Positions 1-64,000 of a DNA stretch of 64,000 nt are shown in pieces. Numbering within the stretch: the first letter of the stretch is position 1; each line of letters starts with the position of its first letter. The DNA is from Dictyobacter arantiisoli (GTDB lineage Bacteria; Chloroflexota; Ktedonobacteria; Ktedonobacterales; Ktedonobacteraceae), in contig NZ_BIXY01000011.1 in the NCBI RefSeq assembly GCF_008326305.1, forward strand, positions 1-64,000. Direction: 5' to 3'. The translations under genes were made by a program, and so were the position numbers. The notes beneath the pieces were generated by a model. The model made no database searches. It saw only the letters and a list, made by a program, of their open reading frames with translations, and was not told the DNA's origin.

Positions 1-2
1 GT

Positions 3-107
3 CTGCTGATCCGCTGGGAGAAGCGCCCGCGTTCCTATCAGACCTTGTTGTGCTTGGCTTGTGCGCTCATTTGCTTTCAACAATGTGATCGCGTTTCCTC
101 CTTGTAG
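3..107 (+). pseudogene. C-terminal end of an IS5-like DDE transposase (cut by window edge)
   Basis: The open frame from base 3 to the TAG at 105-107 gives 34 residues beginning LLIRWEKRPRSYQ and ending in an Ala/Leu/Cys-rich helix. The pattern (I/L)RWEK(K/R)...Y...LL.LA.A.I is typical of the extreme C-terminus of IS5-superfamily transposases. Directly after the stop is a TTTTCGGATAAGTTCT stretch at about 109-125, which resembles the end sequence of such elements (inference). Only the tail is visible, so whether the element is intact upstream is unknown. Confidence 0.6.
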
Positions 108-189
108 GTTTTCGGATAAGTTCTGAAGGGTGGCTCCTACGGATGCATCGGCGTTCCCCATGCTCCCTCTTTCCATTCATTTGTTGGAG

Positions 190-310
190 TAGGTGCCCTT
201 CACGGGCAATAGCGCTTCAATAACGAGAATTACGACGAAACCCCATCATTTTTGTTTTTTTTCCATATTCCTCTTATTGAAGCACTATTGTCCACGAAGG
301 GTAGTTGCTG
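190..310. repeat. Partial R3-family palindromic repeat
   Basis: The stretch GGGCAATAGCGCTTCAATAA near 203 recurs inverted near 270-293, giving an imperfect hairpin. Its left arm matches the start of the R3 repeats at 62588-62715 and 58033-58153 (GGGCAATA-CGCTTCA-AA-GAGAAT). The rest of 310-470 holds only the leader of the next gene; no gene was recognised. Confidence 0.45.
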
Positions 311-474
311 CGTTGATTCGGGTTGCTCTCATCCGAATCCCAGGTTTTAGTCTTTCTATCAGTATCCGTAGCTAGCTATAGTTCCGTATCATAAACAGAC
401 ACAAATAGTAGAGACTTTGTAATATACTTATACAGAACGATTGTCATATATAGCTTGTACGGAGGCAAAGAACA

Positions 475-1437
475 ATGGAATATCGTCACTTAGGTCGCTC
501 TGGTGTACGCGTGAGTTCAATTGCATTGGGGAGTTGGCTTACCTATGGAACAGCCGTAGAAAAGCAAACGGCCATCGATTGTATTCACCACGCCTATGAG
601 TCGGGCGTCAATTTTTTTGATACGGCCAATAATTATAATAATGGTGAGGCAGAGAAAGCTGTCGGACAGGCATTAAAAGAGTATCCACGCAGTTCTTATT
701 TCCTGGCAACCAAGGTCTATTTTCCAGTTGGCAAAGGTCCCAATGATCGTGGCCTCTCGCGCAAACATATCATGGAACAGTGCCATGCCAGCCTGAAACG
801 CCTGGGTGTGGAATATATCGATCTGTACCAATGTCATCGCCACGATCCCGCATCCCCGATGGATGAGATTCTGCGGGCAATGGATGATCTGGTACGCCAG
901 GGTAAAGTCAACTATGTGGGTGTCTCAGAATGGACCGCGACAAATATCTCTGATGCTGTTCACACCGCTGAGAAACGTAATTTCGATAAAATCGTATCGC
1001 ATCAACCATCCTATAGCTTGCTGGACCGCCATATCGAACCAGATGTTGTGCCACTGTGTGAGCGCGAGGGAATCGGCCAGATTGTCTTCTCACCACTGGC
1101 TCAAGGTGTCTTGACCGGCAAATACAAACCCGGACAGCAACCGGCTTCAGATACACGCGCTGCCAACAAGCAGACCAATACCTTTATGCAACATTTATTG
1201 AAGGACGAAACCTTAGCCGCCGTGCAGCGTTTGCAGAAACTGGCCGACGAGGGTGGCTATAAGCTGAGCCAACTGGCACTGGCCTGGGTGCTCGGCCGTC
1301 CCAATGTATCATCCGCCATTATTGGAGCCTCGCGCCCTGAGCAGATCGATGAAAATCTGAAATCGCTCGACATCACATTGTCCGAAAGCGATCTCAAACG
1401 CATCGACGAGACGCTGGAAGGTGTGATCACCTACTAA
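475..1437 (+). CDS. Aldo/keto reductase, potassium-channel beta-subunit-like family
   Basis: A 320-residue cytosolic NADPH-dependent aldehyde/ketone reductase. The (beta/alpha)8 fold signature is complete. The catalytic tetrad can be placed at Asp49 and Tyr54 (FFDTANNYNNGEAE), Lys80 (LATKVYF) and His121 (YQCHRHD). The C-terminal cofactor loop IIGASRPEQIDENL is typical of the AKR6/AKR14-like (KCNAB/YghZ) branch, and the length is normal for the family. The start is ATG 475 behind a GGAGG core (TACGGAGGCAAAGAACA). The gene is monocistronic and ends at a strong bidirectional terminator at 1457-1516. The substrate cannot be told from sequence. Confidence 0.93.
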   Translation: MEYRHLGRSGVRVSSIALGSWLTYGTAVEKQTAIDCIHHAYESGVNFFDTANNYNNGEAEKAVGQALKEYPRSSYFLATKVYFPVGKGPNDRGLSRKHIMEQCHASLKRLGVEYIDLYQCHRHDPASPMDEILRAMDDLVRQGKVNYVGVSEWTATNISDAVHTAEKRNFDKIVSHQPSYSLLDRHIEPDVVPLCEREGIGQIVFSPLAQGVLTGKYKPGQQPASDTRAANKQTNTFMQHLLKDETLAAVQRLQKLADEGGYKLSQLALAWVLGRPNVSSAIIGASRPEQIDENLKSLDITLSESDLKRIDETLEGVITY

Positions 1438-1456
1438 TAGAAGTGCAGTCATAAAA

Positions 1457-1516
1457 GAAATGGCCCGGACGTCGCTATCAGACACTGGATGTTGATAGCG
1501 ACGTCCGGGCCATTTC
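1457..1516. terminator. Bidirectional intrinsic terminator
   Basis: A perfect 24-bp inverted repeat (arms 1457-1480 and 1493-1516, 12-nt loop) lies between the convergent aldo/keto reductase and MFS genes. AAAAGAAA on one side and TTTCTCTAT on the other suit termination in both directions. Confidence 0.88.
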
Positions 1517-1541
1517 TCTATAATTCATAGCTAAGGAATTC

Positions 1542-2843
1542 CTATTTATAACGCATTTCCTGATGCAGGTTTACTTCAGCCGGTCCGCGCTTGATCCAAC
1601 CGACCATGACAGCAATCAGGCTTACCGCTGCATTGACCAGCAGGGTCAATGAGATACCGATCAGTCCCGCTAGCCAGCCGGTGAAGAGATTTCCCACCGG
1701 AGTAGTGCCGTTGAAGACGAGCATGTAGACACTCATGACACGCCCACGCAGATGATCAGGGGCGATAGTTTGTAGCGCAGTATTGGCATTTGCGGTAAAA
1801 GTGATCATACAAAAACCAGTTACCATTGCCAGCACTATCGATAGCAGATACCAGTGGGATAAGCCAACCAGGCCCAGCGCGAGACAGAAGAGAGCAGCCC
1901 GGATAAACATTTTCTTGAAACTGATCCTCTTGTTGCTCGCCATAATTGAGAGAGCACCGATCAAGGCTCCAAAGCCGAAGGACGAGGAGATCAAGCCAAA
2001 TCCTTGCGCACCCTGATGTAAGAGATCAGTACTGATGAGTGGCTCGACGACGTTAAAGTTTACACCGAACAGGGAGACAACCCCGACGACCGCAATGATC
2101 AAGAAGATTGCTGGCGTCTGCTTCACGTAGTGAAGTCCCTGTTGCAGGCTCGTCAGCGCACCAACCTGGGGCTGAGTCACCTTACGAGGCTGTACGAATA
2201 ATTTACTGGTATCGATAAAGGATAGACCAATAAGGACGGGAATGAAACTGAGAGCATTGCCAAGAAACAGTGGTCCTTCACCAAAGCGAGCAATCATCAG
2301 ACCCGCCACGCCAGGTCCCACAATTTTTGCCATATTGAAGACTGATGAGTTTAAAGCCACGGCGTTGGGCAATGACTCACGTCCAACCATCTCACCCACA
2401 AAGGCCTGACGGGTGGGCATGTCAAAAGCATTATTGAGTCCCAGCAAGAAGGCGAGAATAGAGATATGCCAGATCTGAACGGTATGGGTAGTATAAAGAA
2501 TCCACAGGGTGGTTGCCAGCAAGGCGGCAAAGACCTGGGTGCATAAGAGTACCCTCCGCTTGGGTAGCCTATCGGCGAGAACTCCGCCAAACAGGGTGAA
2601 CAGTAAAATGGGGAGAAATTGTAATGCGCCAACTGTTCCCAGTGCTAAGGAGTTGTGAGTAAGTTGCAGGACCAACCAGGACTGACCGGTGGTTTGCATC
2701 CATGTGCCGATGAGTGAGATAAGCTGCCCAAACCAGAATAATCGAAAGTTGCGTTGATGAAGCGCTGGAAAGCGTACTTTCTTTGTATAAGACTCGGAAA
2801 CCTGACCAGAGACCGCTACGATCTTCCCTGTAGTAGTTTGCAT
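1542..2843 (-). CDS. MFS exporter, EntS-like (MFS_3) family
   Basis: A 433-residue integral membrane transporter with about 12 hydrophobic segments. The N-terminal half begins with FRLFWFGQLISLIGTWMQ and carries the loop 2-3 motif GVLADRLPKRRVLL; DHLRGRVMSVYML in the second half is characteristic of the EntS/DHA3 branch. Members export siderophores, macrolides or other hydrophobic compounds by proton antiport. Start ATG 2843 has a weak GGA upstream. A MerR-family regulator lies 201 bp upstream on the same strand, which suggests an inducible drug-efflux pair (inference). Confidence 0.88.
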   Translation of the reverse strand: MQTTTGKIVAVSGQVSESYTKKVRFPALHQRNFRLFWFGQLISLIGTWMQTTGQSWLVLQLTHNSLALGTVGALQFLPILLFTLFGGVLADRLPKRRVLLCTQVFAALLATTLWILYTTHTVQIWHISILAFLLGLNNAFDMPTRQAFVGEMVGRESLPNAVALNSSVFNMAKIVGPGVAGLMIARFGEGPLFLGNALSFIPVLIGLSFIDTSKLFVQPRKVTQPQVGALTSLQQGLHYVKQTPAIFLIIAVVGVVSLFGVNFNVVEPLISTDLLHQGAQGFGLISSSFGFGALIGALSIMASNKRISFKKMFIRAALFCLALGLVGLSHWYLLSIVLAMVTGFCMITFTANANTALQTIAPDHLRGRVMSVYMLVFNGTTPVGNLFTGWLAGLIGISLTLLVNAAVSLIAVMVGWIKRGPAEVNLHQEMRYK

Positions 2844-3044
2844 CTATTGTTTTCCAATCCATGTGTGTTTATGTAATACTATACATAATTTTCTATTTTC
2901 TTATCCGCGATAAAAACCAACCTTTTCTATTCCATCAGGAATAGTCTTTAGCCTGACAGCATAGGAGCACCAGCTTACGGTTGCCACGGGCTTCTACTCT
3001 GTCAGGACACACCATCAAAAAAGGGCATCCCGATACACGATATA

Positions 3045-3548
3045 TTAGCTATCTTGCAAGCGTTTACGCGTCTCTGCATGCCGCGCAAGACGCTCTTGTA
3101 AGGATGCTTTCATCTCTAGCAAGCCAGCGATCTTTTGATCGACCAGTTGCAGTTGTTGCTCAATAAGCACATCAGTTTGAGCGAGCTGTGCAATCTTCGT
3201 CTCAATATCAGTCTCCTGCCGATAGGCCTCCTTGATCACCTCGCGTTCCTGATCTGTCGCTAACAAGACCCGGATATCATGCAAGGAAAAGCCCAATAGA
3301 TTCTTATAAGCCTTGATGTGCTCCAGGCGTTGGATATCCTCTTCGCTATAGCGGCGATAATTTCCTTCAGTCCGCTCGGCAGCTGGCAATAGACCTACTT
3401 CCTCGTAGTAACGCAGGGTGCGCCTGGTCAGGCCGGTACGAGAAGCCACCTGCTCAATCGTAAAACAGGAAGGATGCTTATCCATTTCAATTTGAGATTC
3501 TGACGTATCGACCATCATGGTTCTCTTTCTCTTCAAAGATGTGCTCAT
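3045..3548 (-). CDS. MerR-family transcriptional regulator
   Basis: 167 residues. The N-terminal winged helix (about residues 27-95) has the family pattern: FTIEQVASRTGLTRRTLRYYEEVGLLP followed by YRRYSEEDIQRLEHIKAYKNLLGFSLHDIRVLL. A long coiled-coil dimerisation helix with repeated Gln/Leu follows (about 115-165). There is no conserved Cys pair for metal, so an organic effector is more likely than a metal. Start ATG 3548 follows AAAGGGATG. It probably controls its own promoter, where a 20-bp palindrome is centred near 3598, and perhaps the MFS gene downstream. Confidence 0.88.
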   Translation of the reverse strand: MSTSLKRKRTMMVDTSESQIEMDKHPSCFTIEQVASRTGLTRRTLRYYEEVGLLPAAERTEGNYRRYSEEDIQRLEHIKAYKNLLGFSLHDIRVLLATDQEREVIKEAYRQETDIETKIAQLAQTDVLIEQQLQLVDQKIAGLLEMKASLQERLARHAETRKRLQDS

Positions 3549-3573
3549 TTATTCATCCCTTTGTTGGTTCACC

Positions 3574-3608
3574 AATAGTATATAACATCTTTAACGTTAA
3601 CGTCAAAG
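3574..3608 (-). promoter_or_regulatory. MerR-type promoter with 20-bp operator palindrome
   Basis: On the minus strand TTGACG is followed after 18 bp by TATACT. The interval overlaps the near-perfect palindrome CTTTAACGTTAACGTCAAAG at 3589-3608 (one mismatched pair). A long spacer with a dyad inside it is the normal layout for MerR-activated promoters. The rest of the gap to 3808 is AT-rich leader sequence of the arsenic operon. Confidence 0.6.
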
Positions 3609-3808
3609 TTAAGAAGGACCTTCCCATTCTCTTTTGTCCAGCACTCATCAACTGGTATTTTCCCTCAACCTCACTCTTTGCCTGATCACCAGCTTCCCTG
3701 ACGAAAAAAAGAGACAAGAACGTCCCTTGATTTTTCCCATCCTTTTCTGCTATGCTCTTCTTGAAAATACATCAATCTATTTTGTATCAATTTTGATTGG
3801 AGAAAACG

Positions 3809-4585
3809 GTGGACGACCTTCTTCCCTTACCGGATGTGCTGAAACAGATTTCGCATGAGGTTCGTTGGAATCTGGTGCAATACCTTTCGCACAGCGACGA
3901 GCGTGTACAAGATCTGGTCGGCGCATTACATCTGCCTCAAAATCTAGTGTCCTATCACCTGAAACAACTTCGTCGAGGCCATTTGGTGACCGAGAGACGG
4001 AGTTCTGCTGACGGTCGTGATATGTATTACAGCCTTGATCTTCAAACGCTTCGCCAGCACTTTCTTGCCACTGGGGCAGCGATCCACCCTGTGCTTGGTG
4101 CAGGTGTCATGGTCCGTGATGCAGGAACCTGGCAGCTGCCTTCTCCATCCAGACGGATTCTCTTTCTCTGTACCAAGAACAGCGCACGCTCTCAGATCGC
4201 GGAAGGACTACTCCGTCATCTGAGCGGCGGACACGTGATGGTAGAAAGCGCAGGAAGTACACCAACCGCTCTTCATCCCGCCGCCGTGCATGCGATGGCA
4301 AAGATCGGCATTGATATCAGCCAGCACCGCTCGAAATATGTTGATGAGGTCACGCATCAGCGATTTGATCTCGTAGTCACGGTGTGTGATCGTATGCGTG
4401 AGGTGTGTCCCTCGTTTCCTGGCGCTCCGCGTCGTATCCACTGGAGTATCCCCGATCCTGTGGAAACCGTTGGATCGGACCAGAAGGTGGATCAAGCGTT
4501 TGCGCAAACGGTAGAACTGCTCGCGATGCGAGTGAATCTCTTGTTGACGGATTTGGAACAGAAGGAGAGAAGCAGTGAGCGATGA
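3809..4585 (+). CDS. ArsR repressor fused to a thioredoxin-type arsenate reductase
   Basis: 258 residues from GTG 3809, chosen because GGAG at 3799-3802 gives 6-nt spacing. Residues about 1-90 are an ArsR/SmtB winged helix (VRWNLVQYLSHSDERVQDLVGAL, then YHLKQLRRGHLV). From about residue 112 comes a low-molecular-weight phosphatase-fold arsenate reductase with P-loop CTKNSARS and the resolving pair in VCDRMREVC, so all three redox cysteines of the thioredoxin-coupled ArsC class are present. The first gene of the ars operon would thus sense arsenite and reduce arsenate in one chain. The classic ArsR CVC metal motif is absent; the sensor cysteines may lie elsewhere or in the reductase domain (inference). 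Confidence 0.9.
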   Translation: MDDLLPLPDVLKQISHEVRWNLVQYLSHSDERVQDLVGALHLPQNLVSYHLKQLRRGHLVTERRSSADGRDMYYSLDLQTLRQHFLATGAAIHPVLGAGVMVRDAGTWQLPSPSRRILFLCTKNSARSQIAEGLLRHLSGGHVMVESAGSTPTALHPAAVHAMAKIGIDISQHRSKYVDEVTHQRFDLVVTVCDRMREVCPSFPGAPRRIHWSIPDPVETVGSDQKVDQAFAQTVELLAMRVNLLLTDLEQKERSSER

Positions 4586-5378
4586 GACCATGACAGAACA
4601 GGCGAGAGCACCCATTTCTCCCTCGCAACAAGCTGCTGCTCAACAAAGATGGACCTGGGCCGCCTTGCTTGCCGAAGGACTAGGCACCTTTGGACTCGTC
4701 TTTGCAGGCTGTGGAGCCATCATGATTGATACGCTCTCGCATGGAACCATTACGCATGTTGGTGTTGGCCTGGTCTTTGGCCTGGTCATTACTGTGATGA
4801 TCTACGCCTTTGGGCATATCAGCGGTGCCCATTTCAATCCGGCGGTGACGCTGGCTTTCGTGGTTGCTCGTCACTTCCCGATGCGACGGCTTCCTGGCTA
4901 CTGGCTGGCACAATTGCTGGGATCGCTGCTGGCCGCAGGATGCTTACGGCTTCTATTGGGCAACGTTGCCGTACTTGGCAGCACACTTCCGGCAGGCAAT
5001 GGAGGGGCGTGGCAATCCTTTGGGCTTGAAACCCTGCTGACCTTTTTCCTCATGATCGTGATCATGGCGATGGCGACCGATACCCGCGCCGTCGGGCAGG
5101 CGGCGGCCCTCGCTATTGGAGCAACGGTGGGCCTGGAAGCCCTCTTTGCCGGACCCATTTCGGGAGCCTCGATGAATCCTGCCCGGTCGCTTGGTCCTGC
5201 TCTGGTGAGTTGGACCTGGACGGCGCAATGGGTCTATGTGCTGGGGCCACTGTTGGGAGCTGTCGTCGGAGCCCTGATCTATCGATGGCTCCGCCAGGCC
5301 AGCCTCCAGGCAACAGCAACTGGAACTGATGAGACCTCTCTACACGCACCAACAACAGAGGAGAAGACCTATGTCTGA
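4575..5378 (+). CDS. Aquaporin/aquaglyceroporin (AqpS-like arsenite channel)
   Basis: A 267-residue MIP-family channel with six hydrophobic segments and both half-helix motifs, HFNPAVT and SMNPARS. Start GTG 4575 is preceded by AAGGAG at 7-nt spacing and overlaps the end of the ArsR-ArsC gene by 11 bp, implying translational coupling. In Sinorhizobium the aqpS-arsC pairing lets arsenite made by ArsC leave down its gradient. The same role is inferred here because the operon lacks an ArsB or Acr3 pump. A short polar tail replaces the usual C-terminus. Confidence 0.9.
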   Translation: MSDETMTEQARAPISPSQQAAAQQRWTWAALLAEGLGTFGLVFAGCGAIMIDTLSHGTITHVGVGLVFGLVITVMIYAFGHISGAHFNPAVTLAFVVARHFPMRRLPGYWLAQLLGSLLAAGCLRLLLGNVAVLGSTLPAGNGGAWQSFGLETLLTFFLMIVIMAMATDTRAVGQAAALAIGATVGLEALFAGPISGASMNPARSLGPALVSWTWTAQWVYVLGPLLGAVVGALIYRWLRQASLQATATGTDETSLHAPTTEEKTYV

Positions 5379-5871
5379 ACATTCAATCCCTCTTGAACAT
5401 CCGCTGCGGGTGCTCTTTCTCTGTACCCACAACTCGTCGCGTTCCCAGATGGCTGAAGGGCTTCTGCGTGCTCGTGGCGGCTCCGCGTTCGAGGTCTTGA
5501 GCGCGGGAACCCAGCCACGCATGGTGCATCCCCTGGCAATCAAAGCGATGCAGGAACTGGGCATTGATATTAGCAGTCAGACCGCCAAAGGTATTAAGGC
5601 ATTCACAAGCGAGCCTCCAATGGATCTGGTGGTGACGGTGTGCCACGAGGCGCAAGAAAGCTGTCCGGTCTTTCCGGGCGCACATCGTCAGGTACATTGG
5701 GGCTTTCCCGATCCTAGCCGTGTCACTGGCACCGAGCAAGAGCGTCTCGCCGCGTTTCGCCATATCCGCGATCTGATTGCTACGAAAATCGACCAGTTTC
5801 TTGAGCGCAAGCCTGCACTCTCGTACACCCAGTTGTATGCGGCTGCCAAAGCGGAGGAGCAGCAGGCATGA
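5371..5871 (+). CDS. arsC: Arsenate reductase, thioredoxin-coupled (LMW phosphatase fold)
   Basis: 166 residues from ATG 5371, behind GAGGAGAAGACCT; the upstream ATG at 5329 lacks such a site. The P-loop CTHNSSRSQ lies near the N-terminus and the resolving pair is in VCHEAQESC; WGFPDP is the conserved aspartate loop. It reduces arsenate to arsenite with thioredoxin. It is a second, free copy of the activity already fused to ArsR upstream and differs clearly from it in sequence, so it is not a recent duplicate. It overlaps the aquaporin gene by 8 bp. Confidence 0.92.
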   Translation: MSEHSIPLEHPLRVLFLCTHNSSRSQMAEGLLRARGGSAFEVLSAGTQPRMVHPLAIKAMQELGIDISSQTAKGIKAFTSEPPMDLVVTVCHEAQESCPVFPGAHRQVHWGFPDPSRVTGTEQERLAAFRHIRDLIATKIDQFLERKPALSYTQLYAAAKAEEQQA

Positions 5872-6110
5872 GTCTGGGAGCGCTACGGGTGAGCAGAACA
5901 GGTTGCCTCCTGGGCGCTCAGATGGGAGATTTGGTGCAGACAGAAGTTGCCAAACGCATTAACATCATTGCCACGGCGTTGTTTCATGAGATGACAGTCG
6001 AGGCGCTCTCTGATCTCGACCTGTCCTACACGCCGCCACTCGGCAGTCCCTGGGATCTGGAGCAGATGGGAGCACAAGAGTGGAAGCGGCGTGTAGAGAG
6101 GAGACTATGA
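5868..6110 (+). CDS. Orphan C-terminal domain of an FAD pyridine nucleotide-disulfide oxidoreductase
   Basis: 80 residues. The segment GCLLGAQMGDLVQTEVAKRI...ATALFHEMTVEALSDLDLSYTPPLGSPWD matches the dimerisation-domain tail of CoA-disulfide-reductase-like flavoproteins (LDLSYTPP.SSPWDPVQ). The FAD and NAD domains are missing from the surrounding sequence. It is embedded tightly in the operon: ATGA overlap with arsC, then ATGA overlap with the acetyltransferase. It may be a deletion relic kept for translational coupling, or a small partner protein. The family assignment is from motif resemblance. Confidence 0.65.
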   Translation: MSLGALRVSRTGCLLGAQMGDLVQTEVAKRINIIATALFHEMTVEALSDLDLSYTPPLGSPWDLEQMGAQEWKRRVERRL

Positions 6111-6568
6111 TGGATGGAAAAGAGCACACAGTCACGTTTGCATGGGCACAACTGACCGATTTGCCAGCAGTGCTCAGCTTGCTTTCAGCCTGCTCCTTAC
6201 CAGCAGAAGGAGCAGATGCAGTGATTCCGACGATGCTAGTCGCACGCGAAGGGAAGCGTCTCATTGGCTGTGCCGGGTTAGAAGTCTATGGAATGGTGGC
6301 ATTGCTGCGCTCGGTCGCCCTGTACCCAGCCTATCGGGATCAGCAGCTCGGCCAGCACCTCGTCCAGGCCATGCTTGCTCATGCGAAGCAGCTCGGTCTC
6401 CTTGAGGTCTATCTACTCACTGAGACGGCCAGCAACTATTTCCCACGCTTTGGGTTTCGGATGATTAACCGAGCAGCCGTGGCACCAGCCATTCAGCTGT
6501 CGGTGGAATGGACGAGGGCCTGTCCCGTGAGCGCACAGGCGATGGTGTTGCATCTGGATGCTGTGTAG
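6107..6568 (+). CDS. arsN: GNAT acetyltransferase, ArsN-like
   Basis: 153 residues from ATG 6107 (GAGAGGAGACT in front; ATGA overlap with the preceding stop). The GNAT core is visible: LLRSVALYPAYRDQQLGQHLVQAMLAHAKQLG (motif A with the acetyl-CoA loop QQLGQH) and LLTETASNYFPRFGFRMINRAA (motif B). ArsN proteins are small GNATs found in ars operons; ArsN1 acetylates phosphinothricin-like or methylarsenical antibiotics such as arsinothricin. Position plus the TE.A..YF.R.GF pattern supports ArsN rather than a general acetyltransferase. The exact substrate is inferred. Confidence 0.8.
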   Translation: MMDGKEHTVTFAWAQLTDLPAVLSLLSACSLPAEGADAVIPTMLVAREGKRLIGCAGLEVYGMVALLRSVALYPAYRDQQLGQHLVQAMLAHAKQLGLLEVYLLTETASNYFPRFGFRMINRAAVAPAIQLSVEWTRACPVSAQAMVLHLDAV

Positions 6569-6641
6569 GACGCATTGTGCGTCCTTTTGGCAGTCTCTCC
6601 GTCATCTCTTGAGAGAAACAGGAAAGGACGTGGAAAGTGTG

Positions 6642-7358
6642 ATGAGTACCACGACTGAGCAAGCATGGGAAGCATTTCATACACCCTTGTACCAGTTCAT
6701 TCGTCGCCGGGTCGCTGATGATGCGACAGCGGAGGACCTGTTACAAGATGTGTATCTCAAAATCCATCAACAAAGGGGTAGTCTTAGAGATGCTCGACGC
6801 ATGGAAAGCTGGATCTATCAGATCACGCGCAACCTTATCATTGATTACTATCGCAGCCACCGTCACCAGATGACGACGTTGGATGATGTGGAGGCGCTTG
6901 ACCTCCCAGAGGAGCTTCCCGATGATGACATCGTGAGTGAGTTGCTTCCGTGTGTTCGGGCAATGGTGCTCTCGCTTCCCGGCCAGGATCGCCAAGCATT
7001 GATTCTCACGGAGTATCAGGGACTCACGCAAAAAGAACTGGGAGAGCGCCTGGGCCTCTCGCTTTCTGGCGCGAAATCGCGTGTCCAACGCGCACGAGAA
7101 AAACTCAAGCAAGAACTGCTAGCCTGTTGCCATTTTGAGCTAGATCGTCGTGGACACATCCTGGACTATCAGCCACGCAGTGACTGCTGTGAGCAATCCT
7201 CCTGTTTCCAGGACGCGAATGGAGACACGCGCCAGCCACTGCGTCCTTTTTTGCCGAACTCCGTCTCTTCAAACGAAGGCTATCGAGAGGGGCGCAGTGC
7301 TCTTCTCGTGGTGAGCAATGGAAAGGAACAAGCAAATGAAAATCGTTCCCCAAACTGA
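6642..7358 (+). CDS. ECF-type RNA polymerase sigma factor, SigZ-like
   Basis: 238 residues from ATG 6642; the longer frame from 6558 adds 28 residues unlike the family. Sigma region 2 spans about residues 12-80 (ATAEDLLQDVYLKIHQQ, MESWIYQITRNLIIDYYR). Region 4 spans about 105-165 (LPGQDRQALILTEYQGLTQKELGERLGLSLSGAKSRVQRAR). The tail has CC, then FELDRRGHILDYQPR and clustered cysteines (DCCEQSSC), as in SigZ proteins encoded beside arsM in other genomes. About 50 further polar residues follow. No anti-sigma gene is adjacent. The cysteine tail could bind arsenite directly and make this a one-protein switch (inference). Confidence 0.85.
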   Translation: MSTTTEQAWEAFHTPLYQFIRRRVADDATAEDLLQDVYLKIHQQRGSLRDARRMESWIYQITRNLIIDYYRSHRHQMTTLDDVEALDLPEELPDDDIVSELLPCVRAMVLSLPGQDRQALILTEYQGLTQKELGERLGLSLSGAKSRVQRAREKLKQELLACCHFELDRRGHILDYQPRSDCCEQSSCFQDANGDTRQPLRPFLPNSVSSNEGYREGRSALLVVSNGKEQANENRSPN

Positions 7359-8271
7359 TGAACAGTTACGGCAAGAAGTGAGCGCCAGATATGGGAGAAC
7401 CGCCTTACAGGTCCTTGGAACACCTTCTGAAGGTGCTTCCTGCTGTGGGTCAGACTGTTGTGGGAAAGCCTCGGTGGCAGAGCTAACGCCTGCACCTGTG
7501 TCACAAGCCTCCTCCTGCTGTGAGTCAGAGTGTTGTACGACAGAGGCAGGCAAGGGGAATCCCATTACCTCTGATCTCTACACCCAGATGGAGTTGGGCG
7601 AGATCCCAGTTGCGGCGGCTCTTGCCTCGCTTGGATGCGGCAATCCGACTGCGCTCGCTGAACTCAAATCTGGTGAGAAAGTCCTTGACCTGGGCAGTGG
7701 AGGAGGGATTGATGTGCTGCTATCGGCCAAACGAGTTGGGCCAAGCGGCTTTGCCTATGGCCTGGATATGACCGATCCGATGTTAGAACTTGCAGAGCGC
7801 AATCGGCAAGAGGCAGGGATCGAGAATGTTCAGTTTTTGAAGGGCATTATCGAGGCCATCCCGTTGCCTGAGAACAGCGTAGATGTGGTGATCTCCAACT
7901 GCGTGATCAATCTCTCAGCAGACAAAGGGCAGGTCTTGCGTGAAGCATATCGAGTGCTGACTCCTGGTGGTCGTTTTGCCGTCTCCGATATTGTCGTACA
8001 AGGTGATCTCCCACCGGTTCTCCGGCGCGATATGGAGTCCTGGGCCGGGTGTGTGGCTGGAGCACTCGAAGAAGGCACCTACCACTCCTTGTTGCAGGCC
8101 ACAGGGTTTGTCGATATCGAGGTTGAGGTCACCCGGCGCTATTCGCTCGATGAGATTGCAGCGAGTGGAGCAGGCGCATCCATCGCGGCTCTTTCTGATC
8201 GTGAGCGCGAAGAGGTCAATGGAAAATTTGTAAGTGCCTTTGTTCGTGCGCGAAAACCAAACCACCAGTAA
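7336..8271 (+). CDS. arsM: Arsenite S-adenosylmethionine methyltransferase
   Basis: 311 residues from ATG 7336, overlapping the sigma gene by 23 bp. It converts arsenite to methylated arsenicals using SAM. The SAM motif is VLDLGSGGGIDVLLSA. The conserved arsenic-binding cysteines of the family appear in ISNCVINLS and WAGCVAGAL. Ahead of the catalytic domain are two copies of a double vicinal cysteine unit, CCGSDCC at 36-42 and CCESECC at 61-67, which should raise arsenite capture. It is the last gene of the operon and is followed by a terminator at 8306. Confidence 0.95.
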   Translation: MKIVPQTDEQLRQEVSARYGRTALQVLGTPSEGASCCGSDCCGKASVAELTPAPVSQASSCCESECCTTEAGKGNPITSDLYTQMELGEIPVAAALASLGCGNPTALAELKSGEKVLDLGSGGGIDVLLSAKRVGPSGFAYGLDMTDPMLELAERNRQEAGIENVQFLKGIIEAIPLPENSVDVVISNCVINLSADKGQVLREAYRVLTPGGRFAVSDIVVQGDLPPVLRRDMESWAGCVAGALEEGTYHSLLQATGFVDIEVEVTRRYSLDEIAASGAGASIAALSDREREEVNGKFVSAFVRARKPNHQ

Positions 8272-8305
8272 TCCTCTTGCGGAAAGGGAAACAGGGTGAG
8301 CTTGC

Positions 8306-8335
8306 AAGGGTGTGCCGTATGGCACACCCTTCTTT
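8306..8335 (+). terminator. Intrinsic terminator of the ars operon
   Basis: An 11-bp perfect stem AAGGGTGTGCC with GTAT loop (8306-8331) followed by TCTTTGTT, 35 bp after the arsM stop. Confidence 0.85.
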
Positions 8336-8587
8336 GTTGGCGTTTGTTCGCCAGAACAACAAGAGATGCGCTACCTTCCTAACTAGCTAGAAGGATATTG
8401 GCAAAAGTGTTCGATGGTTGAGGAAAACTACCATCATCAGCAGGCCGAAGCCGCCGCAGCGGTCACCGTTCCTCAGTAAGTATTGGTCTGGTTATAAATA
8501 AGCTATTGGCTCTTGCCATAACGATATTCGTCAATTATGCTTGAGAAGAGGATATGTATCCATTTATGGCTATATGAAGGAGAGAAG
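8336..8587. other. Intergenic gap between the ars operon and the molybdoenzyme
   Basis: No recognised gene. A 21-codon open frame at 8414-8479 (rich in His, Gln and Ala) has no convincing ribosome site and may be a gene relic. The downstream leader carries ATGAAGGAGAGAAG directly before ATG 8588. Confidence 0.4.
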
Positions 8588-10669
8588 ATGAGCGGGAGAC
8601 GACAGATTACGACGATGTGTCCAATGAATTGTACGCCTACTCAATGTGGCATGAAGGTTGAGGTTGAGGATAACAGGCTTTTGTCGCTCAAGGGTGATCA
8701 AGAGAATCCAGATAGCCGGGGCTTTCTCTGTATCAGGGGGCAAGCTTCACAGGAGATCTTTGAGAATCCGAAACGGCTGCTACGTCCGCTACGCCGCGTG
8801 GGTGCTCGGGGTGAGGATAAATGGGAGGCTTGCTCATGGGATGAGGCATATACCATGATGGTCGATGCGATCCAGCAGACACAGCCTGAACGCGTGGGAC
8901 TCTGGCGGGGACATGGCATAGGTACAACAGGGCCTATAAATGGTACGTTGCTCAATCGCTTTGGCATGCTGGGCGGTTTCCAGCAGTGGGTAACTGCGAT
9001 TGTGTGCTGGGCGATGGGCGGCTATGGCCTGGGCCTGACAGGCTTGTTGAAGACGAATACGAAAGAGGATATGGCGGCTCATGCGCAGACGATTGTACTC
9101 TGGGGCGCGACGCTAGCGAGCCAACCTGATCTCGCGCCACACCTCATCAAGGCGCGTAAACGTGGGGCCTATGTGATTCAGATCGATACACGCCGCACCG
9201 AGACATCCCGTCATGCCGATGAGGTGATCCTGCTCCCGCCCGGTAGCGATGCCGCGCTCGCTCTGGCACTGGCACATGTGATCGTGCAAGAAGGGCTTCA
9301 TGATCAAGCATTTATTGATCAACACACCCTTGGTTTCGCGGCTTTTGCTACCCATCTTGAACAGTACACACCAGAATGGGCGAGCACGATCACGGGCATT
9401 GAGCCGGAGCGCATTCATGATCTCGCGCGCCGCTATGCCACACAGAGGCCCGCAACCATCGTGCTGGGCGGCAGTTCTATGTTTAAACACCAACATGGCT
9501 GGGAGCCGAGCCGAACCATCTCCTGCTTGCCTGCTCTTACCGGACAGGTGGGAATTGCGGGCGGCGGGATGGGACAACGCCACGGCGGCAGTCCAGAGAG
9601 TATCGGCTTTGCCAGTCCCCTGACAGATGTGTCCTCAATGCTGCCTGATGAGCTGGCGATCCCCAGCCATATGACAAGCATTACAGAGGCGTTGACTGCT
9701 GGTCAGCTTGATGTACTGTTCTCCTTTGGGAGCAATATGCTCTCCACGTTTGCCGATACCAACAAACTCGCCCGTGGACTGGACCAGGTCAAGCTGGTTG
9801 TTTCCTATGATCTCTTTATGAACGAGACGGCCCGGCGGTTCGCTGATCTTGTTTTGCCTGCCACCGCCTGGCTGGAAAGTATCGGATTGAAGCAGACTGG
9901 CAGCCATATTTATCTGATGGAGCAGGCGCTCAAGCCAGCGGGCGAGTGTCGTTCCCTGATTAGCATTTTGCGCGAGCTGGCACAGAGGCTCAAGATAGCC
10001 AATTTCTTTCCCTGGCAGGATGAGGAGGATTATATCAATGCCTTCCTGAGCAAACAAACCACCGCATCTGGCGCACCACTGACAGTAGAGATACTGCGCC
10101 AGCACGGAGGATACCGGGAGAAGAATGGTCTTTCGCATATCGCTTACCAGGAGCACAGCTATGCAACGCCCTCCCACAAGATCGAGTTCTGGAGTGAGCG
10201 CGCCCGGGAGGCTGGATTATCTCCCCTACCATCCTACACAGCTCCCGAACGTGAGGAATATCCACTGCGCTTCTGTCAGGGACGCACGCTCACGGCCTTC
10301 CATGCCTTCTTTGATGAGGGACAGGCACTCCCGACGCTTGCTAAGGCCAATCCGGGACCGCAGCTCTGGATACATCCTCAGGACGCAGAGAGACGCACGA
10401 TAGCCAATGGTGCGCCTATTACGATCTCGAATCAGCGCGGCCAATTTGAAGCTACCGCGCACGTCACCGACGATATCCTGCCCGGCGTGGTCTGGATGCG
10501 CGACGGCTGGATCGGGGTCAATAGCGTTACCAGCGGCGCCCCTATTGTCTCTCTCAGCGCGAATGATATCGTCCCCGGCATCCCTGGTGGGCAGGCAACC
10601 TATGATGCCTGGGTAGAAATAACAGCAAATTCAACAAATAGAGGTATGATGACATCTTCACAGTCGTGA
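8588..10669 (+). CDS. Molybdopterin-dependent oxidoreductase (DMSO reductase family)
   Basis: 693 residues from ATG 8588 (GGAGAGAAG in front; the frame from 8537 lacks a site). A 4Fe-4S motif is at the N-terminus with Cys11, 15, 20 and 48 (CX3CX4CX27C). Mo-bis-MGD domains follow (ETSRHADEVILLPPGSDAALALALAHVIV; SFGSNMLSTFADTNK) and the C-terminal barrel with IHPQDAERRTIANGAPITISNQRG. Cys140 in AIVCWAMGGYG is the likely Mo ligand. There is no Tat signal, so it is probably cytosolic. Subfamilies of this size include formate dehydrogenase-, thiosulfate- and acetylene hydratase-like enzymes. A link to arsenic is suggested only by position and is weakened by the terminator before it. Confidence 0.85.
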   Translation: MSGRRQITTMCPMNCTPTQCGMKVEVEDNRLLSLKGDQENPDSRGFLCIRGQASQEIFENPKRLLRPLRRVGARGEDKWEACSWDEAYTMMVDAIQQTQPERVGLWRGHGIGTTGPINGTLLNRFGMLGGFQQWVTAIVCWAMGGYGLGLTGLLKTNTKEDMAAHAQTIVLWGATLASQPDLAPHLIKARKRGAYVIQIDTRRTETSRHADEVILLPPGSDAALALALAHVIVQEGLHDQAFIDQHTLGFAAFATHLEQYTPEWASTITGIEPERIHDLARRYATQRPATIVLGGSSMFKHQHGWEPSRTISCLPALTGQVGIAGGGMGQRHGGSPESIGFASPLTDVSSMLPDELAIPSHMTSITEALTAGQLDVLFSFGSNMLSTFADTNKLARGLDQVKLVVSYDLFMNETARRFADLVLPATAWLESIGLKQTGSHIYLMEQALKPAGECRSLISILRELAQRLKIANFFPWQDEEDYINAFLSKQTTASGAPLTVEILRQHGGYREKNGLSHIAYQEHSYATPSHKIEFWSERAREAGLSPLPSYTAPEREEYPLRFCQGRTLTAFHAFFDEGQALPTLAKANPGPQLWIHPQDAERRTIANGAPITISNQRGQFEATAHVTDDILPGVVWMRDGWIGVNSVTSGAPIVSLSANDIVPGIPGGQATYDAWVEITANSTNRGMMTSSQS

Positions 10670-10717
10670 ACAAACGATAGCAGTATAAAAAAAGAGACGT
10701 AGGGGCAAACATAGCCA

Positions 10718-10748
10718 GTGCAGAGCTATAGGAAAGAGTGCTCTGCAC
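10718..10748. terminator. Possible terminator hairpin
   Basis: A 9-bp inverted repeat GTGCAGAGC...GCTCTGCAC lies 49 bp after the molybdoenzyme stop. No U-run follows, so it may be a transcript-end stabiliser rather than a true terminator. The remaining bases to 10889 show nothing recognisable. Confidence 0.35.
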
Positions 10749-10889
10749 CGGGTCGCCGGATGATAGATTTATGATAATATCAAACTAATGATTATGTCTT
10801 TGCTGGCTTCCATTCTTTTCAGACTTTTATCGGTTTATCCCTTTCATATCTTTCTGCATATCTGAATGTCGGAATGTCTGGTTCGCTTT

Positions 10890-11528
10890 TTACAAAGGCA
10901 TACCATCGCTCAAGGGTATACCATCGCTATTTTGTAGTAAAGTTACCCGGGTCAGAAATGCGTTCTGGGCACGGAGATGCTTGCGCAAGGCGACACAGAG
11001 GCTATGGGCGATAATCATGTGTTCATCTTCAACCTGCTCGATGGAAGGTCCGGGTACACGGATCGTTAAATCGGCCAGCGCGGCCAGTTGTCCTCCATGA
11101 GGACCAGTCAGGGCGATGATCGGTACAGCAGTCCGTCGGGCTTGATGAGCGGCGGCCAAAATATTGGGCGATTGACCGCTGGTGCTGATAAGGATTACAA
11201 CGTCGTCGGGCCTGACTAAAGCAGCGAGTTGTTCGGAAAAGATACGCTCGTAGGTGGTGTCATTGGCCCAGGCGGTCATCAGCGCAACATTATCGGTTAA
11301 GGCGATGGCGCGAATGGCTGGTATGCCTGCAATCTGGGTTCCTTTTGTCAGATCGCAGGCAAAATGAGAGGCAGTCGCGGCACTGCCACCATTGCCCAGC
11401 AAGAATATTGTATTTCCGCGCTGATAACATGCCAGAAGTATTTCGGCTGCTTGATTGAGCAGGTATACAGGCATCTCATCTATTGAACAGGCCAGCTCAT
11501 GCCAGTATTGCCGTATATCGTCATACAT
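10890..11528 (-). CDS. SIS-domain sugar-phosphate isomerase, GmhA-like
   Basis: 212 residues with a single SIS domain: LLGNGGSAATASHFACDLTKG binds the sugar phosphate, and ISTSGQSPNILAAAHQAR is the second SIS signature. QVEDEHMIIAHSLCVALR corresponds to the active-site E...H segment of sedoheptulose-7-phosphate isomerases. It is the last gene of the ten-gene heptose/glycan operon and more divergent from classic GmhA than the copy at 20313. Start ATG 11528 follows AAGGAAGGA. A role making D-glycero-alpha-D-manno-heptose 7-phosphate for the adjacent HddA-like kinase is plausible. Confidence 0.85.
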   Translation of the reverse strand: MYDDIRQYWHELACSIDEMPVYLLNQAAEILLACYQRGNTIFLLGNGGSAATASHFACDLTKGTQIAGIPAIRAIALTDNVALMTAWANDTTYERIFSEQLAALVRPDDVVILISTSGQSPNILAAAHQARRTAVPIIALTGPHGGQLAALADLTIRVPGPSIEQVEDEHMIIAHSLCVALRKHLRAQNAFLTRVTLLQNSDGIPLSDGMPL

Positions 11529-11567
11529 AACACATCCTTCCTTCCTTTGGTACTATCCTTATCCCGC

Positions 11568-12584
11568 TTACCATGCGTGCTCGCTTACTTGCGGACCGAA
11601 GGTAGCGAACTCGAACTCTAGCTCCTGGAGTCCCTGTTGCGTCAGGTTTTTTCTGACTGCTTGCTGTTGCGGCAGAGGACAATAGAGGAGCAGGAAGCCT
11701 CCTCCGCCCGCGCCGGTGATCTTACCCCCGATAGCACCAGACTGGCGAGCCAACGCATACCAGTGATCAATATCCGAGGTGGTGACGGCTCCTGAGAGGC
11801 TGCGTTTGGCCTGCCAACCTTGATCAAGCAGGTGACCAAAGTGATCCAGCTGGCCTGCCAGGAGTGCTTCTCGCATCTGTGCCGCCAGCTGCTTCATAGC
11901 ATGCAATGTGTCCTGTGTCTTTGCTTCCTCACGGGTACTTTTCTGCTGCGCTCCCAGGATGGTACTTGAGTTATGGGTCAGGCCGGTGGCAAAGAGCAGC
12001 AAGTGCGCATTAAGGGATTGCAGGATGTCAGCAGGAAGCGCTAATGGCCTGGCCTGAACTCCCTGAGCACTGAACTCAAGGGTGTTCAACCCCCCATAGG
12101 CACTGGCATACTGATCTTGTTTACCAATCGGCATCTGCAAACGCTCAATTTCTAGCTGACAGGCCAGCTCGGCAATCTCTGCTGGGCGCAGGGTTCGACC
12201 GCAATAGGTTCCCAGCGCGGCGATAAGAGCAACGGCCAGCGCGCTTGAGGAGCCGAGTCCGCTGCCAGATGGGACCTCTGAGGTCAGGAAAAGATCGATA
12301 TCATCATGTAACCATCCCTGTTCCATAAACCAGGCCAGCGCAGCCCTGGGCAAGGCCAACGGGCGCGCAATCAGTGGTATCCTGCCGCTTTGACAGGTTG
12401 TCCACTCCTGTGTACTCGCGGAATTGATCCCGATGCCTGCCCTTGAACGCTTGCTGATAAACACATAGCAGTAGCGCGTAATGGCGGTACTGAGCACCAG
12501 ACCGCCAAAACGCTCATAATAGGCTGCTAAATCTGTTCCACCACCGCCAAAACTGATCCGGACAGGAGCACGTGCGATGATCAT
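11568..12584 (-). CDS. hddA: GHMP kinase, D-glycero-alpha-D-manno-heptose-7-phosphate kinase-like
   Basis: 338 residues from ATG 12584, where AAAGGGAAATGT provides the ribosome site; the longer frame to 12620 would overlap the upstream gene. The N-terminus RAPVRISFGGGGTDLAAYY is diagnostic of the HddA branch of GHMP kinases. The ATP loop is PSGSGLGSSSALAVALIAAL and the C-terminal motif GKITGAGGGGFLLLYC. It should phosphorylate C1 of heptose 7-phosphate on the GDP-heptose route. No HddC guanylyltransferase is visible nearby. Confidence 0.87.
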   Translation of the reverse strand: MIIARAPVRISFGGGGTDLAAYYERFGGLVLSTAITRYCYVFISKRSRAGIGINSASTQEWTTCQSGRIPLIARPLALPRAALAWFMEQGWLHDDIDLFLTSEVPSGSGLGSSSALAVALIAALGTYCGRTLRPAEIAELACQLEIERLQMPIGKQDQYASAYGGLNTLEFSAQGVQARPLALPADILQSLNAHLLLFATGLTHNSSTILGAQQKSTREEAKTQDTLHAMKQLAAQMREALLAGQLDHFGHLLDQGWQAKRSLSGAVTTSDIDHWYALARQSGAIGGKITGAGGGGFLLLYCPLPQQQAVRKNLTQQGLQELEFEFATFGPQVSEHAW

Positions 12585-12610
12585 ACATTTCCCTTTCTCT
12601 AAACCCGTAT

Positions 12611-13357
12611 CTAAGGCCAACTGGTTTCGGTCGCGGGTGTAATCAGCAATTCCTGGATGTTAGACTCGACTGGCACTCGAGTCGCAAAGACGATCGTCTC
12701 AGCCACGGTAGCAGGCTCCTGCAAGTTTTGTGGATCAGGCATAGGAATGTCCTGTGTGGCAAAGCGGTCAAAGAAATGAGTCTTCATACCTCCAGGAATG
12801 ACTGTGGTGACGCGAATACCATGTGGTCGTCCTTCCACCCCCAATCCCTGCCCGAAGCCGATCAAGCCACGCTTGGAGGCATGATAGGCCGAGGCATTTC
12901 CCCAGGAGCGCAGGGCCGCCGTAGAGGCGACATTGATGATATGACCACCCTGCTGCTTCAAGTGAGGCCACGCCGCCTTGGAAAATAAGAATGGACCGCG
13001 CAAATTAACGCCGATCACTTGATCCCATTGTTCAATGCTCATTTCCTCGACCGATACAGTATGGTCAATCGCAGCGCAGTTGACCACGACATCCAATCTT
13101 CCTAGCTGTTCTACAACCGCCTGTACGGTAGCAAGGACTGCCTGGGCATTACTTACATCACAGGGAAGGGCAATACTCTGCGTGCCTCTGGCTTGCAGTT
13201 CTTCCGCCACACGTTTGACGGCGGACGCATTGAGATCAATACAGGCAATCAGGCTGCCCTCAGCGGCAAAAGCATGGGCCGTGGCTTCACCAAGACCGCT
13301 GCCCGCGCCCGTGATCAATACCACTTTTCCCGCCAGAGAATATGTTTGCTTAACCAT
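12611..13357 (-). CDS. Short-chain dehydrogenase/reductase (classical SDR)
   Basis: 248 residues. The cofactor loop TGAGSGLG is near the N-terminus, Asp (CIDLN) suggests NAD preference, NCAAI follows, catalytic Ser is in INVASTAALRSW and YHASK supplies Tyr and Lys. It lies between the GHMP kinase and a GT4 glycosyltransferase, so it may oxidise, reduce or epimerise a sugar in the same pathway. It is a classical, not an extended, SDR and hence is not HldD. Start ATG 13357 follows AAGGAGAG. Confidence 0.88.
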   Translation of the reverse strand: MVKQTYSLAGKVVLITGAGSGLGEATAHAFAAEGSLIACIDLNASAVKRVAEELQARGTQSIALPCDVSNAQAVLATVQAVVEQLGRLDVVVNCAAIDHTVSVEEMSIEQWDQVIGVNLRGPFLFSKAAWPHLKQQGGHIINVASTAALRSWGNASAYHASKRGLIGFGQGLGVEGRPHGIRVTTVIPGGMKTHFFDRFATQDIPMPDPQNLQEPATVAETIVFATRVPVESNIQELLITPATETSWP

Positions 13358-13435
13358 CAGTCTCTCTCCTTCAAGATCATAAGTAGATAAAGAACAATCA
13401 ATATATATAGCTGCCAGGACAAAAACAGTCGCGCA

Positions 13436-14776
13436 TCAATATTCAGGATCAGACACTGCTACTGCTACGCGTGGGGAGCGCAACTCTGACTGTTGCTCCG
13501 ACTCCGACAGGCTGCTTATCAGCAGATCTGCATAGACAATAGCTGTGTGTAGCGCGGTGGTTGACCAGGAGAATGATTGCTCGACGCGTTGGCGCGCCGT
13601 CTGTCCCATGCTGAGACAAAGCTCTGGAGCTTGCAGGAGTTGTTGCAGGCGCTGAGCCAGGGCCGCAGGATTTTTGGGAGGGATGAGAAAACCGGTCTTG
13701 TTATCAACGACGGTGTAGGTGATGCCTCCCACTGCGGAGCCAATGACTGGACGCCCACAGGCCATACCTTCCAGAGGAGTCAGGCCAAATGGCTCATACC
13801 AGGGGGTAGTAACGACCACGTCGCCCGCGCCATAGTAGTAACACAATACATCCTGCTGGCGTTTGCCGATAAAATGAAGATGCTCACTAATCCCCAGCTC
13901 GGCAGCTAGCTTTTGGAGGACACCAATCTCTGGTGTGACCACGGGATCTGGCTCAACCGTTTCGCCTCCCACAATCAGCAACTTGATCCGTGCGGCAGAT
14001 CCCGCCTGCCTGGCTTCACAGGTAGCGATCAGCTGAGCGACGCCACGTACCACATTACGGATATCTTTGCGGGGCAACAGGCGACCAACATAGGCAACGA
14101 CGAAAGCAGAAGGATCAAGCCCCACCACACTTCGGGCCTCTGCGCGCTCGACAGGATGGAAGATTTCAGTATTGACGGCTGAAGGGATAACGATGACTTT
14201 TTGGGGATCGGCCCCGTAATCTTCAATCAGTTCCTGCTCCTCGCTGGGACATTGGGCAAGCAGGCGATCCACAGATTGGATGATTTGCGTTTCGACGGCG
14301 ATACGCTCACCGGGACTGCTATCCATGTCGCCCTGGTTGCGCTGCTTGGTTTTGCCCATAGCATGAAAGATGTGGACAACAGGGATGCCCAGTCGTTGCT
14401 TCAACTCGATTGCCACCCAGCCCGACATCCAGAAGTTACTATGGATCAGATCATAGCTGCTCTGCTCACGGTCAATAATGTGCAGGATATTATCGCGAAA
14501 AGCTGGCATGTAGGGCCAGAGGAGATCCTTGGGGAGCGTATCCAGAGGGCCAGCGATGACCGAGATCACGCGGACGCCGGGTGCCCAATCCACAATCTCT
14601 GGGATGGCCGCAGCATCGCGGCGTGTGAATATGTCTACTTGATAGCCAAACGAGGCAAGCTGAGAACTGACCTCACTGACATAAACATTCTGGCCGCCTG
14701 CATCCGCTCCGCCGCGTAGCGCGAGGGGGCTGGCATGCTCGCTCAAAAAAGCAATTCTTTGTATTCTTCTATCCAT
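13436..14776 (-). CDS. GT4 glycosyltransferase
   Basis: 446 residues with the GT-B fold. The N-terminal acceptor domain starts IAFLSEHASPLALRGGADAGGQNVYVSEV, the sucrose-synthase/MshA-like loop. The donor domain has FVVAYVGRLLPRKDIRNVV and the E-x7-E motif in TPWYEPFGLTPLEGMACGRPVIG. The donor is probably a nucleotide sugar made by this cluster. A 40-residue tail rich in Ser and Glu follows the fold. Start ATG 14776 has AAGGATTG upstream. Confidence 0.88.
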   Translation of the reverse strand: MDRRIQRIAFLSEHASPLALRGGADAGGQNVYVSEVSSQLASFGYQVDIFTRRDAAAIPEIVDWAPGVRVISVIAGPLDTLPKDLLWPYMPAFRDNILHIIDREQSSYDLIHSNFWMSGWVAIELKQRLGIPVVHIFHAMGKTKQRNQGDMDSSPGERIAVETQIIQSVDRLLAQCPSEEQELIEDYGADPQKVIVIPSAVNTEIFHPVERAEARSVVGLDPSAFVVAYVGRLLPRKDIRNVVRGVAQLIATCEARQAGSAARIKLLIVGGETVEPDPVVTPEIGVLQKLAAELGISEHLHFIGKRQQDVLCYYYGAGDVVVTTPWYEPFGLTPLEGMACGRPVIGSAVGGITYTVVDNKTGFLIPPKNPAALAQRLQQLLQAPELCLSMGQTARQRVEQSFSWSTTALHTAIVYADLLISSLSESEQQSELRSPRVAVAVSDPEY

Positions 14777-14793
14777 CTTTTCGCAATCCTTGT

Positions 14794-15777
14794 TTAGAAC
14801 ACACTACGCTGGGAGGCTACAGGCTGTTCGCGCTCACCTGTGACCAGGGCAAATGCGGCATTCCAATCCCGACTAAATCGCTCCAGACTGAAGCGGGTCA
14901 GGGCCACCTGACGCGCTCGCTCGCCCATGCGGCGCGCATCTTCTGGATACGCCAGCAAGTGGCGCATATGCTCAAGCAATTCTTCGCTATTACAGGAAAT
15001 ATAACCACTCTTGCCGTTTTCAATCACGGTCGGTAGCTCGGTTGTCGCCAGGGCCACAACAGGCATACCAATCGTCATGGCTTCAATCACAGCCAGCGGC
15101 AGGCTGGTATAGCGAATAGGACTGAACAGGAAACGATAGGCGGAGATGCGCTGATGAAGATGGCGATAGGCGACATCTCCAAGACCACCAAACTCTTCGG
15201 TCTGCATACCCACCGCATCCAATGGAATGGCCTGGCGCGCCTGTAAAAAGAGATCATATCCAGCAATGCGTGGGCGCTTCTGGATACCATTGATCATAGT
15301 GATGCCACGTTCGAGATGACCGCTATAGCTGACAGCAGGATCAATCGCGACGCTATGTTCAATTACCCTGCTTGGCGTGCGGCCATTGTCCCACATCAAA
15401 CGGTTGTAGTGCGTCACATGAACCAGCAAGACTGCGGGATCGTCAATAGGATGACAGGTGTCAACGGGATGTGGTCGCGGCGTGTTATGTTCCAGATAGA
15501 TCCTGGGCAGTTGGCGCTGCTGCGGACTTAAAATCTCGTCCTGATCCTCGAAATAGTTCTTAGGCGTCTGAAAGATAATCAGATCAAGCTGAAGGTTGCG
15601 CACCTCTTGGGCGGGCACTTCATGCACATAAGCAGGTAGATCAAAGGTAGGACCTCTGCCACCGTAGCCTTCGGGGCGGTCCGGCTTGACGGGCAGATAC
15701 CAATCATGCTCGATACGCGCCAGGGTATTGAGATAGCTGCCATGAATGTGCCAGATCAGGATTTTCAATCTTCGCAT
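14794..15777 (-). CDS. GT4-like glycosyltransferase
   Basis: 327 residues from ATG 15777 (GAGGAA at 6 nt); a GTG two codons earlier would sit on the ribosome site. The N-terminal half is unusual (ILIWHIHGSYLNTLARIEHDWYLPVK), but the C-terminal half is a GT-B donor domain: FLFSPIRYTSLPLAVIEAMTIGMPVVALATTELPTVIENG with E-x7-E-like acidic residues, then MGERARQVALTRFSLERFSRDWNAAF. It is separated from the neighbouring GT4 by 17 bp and the two act in the same operon. Confidence 0.82.
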   Translation of the reverse strand: MRRLKILIWHIHGSYLNTLARIEHDWYLPVKPDRPEGYGGRGPTFDLPAYVHEVPAQEVRNLQLDLIIFQTPKNYFEDQDEILSPQQRQLPRIYLEHNTPRPHPVDTCHPIDDPAVLLVHVTHYNRLMWDNGRTPSRVIEHSVAIDPAVSYSGHLERGITMINGIQKRPRIAGYDLFLQARQAIPLDAVGMQTEEFGGLGDVAYRHLHQRISAYRFLFSPIRYTSLPLAVIEAMTIGMPVVALATTELPTVIENGKSGYISCNSEELLEHMRHLLAYPEDARRMGERARQVALTRFSLERFSRDWNAAFALVTGEREQPVASQRSVF

Positions 15778-15802
15778 TTCCACTTCCTCACGCTATGAAA
15801 GA

Positions 15803-16888
15803 TCAGGCATGCGACCGCTGCATGCCACGGTTGTCACGGTTGTCACGGCTACAGGTTGCGAGCAGTTTTTCCGCGCTGGCAATAACCTCAGATGGCGCAA
15901 GCCAGCGTAAGCAACGATGATCAATCGGGCATTCCCAGTAATCACAGGGACTACAGGGGACCGGGCGTCGCAAGGCGTGACGGATGGTCTGATCCAGCGG
16001 TGCCCAGCGTCGGTAGTCAGCAGGACCAAACAGCGTGATCCCAGGACAACACACGGCCTCGGCGATATGGGCGGGTCCTGTATCATTACTCACAAACAAA
16101 TCCAGGCGACTGAGCAGCGCCGCCAGTCCTCCCAACGAGGTTTTGCCGACCAGATTCAGAGCGGGAACATGCATATATGAAAGCACATCCAGTACTGTTG
16201 TCTCGTCAGCTTCAACACCGGTCAAGATGATTTGAGCAGCGTATCTCTGTGCGAGCGTATCAGCTACGCGGGCAAAGTACTCGGCAGGCCAGCGGCGCGC
16301 CGCTGGACGCGCTCCCGGATGCAGACCAATCACAGGACGATCTATAGCAACCAGTGGAGCCAGCAATGCAGCCGCCTCCCATTGATCCTGCGCCTGCAAC
16401 GGAAATTCCAGCCGGGGATCAAGCTCGCTACAGCCTACCAGGGCCGCCAGCCCAAGGTTGCGCTGTACTTCTGGCAAAGTTTCAGGATATTCAGCCGCCA
16501 GTGTTAAACCGCTCGGCGGACGTCCTTTGTAATAGCCAGCGGTTCTCTTGCCATGCAGGGCCAGCGCCAGAGGATTGCTGCTCTGTCCGCTGCCATGCAT
16601 CTGTAGCACCAGATCATAGTTGCGCGCACGCTGCTCCTCGATAAAACGCTGCGTCCTTTCCTCATCTACAACTACTTCATTGAGACCAGGATAGCCAGCA
16701 AACTCGACAAAGTGATCCAGATAGCAGCGATAGCGCTCGACAAACGCCGCCGCCCATGGCAGACCGATCAAGGTAATCTCAGCAGCCGGGAATTGCGCTC
16801 GTAACGCACGCAAAGCTGGCACGGCAACCAGCAGATCACCCAGTTGTAAAGCACGAAATATAGCAATCGAGCAAAGAGTGCTATCCAA
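15803..16888 (-). CDS. GT9 heptosyltransferase-like glycosyltransferase
   Basis: 361 residues from TTG 16888 (GGAG upstream), overlapping the preceding gene by 8 bp. GT9 hallmarks: IFRALQLGDLLVAVPALRALRAQFP at the N-terminus, IGLHPGARPAARRWPAEYFARVAD, and DLFVSNDTGPAHIAEAVCCPGITLFGP, the ADP-heptose binding loop. Cysteines in CSPCDYWECPIDHRCL form a conserved C-terminal pattern of GT9 proteins from non-enteric bacteria. It probably transfers a heptose from the nucleotide sugar made by HldE. Confidence 0.88.
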   Translation of the reverse strand: MDSTLCSIAIFRALQLGDLLVAVPALRALRAQFPAAEITLIGLPWAAAFVERYRCYLDHFVEFAGYPGLNEVVVDEERTQRFIEEQRARNYDLVLQMHGSGQSSNPLALALHGKRTAGYYKGRPPSGLTLAAEYPETLPEVQRNLGLAALVGCSELDPRLEFPLQAQDQWEAAALLAPLVAIDRPVIGLHPGARPAARRWPAEYFARVADTLAQRYAAQIILTGVEADETTVLDVLSYMHVPALNLVGKTSLGGLAALLSRLDLFVSNDTGPAHIAEAVCCPGITLFGPADYRRWAPLDQTIRHALRRPVPCSPCDYWECPIDHRCLRWLAPSEVIASAEKLLATCSRDNRDNRGMQRSHA

Positions 16889-18041
16889 GGCTTTCCACTC
16901 CTCTCCCGGTTATTTCACCGCTCGCAAGCTCAAGATTCAGGGATAAAGGAGCAGATTGAGATACAGACAACAGTAATGAGCGGGCCTCATTGATCACCAT
17001 CTGGGGTGACACGAGACGCAGGCATTCATGCTGATAGGGACAGATACGGCTATAGCAAATGCGGCAGGAGACATCATGATAGAGTTGTCGATGAGGAACG
17101 TGCCACGGTCCCCACTGCTCAGGTGGATTGGTCAGCGCAAAGAGAGCCACAATGGGAGTCTTGACAGCCGCCGCGATATGCATTGGCCCGGTATTATTGG
17201 TGATGGTGAGATCAGCACTCTGGATCAGGGCGCACAATTCTGGAAAATCTAAGCCGCCAGCCAGCGATAGGATCGACGCATGATATTTGCTCTCTATCTG
17301 CGCCACTATTTTGTCCACCAGCTCCCGTTCATCAGGCATACCCGTGAGCAGCACCTCTGCATCAAGTTGCGCTACCAGTAACGTGATCACCTGCGCATAC
17401 ATTTCCCAGGGATATGTACGAGCGGGCATGCTACATCCAGGATGTACGATGATGCGCAGGCGCTGTGGATTCTGAAACGAAGCAGGCAAGTGGGCGGCAA
17501 GCGCGGCCCTGGCGGTAACGGGAACCTTGAGCACCAGATCGGTTTCAGAGGTAGTCATCCCCAGAACGCCCACCAGATCCAAGCCACGCTCAACCTCATG
17601 CATCATCTTTTCGGGATGTTTGTGCCGCGTGGTGAGAAGCGCGCCGGGACCATCTATCGAGGCGGCAGCGCGCAGTGGGATATCCGCCAGATAACAGAGA
17701 TAGGCGGCGGGCAAAGAGCTCTGGCGAAAAGAGGTAAAGATAATGGCTCCATCAAACTGGCGTTCTTTTAACATGGCGATGACCCGCTGTTCTAACATGC
17801 TATCCTGTGGACGAACATGCCAGGGGTCCATCCAGGGAGCCTGATAGACAAGCACATCATCAATATCAGGATTAAGCGCCGCCGCCTGAGCACCAATAGG
17901 ACTGGCTAATAATGTCAGATAGGCCGCAGGTAGCGCTGTCCTGACAGCATGGAAAGCAGGCGTCGTTACTAAGACATCCCCTAGATTATCGAGGCGTACC
18001 AGCAAAACATTTTTGAGCGCGGCCCAACGTTCATCCAACAT
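16881..18041 (-). CDS. GT9 heptosyltransferase-like glycosyltransferase
   Basis: 386 residues from ATG 18041, chosen because GGAG lies 8 nt ahead and because the longer frame would run into hldE. LKNVLLVRLDNLGDVLVTTPAFHAVRTALP is the GT9 start; IIVHPGCSMPARTYPWEMYAQVI and DLTITNNTGPMHIAAAVKTPIVALFALTNP form the donor site. The C-terminal Cys cluster CRICYSRICPYQHECL matches that of the neighbouring GT9. The two are paralogues and may add successive heptoses. Confidence 0.88.
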   Translation of the reverse strand: MLDERWAALKNVLLVRLDNLGDVLVTTPAFHAVRTALPAAYLTLLASPIGAQAAALNPDIDDVLVYQAPWMDPWHVRPQDSMLEQRVIAMLKERQFDGAIIFTSFRQSSLPAAYLCYLADIPLRAAASIDGPGALLTTRHKHPEKMMHEVERGLDLVGVLGMTTSETDLVLKVPVTARAALAAHLPASFQNPQRLRIIVHPGCSMPARTYPWEMYAQVITLLVAQLDAEVLLTGMPDERELVDKIVAQIESKYHASILSLAGGLDFPELCALIQSADLTITNNTGPMHIAAAVKTPIVALFALTNPPEQWGPWHVPHRQLYHDVSCRICYSRICPYQHECLRLVSPQMVINEARSLLLSVSQSAPLSLNLELASGEITGRGVESLG

Positions 18042-18087
18042 AATTCTCACTCCGCTAACGACATTTACAGACACGTCCTGACATCCT

Positions 18088-19650
18088 TTATTCATGCAGA
18101 ACAGATAGCGAGACAATCCGATCAATCATACTACTGGTACTCAGATTGTTGACCAGGGGTAGAATAACAACCTTGCCACCAACCGCTTGCACCGTGCGGG
18201 CCTCTGGAAGCTCTTCCTCCGTGTAATCGCCCCCCTTCACATGGATATGTGGTCGCAGGGTCCGAATTAAAGCGCTCGGAGTAGCCTCTGAGAAGAGGAT
18301 GGCATGATCCACCATATCCAGGGCCGCCACCAGGGCCAGACGATCACTCTCGCTGTTGATGGGTCGACCGGGCCCCTTACGAGCACGGGTGCTGGCATCA
18401 TTATTAATTCCCACGACAAGCACATCGCCCAGTTGCTTCGCCTGCCGCAGAAACTGGATGTGTCCCGCATGCAAGATATCAAAGACGCCATTGGTGAAGA
18501 CAATCGTCTGCCCTGACATACGAGCAAGCTCCAGTTGGGATGTCAGTGACGCCAGTTCCTGCCGGGAATCCTGCTCCTGCAATCCACTGGCATAGCTTCT
18601 CAGGCTGACGCGTTGTAATAATTCCTGCTGCGAAACGGCTGCGGTATACTGTTTAGTGACCGCAATACCAGCGGCATCAATCCCGATACGCGCGGCCTCT
18701 TCAATATCTCCACCGGCCGCCAGGACCAGGATCATTGTCGCAGCCAGGGAATCGCCAGCGCCCACATCATTAGCATGCGCAACCGGATGAGCCGGGACAT
18801 GCAGCGTATGCTGACAGCGATCCAGCACAAACACCCCGCGCTCGGCCAGCGTAAGCGCCACATATTGAGTATTGAGGACAGATAGCAACTGCTGCGCCAC
18901 ATATTCAACCTGGACCAGCTCGCTCATCTCAAATACATCGATATGCTCATGAGAGCCAGTGGTTGTACATTCAAGCATGCGTTCTGCCATGCGTTCTGCC
19001 AGCAGCAGAGCTTCGAGCGCATTCGGAGTCACAACAGTGACTGGCAAAGCTTGAAAGCGCCATAAAGCTTTAGAATCGACCAGCACAGGTTTCGGCTGGT
19101 TGATCAACAAATCCTGTAACTGATCAATAACTGCATCCGTAAACAGGCCATAGCAATAATCGGAGATCAGCACCGCGTCACAATGTGCATACAAACAATT
19201 TAAATGTGACAGCAATGTCTGCAATCCACCTTTTTCAGTGAGGAAATGATTGATAGCATTTCTATCACCCTCATCAAAGCGCACCACATATTGCTGATTA
19301 GCGAGAATACGCAGTTTATGAATAGTGTAAATGGATGAATCTGCGATTAACCATTGATCACTGATACCACGGTCGCGCAAAGCCTGCCGGAGCAGTGTCC
19401 CGGTAAGGTCGCTGCCGATCACACCCAGGAAATCGACCTGCGCGCCCAGTGCCCTGATATTCGCCGCGCTATTTGCGGCCCCGCCTGGAATGCGCAATTC
19501 TCGCGTTTTCCGCACCACGGGCACCGGTCCCTCGCTACAGAGACGGTCGGCATCACCTTCAAGATAGGAATCCAGCATTGCATCGCCAATCACCAGGATG
19601 TGCAGATCGCGGAAACGCCGCACGAGTTCGGTGGCCTCTAGCTGTTGCAT
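18088..19650 (-). CDS. hldE: Bifunctional heptose-7-phosphate kinase / heptose-1-phosphate adenylyltransferase
   Basis: 520 residues from ATG 19650, behind a perfect AGGAGGT; the frame to 19842 is an artefact overlapping gmhB. Residues about 1-330 are a PfkB-type kinase (LHILVIGDAMLDSYLEG; HANDVGAGDSLAATMILVLA). Residues about 355-520 are a cytidylyltransferase-fold domain with TNGVFDILHAGHIQFLRQA (HxGH) and GPGRPINSESDRLALVAAL. It makes ADP-D-glycero-beta-D-manno-heptose. The fused form is the standard HldE architecture but sits beside an HddA-like kinase for the opposite anomer. It overlaps gmhB by 13 bp. Confidence 0.94.
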   Translation of the reverse strand: MQQLEATELVRRFRDLHILVIGDAMLDSYLEGDADRLCSEGPVPVVRKTRELRIPGGAANSAANIRALGAQVDFLGVIGSDLTGTLLRQALRDRGISDQWLIADSSIYTIHKLRILANQQYVVRFDEGDRNAINHFLTEKGGLQTLLSHLNCLYAHCDAVLISDYCYGLFTDAVIDQLQDLLINQPKPVLVDSKALWRFQALPVTVVTPNALEALLLAERMAERMLECTTTGSHEHIDVFEMSELVQVEYVAQQLLSVLNTQYVALTLAERGVFVLDRCQHTLHVPAHPVAHANDVGAGDSLAATMILVLAAGGDIEEAARIGIDAAGIAVTKQYTAAVSQQELLQRVSLRSYASGLQEQDSRQELASLTSQLELARMSGQTIVFTNGVFDILHAGHIQFLRQAKQLGDVLVVGINNDASTRARKGPGRPINSESDRLALVAALDMVDHAILFSEATPSALIRTLRPHIHVKGGDYTEEELPEARTVQAVGGKVVILPLVNNLSTSSMIDRIVSLSVLHE

Positions 19651-20282
19651 ACGACCTCCTCGGAACTGGCTGGCTGCGACCATTGCGGAGGACGATAGGT
19701 CAGGGATACATCGCTTTCCAGCAGCGTCACGGCTTTGATGATCGTCAGGGCATGGATAGTGTCGCGCGCGATATACTTCGGCGTGCGGATCGCTGCGGAA
19801 GAGGCATGCTCGGTCCCTACATCCACCAGGATGGTATGACAACCAGCTTGATTGCCAGCCTCAATATCATCCAGAATATCCCCCACAAACCAGGAGGATG
19901 AGAGATCAATAGCCAGTTCTTGTGCCGCCTGCAAGAGCATTCCGGGCCGTGGCTTGCGACATTGACAGCGGATTGACAGTTCGGGAATCACGCCATCCAC
20001 ATGATGAGGGCAGTAATAGATACCATCCAGCGTGACAGCAGCCTCGGCTAACTGCTCCTTTAAATAGGTATGCATCACATCCAGGTCGGCAACCGTAAAA
20101 TACCCACGTGCAATGCCCGCTTGATTGGTGATCAGCACCAGGGCAAAATCCATATCCTGCATACGCCGTAAGGCTGGTCCGATACCAGCATACAAACGCA
20201 AATGTTCGGGACGAGAAGGATAATGATAAGGATGGACAAGGGTCCCATCCCGATCCAGAAAGATAGCACGGCGTTTCGTCAT
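19638..20282 (-). CDS. gmhB: D-glycero-D-manno-heptose-1,7-bisphosphate 7-phosphatase
   Basis: 214 residues, HAD superfamily. FLDRDGTLVHPYHY holds the nucleophile Asp, LVLITNQAGIARGYF is motif II, CPHH...CQCRKP is the zinc-binding Cys/His set typical of GmhB, and FVGDILDDIEAGNQAG is the last HAD motif. It removes the 7-phosphate after HldE kinase action. GGAGG precedes the start; GTG 20285 is possible instead of ATG 20282. Confidence 0.93.
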   Translation of the reverse strand: MTKRRAIFLDRDGTLVHPYHYPSRPEHLRLYAGIGPALRRMQDMDFALVLITNQAGIARGYFTVADLDVMHTYLKEQLAEAAVTLDGIYYCPHHVDGVIPELSIRCQCRKPRPGMLLQAAQELAIDLSSSWFVGDILDDIEAGNQAGCHTILVDVGTEHASSAAIRTPKYIARDTIHALTIIKAVTLLESDVSLTYRPPQWSQPASSEEVVCNS

Positions 20283-20312
20283 CACAAACTTCCTCCACGC
20301 TTACCTGCTGCG

Positions 20313-21011
20313 CTACTGCGCTTCTATCTGAGGGTAATGAGGCCCTTTCTCAGCGTCTTCAGCAGAGAGCCAGGCTTCAGTCAGATCACAGAGAATATGC
20401 GTCACCACCATATGCAATTCCTGGGCCGTTGCCACATCAATCTCAGCGATCCCTGCAATTCCAATCGTCACATCAGCAATCTCGGCCAGCTGGTTTGTGC
20501 AATTACCGGTGATGGCGATAGTTTGCATACCACACTGACAGGCAGCATGGGCGGCACTGATTACATTCGCGGATTCACCGCTGGTGCTGAAGGCCAGTAA
20601 CATATCGCCCGGCTGACCAAGGGCGTAGACCTGACGCGCAAAAATATCTTGATAGCCATAATCATTGGCAATCGCGGTCAGGATTGAGGTATCAGTGGTC
20701 AACGCCAGTACAGCATAAGGCCTGCGTTCACGCTTAAAACGTCCAACCAGTTCGGCGGCAAAATGTTGCGCCTCAGCCGCGCTACCGCCATTTCCTACCA
20801 CCAGCACACGATGGCCCGATTGCAGAGTATTGATCAGGCGCTGTACGGCTTCTGCGAGATGCTGTGGATCTAAGGAAAGTGAATGAAGAGCAAGCTCCAA
20901 TGCTTGCCGATGAGTGGTAAGGGAGTGAACAACCTCGTCTTCCCAGGTAAAACTAGATTTTTCAGGCGTAGGAATAGTTACACGATACCCGCTACGGTTG
21001 TATGTATTCAT
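20313..21011 (-). CDS. gmhA: Phosphoheptose isomerase
   Basis: 232 residues. The SIS domain has VLVVGNGGSAAEAQHFAAELVGRFK, TTDTSILTAIANDYGYQDIF and FSTSGESANVISAAHAA; ELHMVVTHILCDL carries the catalytic Glu/His pair. This is canonical GmhA converting sedoheptulose 7-phosphate to D-glycero-D-manno-heptose 7-phosphate, and it is first in the operon. About 35 N-terminal residues extend beyond the family norm. Start ATG 21011 has AAGGAAACTGC. Confidence 0.92.
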   Translation of the reverse strand: MNTYNRSGYRVTIPTPEKSSFTWEDEVVHSLTTHRQALELALHSLSLDPQHLAEAVQRLINTLQSGHRVLVVGNGGSAAEAQHFAAELVGRFKRERRPYAVLALTTDTSILTAIANDYGYQDIFARQVYALGQPGDMLLAFSTSGESANVISAAHAACQCGMQTIAITGNCTNQLAEIADVTIGIAGIAEIDVATAQELHMVVTHILCDLTEAWLSAEDAEKGPHYPQIEAQ

Positions 21012-21286
21012 GCAGTTTCCTTGGCTGATGTTTTACTTGTCAATTAGAACTTGTACGATTTAACGGGAAAATTCAGGCTTTTTTATAGTACTTATGCTCA
21101 GGAGTCAGTACACATAAATATAGTAACCTATTATTTAGCAGAATACAAGTCAGCAATAAAATCGTTAAGCTATTTCTAATAATTCTCTGCTATTTATAAT
21201 CACATTTCAGTACTCCTATGCTTATGAGCTCTCTTTATTCTATCAGTTCTCCTAAAAATGTGTGTTCTCCTAAAAATAAAGTCACA
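21012..21286. other. Promoter-bearing AT-rich gap upstream of the heptose operon
   Basis: No gene seen. The 17-mer TTTATAGTACTTATGCT at 21082-21098 recurs with one mismatch at 46187-46203 upstream of the GH48 gene, in the same orientation relative to the gene, and could be a shared promoter element. Confidence 0.35.
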
Positions 21287-21333
21287 AAGAGAGCCGGTAT
21301 GCTGTCTTGCTAAGATAGCATACCGGCTCTCTT
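21287..21333 (-). terminator. Terminator downstream of the lysozyme-like gene
   Basis: 17-bp perfect arms AAGAGAGCCGGTATGCT (21287-21303) and its complement (21317-21333). On the minus strand it is followed by TTGTGACTTTATTTT. It closes the transcript of the gene ending at 21463. Confidence 0.8.
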
Positions 21334-21462
21334 GAGTTCTTGCTCACCCGCTACGCAGGTGAGAAGCCAGGGGATTGCATCCCTGCACCCCTGCTTGTGT
21401 GGATTTGTACTTCTTCAGAGCACAGTTTCCTGGTACAGCCGAGGTGTAGCCTGATTGATAGA

Positions 21463-21894
21463 TTACGGCTGGCACTGCCATTCTCTCCAGGAGTAACCAT
21501 CGCGTTTGAAGATTTCAAAGGCGGCGCGGGCATTGGCACGAGCATCATAAGGGGATGCGCCAGCCTGGGATGTCCCGCTCCAGGTGCTGGGATAAAGGAT
21601 CTGGAACAGTCCTTCAGCGTGGCTGTTGCCAATCGCCATAGAGTTGGTGGCACCGGGATTCATGGTTGACTCGCACTGCGCAATACGTAAAGCCTGACCT
21701 GAATATGATCCAAAGGCATCATTGATAGCACTGGTAACATAGGCATCATTGGTGGCGGCATGCGTCTGTGGGGCATGGAAACCCAGGACACCAGCCAGTA
21801 ATGTCATGCTCAAGAGAAGAGCCATGCTTACTTTGATGAAGAGGGTATTTTGTTTTTTAGAGGTAATTTGTACGTTCTGGTGTAAATTCAACAC
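21463..21894 (-). CDS. Secreted lysozyme/transglycosylase-like protein
   Basis: 143 residues. Residues about 18-46 form a Sec signal peptide (VSMALLLSMTLLAGVLGFHAPQTHAA). The mature part matches small SLT/transglycosylase-like domains: ALRIAQCESTMNPGA with catalytic Glu in CES, GLFQILYPSTWSGTS, and ARAAFEIFKRDGYSWREWQC. It likely cleaves peptidoglycan during growth or germination. The start is GTG 21894 or TTG 21891 behind TAGGAG. The gene is monocistronic. Confidence 0.87.
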   Translation of the reverse strand: MLNLHQNVQITSKKQNTLFIKVSMALLLSMTLLAGVLGFHAPQTHAATNDAYVTSAINDAFGSYSGQALRIAQCESTMNPGATNSMAIGNSHAEGLFQILYPSTWSGTSQAGASPYDARANARAAFEIFKRDGYSWREWQCQP

Positions 21895-22267
21895 ATACTC
21901 CTATAAGGGTGCAAATTAGTAACTATTGACAACGGAATTTACAAGAGAGGACCCGTTTGTGAGGACCCGATACTGGAGGAACCTTTTGTCTGACTCCAGT
22001 AGGAAAATGCTGATGTGCTCGATACCTGTTGATACGGCAGTGTTCACCTGAGGAGCTATTTGACTCACTATCCTCTCGCGAAAAGGATCAATGAGTGGAT
22101 CAGCCTTAACATATTGATATCTTAACATAGAAAAACTGATACACCAAATTACACCCTGAAACATAGCCATATTGGGCTACTTATCCTTGTGAATACGCCT
22201 GAGAGGCTCGCTGATATGCCATATCTTTTTGGTCAAGCGTGATGAGAGCCATCAAGGGCTTGACACA
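21895..22267. other. Intergenic stretch without a supported gene
   Basis: An 84-codon minus-strand frame at 21916-22170 exists but has no ribosome site and no recognisable domain. It is treated as non-coding. The sequence probably holds the promoter of the lysozyme-like gene. Confidence 0.4.
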
Positions 22268-22506
22268 TATTCAATGGTCTTCGCACATGAGTTTTCGCGC
22301 TCAAGGCGCTCAAAAGATTCTCAATATATTGCATAAAATGCTTGAAAAACATTTTATGCAATATATTGTAGAAGAGGTGCAGTGCGTAAGCAGCTGTCTA
22401 CAAGCGAGCAGCACAATTATTATTACAGAAAAAGTGCAGGTGCATAAGCACCTGCCTACAAGCGAGCAGCACAATCTCTGTGGAAGGAACATCAAATTCT
22501 TTGTTA
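22268..22506 (-). repeat. R1 dispersed palindromic repeat, copy a (diverged)
   Basis: It contains the R1 landmarks TTCGCACATGAGTTTTCGC and a terminal ATCAAATTCTTTGTTA. The internal hairpin has perfect 19-bp arms at 22322-22340 and 22350-22368. The GC-rich block present once in other copies is here in tandem (22377-22417 and 22434-22475). It lies directly after the GH3 stop and overlaps it by three bases, so it may act as transcript end. Confidence 0.7.
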
Positions 22507-24876
22507 TGCAATGGTGACGCGGGTTGCGACGACTTCTTTTTGCTGATAGAAGGCGATCTCGCCGCTGAGTTGGATGGTCTGTTCCGCTCGGATATCACTT
22601 GAGGAGGCTCCAATGCTGAAGGTGAAGTCTCCTGGCTCGGTGACGAAGCGCATTCTGGCATCGTGGAAGGCGAGACGCGATGGATGGACGGTGAAGGTGA
22701 CGGTCCGTGACTCTCCTGCCGCCAGGGCGATACGCTTGAAACCCAGCAGGGATTTGATGGGACGCGCGACCGATCCCACAACATCTTTGCCATACAACTG
22801 GACGACTTCTTCACCGGCGCGTTCACCGCTGTTGCGTACTTCGATGGCAATCTCAATGGGCTGCGTGGTATTGCTAGCCTGTACACCGAGGTTGCTGTAT
22901 GCAAACGTGGTATAGCTCAGTCCATGTCCAAAGGGGAAGAGCGGTGTAGTGGGTGAGTCGATATAATCATCGAAGAACATGGCGCAATCCCCACCGGCAC
23001 GCATACCGAGATAGATTGGAATCTGGCCGACTGAACGTGGCAGGGTGACTGGCAGGCGTCCAGCGGGGTTGACTTTTCCTGTCAGGATGTCTGCCAGACC
23101 ATTTCCACCTTCTTCACCAGCCGGAAAGAGCTGAATTAAGGCGTTGGCCTGCTCTGCGATCTGCGCAAGCGTATGGACACGTCCACTCAGGACAACGACG
23201 ACCAGCGGTGTACCTGTTTTGGCGATGGCACTGATAAGCTCTTGTTGCACGCCAGTCAGGTCCAGATTGGTGGCATCGTTTCCTTCACCAACGGTTACAG
23301 GCCGGAGCAGACCGCTCTTGCCAGCTACGACAACGACCGCAACATCCGCCGCACTGGCAGCTTGCTCAGCTGCAGCGAAACCTGAACGATCTGTTCCCAG
23401 TACTTCGCAGCCTTTGGCGTAGCTGATCTCAACATCGTTACCCAGAGCCGAGCGCAATCCGGCCAGAGGCGTGACGTGAGGCGTAAAATAGGGACCTGGG
23501 AAGTAAGAGCCGTTACCACTTGCCACAGTGGGCGTGGGCATTAGCAATTCACCCTCGCTTTTGATCTTCTCAGGAGCCAGATAGGTGATCTCAGCATGCG
23601 ATGGATAGTGATAATCACCTTGCAGGAGGCGCTCGTCATCAGCCCCAGGTCCGATCAAGGCCAGACGCTTGATATTTGCTTTCAATGGCAAGATGCCATC
23701 ATTGGTCAGGACAATGGTAGATTTCGCGACGGCTTCACGTGCCAGTGCACGCTGCTCCGGCGTCTCAAAGACATGTTCGACAGCTTCTTCATTCCCATAA
23801 GGATGCTCGAAGATGCCGAGCTGGAATTTGAGCTTCAATACCCGTCGTACTGATGTATCGATAACCGACAATGGTACTCGTCCCTGCTCAATTTCGGCTC
23901 TCAAGGGTTCTCCATAACACACCGTGGCGGGCAGTTCCATATCCAATCCCGCCTGTAAGGCCAGACTGGCAGCTTCACCCAATGTGCTAGCGACATTATG
24001 ATGTGTCTTCAAGAGCTCAACCGAAGAATAATCCGCGACGACAGGACCATCAAAGCCAAGTTTGTCGCGCAACAGTTCGGTGAGAATAGCATAGCTACCC
24101 GCGCAGGGCAGGCCATCGACCGAGGCATAGGAGTTCATGATAGTAGCAATATTGGCATCACGGATTACAGCGGCAAAGGGCTCGGCATAAATATCATAGA
24201 GTTCGCGCAATCCCAGTTGCACAGGTGCCCAGTTACGGCCGCCTTCAGACATCGCATAGCCCAGGAAATGCTTGCCCGTGGTTGCGATACCATTGCGCAG
24301 ATCCTCAGTCTGCAAACCCTGCACATAGGCCACGCCCATGGTACCAATCAGGACTGGATCTTCTCCATAGCTCTCCTCAACGCGGCCCCAGCGCGGATCG
24401 CGGGCCACATCGAGCACGGGAGCGAGAGTGTGACGCGCACCAATCGAGAGCATCTGCTCACGGATAGCACCGGCAATATTCTTGACCAGCTCCGGGTCCC
24501 AGGTAGAGGCCAGCGCAATACCCTGTGGAAAAACCGTGGCATCCCGCTGGCAGAGGCCACCGACCGATTCTTCATGCAGGATAACGGGAATACCCAGCCG
24601 GGTCTGCTCGACAGCCACACGCTGGATGGCATTCAAGAATTTCACGCTCTCATGAGGATGCAGCGAGGTTGCAGCACCAATACGCGTAATCTGACCAATC
24701 CCATTGCGCAACAGCTCAGCTGTATGCTCGGTATCGAATACGCTCTCGCGTACAAAATCGATGCTCCAGAGACATTGAAGCTGCGCCAGCTTTTCCTCCA
24801 ACGTCATTTGATTGAGTAAGTCCTCAACGCGATCTTCAATGGCCGCTTGAGCATCTTTATAAAGAGGGGTTGACAT
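22504..24876 (-). CDS. GH3 beta-glucosidase/beta-xylosidase
   Basis: 790 residues from ATG 24876 (AGGAG at 8 nt); the frame to 24936 has no site. Three domains: the (beta/alpha)8 barrel with the GH3 signature ending in GFDGPVVADYSSVELL, where Asp is the nucleophile; the alpha/beta sandwich with catalytic acid loop (AGEEGGNGLADILTGKVNPAGRLPVTLPRS); and a C-terminal fibronectin-like domain (VRNSGERAGEEVVQLY). No signal peptide, so it is cytosolic and would hydrolyse imported oligosaccharides. The SDW motif reads ADY here, as in many beta-xylosidase/glucosidase members. Confidence 0.94.
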   Translation of the reverse strand: MSTPLYKDAQAAIEDRVEDLLNQMTLEEKLAQLQCLWSIDFVRESVFDTEHTAELLRNGIGQITRIGAATSLHPHESVKFLNAIQRVAVEQTRLGIPVILHEESVGGLCQRDATVFPQGIALASTWDPELVKNIAGAIREQMLSIGARHTLAPVLDVARDPRWGRVEESYGEDPVLIGTMGVAYVQGLQTEDLRNGIATTGKHFLGYAMSEGGRNWAPVQLGLRELYDIYAEPFAAVIRDANIATIMNSYASVDGLPCAGSYAILTELLRDKLGFDGPVVADYSSVELLKTHHNVASTLGEAASLALQAGLDMELPATVCYGEPLRAEIEQGRVPLSVIDTSVRRVLKLKFQLGIFEHPYGNEEAVEHVFETPEQRALAREAVAKSTIVLTNDGILPLKANIKRLALIGPGADDERLLQGDYHYPSHAEITYLAPEKIKSEGELLMPTPTVASGNGSYFPGPYFTPHVTPLAGLRSALGNDVEISYAKGCEVLGTDRSGFAAAEQAASAADVAVVVVAGKSGLLRPVTVGEGNDATNLDLTGVQQELISAIAKTGTPLVVVVLSGRVHTLAQIAEQANALIQLFPAGEEGGNGLADILTGKVNPAGRLPVTLPRSVGQIPIYLGMRAGGDCAMFFDDYIDSPTTPLFPFGHGLSYTTFAYSNLGVQASNTTQPIEIAIEVRNSGERAGEEVVQLYGKDVVGSVARPIKSLLGFKRIALAAGESRTVTFTVHPSRLAFHDARMRFVTEPGDFTFSIGASSSDIRAEQTIQLSGEIAFYQQKEVVATRVTIA

Positions 24877-25006
24877 GCTATGAACTCCTACTGACTGATT
24901 ACCTGATTGCCCAGAAAAAGAACCATCGCTGATCACTATTCTGGTTCATTCCTTCATTGAATAAACTAAATGTAGCACATATTGCTCAGTGAAGTCCAGA
25001 AAAAAT

Positions 25007-25054
25007 TTACCGGAAATAGAAGGCACAAAAGTCTATGCCTTCTATTTCCGGTAA
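25007..25054 (-). terminator. Terminator hairpin upstream of the GH3 gene
   Basis: 19-bp perfect arms 25007-25025 and 25036-25054 (TTACCGGAAATAGAAGGCA). On the minus strand it ends in AAATTTTTTCTGG, so it stops leftward transcripts entering from the repeat and transposon region and isolates the GH3 promoter. Confidence 0.75.
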
Positions 25055-25061
25055 TTTTCAC

Positions 25062-25409
25062 TATCAAAGTGTTTGATTCCCGGCTCTCTATCCTTCCGGG
25101 GGATTGAGAGGAGGGGGAGTTTGCGAGGACTGTCATGCCCCCGGCATGCCTGCCATCGCGCTCCGTCATGGGCTGCCGCCCCTGCACCCCTCTTTCACCC
25201 GCAAGGACGGAGAGCCTGATTCTCATGCTCTTCGCCATCCTGGCGCATGAGTTTTCGCACCAATGGTGCTCAAAACTGTTTTTATTGTGTGGTCCAGAAA
25301 AGTTCGGAGAACTTTTTCTGCACCACACAATAAAAAGGGCGCAGGCGCGCAGGCGCCTGCCAGCAGGTGAGCGGCAAGATCCCGCTGGGAGTGGGAATCA
25401 AACACTTTG
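25062..25409 (-). repeat. R1 dispersed palindromic repeat, copy b
   Basis: Bounded by inverted termini TCAAAGTGTTTGATTCCC (25064-25081) and GGGAATCAAACACTTTGT (25393-25410). It contains an internal hairpin with arms 25279-25292 and 25323-25336 around a second dyad AGTTCGGAGAACT. The right 190 bp match copy d in reverse orientation. A 150-bp GC-rich left extension with its own GGCTCTC/GAGAGCC dyad is unique to this copy. It abuts the GTATA target duplication of the transposon. Confidence 0.75.
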
Positions 25410-25431
25410 TATAGGCCCTTGAGTATTAATG

Positions 25432-25522
25432 GATACTGTTGCTAAATTCATTTGCCCGGCTGAGATCGATGAGGAAATATACACTCACGCTGAGCACAGA
25501 AAAACAATTTAGCAACAGTATC
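25432..25522 (+). mobile_element. 91-bp miniature element, copy 1, inside the left Tn3 repeat
   Basis: Terminal repeats GATACTGTTGCTAAATT and AATTTAGCAACAGTATC. Flanked by the 7-bp direct repeat ATTAATG at 25425-25431 and 25523-25529. All 91 bases are identical to copy 2 at 28594-28684. It encodes nothing. Confidence 0.85.
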
Positions 25523-25549
25523 ATTAATGGAACGAAAAACAACGCTAAG

Positions 25550-25968
25550 GAAATTGTTCTCTTCTGAAGGGTGAATAAGAATGGATGAGCATCTTTCATA
25601 GACTCTTTTGAATAAAAATCCTCGCTCTCCTCGCTCCATCGGACATTGTTCCACCTGGCGGTGGCTGTCGCCAAAGAACGGCGGGAAGCCGGCGATGCGA
25701 TGATCATCTAGATGGTGCCTGTTTGAGCCCAATTGCCAGGCATTCACCAAAAAGTTTCATGAGCCAGTATATATCGGCGCTAATACACCCACATGATGAG
25801 CGCTCTCTGCCTGCTCAAATCCTTGCGAGCGAAGTTCAATCACTTGTTGATAACGGTCATAGCGCTATAGAACCACAAAGGGCACTGCAGAGTTGCAGTG
25901 CCCTTTTCTAACATCATCATTTGCTGGCTATATGCTTGACAGCTTATTAGCGTAATGCTAAACGAAAA
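25550..25968. other. Left interior of the transposon, no supported gene
   Basis: A plus-strand frame ending near 25710 (peptide LFHLAVAVAKERREAGDAMI then stop) looks coding-like and could be the relic of a gene tail. A 62-codon frame at 25723-25911 lacks a recognisable domain. A terminator closes this segment at 25877-25906. Confidence 0.35.
25877..25906 (+). terminator. Intrinsic terminator
   Basis: 13-bp perfect arms AAAGGGCACTGCA and its complement with a GAGT loop, followed by TCTA. It lies downstream of the 296-residue gene and may also serve it. Confidence 0.7.
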
Positions 25969-26859
25969 TCAATTTCCTTCGATTATCTTAAATGCCATTG
26001 CAATCTGGTCTTGTGTGGACCTCGGAAGCACACGAATCTCAACCTCTTGACCAACTTCTAGTTCCTTATCAGGCTGATGTTCTATACCCTCAGGAATCGC
26101 TGCCATTTCCATACCATCGATATCGAGGATAACGAAAGGATCTAGAAATCTACTTATCTTACATTTTTTTGTATCTCCAGGTTGTAAACTGCGAAATTCT
26201 TTAAAGACCGCCTCTTGATTTTGAACAGAGAGTCGTGGGCTGTTCATGCGTTCCTGGTTTTGAGACACTTCTTGTCCGGCCGTGTTGATACTCTTTGGTC
26301 GGTGCGAAGGAAATTGTGAAGCAAGCTTTCGGGCAGCGTCCAACGTGTATGCAGTAAAAGACTCAGTGCTGATATCTCCATTCACAATCGACAAAACTAC
26401 CGAAGTAGGAGGGAAAACTTCTACCATCTCTTTTGAGTAATTCACCAGATGAATAGTAAGTGCATCAAGACTTGTATGGTACGGTTTGAGATCATTCCAC
26501 AGATTTGGCCATACAGTGTTCTGTTTCATTCCTATTTTTTCATCCCAACTTCCACGTTGATCTGATAAGAGAAGATATGCTTCCCACAGTTTTTCGAGAG
26601 CTTCTCTCATTTCAGATCCACTCATCCAAAGAGTTGCAGGGGATTGCCGTTGATCCTGGGATGTGACAACACGAGCAAACCACGCTCGCCAATTGTTGGT
26701 ATCTAACCCCTTTGCTCTCAGTGATCCGTTCCCTTCAGGATGAAGGTCAAAGGGAGGTATATGTATGCCGTCGATTTCTAATATCCAAATACAAAAATCG
26801 ATCGCCGCATTGAAACCACTCGAGTAGGTCCATGAAGGACCTGTACTTAAAGGATCCAT
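25969..26859 (-). CDS. Unknown protein with C-terminal S1/OB-like domain (transposon cargo)
   Basis: 296 residues. No family recognised for residues 1-190, which are acidic with several Trp and a central LWMSGSEMREALEKLWEAYLL helix. Residues about 225-296 resemble an S1/OB RNA-binding barrel (LQPGDTKKCKISRFLDPFVILDIDG then LEVGQEVEIRVLPRS). No signal or membrane segment. Start ATG 26859 follows AAGGAAGGTGAG. It lies inside the Tn3-type element, so it is likely mobile cargo. Function not known. Confidence 0.75.
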   Translation of the reverse strand: MDPLSTGPSWTYSSGFNAAIDFCIWILEIDGIHIPPFDLHPEGNGSLRAKGLDTNNWRAWFARVVTSQDQRQSPATLWMSGSEMREALEKLWEAYLLLSDQRGSWDEKIGMKQNTVWPNLWNDLKPYHTSLDALTIHLVNYSKEMVEVFPPTSVVLSIVNGDISTESFTAYTLDAARKLASQFPSHRPKSINTAGQEVSQNQERMNSPRLSVQNQEAVFKEFRSLQPGDTKKCKISRFLDPFVILDIDGMEMAAIPEGIEHQPDKELEVGQEVEIRVLPRSTQDQIAMAFKIIEGN

Positions 26860-27185
26860 AATGTGCTCTCACCTTCCTTTCAAAAAGAAGTGATCGCCTC
26901 ACTTCTGCATGGTTTTTTGAACTGGCGTTGATGATTTACGAACACTCCGCTCTGTTTTTAAGATCTTTTTTGAATCAGGTAGTAGCCTATATATCATCTG
27001 ATCATTAAACACGTCTTGCCTATCACTATTACCAAACACGTCTTGCCTATCATTATACCATATGACCACAGGCCATTGACGAATAGTATCAATTCGTCAA
27101 TGGCCTGTGGTCGGGATGTTCATGAAAGGGGTTTAATACTTGGCATAAAAATGTTAGTTCTCAGAAAAGAAGGAACGTGAGAAGT
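26860..27185. other. Cargo intergenic region with tandem 27-mers
   Basis: Two direct copies of a 27-bp unit beginning AAACACGTCTTGCCTATCA at 27007-27033 and 27034-27060 (few mismatches) precede a perfect hairpin. No gene seen. Confidence 0.6.
27064..27112 (-). terminator. 21-bp perfect hairpin, probable terminator
   Basis: Arms 27064-27084 and 27092-27112 (GACCACAGGCCATTGACGAAT and complement), 7-nt loop, 74 bp after the stop of the secreted-protein gene. No clear U-run, so termination is inferred from position and stem strength. Confidence 0.6.
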
Positions 27186-27788
27186 TTAGGCGTTAAAATT
27201 CGTGTTTGGATTGTTGAATGTACAAATAGTTCCACTCTTGAGGGTAACACCTCCGCTGAGCACTGCAGTAATACGCCCGCTTCCTGTAAGTACTTCTTGT
27301 CCATCGTTCCAAATTGATGATCCGAATGGAGATAGCGCTCCTGTAGTTAAACCTGGCCCTGCTAAACCGCCATACCAAGTAATGGTATACGCAACAGCGA
27401 TAATTCCACCTAGGGTTGATTTTCCTCCAACAGCAAAATTGGCAAAACCAAAGCCAGCACCACTGCCGTAAATGTACGAAGTTCCACAAGGCCCACCTAC
27501 TTGATTTTGTGGTAGTACACCATTAGTTCCTATCCTTGTTTGCGCAGGGCACTCATGGTTTTTTATTTCACGGGCTCTGACAGCTGCAGATCCTTTCGAA
27601 CAATCTACATACATGGTATATGTCACACCGTTTGAAAGTTTATCAGCTGTTTTAGCACTGTGTGCAGAGGCAATGCCGCTCCCAAAAGATGTGAATAGCG
27701 CAGATAAAAGCAGAAAACCGATCATTAGCTTCCCTAGTACTTGCTTAGTCCGCTTCCAGGCTGGATGTGCATTCTTAAAAGATTGCAT
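27186..27788 (-). CDS. Secreted protein of unknown function (transposon cargo)
   Basis: 200 residues. N-terminal signal peptide with a basic start, then LMIGFLLLSALFTSFGSGIASAHS and an AxA-like cleavage site near residue 43. The mature part has a few cysteines (VDCSKG, HECPAQ, GPCGTS, GTICTF) that could form two disulfides, and a Gly/Ser/Ala-rich beta-type centre (SGAGFGFANFAVGGKSTLGG). No family recognised. Start ATG 27788 follows AAAGGAG. It is divergent in composition from neighbouring chromosomal genes. Confidence 0.8.
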   Translation of the reverse strand: MQSFKNAHPAWKRTKQVLGKLMIGFLLLSALFTSFGSGIASAHSAKTADKLSNGVTYTMYVDCSKGSAAVRAREIKNHECPAQTRIGTNGVLPQNQVGGPCGTSYIYGSGAGFGFANFAVGGKSTLGGIIAVAYTITWYGGLAGPGLTTGALSPFGSSIWNDGQEVLTGSGRITAVLSGGVTLKSGTICTFNNPNTNFNA

Positions 27789-28140
27789 GTTTCTTACTCC
27801 TTTAGATTACTAAGGTATACATACGCCCTCTCTTGCATAATTACCTGAAGGTGCAAGAGATATTGGAAGCAAATTACGTTATGATGTATAGAAGTGAAGC
27901 AACATAGTTTTTACATTTATCAAACTTCTAAACGATTTAAAGCTTCCTTTTAATTTATAATGTATGTATTTATAAATGTCAATACATACACGCCTTTATT
28001 TTAAGAATTATCCAAGTAGAAACTCGATATGGCTTTTCTTGCTAGTATAAATGTTATGATTACTATTTGAGGCCGAATTAATAAATCGAGTAAAAAATGC
28101 TAGAAGCATACAAGCATTATTCAGAAAAAAGGTTGGAGTA
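27789..28140. other. AT-rich cargo gap upstream of the recombinase relic
   Basis: Very AT-rich (many TTTATAA runs near 27940-28010). No gene recognised. In Tn3-type elements the res site lies upstream of the resolvase, so this is where one would be, but no clear res subsites were made out. Confidence 0.3.
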
Positions 28141-28178
28141 AGCTTTTGAGTATAAATGAAGTGAAAAACAACGCTAAG
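28141..28178 (+). repeat. Internal, uninterrupted Tn3-type 38-bp inverted repeat
   Basis: The 38-mer starts AGCTTTTGAGTATAAATG and ends AACAACGCTAAG. It aligns over its full length with the two outer repeats once the 91-bp inserts are removed. It points toward the recombinase relic and pairs with the right outer repeat, giving a nested element 28141-28702. It is the empty-site version of the 91-bp insertion position. Confidence 0.72.
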
Positions 28179-28206
28179 GAAATCGTTCTCATAATATGGT
28201 ACAAAA

Positions 28207-28490
28207 ATGGCTGGCAGAATGCTCATAGACATTTTGTCAGCCAAATTAGAACGAGACTTGATTAGTCTCCGTACGAAAGAAGCGCTTGCTGCAAAAAAGC
28301 GGCAAGGTATAAGATTAGGAAAGCCGAAAGGTGCTATTCAAAAAGTAAGTTTGACAAAGATCGGGAGCGGATCAAAGAGTTACTCAAATTAGGGCTCTCC
28401 GTTCGCAAAATTGCCAAACTACTGGACTGTTCCAACCATCTTGCTCTCAATACTTATATCAATAAGCGCAAGCTCCGTGAGGAACTCTAG
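28207..28490 (+). pseudogene. Serine recombinase (resolvase/invertase) relic, truncated and frameshifted
   Basis: The frame from 28207 reads ERDLISLRTKEALAAKKRQGIRLGKPKGA, the E-helix tail typical of resolvases. After a one-base slip near 28345 the other frame continues DRERIKELLKLGLSVRKIAKLLDCS, the C-terminal helix-turn-helix, to a stop at 28488-28490. The N-terminal catalytic domain with the Ser nucleophile is missing, so it cannot be active. It lies between Tn3-type repeats, consistent with a tnpR relic. Confidence 0.8.
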
Positions 28491-28593
28491 CAATATGTCT
28501 CTGAATATGCTGATACTGCTGGAGTCTCACCAGAGCCAATTGTCGCATTCACAGAAGGGCAAATTCCTTAGCGTTGTTTTTCGTTCCATTAAT

Positions 28594-28684
28594 GATACTG
28601 TTGCTAAATTCATTTGCCCGGCTGAGATCGATGAGGAAATATACACTCACGCTGAGCACAGAAAAACAATTTAGCAACAGTATC
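28594..28684 (+). mobile_element. 91-bp miniature element, copy 2, inside the right Tn3 repeat
   Basis: Identical to copy 1 and flanked by CATTAAT on both sides (28587-28593 and 28685-28691), the reverse complement of the ATTAATG duplication at copy 1. Relative to its Tn3 repeat it has the opposite orientation to copy 1. Confidence 0.85.
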
Positions 28685-28707
28685 CATTAATACTCAAGGG
28701 CCGTATA

Positions 28708-28802
28708 CTCGACTTTGCACATTTTTGAAAACGTGAGCTCGAAAATGCGTCGCACTCGCCCTTTTTCGCAGGCTCAAAAGCCTAAAAATGTACAAAGTCG
28801 AG
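28708..28802 (+). mobile_element. CTCGACTTT-type MITE, copy 1
   Basis: 95 bp with 19-bp termini CTCGACTTTGCACATTTTT (28708-28726) and AAAAATGTACAAAGTCGAG (28784-28802). It contains GAGCTCGAAAATGCGTCGCA and GGCTCAAAAGCC. A second copy in reverse orientation is at 59996-60089. It abuts the transposon target duplication and, being palindromic, may terminate the esterase transcript. Confidence 0.8.
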
Positions 28803-28821
28803 GTATGAGAGAGTATGACTG

Positions 28822-29772
28822 CTAGAGAGTGGGGATGGCGAAGGCGGTGCGCAAAGCGGCGCTGGCTTCGCTGAGGGCTTGTTGGGCCTGAGGCACGACC
28901 GCACCCATGCTCATGAAGCCATGGATCATTCCCGCATAGTGCGAGATGTGTACGGGGACGCCTGCCGCCTGCAATTTCTGTCCATACAATGTTCCATCAT
29001 CCCGCAGTTGATCATATTCGGGGATGATGATCAGGGCAGGCGGGAGGTCACTGAGATCCTCAGCCAGCAAGGGGGAGGCGTAGGGATTGAGTTGCTCGGC
29101 TTCGTTGTTTAAATAGAGTTCGCGGATGCGGGCTATGGTGGCACGGGACGAGAAGTAGTGCTCTAATTCTTCCCAGGAGGGCGCGCTAAGACGAAAATCG
29201 CAGAGAGGATAGAAGAGGAGTTGGAAGGCAAGCGCGGGTCCGCCCAGGTCGCGGATGATTTGCGTCACGGCGGCGGCCAGGTTCCCACCAGCACTATCCC
29301 CACCAACAGCAATCCGCTCAGAATCAGCGTTAAACAGTTCGGCATTCTCAGCGATCCAGCAGATAGACGCATAGCAATCTTCCAGGCCACCAGGAAATTT
29401 GATTTCGGGAGCCAGACGATAGCCAACAGACATCACAAGGCACTGCGCTCCATGGCAAAGGCTACGGCAGACATGATCAAATAGATTGATATTTCCCGAT
29501 ATCCAGCCACCACCATGCAAATAGACCAGGATGGGGAACGGTCCTTCTCCTTCAGGAATATAGATGCGGACCGCAATGGCCTCATCAGGACCGGGGATCG
29601 TACGATCTTCAACCCGCGCAAGCGGCTCCGTGCGACTGGATTGAGCCAGTGCCTCATCTTTTTTCGCCTTCGCCCGTGCAGTAAACAAAAACAGCTCAGT
29701 ATCCTGCTGCGGATGAGCGGCTGATATTTGTCTCTGATCCAACAACGCCTGAAAATAGGGATCGAGTGGCAT
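28822..29772 (-). CDS. Alpha/beta hydrolase, hormone-sensitive-lipase (family IV) esterase
   Basis: 316 residues, cytosolic. The oxyanion motif HGGGWISGN follows a beta strand (PFPILVYL), and nucleophile Ser is in the GDSAGGN elbow. The acid is in PEYDQLRDDGTLY and the His in HYAGMIHGFMSM. The N-terminal cap is about 60 residues, normal for the family. It hydrolyses short-chain acyl esters such as acetylated sugars or aryl esters. Start ATG 29772 follows GGAG. Monocistronic. Confidence 0.93.
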   Translation of the reverse strand: MPLDPYFQALLDQRQISAAHPQQDTELFLFTARAKAKKDEALAQSSRTEPLARVEDRTIPGPDEAIAVRIYIPEGEGPFPILVYLHGGGWISGNINLFDHVCRSLCHGAQCLVMSVGYRLAPEIKFPGGLEDCYASICWIAENAELFNADSERIAVGGDSAGGNLAAAVTQIIRDLGGPALAFQLLFYPLCDFRLSAPSWEELEHYFSSRATIARIRELYLNNEAEQLNPYASPLLAEDLSDLPPALIIIPEYDQLRDDGTLYGQKLQAAGVPVHISHYAGMIHGFMSMGAVVPQAQQALSEASAALRTAFAIPTL

Positions 29773-30062
29773 AATACTACTCCATAGATAACAAGTTTAT
29801 GCACATCTTACCATATCAAATCACAGCATGACCAGATAGCCGCCGCAATTAATGGGTGTTTTCACTCGCCTGCCTCCATACATCATGGCGGAAAACATTT
29901 CCGGCTTTTGTAGGATTCCCCAAAATAACCAACTCTCCCAATGTGTTTTTTGGCGAATAGGCAAACGGGCAAGATTTCCATACGAGCAACAAGATTTCCA
30001 TATGAGCAAAGGAAAAGCGGACCTCCGTTGCGACGTTGGCCCGCACTTACGCTGCATTTGCG
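29773..30062. other. Intergenic gap with tandem 20-mer and R3 repeat fragment
   Basis: AAGATTTCCATACGAGCAAC at 29971-29990 is followed at once by a near copy at 29991-30010. From about 29999 to 30052 the sequence matches R3 (GGAAAAGCGGACCTCCGTTG) in reverse orientation. No gene is supported. Confidence 0.55.
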
Positions 30063-30812
30063 TTATGCTACGAGGACCATGAGACGCCAGCCGCCGAAGA
30101 TGCGGACCGCCAGATCGGGACGGAACGCATAACAGATCTGGGCAGGCAGACGGAAAAGCTCGCGTTTGCCCATCCTCAAGAGCTTGATAATAAACTGTCC
30201 GGGCGTCCTGGCTTTGCTCCAACTTGTGCTATCCAGCGGTTGGCGACTATAAAAAGAGTCAAGGATGGTATAACCGGCAGCCTCAAGGATCTCAATAGCG
30301 ATATCTTTAGTGAAAAAATGGAGATGGCCGGTGGCATGTCGATAATCAACCAGTTTATTGCCGAGAATAGAATTCACAGAAAGATCGAGTGGAAGCTGTA
30401 AAATCTTATAGGTACTTCTTGTCTTTAAATCGCGCAGGGCTTGAAAACAATTCTCAAAATGCTCTAACACATCGACTAAGAGTATGACATCATAATGGGT
30501 ATCGTCTGCTTCCTGAAAAAAATCTGCCAGATGGACATGGAGATGCTCATTTTCGCGCCGCTTCGCCAGCTCAATCGCCTGAGGAGCAATATCATAACCC
30601 ACAAAGGTCGTATCCTCCGCCAGATTCCGCTGCAAGAGACGTAAAATTTCTCCGGCCCCACAGCCTATCTCGCATACAGAAAGTGGAGTCAATCCATTGC
30701 GTGCCATGATCTGCAAGACACTCTGAGCCTTCCATTTTCCAGCATCGATGTGCCAATCAGGATTATTCTGAAGATACTCACCATTGGTATAAAAATCAGC
30801 TACAACCACCAT
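30063..30812 (-). CDS. Class I SAM-dependent methyltransferase
   Basis: 249 residues. Motif I is SVCEIGCGAGEILRLLQ, motif II acidic end FVGYDIAPQAIELAKRR, and YDVILLVDVLEHFENCFQAL is the UbiG/COQ5-like post-motif. The C-terminal region (LHFFTKDIAIEILEAAGYTILDSFYSRQ) resembles methyltransferases that act on sugars or lipids in glycan clusters. ATG 30812 follows AGGAG closely (GTG at the next codon would be better spaced). Its tail overlaps the R3 fragment, so the C-terminus may be altered. Substrate unknown. Confidence 0.85.
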   Translation of the reverse strand: MVVVADFYTNGEYLQNNPDWHIDAGKWKAQSVLQIMARNGLTPLSVCEIGCGAGEILRLLQRNLAEDTTFVGYDIAPQAIELAKRRENEHLHVHLADFFQEADDTHYDVILLVDVLEHFENCFQALRDLKTRSTYKILQLPLDLSVNSILGNKLVDYRHATGHLHFFTKDIAIEILEAAGYTILDSFYSRQPLDSTSWSKARTPGQFIIKLLRMGKRELFRLPAQICYAFRPDLAVRIFGGWRLMVLVA

Positions 30813-31093
30813 TTTCTCCTGTCACTACTTCCAACAAAAGTAACTGTTAAAAAGAACAAAATTTCCTTATAAGGTATGCTATGTTCAATCCACTGCATAT
30901 CTCATAGACTAATGATAGAGCGTAAAAGTGAAGAAGACATTAAATACATTTGCCTGTATGCATCAGATTACCACAAAAATGGCATCTAGCAAGCTATGTG
31001 CATAAATCTATACAGCGGTTTTATTTTCGACACATTTCAGTGTAAAATTCTTCGAATCGATCATTCGCAATTCCCGGCTATTTGCAGCAAAAA
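30813..31093. other. Divergent-free intergenic gap
   Basis: AT-rich sequence with no gene seen. It should hold the promoter of the methyltransferase gene. Confidence 0.4.
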
Positions 31094-31127
31094 AGGAGGG
31101 CTGCTTATTGTCTTAAGCAGCCCTCCT
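31094..31127 (-). terminator. Terminator of the sugar ABC transporter operon
   Basis: 14-bp arms AGGAGGGCTGCTTA and complement, loop TTGTCT, 24 bp after the permease stop. On the minus strand it is followed by TTTTTTGCTG, a good U-run. Confidence 0.88.
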
Positions 31128-31150
31128 CTCGCCAGGGCGCTATGATTCTT

Positions 31151-32035
31151 TTAGCCTTTGACGCCTGAGGAAACGGCACCTTCCATGAAGTAGCGCTGGA
31201 AGATGAAGAAGAGGATCAAGATCGGGATGGTGTTGAACATGGAGCCCGCCAGCAACAGGTTGTACTGGGTATAGTAGGTGCTCTTGAAGAAGAATAAGCC
31301 GAGCGGCAAGGTGTACATGTTCTGCGTTCCCAACGCTACCAGCGGCCATTGGAAGTCATTCCAGGCTCCCTGGAACGTGAGAATAACGACTGCGGTCAGG
31401 GCTGGCTTGACCTGCGGCAGGATGATCTGATAAAACGTGCGCCAGCGCGATGCACCATCGATCATGGCCGATTCCTCTAGCTCTTTCGGCAGGACTTTCA
31501 TGAACTGGACCATCAGGAAGACGGAGAAGGGCTGCGCCATGGCAGGCAGGATCAGTGCCCAGAAGGTGTTCGCCATGTGCAGATTGTTGACGACCAGAAA
31601 CTTGGGAATCAAGGTGATGGCGCCTGGGATCATCATGATGCCCAGAGTGATCAGGAAGATGCTGTTCTTACCAGGAAAATTGAGCCGTCCCAGCGCATAG
31701 CCAGCCATGGCAGAAAAGAGCATGTTGAGGATCGTCGCGCCGCCCGCATAGATCACGGAATTGAGCAGCCAGCGTATGAAGAGAGGATTGCCAAAGACGA
31801 CCTGATAGTTGCTCCAGACAAAGGGATTTGGAAGCAGGGTGGGCGGAAATGCCAGCACGTCACGCATGCTCTTGAAGGAGGAAACAAGCGTGAAAACCAG
31901 TGGCCCCGCCGACGTGATGGTGAAAATGAGTAAAAACAGATAGACAATCACTTTCAGCCATGCATATGGATGCTTCCTGGCTTGAATGGGCTTGCGTTCC
32001 CGGGTGGGACGCACGGTTGCCTGTGTTTGCGCCAT
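31151..32035 (-). CDS. Sugar ABC transporter permease (MalG/CUT1 type)
   Basis: 294 residues with six membrane segments. The cytoplasmic EAA loop is EESAMIDGASRWRTFYQIILPQVKPAL, with the MalG-type spacing. The C-terminus RYFMEGAVSSGVKG is typical of MalG-like subunits. It pairs with the MalF-like permease upstream. The ATPase of CUT1 systems is usually a shared MsmK-type protein encoded elsewhere, and none is present here. Start ATG 32035 follows AGGAGG. Confidence 0.94.
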   Translation of the reverse strand: MAQTQATVRPTRERKPIQARKHPYAWLKVIVYLFLLIFTITSAGPLVFTLVSSFKSMRDVLAFPPTLLPNPFVWSNYQVVFGNPLFIRWLLNSVIYAGGATILNMLFSAMAGYALGRLNFPGKNSIFLITLGIMMIPGAITLIPKFLVVNNLHMANTFWALILPAMAQPFSVFLMVQFMKVLPKELEESAMIDGASRWRTFYQIILPQVKPALTAVVILTFQGAWNDFQWPLVALGTQNMYTLPLGLFFFKSTYYTQYNLLLAGSMFNTIPILILFFIFQRYFMEGAVSSGVKG

Positions 32036-32056
32036 GAGATACGCCCTCCTTCCTCT

Positions 32057-33040
32057 TTATCGCTGTGCACCTGGATCAATCATACGTCGTTGCAGGATCG
32101 TGATGACGAAGATGATAAGGAAAAGGATCACCGACATCGCAGACGCCTGCCCAAATCCCCCATTATTGAAAGCCTCGTTATAGATCTCAAGCATCGGTGT
32201 TAAGGTTGAGTTTAGCGGTTGACCATTCGTCATAAACTTGGCCTGATCGAACATCTGGAAAGCCCCAATCGTTCCCAGCGCGACAACCAGGAAGATGGTG
32301 GGGCGCAAGAGCGGGACCGTGATCAAAGAGAAGGATTGCCAGGGGCCAGCACCATCTACCTGAGCAGCCTCCAACACATCGGTAGGCAAATCCTGTAGAG
32401 CGGCCAGGAAGTAGATCATAAAGGTCGCTGCCGTGCTCCAGATGTTGAGTAACATCAAGGCGGGCAAGGCCCAGAAGACGTTATTAAGCCAGTCCGGCCC
32501 GTGGATGCCTGCCAGCGATAGCACATAATTGATCAAGCCATTGGGATTGTAGAGCCAGAGGAAGATCAATGAGGTCGCCACAGAGGAGGTGACGGCGGGT
32601 ACATAGAACATGGTGCGGAAGGCGCTCTTGCCTGTCTTGATGGTCTGTAAGAGCAACGCCAGCAGCAGCGCCAGGATGGTTTGTCCGATTACGACACAGA
32701 CCGTGAACTTCAAGATATTCCACATGGAGGTCCAGAAGTCGCTCAGGCCAGGATTCGCCAGTTGATTGAAGAGTTGGATGTAGTTTTTAAAGCCCACAAA
32801 GGTCGCTGCGCCAAATCCCAGATCGATCCGAAAGAAACTCAGGCCAATCCCATAAAGTGAGACAAAGAAAAAGAAGAGACACAACACAAAGAGATAGGGC
32901 GTCAGAAAAAGGTAAGCAGCCAGTGTTTCCGAACGCTGCTTCGCGCTGCCCCTGCGCTTCCTTCCTGGCAGCGCGCCCCCCTCTTTGACCAGTCCCGCTT
33001 GCGCGCTGGCTATGGATGGACCTGCTGGTTGAGTAGCCAT
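32057..33040 (-). CDS. Sugar ABC transporter permease (MalF/CUT1 type)
   Basis: 327 residues from ATG 33040 (AAGGAG upstream; the frame to 33115 has no site). Six membrane segments, preceded by a charged 40-residue N-terminus. The EAA loop is DVLEAAQVDGAGPWQSFSLITVPLLRPTI. It is 21 bp from the partner permease. Together they form the channel for a mono- or oligosaccharide delivered by the adjacent binding protein. Confidence 0.94.
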   Translation of the reverse strand: MATQPAGPSIASAQAGLVKEGGALPGRKRRGSAKQRSETLAAYLFLTPYLFVLCLFFFFVSLYGIGLSFFRIDLGFGAATFVGFKNYIQLFNQLANPGLSDFWTSMWNILKFTVCVVIGQTILALLLALLLQTIKTGKSAFRTMFYVPAVTSSVATSLIFLWLYNPNGLINYVLSLAGIHGPDWLNNVFWALPALMLLNIWSTAATFMIYFLAALQDLPTDVLEAAQVDGAGPWQSFSLITVPLLRPTIFLVVALGTIGAFQMFDQAKFMTNGQPLNSTLTPMLEIYNEAFNNGGFGQASAMSVILFLIIFVITILQRRMIDPGAQR

Positions 33041-33063
33041 CAATTTGCTCCTTCTACCTGCGC

Positions 33064-33128
33064 CATGAAGCTTCATATACTCCCGACGACTTGATCGGTC
33101 ATTATGAAGCTTCATATGCTATGCATCC
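33064..33128. repeat. Twin ATGAAGCTTCATAT direct repeat
   Basis: The palindromic unit ATGAAGCTTCATAT occurs at 33065 and 33103, each followed by CCCGACGAC. It lies between binding-protein and permease genes, so it may be an RNA-processing or attenuating hairpin pair or a regulator site. Confidence 0.6.
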
Positions 33129-33140
33129 CGACGACCGGCA

Positions 33141-34520
33141 TTAACTGCTCTGCAACTGATTATTGATCTTCGCTGCGGCATCATCCAGGGCCGACTGCGC
33201 ATTCTGCTTGTTTAAAATGACGGCATCGATGGCGTTCGAGAGAACAGTATGAATCGTAGAATCTTGCGCGCCATAGTAGTCGGCATAACTATAGGATGCG
33301 GCATCAAAGAGTGTCTTGAAGCCAGGATGGGTGGCGAAGTAGGGGGCATTCGCCAGGCTTTTGAGGGTTGGCAAAGCAAAACCAGCATTCAACTGACTCT
33401 CCTGCACCGTCGAGCCAGTCATATACTTGATCAACTCCCACGCTGCCTCGGGATGCTGCGTGCTGGATGATGCGGCCCAGGCATTGGTAAAGGTCAGATT
33501 TGCCTGCTTGCCGCTAGCCGTTCTGGGTAAAGGAGCTATATCATACTTGACTTCGGGATAGGTACTCTGCAAAGAAGGGATCAACCAGCCACCCTCGATG
33601 GTCATCGCACCCTTTTGTTTGCCAAAGGCATCCCCATTCCAGGTCGCGCCAACCGTCGTCGGTAATGTAGCCGTATTATTTTTGAAGAAGCTATCATAAT
33701 AATTCAAGGCATCGACGCCTGCTTGTTTATTAAAGATCACCTGTGAGCCATCTTTATTCAGAATCGAACCACCGTTTGCCAGCAGGAAAGGACCAAAGCG
33801 GGAGAGATCGGCGGAGAGGATCAGGCCATAGGTGGCGTCGGATTTGCCAGCATTTTTTGTCAATGCTTTGGCATCTTTCTGCAAATCGCTCCAGGTCCAG
33901 TTGGCCGTGGGCGCGGCCAGGCCAGCGTCCTTGAACATCTGTGTATTATAGAAAACGCCCAGGCTATTCCAGTCCTTCGGCAAGCCAAAGACCTGTCCAG
34001 CATTACACACAAAAGGATTGCTCAGCGCCGCGTAGTAGTCACTGGCCTTGACATTATCTTGCGCCATATAGGGAGAGAGATTGAGCAACTTGCCAGCCGA
34101 AATGTAAGCACTGGACATGGATGGCTGGAGATAGAAAACATCCGGCACGCTATTACTGGCAACATTGGCACGCATCTTTGTCGTGTAATCACCAGAAATC
34201 GGCGACCATTTCACCTTAATCGTCGGATGGGACGCCTCGAAATTCTGCAAATTCTTCTGTACCAGAGCATCCTCAGCAGGAGTCGAGGTCCAGCCCGACA
34301 CGGTCAGCGTCACCGTCCCGCTCTCCGCCGACGCCGCCGTCGTATTGGTACTGCCCGGACAATTAATATAGCTATTCCCGCTCGCAATACCCTGCTGATT
34401 TACCCCATTGTTCCCATGCATATCCGTATTGCCAGTACCTCCATCGGTACCACAGGCCGCTAATAACAACATCCCAAGTACAAGCACAACAGGAATAAAA
34501 GAAGTAATCTTTCGTTTCAT
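33141..34520 (-). CDS. Sugar-binding lipoprotein of the ABC transporter
   Basis: 459 residues from ATG 34520 (AGGAG at 7 nt; ATG 34523 also possible). Lipoprotein signal MKRKITSFIPVVLVLGMLLLAAC, with the lipidated Cys in LAAC. A Gly/Asn/Thr-rich linker follows, then an extracellular solute-binding domain type 1 (LVQKNLQNFEASHPTIKVKWSPISG; AMTIEGGWLIPSL; AWAASSSTQHPEAAWELIKYMTG). It captures a sugar at the outer face for the two permeases. First gene of the operon; ligand unknown, perhaps a deoxysugar given the neighbours. Confidence 0.94.
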   Translation of the reverse strand: MKRKITSFIPVVLVLGMLLLAACGTDGGTGNTDMHGNNGVNQQGIASGNSYINCPGSTNTTAASAESGTVTLTVSGWTSTPAEDALVQKNLQNFEASHPTIKVKWSPISGDYTTKMRANVASNSVPDVFYLQPSMSSAYISAGKLLNLSPYMAQDNVKASDYYAALSNPFVCNAGQVFGLPKDWNSLGVFYNTQMFKDAGLAAPTANWTWSDLQKDAKALTKNAGKSDATYGLILSADLSRFGPFLLANGGSILNKDGSQVIFNKQAGVDALNYYDSFFKNNTATLPTTVGATWNGDAFGKQKGAMTIEGGWLIPSLQSTYPEVKYDIAPLPRTASGKQANLTFTNAWAASSSTQHPEAAWELIKYMTGSTVQESQLNAGFALPTLKSLANAPYFATHPGFKTLFDAASYSYADYYGAQDSTIHTVLSNAIDAVILNKQNAQSALDDAAAKINNQLQSS

Positions 34521-34734
34521 CATGCTGCTCCTAAATGAAAACTCAGCCATGAGCCGTAACACCATTGTAGCCATCTCTATAACTATATACTCTTGAATAA
34601 CAGAGAACCGATACAATCTCTTGAGATCCTGGCTGATGGATATTCATGGACAGCGAGGCTTACAATAAAAGAGAGCAGTTCTATTCATCCTCTACGCTGC
34701 TCTCTGTGGATATAGTTATAATGAAGGATATGAC

Positions 34735-35766
34735 ATGCAATTATCGAAGAAAATGCGGACGGTTCTGGTGGGCTGTGGTGGGATGAGTGGTGCGTGGCTG
34801 GATGCTGCTCTGACCTTGCCAGATGTGGAGATCGTGGGGCTGGTGGATATTGTTGAGGCGGCGGCTCGCAAGCGGGCGGTTGATTTTCATCTGCCACAGG
34901 CTGTGATCGGGTCTGATTTTCAATCTGTACTGGAACAGACTGCACCCGATGTGGTTTTTAATTGTACGATTCCTGAGGCGCACTATGCGATTACGCTGGC
35001 GGCGTTAAGGCATGGTTGCCATGTTCTGAGTGAGAAGCCGCTGGCAAATTCGCTTGAGCAGGGGAAGATATTGGTTGAGGCGGCACAGCAAGCGAACAAG
35101 ATTTTTGCGGTCATCCAGAATCGACGCTATGATGCTCAGATTCGGCGTATGGCCCATTTCCTGACCACGGGCGCGCTGGGCCCACTGACAACGGTCAATA
35201 GCGACTTTTATATTGGCGCTCATTTCGGCGGATTCCGCGAGCAGATGAAGCACGTGATCTTGCTCGATATGGCGATCCATTCCTTTGATGCGGCCCGCCT
35301 GTTGACCGGAGCAGATCCTGTTTCGGTGTATTGTCAGGAATGGAATCCGGCAGGCTCGTGGTATGAACATGATGCTTCGGCCATCGCGATTTTTGAGATG
35401 TCGAATGGACTGATCTATACCTATCGTGGTAGTTGGTGTGCCGAGGGTCTACCAACCACCTGGGAGTGCGATTGGCGCTTTATCGGTCAACAGGGGAGCG
35501 CAACCTGGAATGGCGCACAGGTAATCCAGGCGCAAGTCGTGGCTGCTACAGGCACATTCACCTCCACGCATCAGGATATCGAAATCCCTGCCTATCAGGC
35601 AGAGAATATTGGCGGACATGCCGGGATTATACGCGAATTTTTCGCCTGCATCCAGAACGGCACCCAGCCCGAAACCAATGCCGCCGATAATCTCAAGAGC
35701 CTGGCAATGGTCTTTGGCGCCATCGAGAGCGCTGAAAGCGGACAAAAGGTCATGCTTCACAGCTAA
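34735..35766 (+). CDS. Gfo/Idh/MocA family oxidoreductase
   Basis: 343 residues. NAD-binding Rossmann fold at the N-terminus (VLVGCGGMSGAWLDAAL), EKP motif with catalytic Lys (HVLSEKPLANSLEQGK), and HVILLDMAIHSFDAARLLTG with the conserved His of the C-terminal domain. It is divergent from the transporter operon and likely acts on its imported sugar, oxidising or epimerising it. Start ATG 34735 follows AAGGA. It ends at a strong terminator. Confidence 0.92.
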   Translation: MQLSKKMRTVLVGCGGMSGAWLDAALTLPDVEIVGLVDIVEAAARKRAVDFHLPQAVIGSDFQSVLEQTAPDVVFNCTIPEAHYAITLAALRHGCHVLSEKPLANSLEQGKILVEAAQQANKIFAVIQNRRYDAQIRRMAHFLTTGALGPLTTVNSDFYIGAHFGGFREQMKHVILLDMAIHSFDAARLLTGADPVSVYCQEWNPAGSWYEHDASAIAIFEMSNGLIYTYRGSWCAEGLPTTWECDWRFIGQQGSATWNGAQVIQAQVVAATGTFTSTHQDIEIPAYQAENIGGHAGIIREFFACIQNGTQPETNAADNLKSLAMVFGAIESAESGQKVMLHS

Positions 35767-35776
35767 CTACATCAAG

Positions 35777-35824
35777 TCCAACACATTCGGGTGAACGTGG
35801 AAGCATTCACCCGAATGTGTTGGA
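35777..35824. terminator. Bidirectional terminator
   Basis: 19-bp perfect arms TCCAACACATTCGGGTGAA and complement (35777-35795 and 35806-35824). It separates the convergent oxidoreductase and fuconate dehydratase genes, ending three bases from the latter's stop. Confidence 0.85.
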
Positions 35825-35826
35825 GA

Positions 35827-37134
35827 TTACCTATCTTGTTGCCAGGCGGCTCCCGATGGATAGAGGTAGGTAGTGAAGACTTCGGGTTTCATTTCGATGC
35901 TATATCCAGGGGCGACGGGTGGCATATAGTGGCCGTTACGGATGATGACAGGGTTGATGAAATGTTCGTGCAGGTGGTCAACATATTCGATCAGGCGCTC
36001 ATCGAGAGAGGCGCTGACAGCAATATAATCGAAAATAGAGAGGTGCTGCACGTATTCACACAGTCCGACACCACCAGCGTGCGGGCACACAGGGACGCCA
36101 CATTTTGCGGCCATCAGGAGGACCGCGAGAACTTCATTGACTCCACCCAGGCGGCAGGCGTCGATCTGACAAAAGCCGATGGCTTGCGCTTGCAGGAGTT
36201 GTTTAAATATGATGCGGTTCTGGACATGCTCTCCTGTGGCGACACGGATGGGAGCGACCGCACGCGCTATCGTGGCATGTCCCAGTACATCATCGGGACT
36301 GGTCGGCTCTTCGATCCAATGGGGGTTAACACGGGCCAGTTGTTTCATATTGGCGATAGCTTCAGCGACATCCCAGGCCTGATTGGCATCCAGCATCAAT
36401 GGCGAATCGGGTCCGATGACTTCGCGCATCAGGGCGGCACGCCGGATATCGTCGGTCAGGTTCGCGCCCACTTTGAGCTTAAAATGCGTCCAGCCCTGCT
36501 GGATAGCTTCCTGGCAGAGATAGCGTAACTTCTCATCAGAATAGCCCAACCAACCAGCCGAGGTCGTATAGGCGGGATAGCCGAATTGCATCATCTCGGA
36601 GGCGCGTGCCTGCTTGCCAGAGGCCTGCTTCCGTAAAAGGGTCAACGCTTCTTCAGGCGTCAAGAGATCGGTAATATAGCGAAAATCAATACAGGCGACC
36701 AGTTGTTCAGGTGTCATATCGACCAGCAACTTCCAGAGTGGCTTCCCCTCAACTCTGGCATACAGATCCCAGACCGCATTGACAACCGCCGCAGTGGCAA
36801 GATGGATCGCACCCTTATCGGGACCAATCCAGCGCAACTGGCTATCGCCCGTGATGTGCCGCCAGAACGCTCCCATATTGGCGGTAAATGTATCAAGCGT
36901 CCGACCTACAATCAGCGGTGCCAACGCCTGGATCGCCGCCACACAGACTTCATTGCCCCGTCCAATCGTAAAGGTCAGGCCATGTCCCTCCATGCCATCG
37001 GGACTATCTGTCTGAAGGATCACATAGGCCGCTGAATAGTCGGGATCATGGTTCATGGCATCCGAGCCATCCAGCATGCGTGAGGTTGGGAAACGGATAT
37101 CATAAGCATTCACACCAGTAATCGTAATGGTCAC
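35827..37134 (-). CDS. fucD: L-fuconate dehydratase (enolase superfamily)
   Basis: 435 residues from GTG 37134 (AAGGAG at 6 nt). It dehydrates L-fuconate to 2-keto-3-deoxy-L-fuconate. Specific features: TSAGWLGYSDEKLRYLC, a FucD hallmark; KLKV with the catalytic Lys pair; metal ligands in MLDANQAWD, WIEEPTSPDD and ATGEHVQN; and catalytic His in VPVCPHAGGVG. Length matches the family. The product route yields pyruvate plus lactaldehyde or lactate, which fits the lutABC genes directly upstream on the same strand. Confidence 0.95.
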   Translation of the reverse strand: MTITITGVNAYDIRFPTSRMLDGSDAMNHDPDYSAAYVILQTDSPDGMEGHGLTFTIGRGNEVCVAAIQALAPLIVGRTLDTFTANMGAFWRHITGDSQLRWIGPDKGAIHLATAAVVNAVWDLYARVEGKPLWKLLVDMTPEQLVACIDFRYITDLLTPEEALTLLRKQASGKQARASEMMQFGYPAYTTSAGWLGYSDEKLRYLCQEAIQQGWTHFKLKVGANLTDDIRRAALMREVIGPDSPLMLDANQAWDVAEAIANMKQLARVNPHWIEEPTSPDDVLGHATIARAVAPIRVATGEHVQNRIIFKQLLQAQAIGFCQIDACRLGGVNEVLAVLLMAAKCGVPVCPHAGGVGLCEYVQHLSIFDYIAVSASLDERLIEYVDHLHEHFINPVIIRNGHYMPPVAPGYSIEMKPEVFTTYLYPSGAAWQQDR

Positions 37135-37152
37135 TTGCTACTCCTTTTGTTT

Positions 37153-37300
37153 AACAAAGTGTTTGATTCCCATCACCATCGGGATCTTGCTGCTCACTGG
37201 CTGGCAGGCGCCTGCGCGCCTGCACCACACAATAAAAACAGTTTTGAGCACCGCAGGTGCGAAAACTCATGCACCAGGATGGCGAAGACCATGGGAATCA
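37153..37300 (+). repeat. R1 dispersed palindromic repeat, copy c (collapsed hairpin)
   Basis: Starts AACAAAGTGTTTGATTCCC and keeps GGGATCTTGC, the GC-rich block GGCAGGCGCCTGCGCGCCTG, and GTGCGAAAACTCATGCACC. Only one arm of the internal hairpin remains (CCACACAATAAAAAC, the same arm sequence as copy b). The terminal inverted repeat at the right is lost after GGGAATCA. It separates lutC from fucD. Confidence 0.75.
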
Positions 37301-37324
37301 CCATCGGGACAATAGGACAAGACT

Positions 37325-37960
37325 TCAACGGTCCTGCACGATCAGGACAGAGAGTGAGCGTGGACCGTGGACGCCTTCGACGCGGCTCAACTCGATATCG
37401 CTGGTAGCCGAAGGACCAGAAATCAAGGTGATTGGATGTCCAGCCCTCTCCTGGATCGCAGCGATGGCCTCTGGAACAAGTCCTACAATCTGGCTGGCAT
37501 AGACCACGCAGAGGTGGCGATCCGGCACCAGAGACAGGATGCGCCTTCCCTGCCGCTCACCACCATCCAGGATAATCGTGCCCGTCCGGGCAATGGCGAC
37601 CGCACAACCTGTCAAAACGGCATCGCACGCATCCAGATCCCTCAGTGCCAGTGGCGGATCATCGCGCAATGCCTGAATATGCGCGGGAAGCCAGGATACT
37701 GGCACATCCACAGGCAGAACCAGACGCTGTATGCGCTCTTGCAGACAAAGTTCAGCAATCTGCCGGGATAGCTCCGCTGCAGTGGTGTTGATAACGCTGG
37801 CTTTATAATCAAGCAGATTTTGGGTAAAGTCAGCCCGGATGGTAGCGACATCCCGTTCATCATGTACCTGAAAGTCGGGCTGAACCGGTTCGGGCTCCGG
37901 CGCGGCGGCAATGGCCTGCCGGATACGTGCCAGCATGATTGCTTTCACACTCTCACTCAT
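37325..37960 (-). CDS. lutC: Lactate utilization protein C (LUD domain)
   Basis: 211 residues, LUD fold. Landmarks are LVLPVDVPVSWLP, CDAVLTGCAVAIARTGTIILDGGERQGRRILSLVPDRHLCVV and LISGPSATSDIELSRVEGVHGPRSL, the last a near-invariant LutC motif. It is the third subunit of the iron-sulfur L-lactate oxidase complex. It follows lutB by three bases. Confidence 0.94.
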   Translation of the reverse strand: MSESVKAIMLARIRQAIAAAPEPEPVQPDFQVHDERDVATIRADFTQNLLDYKASVINTTAAELSRQIAELCLQERIQRLVLPVDVPVSWLPAHIQALRDDPPLALRDLDACDAVLTGCAVAIARTGTIILDGGERQGRRILSLVPDRHLCVVYASQIVGLVPEAIAAIQERAGHPITLISGPSATSDIELSRVEGVHGPRSLSVLIVQDR

Positions 37961-37963
37961 TCC

Positions 37964-39439
37964 TTACTGATCCTCCTGCTGGTTTATTGTGCTGCTCATG
38001 CTCGCGCTGCCTGCTCCTGGTTCCTGAACCTGTTCGGACTGACGCTGCTTCCACCAATCATGGAAGCTCTGTTTGGGGATGGGAGCCAGATCGCGGGCAA
38101 CGGTCCAGGCTGCCAGGGGACCGGGCAAGCGGTCGATGACCTGTCCATGTATGAAGAAGGATTGTCCGGTGCGGGCCAGTTGTTGGGCCTGCGCATAGCG
38201 TCTGGGACTGGCGAAGATATGGGCCAGTTGCCGCATTACTACTTTTTCTGGATTCAGCGCTGAAGCCTTCTCTGTAATCTTGCCTCGTAAGTATAGCAAT
38301 ACTTCAGGGATATTGATTTTTACAGGACAGACCTCATAGCAGGCTCCACAGAGAGTTGAAGCATAGGGTAGAGATTTGGCTTGCTCAATACCCAGCAGTT
38401 GTGGCGTCAGGATCGCTCCAATTGGACCAGGATAAACCGAACCGTAGGCATGTCCGCCTGTCCGTGCATAGACCGGGCAGACATTCAGACAGGCGCTACA
38501 GCGGATACAGTGCAATGTCTGTCGCCCCACCTCATCAGCCAGGACATTCGTACGACCGTTATCCAGCAGGACCAGATGGAAGGTCTGTGGACCATCCCCA
38601 GGTGTGACACCGCTCCAGATGCTGGTGTAGGGATTCATACGCTCCCCGGTTGAACTGCGCGGCAAGAGTTGCAGGAAGACTGCCAGATCCTCAAAGCTCG
38701 GTAGGATTTTCTCGATGCCCATCACGGTGATCAAGGTCTGAGGCAGAGTCAGGCACATGCGCCCATTGCCTTCACTCTCGACGACACAGATCGAGCCAGT
38801 TTCAGCGATCCCAAAATTCGCGCCACTGATGGCGACCTGAGCGGTGAAGAATTGCTCCCGTAAATAGTGACGAGCCGCCGCCGCAAGCTCTTTGGGATTA
38901 TCCGAGAGCTCCTGTCCTCTGGCAATGGTACTGCGAAAGAGATCGCGAATCTCGCTGCGATTTTTGTGGATCGCCGGTACCAGGATGTGCGAGGATTTTT
39001 CGTGCGCTAGCTGGATGATCAATTCAGCCAGATCGGTTTCGATGGCCTGGATGCCATGCCGCGCCAGGGCTTCATTGAGTTGGATTTCATCCGTCGCCAT
39101 CGACTTGACCTTGACGACGCGCTCCACACCAGTGGCTCGTACAATATCCGTAATGATGCGATTGGCTTCGGCAGCATCATTTGCCCAGTGAACCTGTCCA
39201 CCTGCCCGCTGTACAGCCGCTTCAAGTTGCAGTAAATACTCATCCAGATGGCGCATCACCCGCTGCTTGATCGCCGAACCGGCGCTGCGTAGTGCTTCCC
39301 AATCAACTACCTCTGCCACGACGTTCGCACGCTTCTGGCGGATAGTCGAGGTCGCATTGCCCATATTGCGCCGTAGCTGGGTATTTTCGAGCGCACGTTT
39401 GGCCGCCTGTGGAAACATCGGTAAAGCTCTCGCAGGCAT
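37964..39439 (-). CDS. lutB: Lactate utilization iron-sulfur protein B
   Basis: 491 residues. An N-terminal LUD domain (VESEGNGRMCLTLPQTLITVMGIEKILPS; ISGANFGIAETGS) is followed by two 4Fe-4S ferredoxin motifs, CIRCSACLNVCPVY and CGACYEVCPVKINIP. The C-terminal DUF3390-like region ends in a Ser/Glu-rich tail. It transfers electrons from lactate oxidation. The start overlaps the lutA stop by one base. Confidence 0.95.
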   Translation of the reverse strand: MPARALPMFPQAAKRALENTQLRRNMGNATSTIRQKRANVVAEVVDWEALRSAGSAIKQRVMRHLDEYLLQLEAAVQRAGGQVHWANDAAEANRIITDIVRATGVERVVKVKSMATDEIQLNEALARHGIQAIETDLAELIIQLAHEKSSHILVPAIHKNRSEIRDLFRSTIARGQELSDNPKELAAAARHYLREQFFTAQVAISGANFGIAETGSICVVESEGNGRMCLTLPQTLITVMGIEKILPSFEDLAVFLQLLPRSSTGERMNPYTSIWSGVTPGDGPQTFHLVLLDNGRTNVLADEVGRQTLHCIRCSACLNVCPVYARTGGHAYGSVYPGPIGAILTPQLLGIEQAKSLPYASTLCGACYEVCPVKINIPEVLLYLRGKITEKASALNPEKVVMRQLAHIFASPRRYAQAQQLARTGQSFFIHGQVIDRLPGPLAAWTVARDLAPIPKQSFHDWWKQRQSEQVQEPGAGSASMSSTINQQEDQ

Positions 39440-40179
39440 CAGAACACCTCCCTCTCGGTACAGGCCAGGATCTCGGCCAGATGCCGCGTGGCGACACCGG
39501 CCCGCTGACGCGCTAAACCTCCACCAATATGGAGCAAACAGGAGGTATCAGCGGAACAAACGATCTCGGCCCTGGTATCCAGGATACAGCGCTCCTTATC
39601 ACTGAGCATCGCCAGCGATGTATCGGGATTCTTAATGGCGAAGGTGCCTCCAAAGCCACAACATTCATTGGCATTGGGTAATTCCACCAGATCGATCCCT
39701 TTGACGGCACGTAACAGTTGCAAGGGCGCATCTCCCACGTGCAATACACGCAGACTATGACAGGTTGGATGATAGGTTACGCGATGGGGATAATAGGCAC
39801 CAACATCAGTGACGTGCAGGCGCTTCACCAAAAACTCCGAAAGTTCATAAACGCGTGGAACAAGTTGCTGCACCGCCGCACTCAGGCCAGCATCCTGAGC
39901 CAGCGCGGCAGCTTTGGGATAGAGTTCACGGACCATACCGACACACGATGCCGAAGGAGCGACAATCACATCAGCATCCGCAAAGGTATCGATAAAGTGC
40001 TGCAGAAGCGGGATCGTCTCGTGCTGATAGCCTGTATTGAAATGCATCTGCCCACAACAGGTCTGGGCTTCCGGGAAAGTAACCGTCTGGCCCAGGCGTT
40101 CCAGCAATTGCGTCGTCGCAATGCCCACTCTGGGAAATAACGTATCATTAAAACAGGTAATAAAAAGCGCTACTTGCAC
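39439..40179 (-). CDS. lutA: Lactate utilization protein A (CCG-domain Fe-S oxidoreductase)
   Basis: 246 residues from GTG 40179, preferred over 40275 because AAAGGA lies 7 nt ahead and the length then matches LutA. Two CCG modules: TCCGQMHFNTGY and NECCGFGGTFAIK, which bind an unusual iron-sulfur or disulfide centre. ALFITCFNDTLFPRVG is the normal N-terminus. First gene of the lut operon. The gap to 40427 holds only leader sequence. Confidence 0.93.
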   Translation of the reverse strand: MQVALFITCFNDTLFPRVGIATTQLLERLGQTVTFPEAQTCCGQMHFNTGYQHETIPLLQHFIDTFADADVIVAPSASCVGMVRELYPKAAALAQDAGLSAAVQQLVPRVYELSEFLVKRLHVTDVGAYYPHRVTYHPTCHSLRVLHVGDAPLQLLRAVKGIDLVELPNANECCGFGGTFAIKNPDTSLAMLSDKERCILDTRAEIVCSADTSCLLHIGGGLARQRAGVATRHLAEILACTEREVF

Positions 40180-40427
40180 CAGATATTCCTTTCTAAACAG
40201 CGGCAGGTTCTTCAAGGATGAGCCTCTACCCACGATTGGCAACGTTGCTTCTTCTCTACACATGTCCTGTGACATGCAAACCTACCTCTATTTACTATAT
40301 CTTAATTGCGTTCCTATACACAAATGTTTACACAAATCTTTCACCATGAATTCAAACAAAAGCATGCGAAGGAATAAACTGCTGGCCTCCTCGCAATCCC
40401 ACTTTTTGAGAGAGCGCATAGAAAAAA

Positions 40428-40458
40428 GAGGCATCTCCCAGGTGGTGGAAGATGCCTC
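40428..40458 (-). terminator. Terminator of the GH9 gene
   Basis: A 9-bp stem GAGGCATCT/AGATGCCTC plus partial inner pairing, 39 bp after the GH9 stop, followed on the minus strand by TTTTTTC. Confidence 0.75.
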
Positions 40459-40496
40459 GCTATTTGATTGATAGATTATCAGGATCACTTTAATGA

Positions 40497-42983
40497 TCAG
40501 ACACTACAGGTTGCTCCGTTGAGCGTGAAGACTGTGGGTGCGCTATTGGTGCCGCTGTATGTCCCATTGAAACCCACACTGATATTGCCTCCGGCTGCCA
40601 GTGAGCCATTATAGCTTAAATTAGCGACGCTGACCTTGTTGCCCTGTTGGGTGAATGTCCCGCTCCATCCCTGGGTGACTTGCTGATTGCCAGGGAAAGC
40701 AAAGGCAAGATTCCAACTGCTCAGAGCGCTGGTGCCGGTATTGGTGATGGTGATGTTGGTGGTGAAGCCAGTAGTCCACTGGTTCTGAATAGTATAGCTG
40801 ATCTTACAGGCGGCCCCAGGTGTGGCCGTGGCTGTAGCGGTCGGCGTGGTTCCAGGGGTTGGCGTCACCGTTGGAGTTATAGCGGGTGTTGGCGTCACCG
40901 TTGGCGTCGTGCCAGGGGTCGGGGTGATGCCTGGAGTTGGTGTGCTGGTTGGAGTGGGAGTTGGTGTCCCACCGCCAGTTCCACCAGAGGGCGTCTGGCC
41001 CCAGATCTGGGTACTACCATCGAAAAGGGGAATATTGGTCATTTTGACAGGCGTGGTTCCGTTGGCGGCAACACCTTGATAGGACCAGTCGTTAGTGGGG
41101 TCCCAGGCTCCCGAACTGGCAATACGAAATTGAACTTGCTTCTGATAGGCACTTTGCCCACCAGGATAAATGGGCGTGCCAGCACAGCTGACAGTGACAT
41201 AGTAGATACTACCTGAATACTGCGTCGGTCCGCTGATATGGTTGCCGCATTCAGTATAGTTCATGGTGAGCGTGAGCATGCTGGGAGTGACACCCGACTC
41301 TAAGGTGAAGTAATAGCGCAAGGAGAGGTTGCTGGTGACACGCGCAGGCCAGCCCGTCTTGTTGATAAAGATGGCTTTGATTTCCGTGAAGTTGGTTCCC
41401 GAGGCATTAATGGCTGCCTGTGAATAGATTTCATCGTCATCTTTGGGCTTGTCAGGCATTGAGCTGGCCGGACTGCCTCCATATTCGTTATAGAGACGTG
41501 CCAGAGCTCCCGTTAGCGCAGCATTATAGTCATCCGCCGGCTCATTTGAGGTATAGTTTTGCCGGCTATCGGTAAATGAATCATCCGCTGTAGATGGTCC
41601 ACCGACGACGGCTCCATAAATGATGTGGCGCTCGTAGGTAGGATCACTGATGTTGTTGGTCCAGGAGCCATGAGCCTCGCGGCTATGCGGCGTCTGGGGA
41701 TAACAACTGCCAAATCCGACCATATAACTACAGTTGCGGGGGTTGGCTCCCAATATATAGTTGATTTGCTTGACGGCGAAGTCGTGATAACGTGAATATA
41801 ATGGATCGGTTGATCCCAGGTAATCCGCGTAGCTCAAGGCCAGATAGGCGGTGTTAGCGGCATAGCGCAATGATCCCCACTGGTCCAGGAAGGCTTCTCC
41901 ACCAGGCGAATAAGTAACCTTCGATCCATTGACGCCAACCGTCCACCAATCCAGGAAGCGCTGGGCGTCATCCTTGTACTGCTGCTGTCCGGTGATTTCA
42001 GCCATGAGGACATAACAACCATAGGATACATCATCCCAACTCATGGTCCACTGATAGGAGTGGGTGGTAGTCTGTGACTGGTTGCTAAGATTGGCGTAAT
42101 AGTTTTCGGCTTTGGTGAGATAACTGGCGTCTTTCGTGGCCTGATAGAGCCAGGCTGCGCCCCAGACCAGCTCATCATTATAACCACTATAAGAAGTATA
42201 ATAGCCACTGGCGGCGGTGATACAGGCATCATACTTGCCGCGATAGGTATCGGCAAAGGAATAGAGCTGCCTGGCATGCGTGAGCAGGGTCGCGGCATAG
42301 GTTGGATCGGTCGATTGGAAGACGATTGAGGAAGCAGCCATAGCAGCGGCGGTTTCGCCCGCCAGATCTGAGCCAGGGCAACTGGCATCAATCTTATAGG
42401 ATGGTCGCGTCAAAACCTGCTGCATCACTTCAGCGGGCCCCCAGAAGGCGTGATCGCTGCTGGCATCGCCTACCTGTCCATAGAGCACATTGGGCGCGGG
42501 ATGTGCTTTGATAAAATAATCGTTCACGTACTTCAGATTATTGAGCATATAGGTAAGCTGTCCATCATTTGTATAAGCCTGGCGATTCGCAATCACGCCC
42601 CAGGCAAGCATAGTAGCGGAATAGGCCATTGGCAAGCCAAATTTGACATGATCACCTGCATCATACCAACCGCCGGTCAGATCAAGTCCAACATCCGAGC
42701 CATCGGTCGTCGCGGAATCGCCGATCCAGGGGACGCGGTTCCAGGCGGGCCTGGGTCCTGATGATTGCTCTTCATAAAAATAAATGGATTTCTGTAAGGC
42801 TTCGCCATAATTAAAGGCTCCGCTGCCGCTGGCATGAGGTGTGGCTGTGGTAGCAGCATTGATGGCGGGCAGGGCATAGGAGGATAGGCTACAGGCAAAC
42901 ACAAATAGTGCAGCAGTAAACGCTGCCATGCTGGTAAGCCAGCCTCTTCGCCGGCCCGATGTATATTTCTCAAATGACCACAT
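40497..42983 (-). CDS. Secreted GH9 endoglucanase with CBM3c-like and CBM2 modules
   Basis: 828 residues from ATG 42983 (AAGGAA at 7 nt). Signal segment WLTSMAAFTAALFVFACSLSSYA. GH9 catalytic domain about residues 55-510: GGWYDAGDHVKFGLPMAYS carries the Asp pair and YTSNEPADDYNAAL the catalytic Glu. A CBM3c-like module follows (ARVTSNLSLRYYFTLESGV), then a TPTPTPG linker about 60 residues long, then a C-terminal CBM2 with paired Trp (ISYTIQNQWTTGFT; WSGTFTQQGN). This is the processive endoglucanase arrangement. It acts on crystalline cellulose outside the cell with the GH48 enzyme upstream. Confidence 0.96.
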   Translation of the reverse strand: MWSFEKYTSGRRRGWLTSMAAFTAALFVFACSLSSYALPAINAATTATPHASGSGAFNYGEALQKSIYFYEEQSSGPRPAWNRVPWIGDSATTDGSDVGLDLTGGWYDAGDHVKFGLPMAYSATMLAWGVIANRQAYTNDGQLTYMLNNLKYVNDYFIKAHPAPNVLYGQVGDASSDHAFWGPAEVMQQVLTRPSYKIDASCPGSDLAGETAAAMAASSIVFQSTDPTYAATLLTHARQLYSFADTYRGKYDACITAASGYYTSYSGYNDELVWGAAWLYQATKDASYLTKAENYYANLSNQSQTTTHSYQWTMSWDDVSYGCYVLMAEITGQQQYKDDAQRFLDWWTVGVNGSKVTYSPGGEAFLDQWGSLRYAANTAYLALSYADYLGSTDPLYSRYHDFAVKQINYILGANPRNCSYMVGFGSCYPQTPHSREAHGSWTNNISDPTYERHIIYGAVVGGPSTADDSFTDSRQNYTSNEPADDYNAALTGALARLYNEYGGSPASSMPDKPKDDDEIYSQAAINASGTNFTEIKAIFINKTGWPARVTSNLSLRYYFTLESGVTPSMLTLTMNYTECGNHISGPTQYSGSIYYVTVSCAGTPIYPGGQSAYQKQVQFRIASSGAWDPTNDWSYQGVAANGTTPVKMTNIPLFDGSTQIWGQTPSGGTGGGTPTPTPTSTPTPGITPTPGTTPTVTPTPAITPTVTPTPGTTPTATATATPGAACKISYTIQNQWTTGFTTNITITNTGTSALSSWNLAFAFPGNQQVTQGWSGTFTQQGNKVSVANLSYNGSLAAGGNISVGFNGTYSGTNSAPTVFTLNGATCSV

Positions 42984-42998
42984 AGTCGCATTCCTTCC

Positions 42999-43033
42999 CA
43001 ACAAAAAGATGTTCTTCGCTCATCTTTTTGTTG
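42999..43033 (-). promoter_or_regulatory. Leader hairpin just upstream of the GH9 ribosome site
   Basis: A 13-bp perfect stem CAACAAAAAGATG with 9-nt loop ends two bases before the AAGGAA site of the GH9 gene. It could protect the 5' end of a processed GH48-GH9 message or modulate initiation (inference). Confidence 0.6.
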
Positions 43034-43076
43034 ATACGAGCAGAGAGAGATATCGATTGCTCTAAAGCAAAAAAGG

Positions 43077-43116
43077 GTAAAGATGAGCTGTGCCTCCCTG
43101 CGCAGCTCATCTTTAC
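43077..43116 (-). terminator. Terminator or processing hairpin between GH48 and GH9
   Basis: A 14-bp perfect stem GTAAAGATGAGCTG, 12-nt loop, 17 bp after the GH48 stop. On the minus strand CCTTTTTTGC follows, so most GH48 transcripts should end here. Confidence 0.82.
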
Positions 43117-43132
43117 AATCTACATTGAACGC

Positions 43133-46030
43133 TTACGGGAACAAGATACTATAATCCGCATAGGCTAGCGCAATGTCAGACTGCGCCCAGAAGCGGTGAT
43201 AGGTGAAGGTTGGAGCTGCACCACCGTTCAGGTAGGCCTGGACTTTCGGCCATGCCGGATCTGACTTGTAGCTTGGACGCTCGGTGATAAAGGTGGTGGA
43301 CGAGTTGAGCGTGGCTCCCTGTCCATTTTTACCGGTCCAACCAGCCGGAATCGAGACGGAATCGTTAAACTGGCTGTAGTCAGTACGGGTTTCGGGATTG
43401 GAGACGCCAATCGTGTCGCGGTAGTTGGTCCACATACGATCCAGCAGAGCTTTCGCTAACGTCTGTGAGCTCGTATCGCCCGCTTTGGCCGCATAGTACA
43501 TCAGTGTTTTGGCATAGGCAGCCGTGACACCGACATCGGATGTGTAGTCAACCACCGTGACATGCAGTCCAGCATTCGTGCCAGGATTACTGGCATTCCA
43601 GGTATCGGGCTGTCCAGACCAGTTGATAGTTGATGGAATAGAATAGGTTCCATCAGCATTCAGCTTGGTATTGGCGGTCGCCCAGGCAATCCATTTGGTC
43701 AGGACAGCTTTGGCGGTCGCATTCCCGGTCTCATGGTAATATTCCGCCACGCGTTCCATTGACCAGGCCTGGAAGCCAAACCAGTTATTGCTGGGTGGAT
43801 CATGATACTCTGGCTGCCAGTCATAGGACAGGCCATAGAAGGTTGAATCACCGGCTGGCGGCGTGGCATAATGCCCATTCCAGCTATTGGTGGCACCACC
43901 TGCGATGGCTCCTTCGGACGACTGTAACCATTGATAGAATTGGAGCTGACGCGTGAGGCTGGTCGCCCAGTCTGTTGGAGCGGTCGGGGACAGTGGCTCA
44001 AGCGCGGGAACCGAACTCAATGCCCAGGCCGCCAGAGGATTCTGGTAGCCCTGATGTGAGGCACTCGAACCAATACGCCAGGCCCAGTTACCTGCTGAGG
44101 GCAGCGCGCCACCCCAGGCGTAATACCAGGACAATAGATAATTGGAACTGCTCTTGCCAGTACCAGCAGGACAACTCAGGCTCGTACAACCTGGATTTTT
44201 AAAGTATTTGTCGTAGAAGGAATAGCGGAGATAGTCGCCCATCTTCGCGGCTTTCGCAATTGTAGCGGATACATCGGCACCTTTGCTCTGTGCATTCGCC
44301 CAGGTATAGGCCCAGTATGCGGCCTGAACAGTACGGGCATCGGCATCAGGGGCATCGGTGTATTTCCACTGCTGCGCATACGCGCTACCGGCAGAATTCT
44401 TGGTGAAGAGATCCAGGAAACCATTGGGACCACCAAACTTGAAGGTATCACAGTCCGGTTGCACGACGGTTTTCCAGACGGATTCAGATGCGCCACGCTG
44501 GTAGGAATTGATATAGGAAGGCTTGGTGGTGCCATCACCGCAATGTCCATAGCCATACCAATTATCAGTATCCAACAGCCAGTGCATGCCATAGACATCG
44601 GGATTACCATAGGTCTGCGTCAACTCATTCGCCAGTGGATCTTGTCCCACGGTAACACTGGTATCCAATTGAGCTGGATAGTCGGTAATATTGGGCGACT
44701 CAGGTGCATACTGTGCCGGGCTACTGGGATTATAACCCGCGTTGGTAGGCTGATCCGCATGGGAGGGGATCATATATTTTTCCATGGTGGCCCAGGCATT
44801 ATTGAAGGGCTGCCAGTTGCCGGTCTGCTCACCATAGGTCGCTTCCAGCCAGATCCAATAGCTGAATGCTTCCGAGGTGGTTTCATGACCATAGTCTGGT
44901 GCTTCAACGATCAAGGTTTCTACGGAGTGGTAAGGGATACCAAGGGAGCTGAAGTAGCCATTCGCAGGATTCTTGATATTGTTATACATATCAAGGAAGT
45001 GCTGCGCATAGGTCCCTGTCGTGGCGCTCTGGACGGTAACTTTCACGGTCGTACTGGTATAACCAGTCGCCGATACCGTCAGGGTCGCGCTATCACCAGC
45101 CGCTGCGGTCGCGGCAGCCGCCACTTTCACCGTTTGCTGAGTATTCCAGTTCGCCGGAGTGAAAGTCAGGGTGCCACCACTACTCACACTCAGATTGGTT
45201 GAACCGGCTGTATTGGCGACTGTGACTGTGACGGTTCCCGACGGTTGTGCCGACAGATCGACGCCAAATTGGGTGGTCGCGCCCGGCGTAACATTCAGAC
45301 TGGCGGTACTGGTCAAGAGCTGTGGTGTCGTAGGCTGAGTTACAGTAACACTCACAGGGCTTGAGGTCGCGCTTGAGCCATCGCTCGCATAGGCTTTGGC
45401 CGTCAAACTATACGTACCGGCCGCCACATTATTATAGGAATAGGTGTACGGTGCAGTCGTGACAGCTCCCAATAAAGAGGTACCACTATAGAATTCAACA
45501 CGAGAAATAGTCGCATTGGCATCAGTGGCCGTGACCTGAATGGGAATATTCGCTGGTGCCGCATAGCTCGCGCCAGTCGCAGGACTGGTAATCGAGACAG
45601 TTGGTGGATTCTGATTACAACTTGCATAATTAAGCGTAAAAGCGGTCGGCGCGGTGTTATTATTGACATACGCACCATTGAATCCAACATTGATCGTTTG
45701 ATTGGCCCCAATCGTCGAATTCCAGGACAGATTGGTCGCACTTACATTAGCACCCGTTTGAGACCAGTTAGCACTCCATCCTTGAGTTACCTTCTGATCA
45801 CCCGGAAAGCCAAACCCCAGGGTCCAGCCATTAATCGCCGCTGTCCCTGTATTGGTGATATTGACACTGGCAGTAAAACCGCCGCTCCACTGACTTATCA
45901 GGCTATATTGAACCTTACAGGTCGGTGCCGTGGCAGCTTTAGCCAATTGTGAAACACTCATGGATCCGCTGACAGCAAGCAGTACAACCAGCAATAGTAG
46001 CCATACTGACCTGCCACTTCGTCGGGTCAT
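43133..46030 (-). CDS. Secreted GH48 cellobiohydrolase with N-terminal CBM2 and Ig-like domains
   Basis: 965 residues from ATG 46030, behind AAGGAGGT; the frame to 46144 is too long. Signal peptide (VWLLLLVVLLAVSGSMSVSQLAKA), then CBM2 (CKVQYSLISQWSGGFTASVNI), a Big-type Ig domain (PPTVSITSPATGASYAAPANI), a second beta domain, and the GH48 catalytic domain from about residue 340: YHSVETLIVEAPDYGHETTSEA contains the proton donor Glu, followed by MHWLLDTDNWYGYG. GH48 enzymes attack chain ends processively and mark true cellulolytic bacteria. Paired with GH9 directly downstream. Confidence 0.96.
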   Translation of the reverse strand: MTRRSGRSVWLLLLVVLLAVSGSMSVSQLAKAATAPTCKVQYSLISQWSGGFTASVNITNTGTAAINGWTLGFGFPGDQKVTQGWSANWSQTGANVSATNLSWNSTIGANQTINVGFNGAYVNNNTAPTAFTLNYASCNQNPPTVSITSPATGASYAAPANIPIQVTATDANATISRVEFYSGTSLLGAVTTAPYTYSYNNVAAGTYSLTAKAYASDGSSATSSPVSVTVTQPTTPQLLTSTASLNVTPGATTQFGVDLSAQPSGTVTVTVANTAGSTNLSVSSGGTLTFTPANWNTQQTVKVAAAATAAAGDSATLTVSATGYTSTTVKVTVQSATTGTYAQHFLDMYNNIKNPANGYFSSLGIPYHSVETLIVEAPDYGHETTSEAFSYWIWLEATYGEQTGNWQPFNNAWATMEKYMIPSHADQPTNAGYNPSSPAQYAPESPNITDYPAQLDTSVTVGQDPLANELTQTYGNPDVYGMHWLLDTDNWYGYGHCGDGTTKPSYINSYQRGASESVWKTVVQPDCDTFKFGGPNGFLDLFTKNSAGSAYAQQWKYTDAPDADARTVQAAYWAYTWANAQSKGADVSATIAKAAKMGDYLRYSFYDKYFKNPGCTSLSCPAGTGKSSSNYLLSWYYAWGGALPSAGNWAWRIGSSASHQGYQNPLAAWALSSVPALEPLSPTAPTDWATSLTRQLQFYQWLQSSEGAIAGGATNSWNGHYATPPAGDSTFYGLSYDWQPEYHDPPSNNWFGFQAWSMERVAEYYHETGNATAKAVLTKWIAWATANTKLNADGTYSIPSTINWSGQPDTWNASNPGTNAGLHVTVVDYTSDVGVTAAYAKTLMYYAAKAGDTSSQTLAKALLDRMWTNYRDTIGVSNPETRTDYSQFNDSVSIPAGWTGKNGQGATLNSSTTFITERPSYKSDPAWPKVQAYLNGGAAPTFTYHRFWAQSDIALAYADYSILFP

Positions 46031-46558
46031 GATAACCTCCTTGTTTAGAACACAGCCATCCAGAACAGCAGATCCTTCTGCTGACAACGACAAAAACACT
46101 GTGTGACATCGCACAATACGCTTCTGTCTGAAATGTGCATTCAAATAGCTCCTGTTATAATAGAATCCTCCTTTATCTTTTCTTCATTTATAGTGCTTAT
46201 GCTATCAGAAAATGCTTGCCAAATCAAGCATCAATTGCAATTATGTCTAGCCTCAAGAGCCTTGTCAATGTGAATAGAGTAGCGGGATAAGCCATTTCCG
46301 AGATTGAAGAAAAACTGAACACTTTCTTTAGCCAGCGCCCTTGAATTCAAGCGTTACATGTGCTCTCAACGCTCCTATAAGCTCACCACGCTATTCTAGT
46401 CAGTTCTTATTCACGCCGCTTAACGCCATTGACAGGCATTATCTTTAATGCTACATACAACCTGAGAGGGTTAAACTCGTTCGGAAGCAGACAAGAGTTA
46501 TAATAGAATACATGGCATACAAAGAGGTATCATAGCGCAAGACAAAGGAGTTGTATTT
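46031..46558. other. Divergent promoter region of GH48 and the lipoprotein gene
   Basis: No gene seen in 528 bp. TTTATAGTGCTTATGCT at 46187-46203 matches the element before the heptose operon. No LacI-type operator like that of the GH43 unit was found here, so the cellulases seem to be under different control. Confidence 0.4.
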
Positions 46559-47521
46559 GTGAATATACGAGCAGGAAGCTATACAAAAATCTATACCTAC
46601 ACAGCACATCTGATCACACTTTTTATCTGCCTCTGGCTACTCGCTAATCTGGTAGCCTGTGCCACGCCCTCCACAGCGCCAAAGACACAGGCAAAATCCA
46701 CTCACACGCCTGTTGTGATGGGATCACAGCCGTCAACCACAACTCCTCAAGTGACCGCAACACCCAGACAGAAGCCTCAACAACAGGTCTTCATCGCGCA
46801 GGAATTGCATGGTCCAACCAACTTCTTGCTGCACACACCACTCAAATTCTCGCAGGCCAGCGGCACAGTAACCGACAATGGAGGGACACAGACACAACTG
46901 TCCCCACAGACGGTCCAGAGCGCGATCAGCAGTGAACTCAAACGCTTCCTCTTCGTGGCCGACCATAATGACATCGTCAAAGTCTACACGCCAGGAGCCA
47001 CCGCGCCCATCTCAACCCAGATCACCCAGCTGGCCCAGCGTGGAACCGCCATCCAATACACCCAGGTCATCAACTCGGTCACCACTGTCTTCAACTGCCT
47101 GCTCACTGGAAATAACGTCAGCGTCACCTATCAGCAACAATACAGTGGTGCAGCCACCCCAACCGATCCCATCGCCATGTCCAGCAGCACCGTCACCGTC
47201 GCCTTTACCACCACCATCACCCGCGTCGCCGGAAGCGACATCCCCACCGCGCCCACCAGAGGAACCTATCGGCTCGCGCAAAACAAAGCCGTAACCCTCA
47301 CCTGGACAGCCGGTCAACACGCCACCAGATATGATATTTACCGCCTGATCCCTAACGTCGATCAGCAATATCAGCTCATCGGCAACGCCAGCGGCCCCAC
47401 CTATACTGATGCATCCACAACCGCAAAAAAAAGCACAACTGGCATCGCCTATGCCATCTTTGCCGTCGGTCCCACGGGCGTCGAAAATCCCAGCGACACC
47501 GTCATCACCATAGTCTCCTAG
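46559..47521 (+). CDS. Lipoprotein with C-terminal fibronectin-like domain
   Basis: 320 residues from GTG 46559 (AAAGGAG at 8 nt). Lipobox LVAC follows a hydrophobic stretch (LITLFICLWLLANLVAC). Then a Thr/Pro/Gln-rich linker of about 50 residues, an unknown middle domain (residues about 75-230), and a Fn3-like end (LTWTAGQHATRYDIYRLI...YTDASTT). It is anchored outside the membrane. Function unknown; its position next to the cellulases may be incidental. Confidence 0.82.
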   Translation: MNIRAGSYTKIYTYTAHLITLFICLWLLANLVACATPSTAPKTQAKSTHTPVVMGSQPSTTTPQVTATPRQKPQQQVFIAQELHGPTNFLLHTPLKFSQASGTVTDNGGTQTQLSPQTVQSAISSELKRFLFVADHNDIVKVYTPGATAPISTQITQLAQRGTAIQYTQVINSVTTVFNCLLTGNNVSVTYQQQYSGAATPTDPIAMSSSTVTVAFTTTITRVAGSDIPTAPTRGTYRLAQNKAVTLTWTAGQHATRYDIYRLIPNVDQQYQLIGNASGPTYTDASTTAKKSTTGIAYAIFAVGPTGVENPSDTVITIVS

Positions 47522-47608
47522 ATCCAGAGCACCCTGAAGATCTTCAACCCATGGAAACCGCGCTTCTTAGAGAGTGTCAGCCTCTCCGTCACCGCCATCT
47601 CTGATTCG

Positions 47609-47638
47609 TTCATAGATTGTATTCCTCCATGGTATAAT
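47609..47638 (+). promoter_or_regulatory. Possible promoter of the TetR gene
   Basis: TTCATA at 47609, 18-bp spacer, TATAAT at 47633. The -10 box borders the twin operators downstream, so bound repressor would block it. Confidence 0.45.
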
Positions 47639-47644
47639 ATTAAT

Positions 47645-47686
47645 CGGAGCAGTGCTCTGATTAATATTATACGGAACAACGTTCTG
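47645..47686. promoter_or_regulatory. Twin TetR-type operators
   Basis: CGGAGCAGTGCTCTG (47645-47659) and CGGAACAACGTTCTG (47672-47686) fit one dyad pattern CGGARCA-YG-TCTG, with starts 27 bp apart. A wider perfect palindrome TATAATATTAAT...ATTAATATTATA surrounds the first. Autoregulation by the adjacent TetR protein is inferred. Confidence 0.65.
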
Positions 47687-47717
47687 TTTGTAAAATTATT
47701 TTTGAGGGAATGAAGCG

Positions 47718-48314
47718 ATGACCACCAATGACGAGGGAGCGGGGCAACCAGCCCGACAGAAGCGGGCCGACGCGCAGCGCAACAAGCAGGCGTTGCTCGC
47801 CGCCGCCGCAGCCGTGTTCGTCACGTCCGGTGTCGACGCGCCAGTGCGTGACATCGCGGCTGCGGCTGGCGTCGGGATGGGGACGATTTACCGCCACTTC
47901 CCGACGCGAGCAGATCTCGTTGTTGCCGTGTACCGCCATCAGGTCGAGGCCTGCGCCGAGGCTGGTCCGGCCCTGCTGGCGAATGGTGGCTCGCCACACG
48001 CTGCGCTCGGTCAGTGGGTCAACCTCTTCGTTGATTTTCTGGTCACGAAGCATGGACTCGCCGCGGCCCTGCAACCCGACAGCGCCGGCTTCGACGCGCT
48101 GCATGCCTACTTCATTGACCGCCTCGTGCCCGTTTGCGCTCAGTTGCTCGCCGCCGCCGCTGAAGCTGGCGAGATCAACGCCGATATTGATGCCCTCGAA
48201 CTGATGCATGGCATCGGCAACCTCTGCGTTGGCGCCGACAACGACTCGCGCTACAATGCCCGCCGCATGGTTGAGCTACTCATCGCGGGACTCCTCCAAT
48301 CGCGCTCGACCTGA
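47718..48314 (+). CDS. TetR/AcrR-family transcriptional regulator
   Basis: 198 residues. HTH at residues about 15-60: NKQALLAAAAAVFVTSGVDAPVRDIAAAAGVGMGTIYRHFPTRADLVVAVY, a close match to the family. Ligand domain from about 70. The gene is much richer in GC than its neighbours and its protein has actinobacterial-like Ala/Arg use, suggesting transfer together with the queA-like relic that follows. Start ATG 47718 follows GGGAATGAAG. Confidence 0.92.
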   Translation: MTTNDEGAGQPARQKRADAQRNKQALLAAAAAVFVTSGVDAPVRDIAAAAGVGMGTIYRHFPTRADLVVAVYRHQVEACAEAGPALLANGGSPHAALGQWVNLFVDFLVTKHGLAAALQPDSAGFDALHAYFIDRLVPVCAQLLAAAAEAGEINADIDALELMHGIGNLCVGADNDSRYNARRMVELLIAGLLQSRST

Positions 48315-48329
48315 TACTACTGATCCATA

Positions 48330-48771
48330 TGATGCCAGATCCACTGCCATCACTGCTCACCAACCTGCTGGCCCAGGGAGTCCAGGTTATCCCCTGCTGC
48401 ATACCGGCGTGACCAGCCTGGAAAGCCATGAACCACCCTATGAAGAATACTATCGCGTCTCCAGCACCTCAGCGCGCCTGATCACGACCGCCAGGGCCGA
48501 CGGACGGCGTTTGATCGCGGTTGGAACCACCGTCGTGCGCACGCTGGAAACCGTTATGGATGACCAGGGGAGCACTCATCCTGGTGAAGGTTGGACCAGC
48601 ATCATTGTCAGCCCCGAGCGCGGCGACACCCGCAGTGTCCATGCGCTCCTGACCGGCTTCCATGAGCCACAGGCCACCCATCTTGCCATGCTAGAAGCTT
48701 TTGCCAGCCGTCATCATCTCAAGCTAGCCTATCAAGCAGCCCTGAACACTGGCTATCGCTGGCACGAATAG
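48330..48771 (+). pseudogene. queA-like gene relic (tRNA ribosyltransferase-isomerase family)
   Basis: The frame from ATG 48330 reads LPSLLTNLLAQGVQVIP; after a slip in the CCCC run at 48391-48394 the other frame continues LLHTGVTSLESHEPPYEEYYRV and GRRLIAVGTTVVRTLETV, GFHEPQATHLAMLEAF, ending YRWHE. These match the middle and C-terminal half of QueA-like proteins in order. About half of the N-terminal part and the final FGDSHLIL-like end are missing. High GC like the preceding TetR gene. Confidence 0.75.
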
Positions 48772-48822
48772 AGAAAATATTGAGAAGAGGAAAATACAAA
48801 ATTTATTTGCATATCCCTTGGT

Positions 48823-50037
48823 TCAGGTTATGGAGATGGAGGCGATGAGCCCGGCTAGCAAGGCTACACGGTTGGGGACAGGCGCCAGGAGCATGTATTC
48901 GTCGGCGGTATGCGCTCCGCCTCCGATAGCGCCCAGGCCATCTATCGATGGACAGCCTTCAGCAGCCGTTGTACAGCAGTCTGATGCTCCGCCACGCATT
49001 TCGGGATGGTAGCTGGTTTTGAAGATGTTTTCAGTAATCAAGCGTACTGTATCAGCTACGGCAAGGCTCTGCTTGGTCGCGACCATCGGCAGCATCACAT
49101 CCGGTTCGGGCTGTAAATCCAGTTTGACGCCCGGCACCAATTGCTGTTGTAATAATGTCTGCCAGCGCGCCTCAACTGCCAGCCGATCCTCAGGATGTAA
49201 GAAGCGCACGTCAAAGAGGATTTCGGCGAAGTCAGATACGACATTGGCCCATGATCCACCTGAGAGCGGTCCTGCATTGATCGTGACTCCACTGCGTAAA
49301 TTTGCCAGGCTCTGTGCCTGTACAATCTGATGAGCCAGTTCCAGCACAGCATTGCGTCCATTCTCAGGATTACTCCCGGCATGCGCCGCCTTCCCTCTGG
49401 CAATCAATCGATAATGGGAGCAACCCTTACGCCTCGTCACCACATTCCCCAGCGCCCCGGCCCCCTCTAATCCCAGCACAATAGGATGCTCCCGGGCAAT
49501 CTGTTTGATCAACTCGACATGATAGCGTGTGGAGATCTCCTCATCCGATACCGACAAAAAGATGATCTTATGGAAATCCTGAAACTGCGCCTGCTTCAAC
49601 ACCTCCAGAGCATAGATACCCTGGAGCAGACCACCCTTCATATCCACCGTCCCGGGCGCATAAAATCTATCGCCATCCCGATGCATGCGCACCTCAGCCA
49701 CGCCCAGAGGATGTACTGTATCATGGTGTCCCAACAACAGACACACAGGAGCCGCTGGATTATTCCCTTCCCATGTCGCAACAAACGCGTTGCCCCGTGG
49801 ATGCTCTATCAGCCTGCCACCAATCTCCAGACGCTCCAGCAATAAATGTAACTGATCCGCCAGCGCGTTCAAACCAATGGGACTATCCGAAGGCGATTCA
49901 AGCAGACAGAGAGCCTGCAAATCATCCACAAAACGCGGCATCACCTGCTCCATATACGTGACACCAGCAGTTACAAGAGCAAAGATATCCTCACCAGGCT
50001 CAGCAAAAGCACGCCCATCAACATCTGGATTCAGCAT
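48823..50037 (-). CDS. M20-family metallopeptidase (carboxypeptidase G2-like)
   Basis: 404 residues. Two-zinc active site: His in LLLGHHDTVHPLG, bridging Asp in GTVDMKGG, catalytic Glu pair in SVSDEEIS, and the last His in IGGGAHTADEY. The dimerisation domain is inserted at about 215-325 (GKAAHAGSNPENGRNAVLELAHQIV). It removes C-terminal residues from peptides or folate-like amides; no signal, so cytosolic. Start ATG 50037 follows GGAGG. Confidence 0.92.
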   Translation of the reverse strand: MLNPDVDGRAFAEPGEDIFALVTAGVTYMEQVMPRFVDDLQALCLLESPSDSPIGLNALADQLHLLLERLEIGGRLIEHPRGNAFVATWEGNNPAAPVCLLLGHHDTVHPLGVAEVRMHRDGDRFYAPGTVDMKGGLLQGIYALEVLKQAQFQDFHKIIFLSVSDEEISTRYHVELIKQIAREHPIVLGLEGAGALGNVVTRRKGCSHYRLIARGKAAHAGSNPENGRNAVLELAHQIVQAQSLANLRSGVTINAGPLSGGSWANVVSDFAEILFDVRFLHPEDRLAVEARWQTLLQQQLVPGVKLDLQPEPDVMLPMVATKQSLAVADTVRLITENIFKTSYHPEMRGGASDCCTTAAEGCPSIDGLGAIGGGAHTADEYMLLAPVPNRVALLAGLIASISIT

Positions 50038-50100
50038 CAGACCTCCAACCTGCCCTGTCGATAGATTAAAAACAGAGCCATCTAAAACGTCTGGTATACC

Positions 50101-51345
50101 TTAATGATAAACAATACATCCATTTTCCTCAAGTCTTTGCAGCCATTGAGGAAAAGATGCAATCTTATTCCAGCGCAGATCTACTTTTTTCAGCCGCAAC
50201 AGATCCCCAGACAGATCAGGAAGTACAACCAACCGATTAGCACGCAGATCCAGATAGGTCAGATTGCTGAGCTGACCAATGACCATTGATAAACGAAGCA
50301 AACGATTATTGCGCAAATCTAGATAGGTCAGTCCTGTTAGCTTGCCCAATACTTCTGGCAGCGCAACAAAGCGATTATTGGATAAGTGCAATTCTCTTAA
50401 CCAGGTTAAAGTACCCAATTCAGCGGGCAGAGACTCTAACTGATTATTGTATAGGCGTAATTCTCTCAAACCCTGCAACTTGCCAATAGCAGGAAAAAGA
50501 GTGGTTAGACAATTATCAGTACAATTTAAATAAATCAGTTGACTCAGATTGGCGAGCGTGGCCGGAAGATCGGTCAGGCGATTATTGCTCATATAGAGGA
50601 ACTCAAGCTGCCTTAGCTTTCCAAGCGACTCGGGCAAAGTATCCAACTGATTATGGGCCAGATCTAGCATCTTCAACTGCGTCAACTGCCCGATGCCTTC
50701 AGGAAGGTTGGATAATTGATTCTCAGCAATATTGAGCACGTTAAGATTATGCAACTGCCAGAGGCCCTCTGGAAGCACATGCAGCTGATTATGGCCCACA
50801 CTGATATCCCTGAGTTGCCTTAAGTGAGCGATACTCTCCGGTAGCAAGGTCATTTGATTGTCATAGAGCTGTAGCGTGGTGAGCTGTGTCAGCTGACCAA
50901 TAGACTCAGGCAGAGCCGTCAACCAATTCCCATCCAGATGGAGCGCCTCAAGCCGCCTCAGATCGCCAATGCCAGCAGGCAAAGCTGCCAGATGATTATG
51001 ATCCGCATAGATAGCCTCCAGATGTCTCAACGATCCCAAAGAGGTTGGAAACGCCGTCAGACTATTCCCGGTCACATGTAATTGTCGCAAATGGGATAGT
51101 TTACAAAGCGACTCTGGCAGCGCCCTCAATCCACAATAGCGGATAGATAATCCAACAATAGTATCATGTTCCAGCGCGCACCCTATCACATCCACACAAC
51201 CAGCAATCTCATCCAATGACAGTATAACGATTGGCACGCCAACAGGATTATCACTCTGTATTAACTGCCTCAACTCTTGAATGAAACGCAACTCAACAAG
51301 TGGTAAAGCATATCCATCAAATAGACCATCTAACTCTTCAAACAT
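50101..51345 (-). CDS. Leucine-rich repeat protein
   Basis: 414 residues from ATG 51345. About fourteen 23-residue LRRs run from residue 75 to the end, consensus LP.S(I/L)G.L..L..L.L..N.L..LP (for example LRQLHVTGNSLTAFPTSLGSL). The repeats form a solenoid for protein binding. The N-terminal 70 residues are a capping region without repeats; there is no signal or membrane segment. Bacterial LRRs of this plant/Roco-like type are intracellular. Partner unknown. The frame to 51384 overlaps a terminator-proximal leader and is less likely. Confidence 0.9.
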   Translation of the reverse strand: MFEELDGLFDGYALPLVELRFIQELRQLIQSDNPVGVPIVILSLDEIAGCVDVIGCALEHDTIVGLSIRYCGLRALPESLCKLSHLRQLHVTGNSLTAFPTSLGSLRHLEAIYADHNHLAALPAGIGDLRRLEALHLDGNWLTALPESIGQLTQLTTLQLYDNQMTLLPESIAHLRQLRDISVGHNQLHVLPEGLWQLHNLNVLNIAENQLSNLPEGIGQLTQLKMLDLAHNQLDTLPESLGKLRQLEFLYMSNNRLTDLPATLANLSQLIYLNCTDNCLTTLFPAIGKLQGLRELRLYNNQLESLPAELGTLTWLRELHLSNNRFVALPEVLGKLTGLTYLDLRNNRLLRLSMVIGQLSNLTYLDLRANRLVVLPDLSGDLLRLKKVDLRWNKIASFPQWLQRLEENGCIVYH

Positions 51346-51399
51346 AGAGCGTCTTCTCCCTCGTGCTCTCTCTCTATAACACATAAAGCTGATCTTGAT

Positions 51400-51453
51400 G
51401 GTTGCAGCAATATCGGGGCTTGCTCGTTTGCAAGCCCCGGTATTGCTGCAACC
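51400..51453 (-). terminator. Terminator of the acyl thioesterase gene
   Basis: 24-nt arms with one mismatch (GGTTGCAGCAATA.CGGGGCT) at 51400-51423 and 51430-51453, starting three bases after the stop. On the minus strand it continues ATCAAGATCAGC without a U-run, but the stem is very strong. Confidence 0.7.
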
Positions 51454-51455
51454 AT

Positions 51456-52229
51456 TTATGCGGTTGGGCGCCAGATCCAGCGTGAACCTGTGCGTACAAG
51501 GACGCGCCCGGCTCGTGTGATCTGTTGCAGACGAGTAAATTCTTGTCCCGCCTGAGGGAAAGGATCAAACCAGCTCTGGATCTCAAGCTGTTCGCCGAGC
51601 AGCGCACTCTCCAGATATTCGATATCATAGCTCAGGGCACATAATGTGGCGGTCTCAGCGGTAATCTCGGCCTGGCTGTATGCTTCCCAGGCCGCATTAT
51701 CCAATACTTCTACATAAGCTGCATTATTCATATGGCGCATCAGATCGGTATCCGAGAAACGCACGGCGGCACTGCTCATAGCGGGTGGCTGCTCGGGAAA
51801 AGCGGGCAGAGCAGGCTCAGCCTGTATGGCTTGTGGACCATCAGGCAACCAGACCTCAGCCGTTCCCTCAGGCATGCGAATCGGCCTCCCACGCTGATCC
51901 ACATACACCCAGAGCGTGCGTGCACTGATAATGGGAGGACCATCGCTTGCACCGACCAGGCGGGCATCATAGCCACGCTGACCTGTAATACGGGTAAAAC
52001 CCATGCCAAACGTGGTTAATTCCAGTTCAGTATGCATCGGCACGGGAGTATGGAACGTAATCACAGAGCGCTTGACAATCCAAAAACCAGATTGGGTAAA
52101 CCGCACATCCTCGGCATCCAACAGCGCAATATCCTGCATATAACGTACAAAGGCAGCGGGAGTCAAAAAACCATAGCAATCGCACTCATTGTAGCGCACA
52201 GTATAGGTATGACGAAATTGACGTGGCAT
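51456..52229 (-). CDS. Acyl-ACP thioesterase-like double hotdog protein
   Basis: 257 residues with two hotdog domains. The first starts YTVRYNECDCYGFLTPAAFVRYMQDIALL, with the long helix, and has FGMGFTRITGQRGYDARL. The second contains FSDTDLMRHMNNAAYVEVLDNAAWEAY, with catalytic Asn/His-like residues MNNAxY. This layout is that of bacterial FatA/FatB-like acyl-ACP thioesterases releasing free fatty acids. Start ATG 52229 follows AAGGA. Confidence 0.9.
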   Translation of the reverse strand: MPRQFRHTYTVRYNECDCYGFLTPAAFVRYMQDIALLDAEDVRFTQSGFWIVKRSVITFHTPVPMHTELELTTFGMGFTRITGQRGYDARLVGASDGPPIISARTLWVYVDQRGRPIRMPEGTAEVWLPDGPQAIQAEPALPAFPEQPPAMSSAAVRFSDTDLMRHMNNAAYVEVLDNAAWEAYSQAEITAETATLCALSYDIEYLESALLGEQLEIQSWFDPFPQAGQEFTRLQQITRAGRVLVRTGSRWIWRPTA

Positions 52230-52416
52230 CTATTATCCTTATAGAAAATAATGCACCCGACTCTATGGATGCAGAAACTCACATCCTATTGTACAATCCT
52301 TCCACAAAAAGATGAAAAGGGGATGTCCCACATATTGGTTCGCATCAGCGGTACGAAGGGGGATCAGGGATGACACTACTATACCTATTAAACCTCTACA
52401 TAGTATCCTTCGCTAT

Positions 52417-53487
52417 TTATCCTTTTATGCGCTGGATGGCGTGCACTATATACGCACGTGTTTGTTCAGAACACCCATCCTGTTGCCGCAAGTGGAGCAG
52501 CGCTGGCAAAGCCTGTGGATTGCCCAGTTCACCTATTGTCAGCACCACTGTAGCACGCAGACGCTCATCCGTATCTTGTAGCAGTTCCAGAAGAACTGGT
52601 AGATTGCGCTCATCAGGCAGTTTGCCAAGCGCGACTACAGCGGCACGTCGTACAGCGGGAGCGGGATCGTGTAAGGCTTCACGCAGGGCATCAAAGACAA
52701 ATGGGCTCCCAATCTGGCGTAAAGAGCGCACCACACGCACACGCAGGCCCTCATCCACATCGTGCAGGAGCGCAACCAGAGCAGGGATAGCGCGAATGTC
52801 CGCCAGTTCGCCCAAAGCATCCACAGCCGTGCGACGTTCCAATTCCTGAGCGCTCTGTGAGCTCTGTAAAGATGCCACATGGCGCAGATACGCCTCAGAT
52901 TGCACCGCCTGCCAGCGTACACACTCCTGTACATGATCATTGACCAGACCGGCCGCCTCCATAAATGCATAGCAGATCGTGGGACCAACAAACGCAAAGT
53001 CGCGCCGCTTCAAATCCTTGCTCAAGGCCTCTGAAATGGGAGTGCGCGTCGGAACATCTGCGCGATGGAGCAGATTATTCTGAATGGGTTGACCATCCAC
53101 AAAGCGCCAGACGAAAGCCGCAAAGCTACCAAACTGCTCCTGGACCTGCAAAAAGGCCCGCGCATTCTGCACACAGGCAGCGATTTTCTGTCGATGCCGC
53201 ACGATACCAGTATCCAGCAACAACGACTGGCACATGGCATCATCAAAGCGAGCCACACGCACGGGATCAAAATCAGCGAACGCGCGACGATAGCCAGCAC
53301 GCTTCTGCAAGATCGTTGACCAGCTCAAACCTGCCTGAGCCGTCTCCAGCACTAACAACTCAAACAGGATGCGATCATCGTGAATCGGCATCCCCCACTC
53401 CTGATCGTGATAGACCGTTTCCAGGGGACTATGTAGCGCCCAGTGACAACGCACAACGCTGACCATATCTTGACTATTTGTAAGCAT
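52417..53487 (-). CDS. 3-methyladenine DNA glycosylase I fused to HEAT repeats
   Basis: 356 residues from ATG 53487 (AGGAGGAA at 9 nt; the frame to 53682 overlaps the next gene). Residues about 8-200 are Tag: RCHW, YHDQEWGMP, ETAQAGLSWSTIL, IVRHRQKI, TICYAFMEAAGLVNDHVQEC. The zinc ligands (Cys in RCHW, His in YHD, His in NDH, Cys in QEC) and the catalytic Glu/Trp are kept. From about 220 come four to five HEAT/PBS-lyase repeats (RRTAVDALGELADIRAIPALVALLHDVDEGLRVRVVRSL). Tag alone is about 190 residues; the fusion is unusual and may grip DNA or a partner. Confidence 0.93.
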   Translation of the reverse strand: MLTNSQDMVSVVRCHWALHSPLETVYHDQEWGMPIHDDRILFELLVLETAQAGLSWSTILQKRAGYRRAFADFDPVRVARFDDAMCQSLLLDTGIVRHRQKIAACVQNARAFLQVQEQFGSFAAFVWRFVDGQPIQNNLLHRADVPTRTPISEALSKDLKRRDFAFVGPTICYAFMEAAGLVNDHVQECVRWQAVQSEAYLRHVASLQSSQSAQELERRTAVDALGELADIRAIPALVALLHDVDEGLRVRVVRSLRQIGSPFVFDALREALHDPAPAVRRAAVVALGKLPDERNLPVLLELLQDTDERLRATVVLTIGELGNPQALPALLHLRQQDGCSEQTRAYIVHAIQRIKG

Positions 53488-53520
53488 AGAAAGCACTTCC
53501 TCCTGCCAGTTACGAATGAA

Positions 53521-53553
53521 GGACAGGAAAGCCAGACAAACGGCTACCTGTCC
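53521..53553. terminator. Possible terminator of the ABC exporter operon
   Basis: GGACAGG/CCTGTCC stem with an inner GCC/GGC pair lies between the ABC operon end and the glycosylase start. Weak U-run. Confidence 0.4.
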
Positions 53554-53626
53554 TTCTCTTGATTGAGACGTTTTCGTCACAATAAGCGCTATTTTTCGGT
53601 TGTCAGTACTACACGACCGATACGCT

Positions 53627-55519
53627 TTATACCGCTTCTTCCAGCGCACGACCACTAAACTGACTGTTATAGAGATCAGCATAGAAGCCGTTCTTGCTCA
53701 GCAATTCTTCGTGCGTTCCCTGCTCGATAATCGTGCCATGATTCATAACCAGGATCAGATCCGCATCCCGAATTGTCGAGAGGCGATGGGCAATCACAAA
53801 GCTGGTGCGGTTTTTCATCAACTCCTTCATCGCCATCTGGATCTGCATCTCGGTACGCGTATCCACACTACTGGTCGCTTCATCCAGAATCAGGATCTCT
53901 GGATCAGCCAGGAAGGCACGCGCAATCGTCAGAAGCTGCTTCTGTCCCTGTGAAAGATTCGTCGCCTCCTCATTCAAGATCGTCTGGTAGCCCTCTGGCA
54001 GTGTACGAATAAAGTGATCGGCAAAAGCAGCCTTCGCAGCCTGGATGAGCTCCTCTTCGCTGGCATCTTCCCGTCCATAAGCGATATTCTCACGAATAGT
54101 GCCATTGAACAGCCAGGTATCCTGCAATACCATACCAAACATACGTCGCAATACACCGCGCTTGATGCGTGTAATATCGACGCCATCAACCAGGATTGCG
54201 CCACCGTTCAGCTCATAGAAACGCATCAGTAGATTCACCAACGTCGTTTTTCCGGCGCCGGTCGGACCCACAATTGCAATCATCTGTCCAGGTTTGACAT
54301 CGATATTCATATCCTCCATCAGGATTGCATCTTCTTTATAACCAAAGCGCACATGCTCAAAGGCGACCGCGCCAGTAGGATTCTCGATCGCCAGCGCGTT
54401 TGCGTCCTCTGGAACCTCTTCCTGCTCATCGAGCAGTTCAAAGATGCGCTCAGCAGAAGCCATAGTTGACTGAATCACGTTTGCGATATTGGCAAGTTGC
54501 GTAATCGGCTGCGTAAACTGCTGTGCATACTGGATAAAAGCCTGCACATCACCGATTGAGATCGTCCCCTGTGTGACCAGGATACCACCTACGACGCTCA
54601 CTAGCACATAGCCGAGGTTACCGACAAAGCGCATCAGAGGCATAATCATACCTGAGACAAATTGCGCACGCCAGCCAGCCTCATACAACTGCTCATTTAA
54701 CTCTGTAAATTCAGCCAGCGCTTTATCCTCGTGCCCAAACGCCTTCACGATCTTATGCCCGGTATACATTTCCTCAACATGTCCATTCAATTGTCCCAAT
54801 GAACGCTGTTGCTGCCGGAAGTAATTCTGTGAACGTTTGGCGATGCTCATTGTGACCACCAGGCTCAGAGGGAGCGTCAGGATCACAATCAAGCACAACA
54901 GAGGACTGATGATGAGCATCATCACAATCACGCCAACCAGCGTGACGACCGAGGTGATCAACTGCGTCAGGCTCTGCTGCAAGGTTGAGCTCATATTGTC
55001 CATGTCGTTGACGGCACGGCTCAGGATTTCACCATGCGTGCGGCCATCAAAGTACTTCAACGGCAAGCGTGACAGTTTCTCCTCCACCTCGCGCCGTAAG
55101 CGATAAATGGTTTTCTGTGCCACGCCCGCCATCACATATTGCTGAACATAGCCAAAGATCGAGCTAATCACATAGAGAACCAGCAAGAGCAAGAGAATCT
55201 GACCGATATAGCCAAAATCGATGCTGGGAGCGGGTCCAGGTCGATGCATAATAAAAGCAATATACTTATTCTTCAATCCATCGAAGAGACGGGTAGTCGC
55301 CTGACCAAGAATCTTTGGACCCACAATATTGAAGACAGTACTGAGAATCGCCGCGATCAGCACGATCAGCATGCGGTACTTCTGTGGCAAGAAGTAGCGC
55401 AGGAGACGGTTGAAGGTCTTTTTAAAATCCTTCGGCTTCTCCACTGGTCGACCCATCGCGCCCATCGGACCACGATTCATCATCTGTCCCTGCTGCATTT
55501 TCTTATGCTCTGCACTCAT
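53627..55519 (-). CDS. ABC exporter half-transporter (canonical ATPase site)
   Basis: 630 residues. A Met/Gly/Gln-rich N-terminus, six membrane helices (from about 45), then an ATPase domain: Walker A GPTGAGKTTLVNLLMRF, signature LSQGQKQLLTIARAFL, Walker B plus catalytic Glu LILDEATSSVD, H-loop His in VIAHRLSTI. It overlaps the upstream half-transporter by 4 bp (ATGA). The two form a heterodimeric multidrug-type exporter like BmrCD or LmrCD; this subunit supplies the intact Walker B Glu. Confidence 0.94.
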   Translation of the reverse strand: MSAEHKKMQQGQMMNRGPMGAMGRPVEKPKDFKKTFNRLLRYFLPQKYRMLIVLIAAILSTVFNIVGPKILGQATTRLFDGLKNKYIAFIMHRPGPAPSIDFGYIGQILLLLLVLYVISSIFGYVQQYVMAGVAQKTIYRLRREVEEKLSRLPLKYFDGRTHGEILSRAVNDMDNMSSTLQQSLTQLITSVVTLVGVIVMMLIISPLLCLIVILTLPLSLVVTMSIAKRSQNYFRQQQRSLGQLNGHVEEMYTGHKIVKAFGHEDKALAEFTELNEQLYEAGWRAQFVSGMIMPLMRFVGNLGYVLVSVVGGILVTQGTISIGDVQAFIQYAQQFTQPITQLANIANVIQSTMASAERIFELLDEQEEVPEDANALAIENPTGAVAFEHVRFGYKEDAILMEDMNIDVKPGQMIAIVGPTGAGKTTLVNLLMRFYELNGGAILVDGVDITRIKRGVLRRMFGMVLQDTWLFNGTIRENIAYGREDASEEELIQAAKAAFADHFIRTLPEGYQTILNEEATNLSQGQKQLLTIARAFLADPEILILDEATSSVDTRTEMQIQMAMKELMKNRTSFVIAHRLSTIRDADLILVMNHGTIIEQGTHEELLSKNGFYADLYNSQFSGRALEEAV

Positions 55520-57258
55520 GCGATTTCCTCCGCAGAAAGCTGTGAGGAGACAATTTCACGATAGACAGTGCATGTCTCCATTAATTCCCGATGGGTACCA
55601 ATACCAGCAACATGTCCCTCATCCAGGACAATAATGCGATCCGCATCCATGACAGTACTGACGCGCTGAGCGACAATAAACATTGTTGCATCCAGGGTCT
55701 CTTTTTTGAGCGCGGCACGTAAGCGAGCATCCGTCTTAAAGTCCAGAGCCGAGAAGCTATCATCGAACACATAGATCTCCGGCCTGCGGATCAGAGCACG
55801 GGCGATAGAAAGGCGCTGCTTCTGTCCACCCGACACATTATTACCGCCCTGTGCAATCACAGAATCCAGCCCATCTGGCATGCCTGAGATAAACTCATTG
55901 GCCTGCGCAACCTCAGCCGCGTGACGGATTTCCTCTTCCGAGGCATCTTCTTTTCCATAGCGCAGATTCTCGCTGATCGTTCCTGAGAAGAGCACCGCCT
56001 TCTGAGGCACAAAGCCAATCTTCGAGCGCAGATAGGACTGAGACATCTCTCGCACGTCGATACCATCGATCAGCACATTCCCGTTATCCACATCATAGAA
56101 GCGCGGCAGCAGGCTTACCAGCGTTGATTTGCCGGAACCAGTGCCACCAATAATCGCAGTCACCTCACCGGCGCGGGATGTGAACGAGATGTCATGTAAA
56201 GCAGGCTCCTCAGCCCCTGGATAGCTGAAGGTCACATGCTTAAACTCAACCAGGCCACGCACGCCCTGTGACACCTGACCCTCAGCAACCTCTTTGATTT
56301 CTGGCTGCACATCCAGCACGGCATTGATACGATCAGCCGAAGCGGCGGCACGCGGAAGCATCACAAACATCATCGAAACCATCAGCAACGAGAAGAGAAT
56401 CTGCATCGCATATTGCAGAAAGGCCATCAAACTGCCCACTTCCGTCACGCTCTGCGCAACGGGCAAAGTATCGATGCGCAGACTACCAAACCAGAGAATT
56501 GCCACGCTAGACACGTTCAGAACCAGCATCATAATCGGCATCAAGAATGCCATCATGCGATTAACGCGAGTAGCGACATTGGTCAGATCCTGATTTGCAT
56601 CATCAAAACGCTGCTCCTCATGCTTGACGCGATCAAAGGCACGTACGACACGCACACCCGTCAATCCTTCATCTACAATCAGATTGAGACGGTCAAGTTT
56701 CAACTGCATCACACGGAACAAAGGGATCGCATTGGACATCAAAATGACAATCGCCAGCACCAGAATAGGAATAATCGCCACCAGAATCCATGAGAGCGCA
56801 GCATCCTGCCGCACCGCCATAATGATACCGCCGATGCACATCATAGGAGCCGTGATCATCATGTTTAAAGCGATAACCAGCACCTGCTGCACCTGCGTCG
56901 TATCATTGGTTGTACGGGTAATCAACGATGCGGTACTCAACGAATCGAACTCATGCAATGAAAATTGTTCGACATGAGTAAAGATTTTCTCACGCACAAT
57001 CTTACCGAAGCCCACCGCGATACGTGAAGAATAATAAACACCAATAATTGCGCAAATCGTGCCCCCGATAGCCACCAGCAACATCAAACCACCTGTGCGC
57101 CAGATATAATCGGTATCACCTTTGACGATACCATTATCCACAATATCAGCCATCAAATTCGGCAGATAGAGATTTGCCATGGCCTGCGCAAAGGCCAGCA
57201 CCAGCACCACTACCAGAATAATGCGATACGGCCTAATGAGCCGTAACAATTTAATCAT
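55516..57258 (-). CDS. ABC exporter half-transporter (degenerate ATPase site)
   Basis: 580 residues, six membrane helices at 15-300, then an ATPase domain with Walker A GGTGSGKSTLVSLLPRF and signature VSGGQKQRLSIARALI. In Walker B the catalytic Glu is replaced (YVFDDSFSALD) and the H-loop reads VAQRVSTV with Gln instead of His. Both changes mark the non-hydrolysing site of heterodimeric exporters. Partner of the gene at 53627, with 4-bp overlaps at both ends. Confidence 0.94.
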   Translation of the reverse strand: MIKLLRLIRPYRIILVVVLVLAFAQAMANLYLPNLMADIVDNGIVKGDTDYIWRTGGLMLLVAIGGTICAIIGVYYSSRIAVGFGKIVREKIFTHVEQFSLHEFDSLSTASLITRTTNDTTQVQQVLVIALNMMITAPMMCIGGIIMAVRQDAALSWILVAIIPILVLAIVILMSNAIPLFRVMQLKLDRLNLIVDEGLTGVRVVRAFDRVKHEEQRFDDANQDLTNVATRVNRMMAFLMPIMMLVLNVSSVAILWFGSLRIDTLPVAQSVTEVGSLMAFLQYAMQILFSLLMVSMMFVMLPRAAASADRINAVLDVQPEIKEVAEGQVSQGVRGLVEFKHVTFSYPGAEEPALHDISFTSRAGEVTAIIGGTGSGKSTLVSLLPRFYDVDNGNVLIDGIDVREMSQSYLRSKIGFVPQKAVLFSGTISENLRYGKEDASEEEIRHAAEVAQANEFISGMPDGLDSVIAQGGNNVSGGQKQRLSIARALIRRPEIYVFDDSFSALDFKTDARLRAALKKETLDATMFIVAQRVSTVMDADRIIVLDEGHVAGIGTHRELMETCTVYREIVSSQLSAEEIA

Positions 57259-57740
57259 GCCTCATCGTCTCCAATTCCCTGGAAGTACAACATATCGGCC
57301 TCCCGCTCACGAAAGTAGCGTGATACGTTCAGCAACAGTTCAATAAACTGTTCGCTCTGTTCTTCACCCAAATACTCAATCAATCCGCTCATCGTCGCTA
57401 AAAAGGTTTCCAGTGCCTGTCGGGCCACCTCTTCGCCTTTTTCGGTCAGCCTCACGCCAACCGAACGCCGATCCACAAGATCATTATTGCGCTCAACCAA
57501 TCCATGGGCTTCCAGGCTCTTCACGAGCTGAGTAACCGTGGGAGAGGTCACTTGCATACGCTTACTAATCTCTGACACCTTGATGTCAGGATATCCAAGG
57601 TCCATGCCTCTTTTGATGCAGACGAGCACACGAATCTCGCTTGGTTTATATCCCCTGATGAACTGTTCATGCCATCCAAGCCGTTTAAACTGCATTAAAG
57701 CATGCAAAAGCTTTTTCTCAGTTACAGACGCGCTGTTCAT
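57255..57740 (-). CDS. MarR-family transcriptional regulator
   Basis: 161 residues from ATG 57740 (GGAGG at 7 nt). Winged helix: PDIKVSEISKRMQVTSPTVTQLVKSLEAHGLVERNNDLVDRRSVGVRLTEKGEE, the standard DNA-binding region with DRR wing. First gene of a three-gene operon with the two ABC half-transporters (4-bp overlap), so it most likely represses the exporter until a drug binds. Confidence 0.93.
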   Translation of the reverse strand: MNSASVTEKKLLHALMQFKRLGWHEQFIRGYKPSEIRVLVCIKRGMDLGYPDIKVSEISKRMQVTSPTVTQLVKSLEAHGLVERNNDLVDRRSVGVRLTEKGEEVARQALETFLATMSGLIEYLGEEQSEQFIELLLNVSRYFREREADMLYFQGIGDDEA

Positions 57741-57806
57741 TTGCTCGCCTCCGCTATTCAGGATATACAATAAGAGATAATGCCAATTAGTTATAAAAAT
57801 TATACT

Positions 57807-57828
57807 AAATTAAGTTGACAACCTAATT
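57807..57828. promoter_or_regulatory. Probable MarR operator
   Basis: AAATTAAGTTGACAACCTAATT is a dyad with 10-bp arms and one mismatch, 67 bp upstream of the marR-type start in an AT-rich promoter region. Assignment is inferred from symmetry and position. Confidence 0.6.
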
Positions 57829-58032
57829 ATATCCGAATATATCACTTATCACAAGACAAATTACTACCCTATTTTGCCCATCGTACGACCATCTTCCTCA
57901 ACGCCGCATCAGGAAAATGAATGATTTGGGAAAAAACACAAATGGGCAAAGCAGTAGGTACGCTTTCCTGTTCACGTATCACCATCCCGCCCGTAGGCCC
58001 ATCCATACCGCAACCCTCATGCCAGGGAGCGT
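57829..58032. other. Gap between MarR promoter and R3 repeat
   Basis: No gene seen. Short open frames on both strands lack ribosome sites and domain features. Confidence 0.35.
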
Positions 58033-58153
58033 TACAGAGCGTTGGGGCGAGATGTCGGTACGAGGAAGAGGAAAGCGCACCTCGGCTGCGGCCTTGGCAC
58101 GCACCTACGTTTTTCTTCCACATTCTCGTTCTTTGAGAGGTATTGCCCTAATT
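58033..58153 (-). repeat. R3 dispersed repeat, copy near GH43
   Basis: In reverse it reads GGGCAATACCTCTCAAAGAA ... CGTAGGTGCG ... GAGGTGCGCTTTCC ... CTCGCCCCAACGCT, matching the 62588-62715 copy in order with many point changes. It ends nine bases from the GH43 stop. Confidence 0.7.
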
Positions 58154-58161
58154 GGGATGGC

Positions 58162-59685
58162 TCAGCGCTCGGCGTGATAGGTGAACCAATCGAAATCCGC
58201 CGGGCTGGTGCGCCCATTGTGATTGCTTGTGGCGTATAAACCGAAATAAACACCGGTAAAACCGCCCGCGACTTCAGTGGAGAGATAGCGCGTCGAGGCG
58301 CTGGCTAGATGGCGTGCGGGTTGTCCGGCAAGTGCATAGCAAAATGAATAGGCAGAAACGGTCGCCTGTATGGTCAGGGTAACCAATCCAGGAGCAAGTG
58401 GCTCCTGAGCCACTACGGCGACCAGATCTCCAATACGACGCCGCACAATAATCCAGCGTTCCCCTTCTTTATAGAGTACAGCGATTTCATAATGATGCTG
58501 CTCATTTGCCAATACCGTTAAACCTGCCTCGTGACCTTCCTGGGAGGGAGAGAAGTCTAACAGTGTCTCAACGCAACAGACAAAATGCTGCTGTCTTCTA
58601 CCCACAAAAGCTGGGGCATCCAGGGAATCCAGCGTCAGAGGCGAACCATAGAAGCGCAACCAGCCAGGACGCTCACTCAGCGACCAATCTTCTGGATAGG
58701 GATTGCGTAAATGATTCCAGGAAAAGCGCAATTGCTCGCTATCGAAATCATCACGAGGGGACTCCTGGGGCAAACAGTGCAGTGGCAAAGCCTGCGCCTG
58801 CATCTGAAGTTCAACCGTTTTGGATGCGGAAACTTGCGGCCAACCATCCTCGGTCCAGGTTATGGGCGCAAGATAGGTTTCCCGTCCCAGATGGTGATAT
58901 AAACGATCATGGGGACGAAAGGCCAGAAAGAACAGCCACCAACTGCCATCGTGCGCTTGCAACAAATCAGCATGCCCGGTCCCCTGGATCTCATGCATCG
59001 TCTGATCACGATGCGTCAAAATAGGGTTATACGGGCAGGATTCAAAGGGGCCCCAGGGGCTATGGCTGCGCGCAATCGTCGCCATATGTCCATATTCGGT
59101 GCCGCCTTCAGCGATCAATAGATAATAATAGTCGCCAATATGATAGAGATGAGGAGCTTCGGGATAACGTCCACCAGTTCCAGGCCAGATATAGCGCGTC
59201 TCGGTAAGCTGCTCGCCGCTCTGGATATCCAGTTCACACTGATAAATGCCGATCTCTGGACCATCTCCATTACTGGTCAGGTAGACATGCTCACCATCAA
59301 AACACAACGAGGGATCAATTCCCCCTTGAGCCAGCCAGATGGGTTCCGACCAGGGGCCAGCCGGATCTTGCGCCCAGACAAAGAAGTTTCCGCCGCCCGT
59401 TACATTCGTGGTGACCATATAAAAACGCCCCTGATGATAGCGCAACGTCGGGGCAAAAATACCTGTTGAACTGTCTATATGTGCGAGTGGAACCTGGCTG
59501 GCGCGCGTCAGACAATGTCCAATCTGCTGCCAATGGATCAGGTCGCGGCTATGAAAGAGAGGTATACCTGGAAAATATTCAAAACTGCTGGTAACTAAAT
59601 AATAGTCTTCTCCCACGCGACACACACTCGGATCAGGATAAAATCCTGGAAGCACCGGATTCGTGTAGGTAATACTTTCTCGCAT
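58162..59685 (-). CDS. GH43 beta-xylosidase/arabinofuranosidase
   Basis: 507 residues. Five-bladed propeller at 1-310: YTNPVLPGFYPDPSVCRVGEDYYLVTSSFEYFPGIP has the general-base Asp, GGIDPSLCFDGEHVYLTSNGDG the pKa-modulating Asp region, and HEIQGTGHADLLQA the acid Glu. A C-terminal beta-sandwich (GH43_C2-like) follows. No signal, so it cuts imported xylo-oligosaccharides. Start ATG 59685 follows TAGGA. Controlled by the LacI-type operator at 59931. Confidence 0.95.
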   Translation of the reverse strand: MRESITYTNPVLPGFYPDPSVCRVGEDYYLVTSSFEYFPGIPLFHSRDLIHWQQIGHCLTRASQVPLAHIDSSTGIFAPTLRYHQGRFYMVTTNVTGGGNFFVWAQDPAGPWSEPIWLAQGGIDPSLCFDGEHVYLTSNGDGPEIGIYQCELDIQSGEQLTETRYIWPGTGGRYPEAPHLYHIGDYYYLLIAEGGTEYGHMATIARSHSPWGPFESCPYNPILTHRDQTMHEIQGTGHADLLQAHDGSWWLFFLAFRPHDRLYHHLGRETYLAPITWTEDGWPQVSASKTVELQMQAQALPLHCLPQESPRDDFDSEQLRFSWNHLRNPYPEDWSLSERPGWLRFYGSPLTLDSLDAPAFVGRRQQHFVCCVETLLDFSPSQEGHEAGLTVLANEQHHYEIAVLYKEGERWIIVRRRIGDLVAVVAQEPLAPGLVTLTIQATVSAYSFCYALAGQPARHLASASTRYLSTEVAGGFTGVYFGLYATSNHNGRTSPADFDWFTYHAER

Positions 59686-59930
59686 ATTTTCCTACTTGTC
59701 TTATTTATTGAACAGCTAAAAAAGACTATCGCCCACTGGTACTAGCAATCCACCGGGCACCTGCGCAGAACTACTGGTTGAGGAGAGTTGTTTCCTTTCT
59801 TCCTTGAGAAACAAAAAGTAAACCAATATCCCCTCTCTAGCAAAAGAGAGAGAAACTGTCAGCAAACCCGCCATTCTGATTACAAGCCAGCAATCATCCT
59901 TTCCATAACAGCCAGACACACACAAAAATC

Positions 59931-59987
59931 TGCAAACGTTTACAAGAGATAAGAACAGGTATACACTATCAAAAAGGGCTTTGTCAA
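59931..59987 (-). promoter_or_regulatory. Promoter and LacI-type operator of the GH43 gene
   Basis: On the minus strand TTGACA (59987-59982), 18-bp spacer, TATACC (59963-59958), then the operator TGTAAACGTTTGCA at 59944-59931 in the early transcript. The operator core AAACGTTT is shared with the two sites before the lacI-type gene. The 245-bp leader to the GH43 start holds nothing else recognised. Confidence 0.75.
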
Positions 59988-59995
59988 CCTCTTAC

Positions 59996-60089
59996 CTCGA
60001 CTTTATACAATTTTAGGCTTTTGAGCCTGAGAAAAAGGGCGCGTGCGACGCATTTTCGAGCTCACATTTTCAAATTGTACAAAGTCGAG
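59996..60089 (-). mobile_element. CTCGACTTT-type MITE, copy 2
   Basis: 94 bp with ends CTCGACTTTATACAATTTT and ATTGTACAAAGTCGAG. Internal AGGCTTTTGAGCCT and TGCGACGCATTTTCGAGCTC match copy 1 (28708-28802) in reverse. It abuts R1 copy d. Confidence 0.8.
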
Positions 60090-60098
60090 CTAGAGAGG

Positions 60099-60298
60099 GT
60101 TTGATTCCCAATCCTATCGGGATCTTACAGTTCACCTGCTGGCAGGCGCTTGCGCGCCTGCGCACTTTTTAGTATATATTGTAGAAAAAGTTCTCCGAAC
60201 TTTTTCTACAATATATACTAAAAAGATGTTTGAGCACCATCGGTGCGAAAACTCATGTGCCAGGATGGCGAAGACCATAGGAATCAAACACTTTGTTA
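60099..60298 (+). repeat. R1 dispersed palindromic repeat, copy d
   Basis: Begins GTTTGATTCCCAATCC and ends GGAATCAAACACTTTGTTA. The internal hairpin has perfect 29-nt arms (60165-60193 and 60197-60225) and a 3-nt TCC loop. The flanks carry the conserved GGCAGGCG-CTGCGCGCCTG and GTGCGAAAACTCATGTGCC blocks. Confidence 0.78.
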
Positions 60299-60440
60299 TG
60301 TACTTTGCTGGCACATATAGAGACGCTTTTTTTCCGTTGTACTCAATTAATATTGATATTCCTTTGCTTCATCCTTCAGTAATTGGTCAGCATGTTCTCA
60401 TGAACATATTCGTGCAGTATCAAACAAACGCTGCTTAAAC

Positions 60441-60520
60441 TTGACAATAGGAAGTATTTTATGGTATCACAGTAAAAATATATGCAAACGTTTGCATCGA
60501 CTGGTATGCAAACGTTTTTA
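60441..60520 (+). promoter_or_regulatory. Promoter and two LacI-type operators of the regulator-ribokinase operon
   Basis: TTGACA at 60441, 18-bp spacer, TATCAC at 60465. Two operators follow: ATGCAAACGTTTGCAT (60482-60497, perfect 16-bp palindrome) and ATGCAAACGTTTTTA (60506-60520), with starts 24 bp apart. Autoregulation is inferred. Confidence 0.75.
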
Positions 60521-60536
60521 GAAAGCGGGTCATGCA

Positions 60537-61586
60537 GTGCGCAAAAAATCCGATGGAGACAGAAGCACATCTTTACACGATGTGACCATTGTGGATGTCG
60601 CAGATGAAGCTGGCGTATCCTATGCCACGGTTTCGCGTGTCATCAATAATAAAGACCATGTGAGCCCAGAAAAACGGGAGCGCGTCTTACGAGCAATGGC
60701 GCAGCTTGGTTATGTAGCCAATCTCCAGGCACGAAGCCTGGCTGGTGGCTCATCGCATGTCGTCGGTCTACTCGTCAATTACTTAAGTTCCAGCTATACT
60801 ATTGAGATTATGCGTGGTATCGACGAGGTGTTACAAACCCATCATTATGACCTGGTCCTCTATACCACCCATACACGCAAAACCAAAGAATCGGCCTATG
60901 TCGCCCGTCTCACTCGCCATCTCGCGGACGGCTTGCTCCTGATCTTGCCGCAAGAGACAACATCCTATCTGGACGCACTGCGCCAACGCCGCTTTCCACA
61001 TGTGCTGGTCGACTACTTGAGTGATGGCGCGTACGCCCCCTCGGTGGCAACCACCAATTTCCAGGGTGCTTATGATGCGATGAACTATCTGCTTGAGCTG
61101 GACCATCGACGTATCGGCTTTATCACCGGGGGTCGAGAGACTGGTTGTGCCCAACAACGCCTGGAAGGCTATCAGGCAGCATTGAAGGATCATGGCCTGC
61201 CCTATGATCCTCAGCTTGTTTACTATGGTAAATTCTTGCAACCGCAAGGCTATCAAGGGGCGCAAACGCTCTTAAACCTGGCTGATCCGCCGACCGCAAT
61301 CTTTGCCTCCAACGACTCGATGGCCTTTGGCGTAATGGAAGCGGCCCGTGAGCGTGGCCTGCATCTCCCTGAAGATCTTTCTATCCTGGGCTTTGATGAT
61401 ATACCTCAGGCGGCCCAGGTCCATCCTCCCCTGACAACGGTCCATCAGCCGCTGAATAAGATGGGGCAACGGGCGGCAGAGCTATTGCTCGACTATATGG
61501 CAGATCCATTGGCTCCGATAGAGAGAATTGAACTCCCAACAGATTTAATTATCCGTCAATCGTGTCAGAGAAGATCAGAAAGATAA
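60537..61586 (+). CDS. LacI-family transcriptional regulator
   Basis: 349 residues from GTG 60537. HTH and hinge at 14-70: [55 protein letters not shown]. Ligand domain: [59 protein letters not shown]. Likely controls its own operon with ribokinase and the divergent GH43 unit, all of which carry AAACGTTT operators. Effector probably a pentose or xylo-oligosaccharide. Confidence 0.94.
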
Positions 61587-61594
61587 GCATAACA

Positions 61595-62542
61595 ATGAGC
61601 GTGATTGTATTTGGAAGTATAAATCTGGATCTGGTGGCGACCGTAGAGCATCGTCCACAGCCCGGCGAGACTCTGCTTGCCAGTGGATTTACCAGTACGC
61701 CGGGAGGCAAAGGGGCTAATCAAGCGCTGGCGGCCCGCAAGATGGGAGCTTCAGTCAGGATGGTTGGCGCGGTCGGCAATGATAGCTTTGCGGAGCCTGC
61801 CCTTTCCCTTTTACAACAAGCGGGGATTGATCTCAGCCATGTTGCACACCTCAACGATAGCTCCACAGGTCTGGCCTTCATCCATCTCGATGAGCAGGGA
61901 GAGAATAGCATTACTGTCGTGTCGGGAGCCAATTATCAGGTTGAAGCACAGGGATTAGCGGCCCTGGAACAAATTTTAACTGCCAAAGATATCCTGGTCA
62001 TGCAGCTTGAAATTCCGTTGACCAGCGTACAACAAGCTATCGTCATTGCCAGACGCAAAGGAGCCGCCGTACTTATCGATCCGGCACCCGGCGTCAGCGA
62101 TCTACCCGCAGAACTCTTGCAAGTGGACATCTTTATTCCTAATCGTGGCGAAGCTGAAATGGTCCTCAAGCATTCGATTGAAAGTATTGAACAGGCACGT
62201 GAGGCAGCTCAAGAACTGCATCAACGCGGCGCAAAGCTTGGGGTGGTCAAATTAGGAGCAGAGGGCGCCGTCTGGGCCAATGAACAGGGCACAGGCTATC
62301 AACCCGCACTCAAAGTCCAGGCCATCGACTCAACTGGCGCTGGTGATGCCTTTGCGGGAGCACTGGCCGCCGTCCTCAATCAAAGCACAGACACAGCACT
62401 GGATCTAGCAGCAGCCATGCGTCAGGCATCTATTTTCGCCGCCCTCGCCACCACACGTCTGGGCGCGCAACAATCTTATCCTACCCTGGCCGAAGTGCAC
62501 CGCCACAACAGCTCCCCTTTACGGGGAGAGGCAAACACGTAA
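61595..62542 (+). CDS. rbsK: Ribokinase (PfkB family)
   Basis: 315 residues from ATG 61595; an upstream GTG at 61562 inside the lacI-type gene is also possible. PfkB signature 1 is GGKGANQALAARKMG and signature 2 with catalytic Asp is DSTGAGDAFAGALAAVL; the N-terminus has GSINLDLVATVEHRP. It phosphorylates D-ribose or a related pentose. Its last codons (SSPLRGEANT) run into one arm of an inverted repeat that belongs to the R3 region, so the C-terminus is probably extended by repeat insertion. Confidence 0.9.
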   Translation: MSVIVFGSINLDLVATVEHRPQPGETLLASGFTSTPGGKGANQALAARKMGASVRMVGAVGNDSFAEPALSLLQQAGIDLSHVAHLNDSSTGLAFIHLDEQGENSITVVSGANYQVEAQGLAALEQILTAKDILVMQLEIPLTSVQQAIVIARRKGAAVLIDPAPGVSDLPAELLQVDIFIPNRGEAEMVLKHSIESIEQAREAAQELHQRGAKLGVVKLGAEGAVWANEQGTGYQPALKVQAIDSTGAGDAFAGALAAVLNQSTDTALDLAAAMRQASIFAALATTRLGAQQSYPTLAEVHRHNSSPLRGEANT

Positions 62543-62601
62543 TTTTAGAGGATTTGGCCTATTGCGGTGGGAGATTTATGTATTACTCTCCCCGTAAAGG
62601 G
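62515..62601 (+). repeat. Inverted repeat at the ribokinase 3' end
   Basis: CCCTTTACGGGGAG (62515-62528) pairs with CTCCCCGTAAAGGG (62588-62601), giving a 14-bp stem with a 59-nt loop that includes the stop codon. May limit transcript decay or end transcription; there is no U-run. Confidence 0.6.
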
Positions 62602-62715
62602 CAATACCGCTTCAGCAAGGAGAATCATGAAGGGTTTTGTAGGTGCGGCCCGACGTCACAACGGAGGTCCGCTTTCCCATTTCTCGTACGACCAGCTCGC
62701 CCCAATGCTCTCTCT
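62588..62715 (+). repeat. R3 dispersed repeat, reference copy
   Basis: Reads GGGCAATACCGCTTCAGCAA, then GTAGGTGCGGCCCGACGTCA, then GGAGGTCCGCTTTCCC and CTCGCCCCAATGCTCTCT. Related copies are at 58033-58153 (reverse), 29999-30052 (reverse, partial) and 190-310 (partial). The gap 62543-62745 holds no gene. Confidence 0.7.
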
Positions 62716-62745
62716 ATCTCTCTTTTCAGTTGTATACGCCCTCAA

Positions 62746-63570
62746 CTAATCGTTGAGCAGAAGTGACATCGTAGGAGGCTGAATCTCATGGTCATCAGAA
62801 ACACTGATCACTGCCGTACCGACCGCAAAGAACTCGATCACATGTGAACCCCAGCCGTGACTACCCTCAACGATCTTTGCGCCGACCACACCCTGCGCCC
62901 TCAAGCTAGTAGCCTCGGCCTGCATACGCTCCATGGACAGTTCACGCGCATCATATAATGCCTGGGTATAATTGGTCATCTCGACGTTGCGCCCAACACG
63001 ATTAAACCATTGTCCTAATCCTTGCCGTGACACATGATAAACACAATTGCCCATCACCATGCCAACCGGACGATAGCCCGCTCGCAGCAAGGTCCAGAAG
63101 TCCTGACCCGATAAATCAGATGTGAAGGGCATATTATGGGCATTGCGGAAATGCTGTCCACTGCGGGAACGAATAGCCGTGCCAATCGCGACAAACTCAG
63201 CCAATGACTCGCCCCATTCATGGCGAGTAACCTCCAGACGTACGCCAACGATCCCATCGGCCCCCAGCGCATTGGCCTCCTCTTCCATCCGCGTCATAGC
63301 CAGCTCGCGTGCATGATACATCGCCTGCGTCAGCACATCCATCTCCTGATTCTGTCCCCAGTTTGCCATTTGATAGCCAATATGATAGATAGAGCTGCCA
63401 ACCACCAGTCCAACTGGATCAAAGCCAGCCTCACGCACCAGCAGGAATTCGTTGACACTGAGATCACTGGTAAAGAGACCTTGATGGGTAGAATCGTTAC
63501 GCATCGCGCTGAGGCGCTCACGTGCGTGAACGGGTAAATCATTTCCCTGGGGGGGATTCTGTTGTGACAT
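62746..63570 (-). CDS. Tandem YbjQ-like (UPF0145) protein
   Basis: 274 residues made of two copies of a YbjQ-type heavy-metal-binding-like domain: copy 1 about 30-135 (FTSDLSVNEFLLVREAGFDPVGLVVGSSIYHIGYQ...ALGADGIVGVRLEVTRHEWGESLAEFVAIGTAI), copy 2 about 148-260 (FTSDLSGQDFWTLLRAGYRPVGMVMGNCVYHVSRQ...AQGVVGAKIVEGSHGWGSHVIEFFAVGTAV). YbjQ proteins form pentameric rings; biochemical role unknown. A tandem fusion is unusual. No signal. Start ATG 63570 follows AAGGAG. Confidence 0.9.
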   Translation of the reverse strand: MSQQNPPQGNDLPVHARERLSAMRNDSTHQGLFTSDLSVNEFLLVREAGFDPVGLVVGSSIYHIGYQMANWGQNQEMDVLTQAMYHARELAMTRMEEEANALGADGIVGVRLEVTRHEWGESLAEFVAIGTAIRSRSGQHFRNAHNMPFTSDLSGQDFWTLLRAGYRPVGMVMGNCVYHVSRQGLGQWFNRVGRNVEMTNYTQALYDARELSMERMQAEATSLRAQGVVGAKIVEGSHGWGSHVIEFFAVGTAVISVSDDHEIQPPTMSLLLND

Positions 63571-63653
63571 GTATTGCGTACTCCTTACGTTGTGGCTGTT
63601 TTTCAGCTTTTATTGACAGTACATTATAAATACGATTTATAGCAAAGTTGTGC

Positions 63654-64000
63654 TTATCCATTAAAGGTGAGTTCGCGATTTTGGCCATAGCGTCCTGGCC
63701 GTAGATCAGTAAACATAAGCGTAGGTCTGGGTGTTGGAATGGTGTGATCCTTTTTCCGTGCGATAATAGCCGTTCCCAGCACAGAAAAATGCACAAACAG
63801 ATCGAGGTAATTGCGTTTTGGATTATCTGTTTCGTACTCTTCAATGCGCCGATTATTATCAATATGCATGCCGACAATGCCGACTGCATTGAGTGTATGT
63901 GCCATGGCGGTTGCTCGCTGCATAGCTTGATGGCAAGCATCGTAGGTGACCTGGGTAAAAGGACCAATCTCCTGATTGACACCACCACCTCCCCACCAAC
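63654..64000 (-). CDS. YbjQ-like protein, C-terminal part (runs off the window)
   Basis: The minus-strand frame is open to the window edge. Visible residues include FTQVTYDACHQAMQRATAMAHTLNAVGIVGMHIDNNRRIEEYE and HFSVLGTAII, the C-terminal half of the same domain as the neighbour. The preceding sequence is Gly-rich (GGGGVNQEIGP). The internal Met near 63923 is not the start. It ends with a polar tail. Likely a paralogue in one operon with the tandem protein; 83 bp separate them. Confidence 0.82.
   Translation of the reverse strand, partial: WWGGGGVNQEIGPFTQVTYDACHQAMQRATAMAHTLNAVGIVGMHIDNNRRIEEYETDNPKRNYLDLFVHFSVLGTAIIARKKDHTIPTPRPTLMFTDLRPGRYGQNRELTFNG

Follow-up and report, generated by a model that had tools for sequence, protein, structure and literature searches.

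A transposase-less Tn3-family derivative of Dictyobacter arantiisoli with a two-gene cargo and mini-elements in both terminal inverted repeats

The element, its ends and its insertion site

The element spans positions 25414-28702 of the window, a stretch of 64,000 nt from contig NZ_BIXY01000011.1 of Dictyobacter arantiisoli, a soil-type bacterium of the Ktedonobacter group. It carries two open reading frames on the minus strand, one of 296 aa (25969-26859) and one of 200 aa whose product is predicted to be secreted (27186-27788), and between these genes lies a perfect 21-bp inverted repeat (27064-27112), a putative terminator-like or regulatory hairpin. On the plus strand follows the 3' remnant of tnpR, a serine resolvase gene (28207-28490), which is frameshifted, lacks the catalytic half and shares 61-67% amino acid identity with the TnpR of the G014 element. 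The original prediction had taken it for a dead recombinase, and rightly so.

Each end is formed by a 38-bp Tn3-type inverted repeat (IR), which is split by an insert of 91 bp. Alignment to the Tn3 IR places the outer 18 bp of the left IR at 25414-25431 (plus strand) and those of the right IR at 28685-28702 (minus strand), while the inner 20 bp, together with 7 duplicated bp, were located by core match and alignment at 25523-25549 (plus strand) and 28567-28593 (minus strand). When the halves are rejoined (25414-25431 with 25530-25549 on the left, 28567-28586 with 28685-28702 on the other strand on the right) both ends give the same 38-mer, GGCCCTTGAGTATTAATGGAACGAAAAACAACGCTAAG, identical to each other at 38/38 positions and to the Tn3 IR at 25/38. 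The 22-bp core of the IR matches three times in the window, compared with none expected from shuffled sequences; a looser core, allowing up to one mismatch, is found at five places in the organism's own genome, three of them inside the element (control, none). A perfect 5-bp direct duplication, GTATA, stands on both sides (25409-25413 and 28703-28707). A Tn3 DDE family search of the genome detected no Tn3 transposase within 25414-28702, and no known RNA was found there. The original prediction, which had claimed the 38-bp Tn3-type ends, the flanking GTATA copies and the lack of a transposase, and had read the whole as a Tn3-derived miniature or composite element with genes, is thus supported in these respects. 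By its IRs, its 5-bp duplication and the absent transposase the segment is a non-autonomous Tn3-family derivative of the TIME family.

The element sits where two host mini-repeats meet, which are adjacent and unbroken elsewhere in the same genome. The left one (25065-25409, ends CAAAGTGTTTGATTCCC/GGGAATCAAACACTTTG) and the right one, a 95-bp repeat (28708-28802, CTCGACTTTG...CAAAGTCGAG), lie outside the element and form the two sides of the empty site. Repeats of the R1 type and of the CTCGACTTTG type adjoin at many other loci of the genome, and the junction at L008 on contig C13 reads CAAACACTTTGTATgCTCGACTTTG, against CAAACACTTTGTATaCTCGACTTTG for the predicted empty site. The flanks do therefore occur contiguously without the element, as had been anticipated, at junctions such as L008 that are paralogous and not orthologous empty sites. 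An orthologous empty site was not found in genomes of the same genus, where the flanking genes are partly conserved and the locus is not syntenic.

The expected link of the 38-mer to Tn3 transposases was found in other Ktedonobacterales. Here the same IR, with 34-37 of 38 positions identical, bounds complete Tn3-family transposons encoding a TnpA of 942 to 1034 aa, which matches NF033527 (Tn3) at about e-297 and also PF01526. Two of these parental elements have exact 5-bp duplications, L107 (GTTAA; IR 37/38, TnpA of 1034 aa) and L108 (AATCC; IR 34/38, TnpA and a resolvase), and a third, L109 (IR 36/38), encodes a TnpA of 1023 aa and an IR-adjacent TnpR of 207 aa. The D. arantiisoli assembly (256 contigs) lacks a TnpA from this clade and has only fragments that are 26-40% identical to the parental enzyme; candidate helper transposases are seen in the relatives only.

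Mini-elements in Tn3-type inverted repeats

The 91-bp inserts (25432-25522 and 28594-28684, both plus strand) are 100% identical and have IS1182-type ends, GATACTGTTGCTAAATT. They occupy the same position, base 18, of either IR, in direct orientation with respect to the genome and in opposite orientation relative to the IR, and are flanked by 7-bp direct duplications: ATTAATG on the left (25425-25431 and 25523-25529), CATTAAT on the right (28587-28593 and 28685-28691). Among 39 inspected ends of this terminal repeat in Ktedonobacterales, 28 adjoin half a Tn3-type IR at the same position (19 outer and 9 inner halves, each p<1e-3), which rules against an ordinary repeat without target preference. 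The duplications vary among loci and agree within each (ATTAATG, ATTAACG, ACGAATG, ATTGATG); AACAACG would be a further one if contigs C134 and C6 represent a single insertion. Because the 7 bp track each locus's own IR sequence, the mini-element is not an integral part of the Tn3 IR.

Concerning its origin, C-termini of IS1182 transposases adjoin the same terminal repeat in three relatives (L279-L281), in one case as an insertion within a Tn3 IR, and a transposase C-terminus does so in contig C134 as well. Full IS1182 transposases (NF033551) of relatives are bordered by similar ends, GATACYGYTGGCGAA. A complete IS1182 element with exactly the ends of the mini-element was not recovered from these genomes; its two ends fall at contig breaks (C134, C6, C55). 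The ends of the 91-bp element also resemble those of IS6. An IS6-family origin was rejected in view of the IS1182 transposase C-termini next to the same repeat. The IS110/IS1111 group, with its DEDD transposase and subterminal repeats, was discarded too: the mini-element has terminal IRs, a 7-bp direct duplication and IS1182-type transposase neighbours.

Because 28 of 39 ends lie at one and the same IR position, with locus-specific duplications, Tn3 ends appear to be a homing target for an IS1182 lineage and its mini-elements, in parallel to IS4321/IS5075 on Tn21. We found no published description of an IS1182-family insertion into Tn3 IRs in the open-access literature. A bolder version, to which we give even chances, would be that a Ktedonobacterales IS1182 lineage has acquired the ability to home, by sequence, to base 18 of Tn3-family IRs, and that its non-autonomous copies of 91-111 bp systematically plug Tn3 ends and brake Tn3 transposition, as a second, unrelated solution to living in transposon ends. 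If this is true, direct-orientation copies at both ends could recombine and delete the transposon, leaving a solo scar much as LTR elements do.

The mini-element might instead choose palindromic AT-rich or stem-loop sites, of which Tn3 ends would simply be the commonest; we regard this as possible, though rather unlikely. IS1272, a member of the IS1182 family, replaces stem-loops (PMC5678879), and two copies indeed have inverted flanks, one on C68 (CCCGCAGCG/CGCTGCGGG) and one in brp13, L137 (GAGTATTAACG/CGTTAATACTC). These are, however, the only two of this sort. In full IRs the target duplications are direct, insertion occurs at a constant IR position even where the surrounding IR sequence differs, and other IS1182 copies of the relatives sit at AAAAAC, AAGTTT and AAAAGT, which are not palindromes. 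For the window copies, with their direct 7-bp duplications, a replacement of the IS1272 type, leaving inverted flanks and no duplication, was rejected.

The inner TIME, the cargo and a proposed history

A third, degenerate Tn3-type IR, absent from the earlier description, lies inside the element (28141-28178, plus strand). It has seven mismatches to the outer IR and has lost the tip GGCCC. In a comparison with L109, the inner flank of this internal IR aligns with the parental element's tnpA-side end and the inner flank of the right IR with its tnpR side, each exceeding 300 shuffles. The 562 bp from 28141 to 28702, made up of a tnpA-type end, the tnpR remnant and the right IR that now holds a 91-bp insert, thus have the composition of an older TIME-like deletion product. 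TIME sequence is complete on the right only; the left end consists of the IR and a flank that matches the internal-IR flank weakly (score 33, shuffle maximum 32).

The two cargo proteins have no family at threshold in Pfam, NCBIfam or PADLOC and no sequence relative in the PDB. The S1-like nature of the 296-aa protein, as claimed before, holds weakly and for the C-terminal part: S1 is its best family match (E=0.04, residues 210-287), whereas the first 180 residues form a separate conserved domain of unknown function (residues 10-183). The 200-aa protein has an N-terminal hydrophobic segment and four conserved cysteines (C63, C80, C101 and C189). The structure models have low to moderate confidence (pLDDT 67 and 60), and that of the 296-aa protein gave no Foldseek match (best E=0.4). 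In G017:C33 the pair recurs with its gene order kept and without a Tn3-type IR in the vicinity, and also in general the cargo homologues of relatives are not close to such IRs. As the two-gene unit is chromosomal in relatives, the cargo is, judged from these comparisons, probably host-derived.

It could be argued that the element arose by simple internal deletion from a Tn3 transposon that already had the cargo as a passenger, the internal IR being due to chance or tandem duplication. Cargo of various kinds (esterase, kinase/TPR, histidine kinase) is indeed found in the parental elements of this group. We consider such an origin improbable, since roughly 70 bp from the tnpA-side end accompany the internal IR, which is located 5' of the tnpR remnant in a TIME arrangement, and since the relatives' homologues lie away from Tn3-type IRs. 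Because an inner TIME, an outer IR and a two-gene unit that is chromosomal in relatives come together, 25414-28702 is best described as a TIME-COMP-like mosaic, a kind of element already known.

The history we propose, a TIME-COMP-like Tn3 derivative that captured host genes and later received IS1182-type mini-elements in both IRs, seems to us very likely as a whole. As we infer the order of events, a full IR-tnpR-cargo-tnpA-IR transposon would first have collapsed to the TIME now at 28141-28702, whose inner end, on the tnpA side, subsequently degenerated. The role of left end would have passed to another functional tnpA-type IR that lay further to the left (25414), by which the intervening host DNA with its chromosomal two-gene unit became cargo. 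TnpA supplied in trans may then have moved the whole segment into the mini-repeat junction, creating the GTATA duplication. Later a 91-bp mini-element of an IS1182-family IS would have entered each IR at base 18 in a separate event, with a 7-bp duplication and opposite IR-relative orientation. As this splits the 38-mer recognised by TnpA, the element is probably immobilised. That the inserts instead predate the last transposition, the split IR (18 bp + 98 bp + 20 bp) still being recognised by TnpA and moving with its insert as an extended end, is very unlikely: single IR-plus-insert units (C17:15719-15854, brp13, Ktedonosporobacter) look as if spreading as a unit, but the inserts at the two ends are oppositely oriented relative to the IR, and duplications that are locus-specific and yet match within each locus point to separate insertions into already diverged IRs.

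Relation to known systems

Beyond the original reading, the analysis proposes a composite history, with an inner TIME and an outer IR, and a probable host origin for the cargo, and it characterises the IR inserts. The element would extend TIME-type gene movement to Chloroflexota, where the parent, the collapsed intermediate and the product with its cargo can all be recognised. The newer part is the mini-element in both IRs, which suggests that a DDE-type IS family has converged on the niche of IS4321/IS5075. This raises the testable question whether such insertions switch Tn3-family transposons off, and whether they spread since the site costs the host nothing.

The Ktedonobacterales transposons L107, L108 and L109 share the IRs of the window element, and the TnpR of L109 belongs to the same family as its tnpR remnant, but they encode TnpA and carry other cargo. 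TIME and TIME-COMP elements of Pseudomonas and Enterobacteriaceae mobilise host genes while encoding no transposase themselves (PMC4133298, PMC13367494). The window element resembles TIME-COMP in its 38-bp Tn3-type IRs, 5-bp duplication, missing transposase and mosaic of host genes and resolvase sequence, as well as in size (3.1 kb without the inserts, compared with 2.5-3.9 kb for TIME-COMP1/2). In contrast, it represents another Tn3 subgroup in a Chloroflexota host and both IRs are interrupted; furthermore, TIME-COMP is defined by captured DNA between two TIME copies, whereas here a complete TIME is present on the right only and the left IR is accompanied by little TIME sequence.

As for the mini-element, IS4321/IS5075 (IS1111 group of IS110) target Tn21-family IRs, according to Partridge and Hall (2003) as cited in PMC8269217. 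Repeated insertion at one position of a 38-bp Tn3-superfamily IR and the "safe harbour" logic are common to both, although the mini-element probably belongs to an unrelated enzyme family (IS1182), has terminal IRs and a 7-bp duplication and occurs mostly as non-autonomous copies of 91-111 bp. With IS1272 it would share the transposase family and a structure-linked target choice, some copies having inverted flanks; yet IS1272 replaces stem-loops without duplication (PMC5678879), while the mini-elements in full Tn3 IRs are flanked by direct duplications of 7 bp.

Ends of the element and its insertion site

The original prediction describes a non-autonomous Tn3-type transposon at 25409-28707 that lacks a transposase and carries two unknown genes plus a dead recombinase; its 38-bp ends, which have to be rejoined, and the GTATA on either side agree with the sequence base by base. 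Once rejoined, both ends of the element (25414-28702; GTATA at 25409-25413 and 28703-28707) give the identical 38-mer GGCCCTTGAGTATTAATGGAACGAAAAACAACGCTAAG, which matches the Tn3 repeat at 25 of 38 positions. The 22-bp core of this inverted repeat (IR) is found three times in the window vs none in 100 shuffles. A loose core has five matches in the 7.2-Mb genome: two in the element ends, one inside the element, a single one on contig C17 and one on contig C139, where it adjoins the 3' end of a resolvase.

In other Ktedonobacterales the IR core marks the termini of full-length elements. Complete ones were found in genome G010 (L107:516-7705; ends 37/38, duplication GTTAA, TnpA of 1034 aa) and in K. 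racemifer (G025, L108:520-11421; ends 34/38, duplication AATCC, with TnpA, resolvase and kinase/TPR cargo). The element of genome G014 (L109:136-11012; ends 36/38) has a TnpR of 207 aa adjoining the left IR and a TnpA of 1023 aa; a clear target duplication was not found for it. At locus L112 another IR lies next to a TnpA ORF, listed with 1134 aa. The TnpAs of L107 and L109 match NF033527 'Tn3 family transposase' (E about 1e-297). Because the same ends bound complete Tn3-family transposons, the proposed Tn3 link of the 38-mer holds.

The flanks belong to two kinds of host mini-repeats (left 25065-25409, right 28708-28802). A query built from the left flank, a single GTATA copy and the right flank gives alignments spanning the junction at numerous further loci in this genome, e.g. 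locus L008 on contig C13 (CAAACACTTTGTATgCTCGACTTTG vs CAAACACTTTGTATaCTCGACTTTG). The predicted empty site is thus present in paralogous form, while no orthologous one was found in four genomes of the same genus, because the locus is not conserved there. Mini-repeats of the GGGAATCAAACACTTTG type and the 95-bp CTCGACTTTG type occur in dozens of copies, very often directly adjacent, and sometimes form tandem chains (window 59989-60286; loci L008-L035).

Inner TIME and captured genes

Inside the element lies a third, decayed IR (28141-28178) with seven mismatches to the outer IR and a lost tip. Its inner flank is similar to the tnpA-side end of L109 (score 44 vs a shuffle maximum of 29); for the sequence on the inner side of the right IR, similarity was seen to the tnpR-side ends of L109 (80 vs 33) and of C139 (135 vs 36). 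The dead recombinase of the original prediction could be recognised as a tnpR remnant (28207-28490), which matches residues 112-159 and 141-207 of L109 TnpR in two frames with 61-67% identity. Taken together, the decayed IR, the likeness of both flanks and the tnpR remnant argue that 28141-28702 is a non-autonomous Tn3-derived element (TIME) in its own right, 562 bp long now and 464 bp once the later insert and its duplication are subtracted. In place of the inner IR, it is now the outer left IR that acts as element end, so that some 2.6 kb of other DNA is enclosed. The GC content of the element is 41.6% vs 50-51% in the surroundings. Another TIME, complete, of 204 bp and with IR subtype GGYCCCCAAGTATTAACCATACGGGAAACAACGATAAG (L047:2774-2977; C17:14773-14976), lies about 0.75 kb from a solo IR at C17:15719-15854.

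On the minus strand the cargo encodes a predicted secreted 200-aa protein (27186..27788), then a 296-aa protein (25969..26859). The pair also occurs, with its order kept, in two other genomes (G017:C33 and G059:C14), and no Tn3-type IR was found near its homologues in the loci examined, which marks the cargo as captured host genes of the wider group. The unit conserved there (L289:7271-9005 on G017:C33, and G059:C14) comprises a secreted beta-rich protein with conserved cysteines and a cytoplasmic protein whose N-terminal domain is conserved. Family and structure searches returned no known family or fold that would give the cargo proteins a function. The designation 'S1-like' applies to the last third of the 296-aa protein (weak family match, E=0.04) and not to the rest; the matches to ribosomal S1 are weak, and the S1-like third is modelled without confidence. 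A perfect 21-bp inverted repeat with a 7-bp loop (GACCACAGGCCATTGACGAAT, 27064-27112) separates the two genes.

Probable IS1182-type insertions in the inverted repeats

Each IR is split after base 18 by an identical 91-bp insert with the 7-bp duplication ATTAATG (25432-25522 and 28594-28684). The insert has perfect 17-bp terminal repeats (GATACTGTTGCTAAATT) and, as single-stranded DNA, a strong predicted hairpin (z = -5.6). Both copies have direct orientation in the genome and therefore opposite orientation relative to the IR. The same mini-element occupies this IR position on C17 (duplication ATTAACG), in brp13 (G002, L143; ACGAATG) and, as a 111-bp version, in Ktedonobacter sp. SOSP1-85 (G023, L185; ATTGATG). 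In Dictyobacter vulcani (G001), Ktedonosporobacter rubrisoli (G008), K. racemifer and K. robiniae (G020) it adjoins an IR half on one side or on both. The 91/111-bp mini-element, probably of IS1182 type, thus has one fixed position in Tn3-type IRs of several Ktedonobacterales species (window, C17, C68, L137-L149, L185, L186). Among 39 inspected repeat ends (all those with 0-1 mismatch and some with 2), 28 adjoin an IR half (outer 19, inner 9; each p<1e-3 vs random positions of the same loci). This count is not circular, since the loci were located via the terminal repeat and not via the flank. Repeated separate insertion into IRs is the simplest reading, because the duplications vary among loci and match within each locus.

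Contigs C6, C55 and C134 start within a longer multi-copy element sharing the terminal repeat of the insert. On C134 a 35-aa transposase C-terminus, translated by eye and then confirmed, precedes this repeat; C6 and C55 show a possible start MSMSPHA (translation by eye). In G002, G023 and G008, too, relatives of the C134 C-terminus adjoin this repeat, and in G008 its far side is TGGAACGAAAAACG, the inner Tn3 IR. Relatives of full length belong to the IS1182 transposase family (NF033551, E about 1e-98), and their elements have the ends GATACYGYTGGCGAA. AACAACG closes the outer IR on C134 and opens the inner IR on C6, consistent with a single IS1182 copy that lies in a Tn3-type IR between the two contigs; the joining is inferred, because the middle part is absent from the assembly.

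Proposed history and comparison with known systems

In the best reading, a Tn3 transposon would have collapsed to the TIME, which together with a second IR would have captured the host gene pair; a TnpA acting in trans would then have moved the whole segment, leaving GTATA, before both ends were plugged by IS1182-type mini-elements at the site that these prefer. Recognition by Tn3 transposases is established to extend over the entire 38-bp repeat, so that a split of 98 bp would be expected to prevent transposition or to lower it strongly. Since the plugs are direct repeats separated by 3.2 kb, the element could be lost through recombination between the two, which would leave outer half, plug and outer half in inverted order. 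Such arrangements do occur: a mini-element lies between two outer IR halves in inverted orientation in K. racemifer (L186:8980-9090) and, in part, in brp13 (L137). These could be solo recombination scars, or products of stem-loop replacement, known from IS1272 (PMC5678879), which would also give inverted flanks.

The host element belongs to the known TIME kind and would be TIME-COMP-like. It shares the build logic of TIME-COMP elements (PMC4133298), except that here just one flanking TIME is complete. No earlier report of IS1182-family elements inserting in Tn3 IRs was found in the open-access literature. According to PMC8269217, IS4321 and IS5075 target the IRs of Tn21-like transposons, termed a safe harbour, and the plug shows a variant of this IR-dwelling lifestyle; these two are, however, IS110/IS1111 elements, whereas the plug is probably of IS1182 type.
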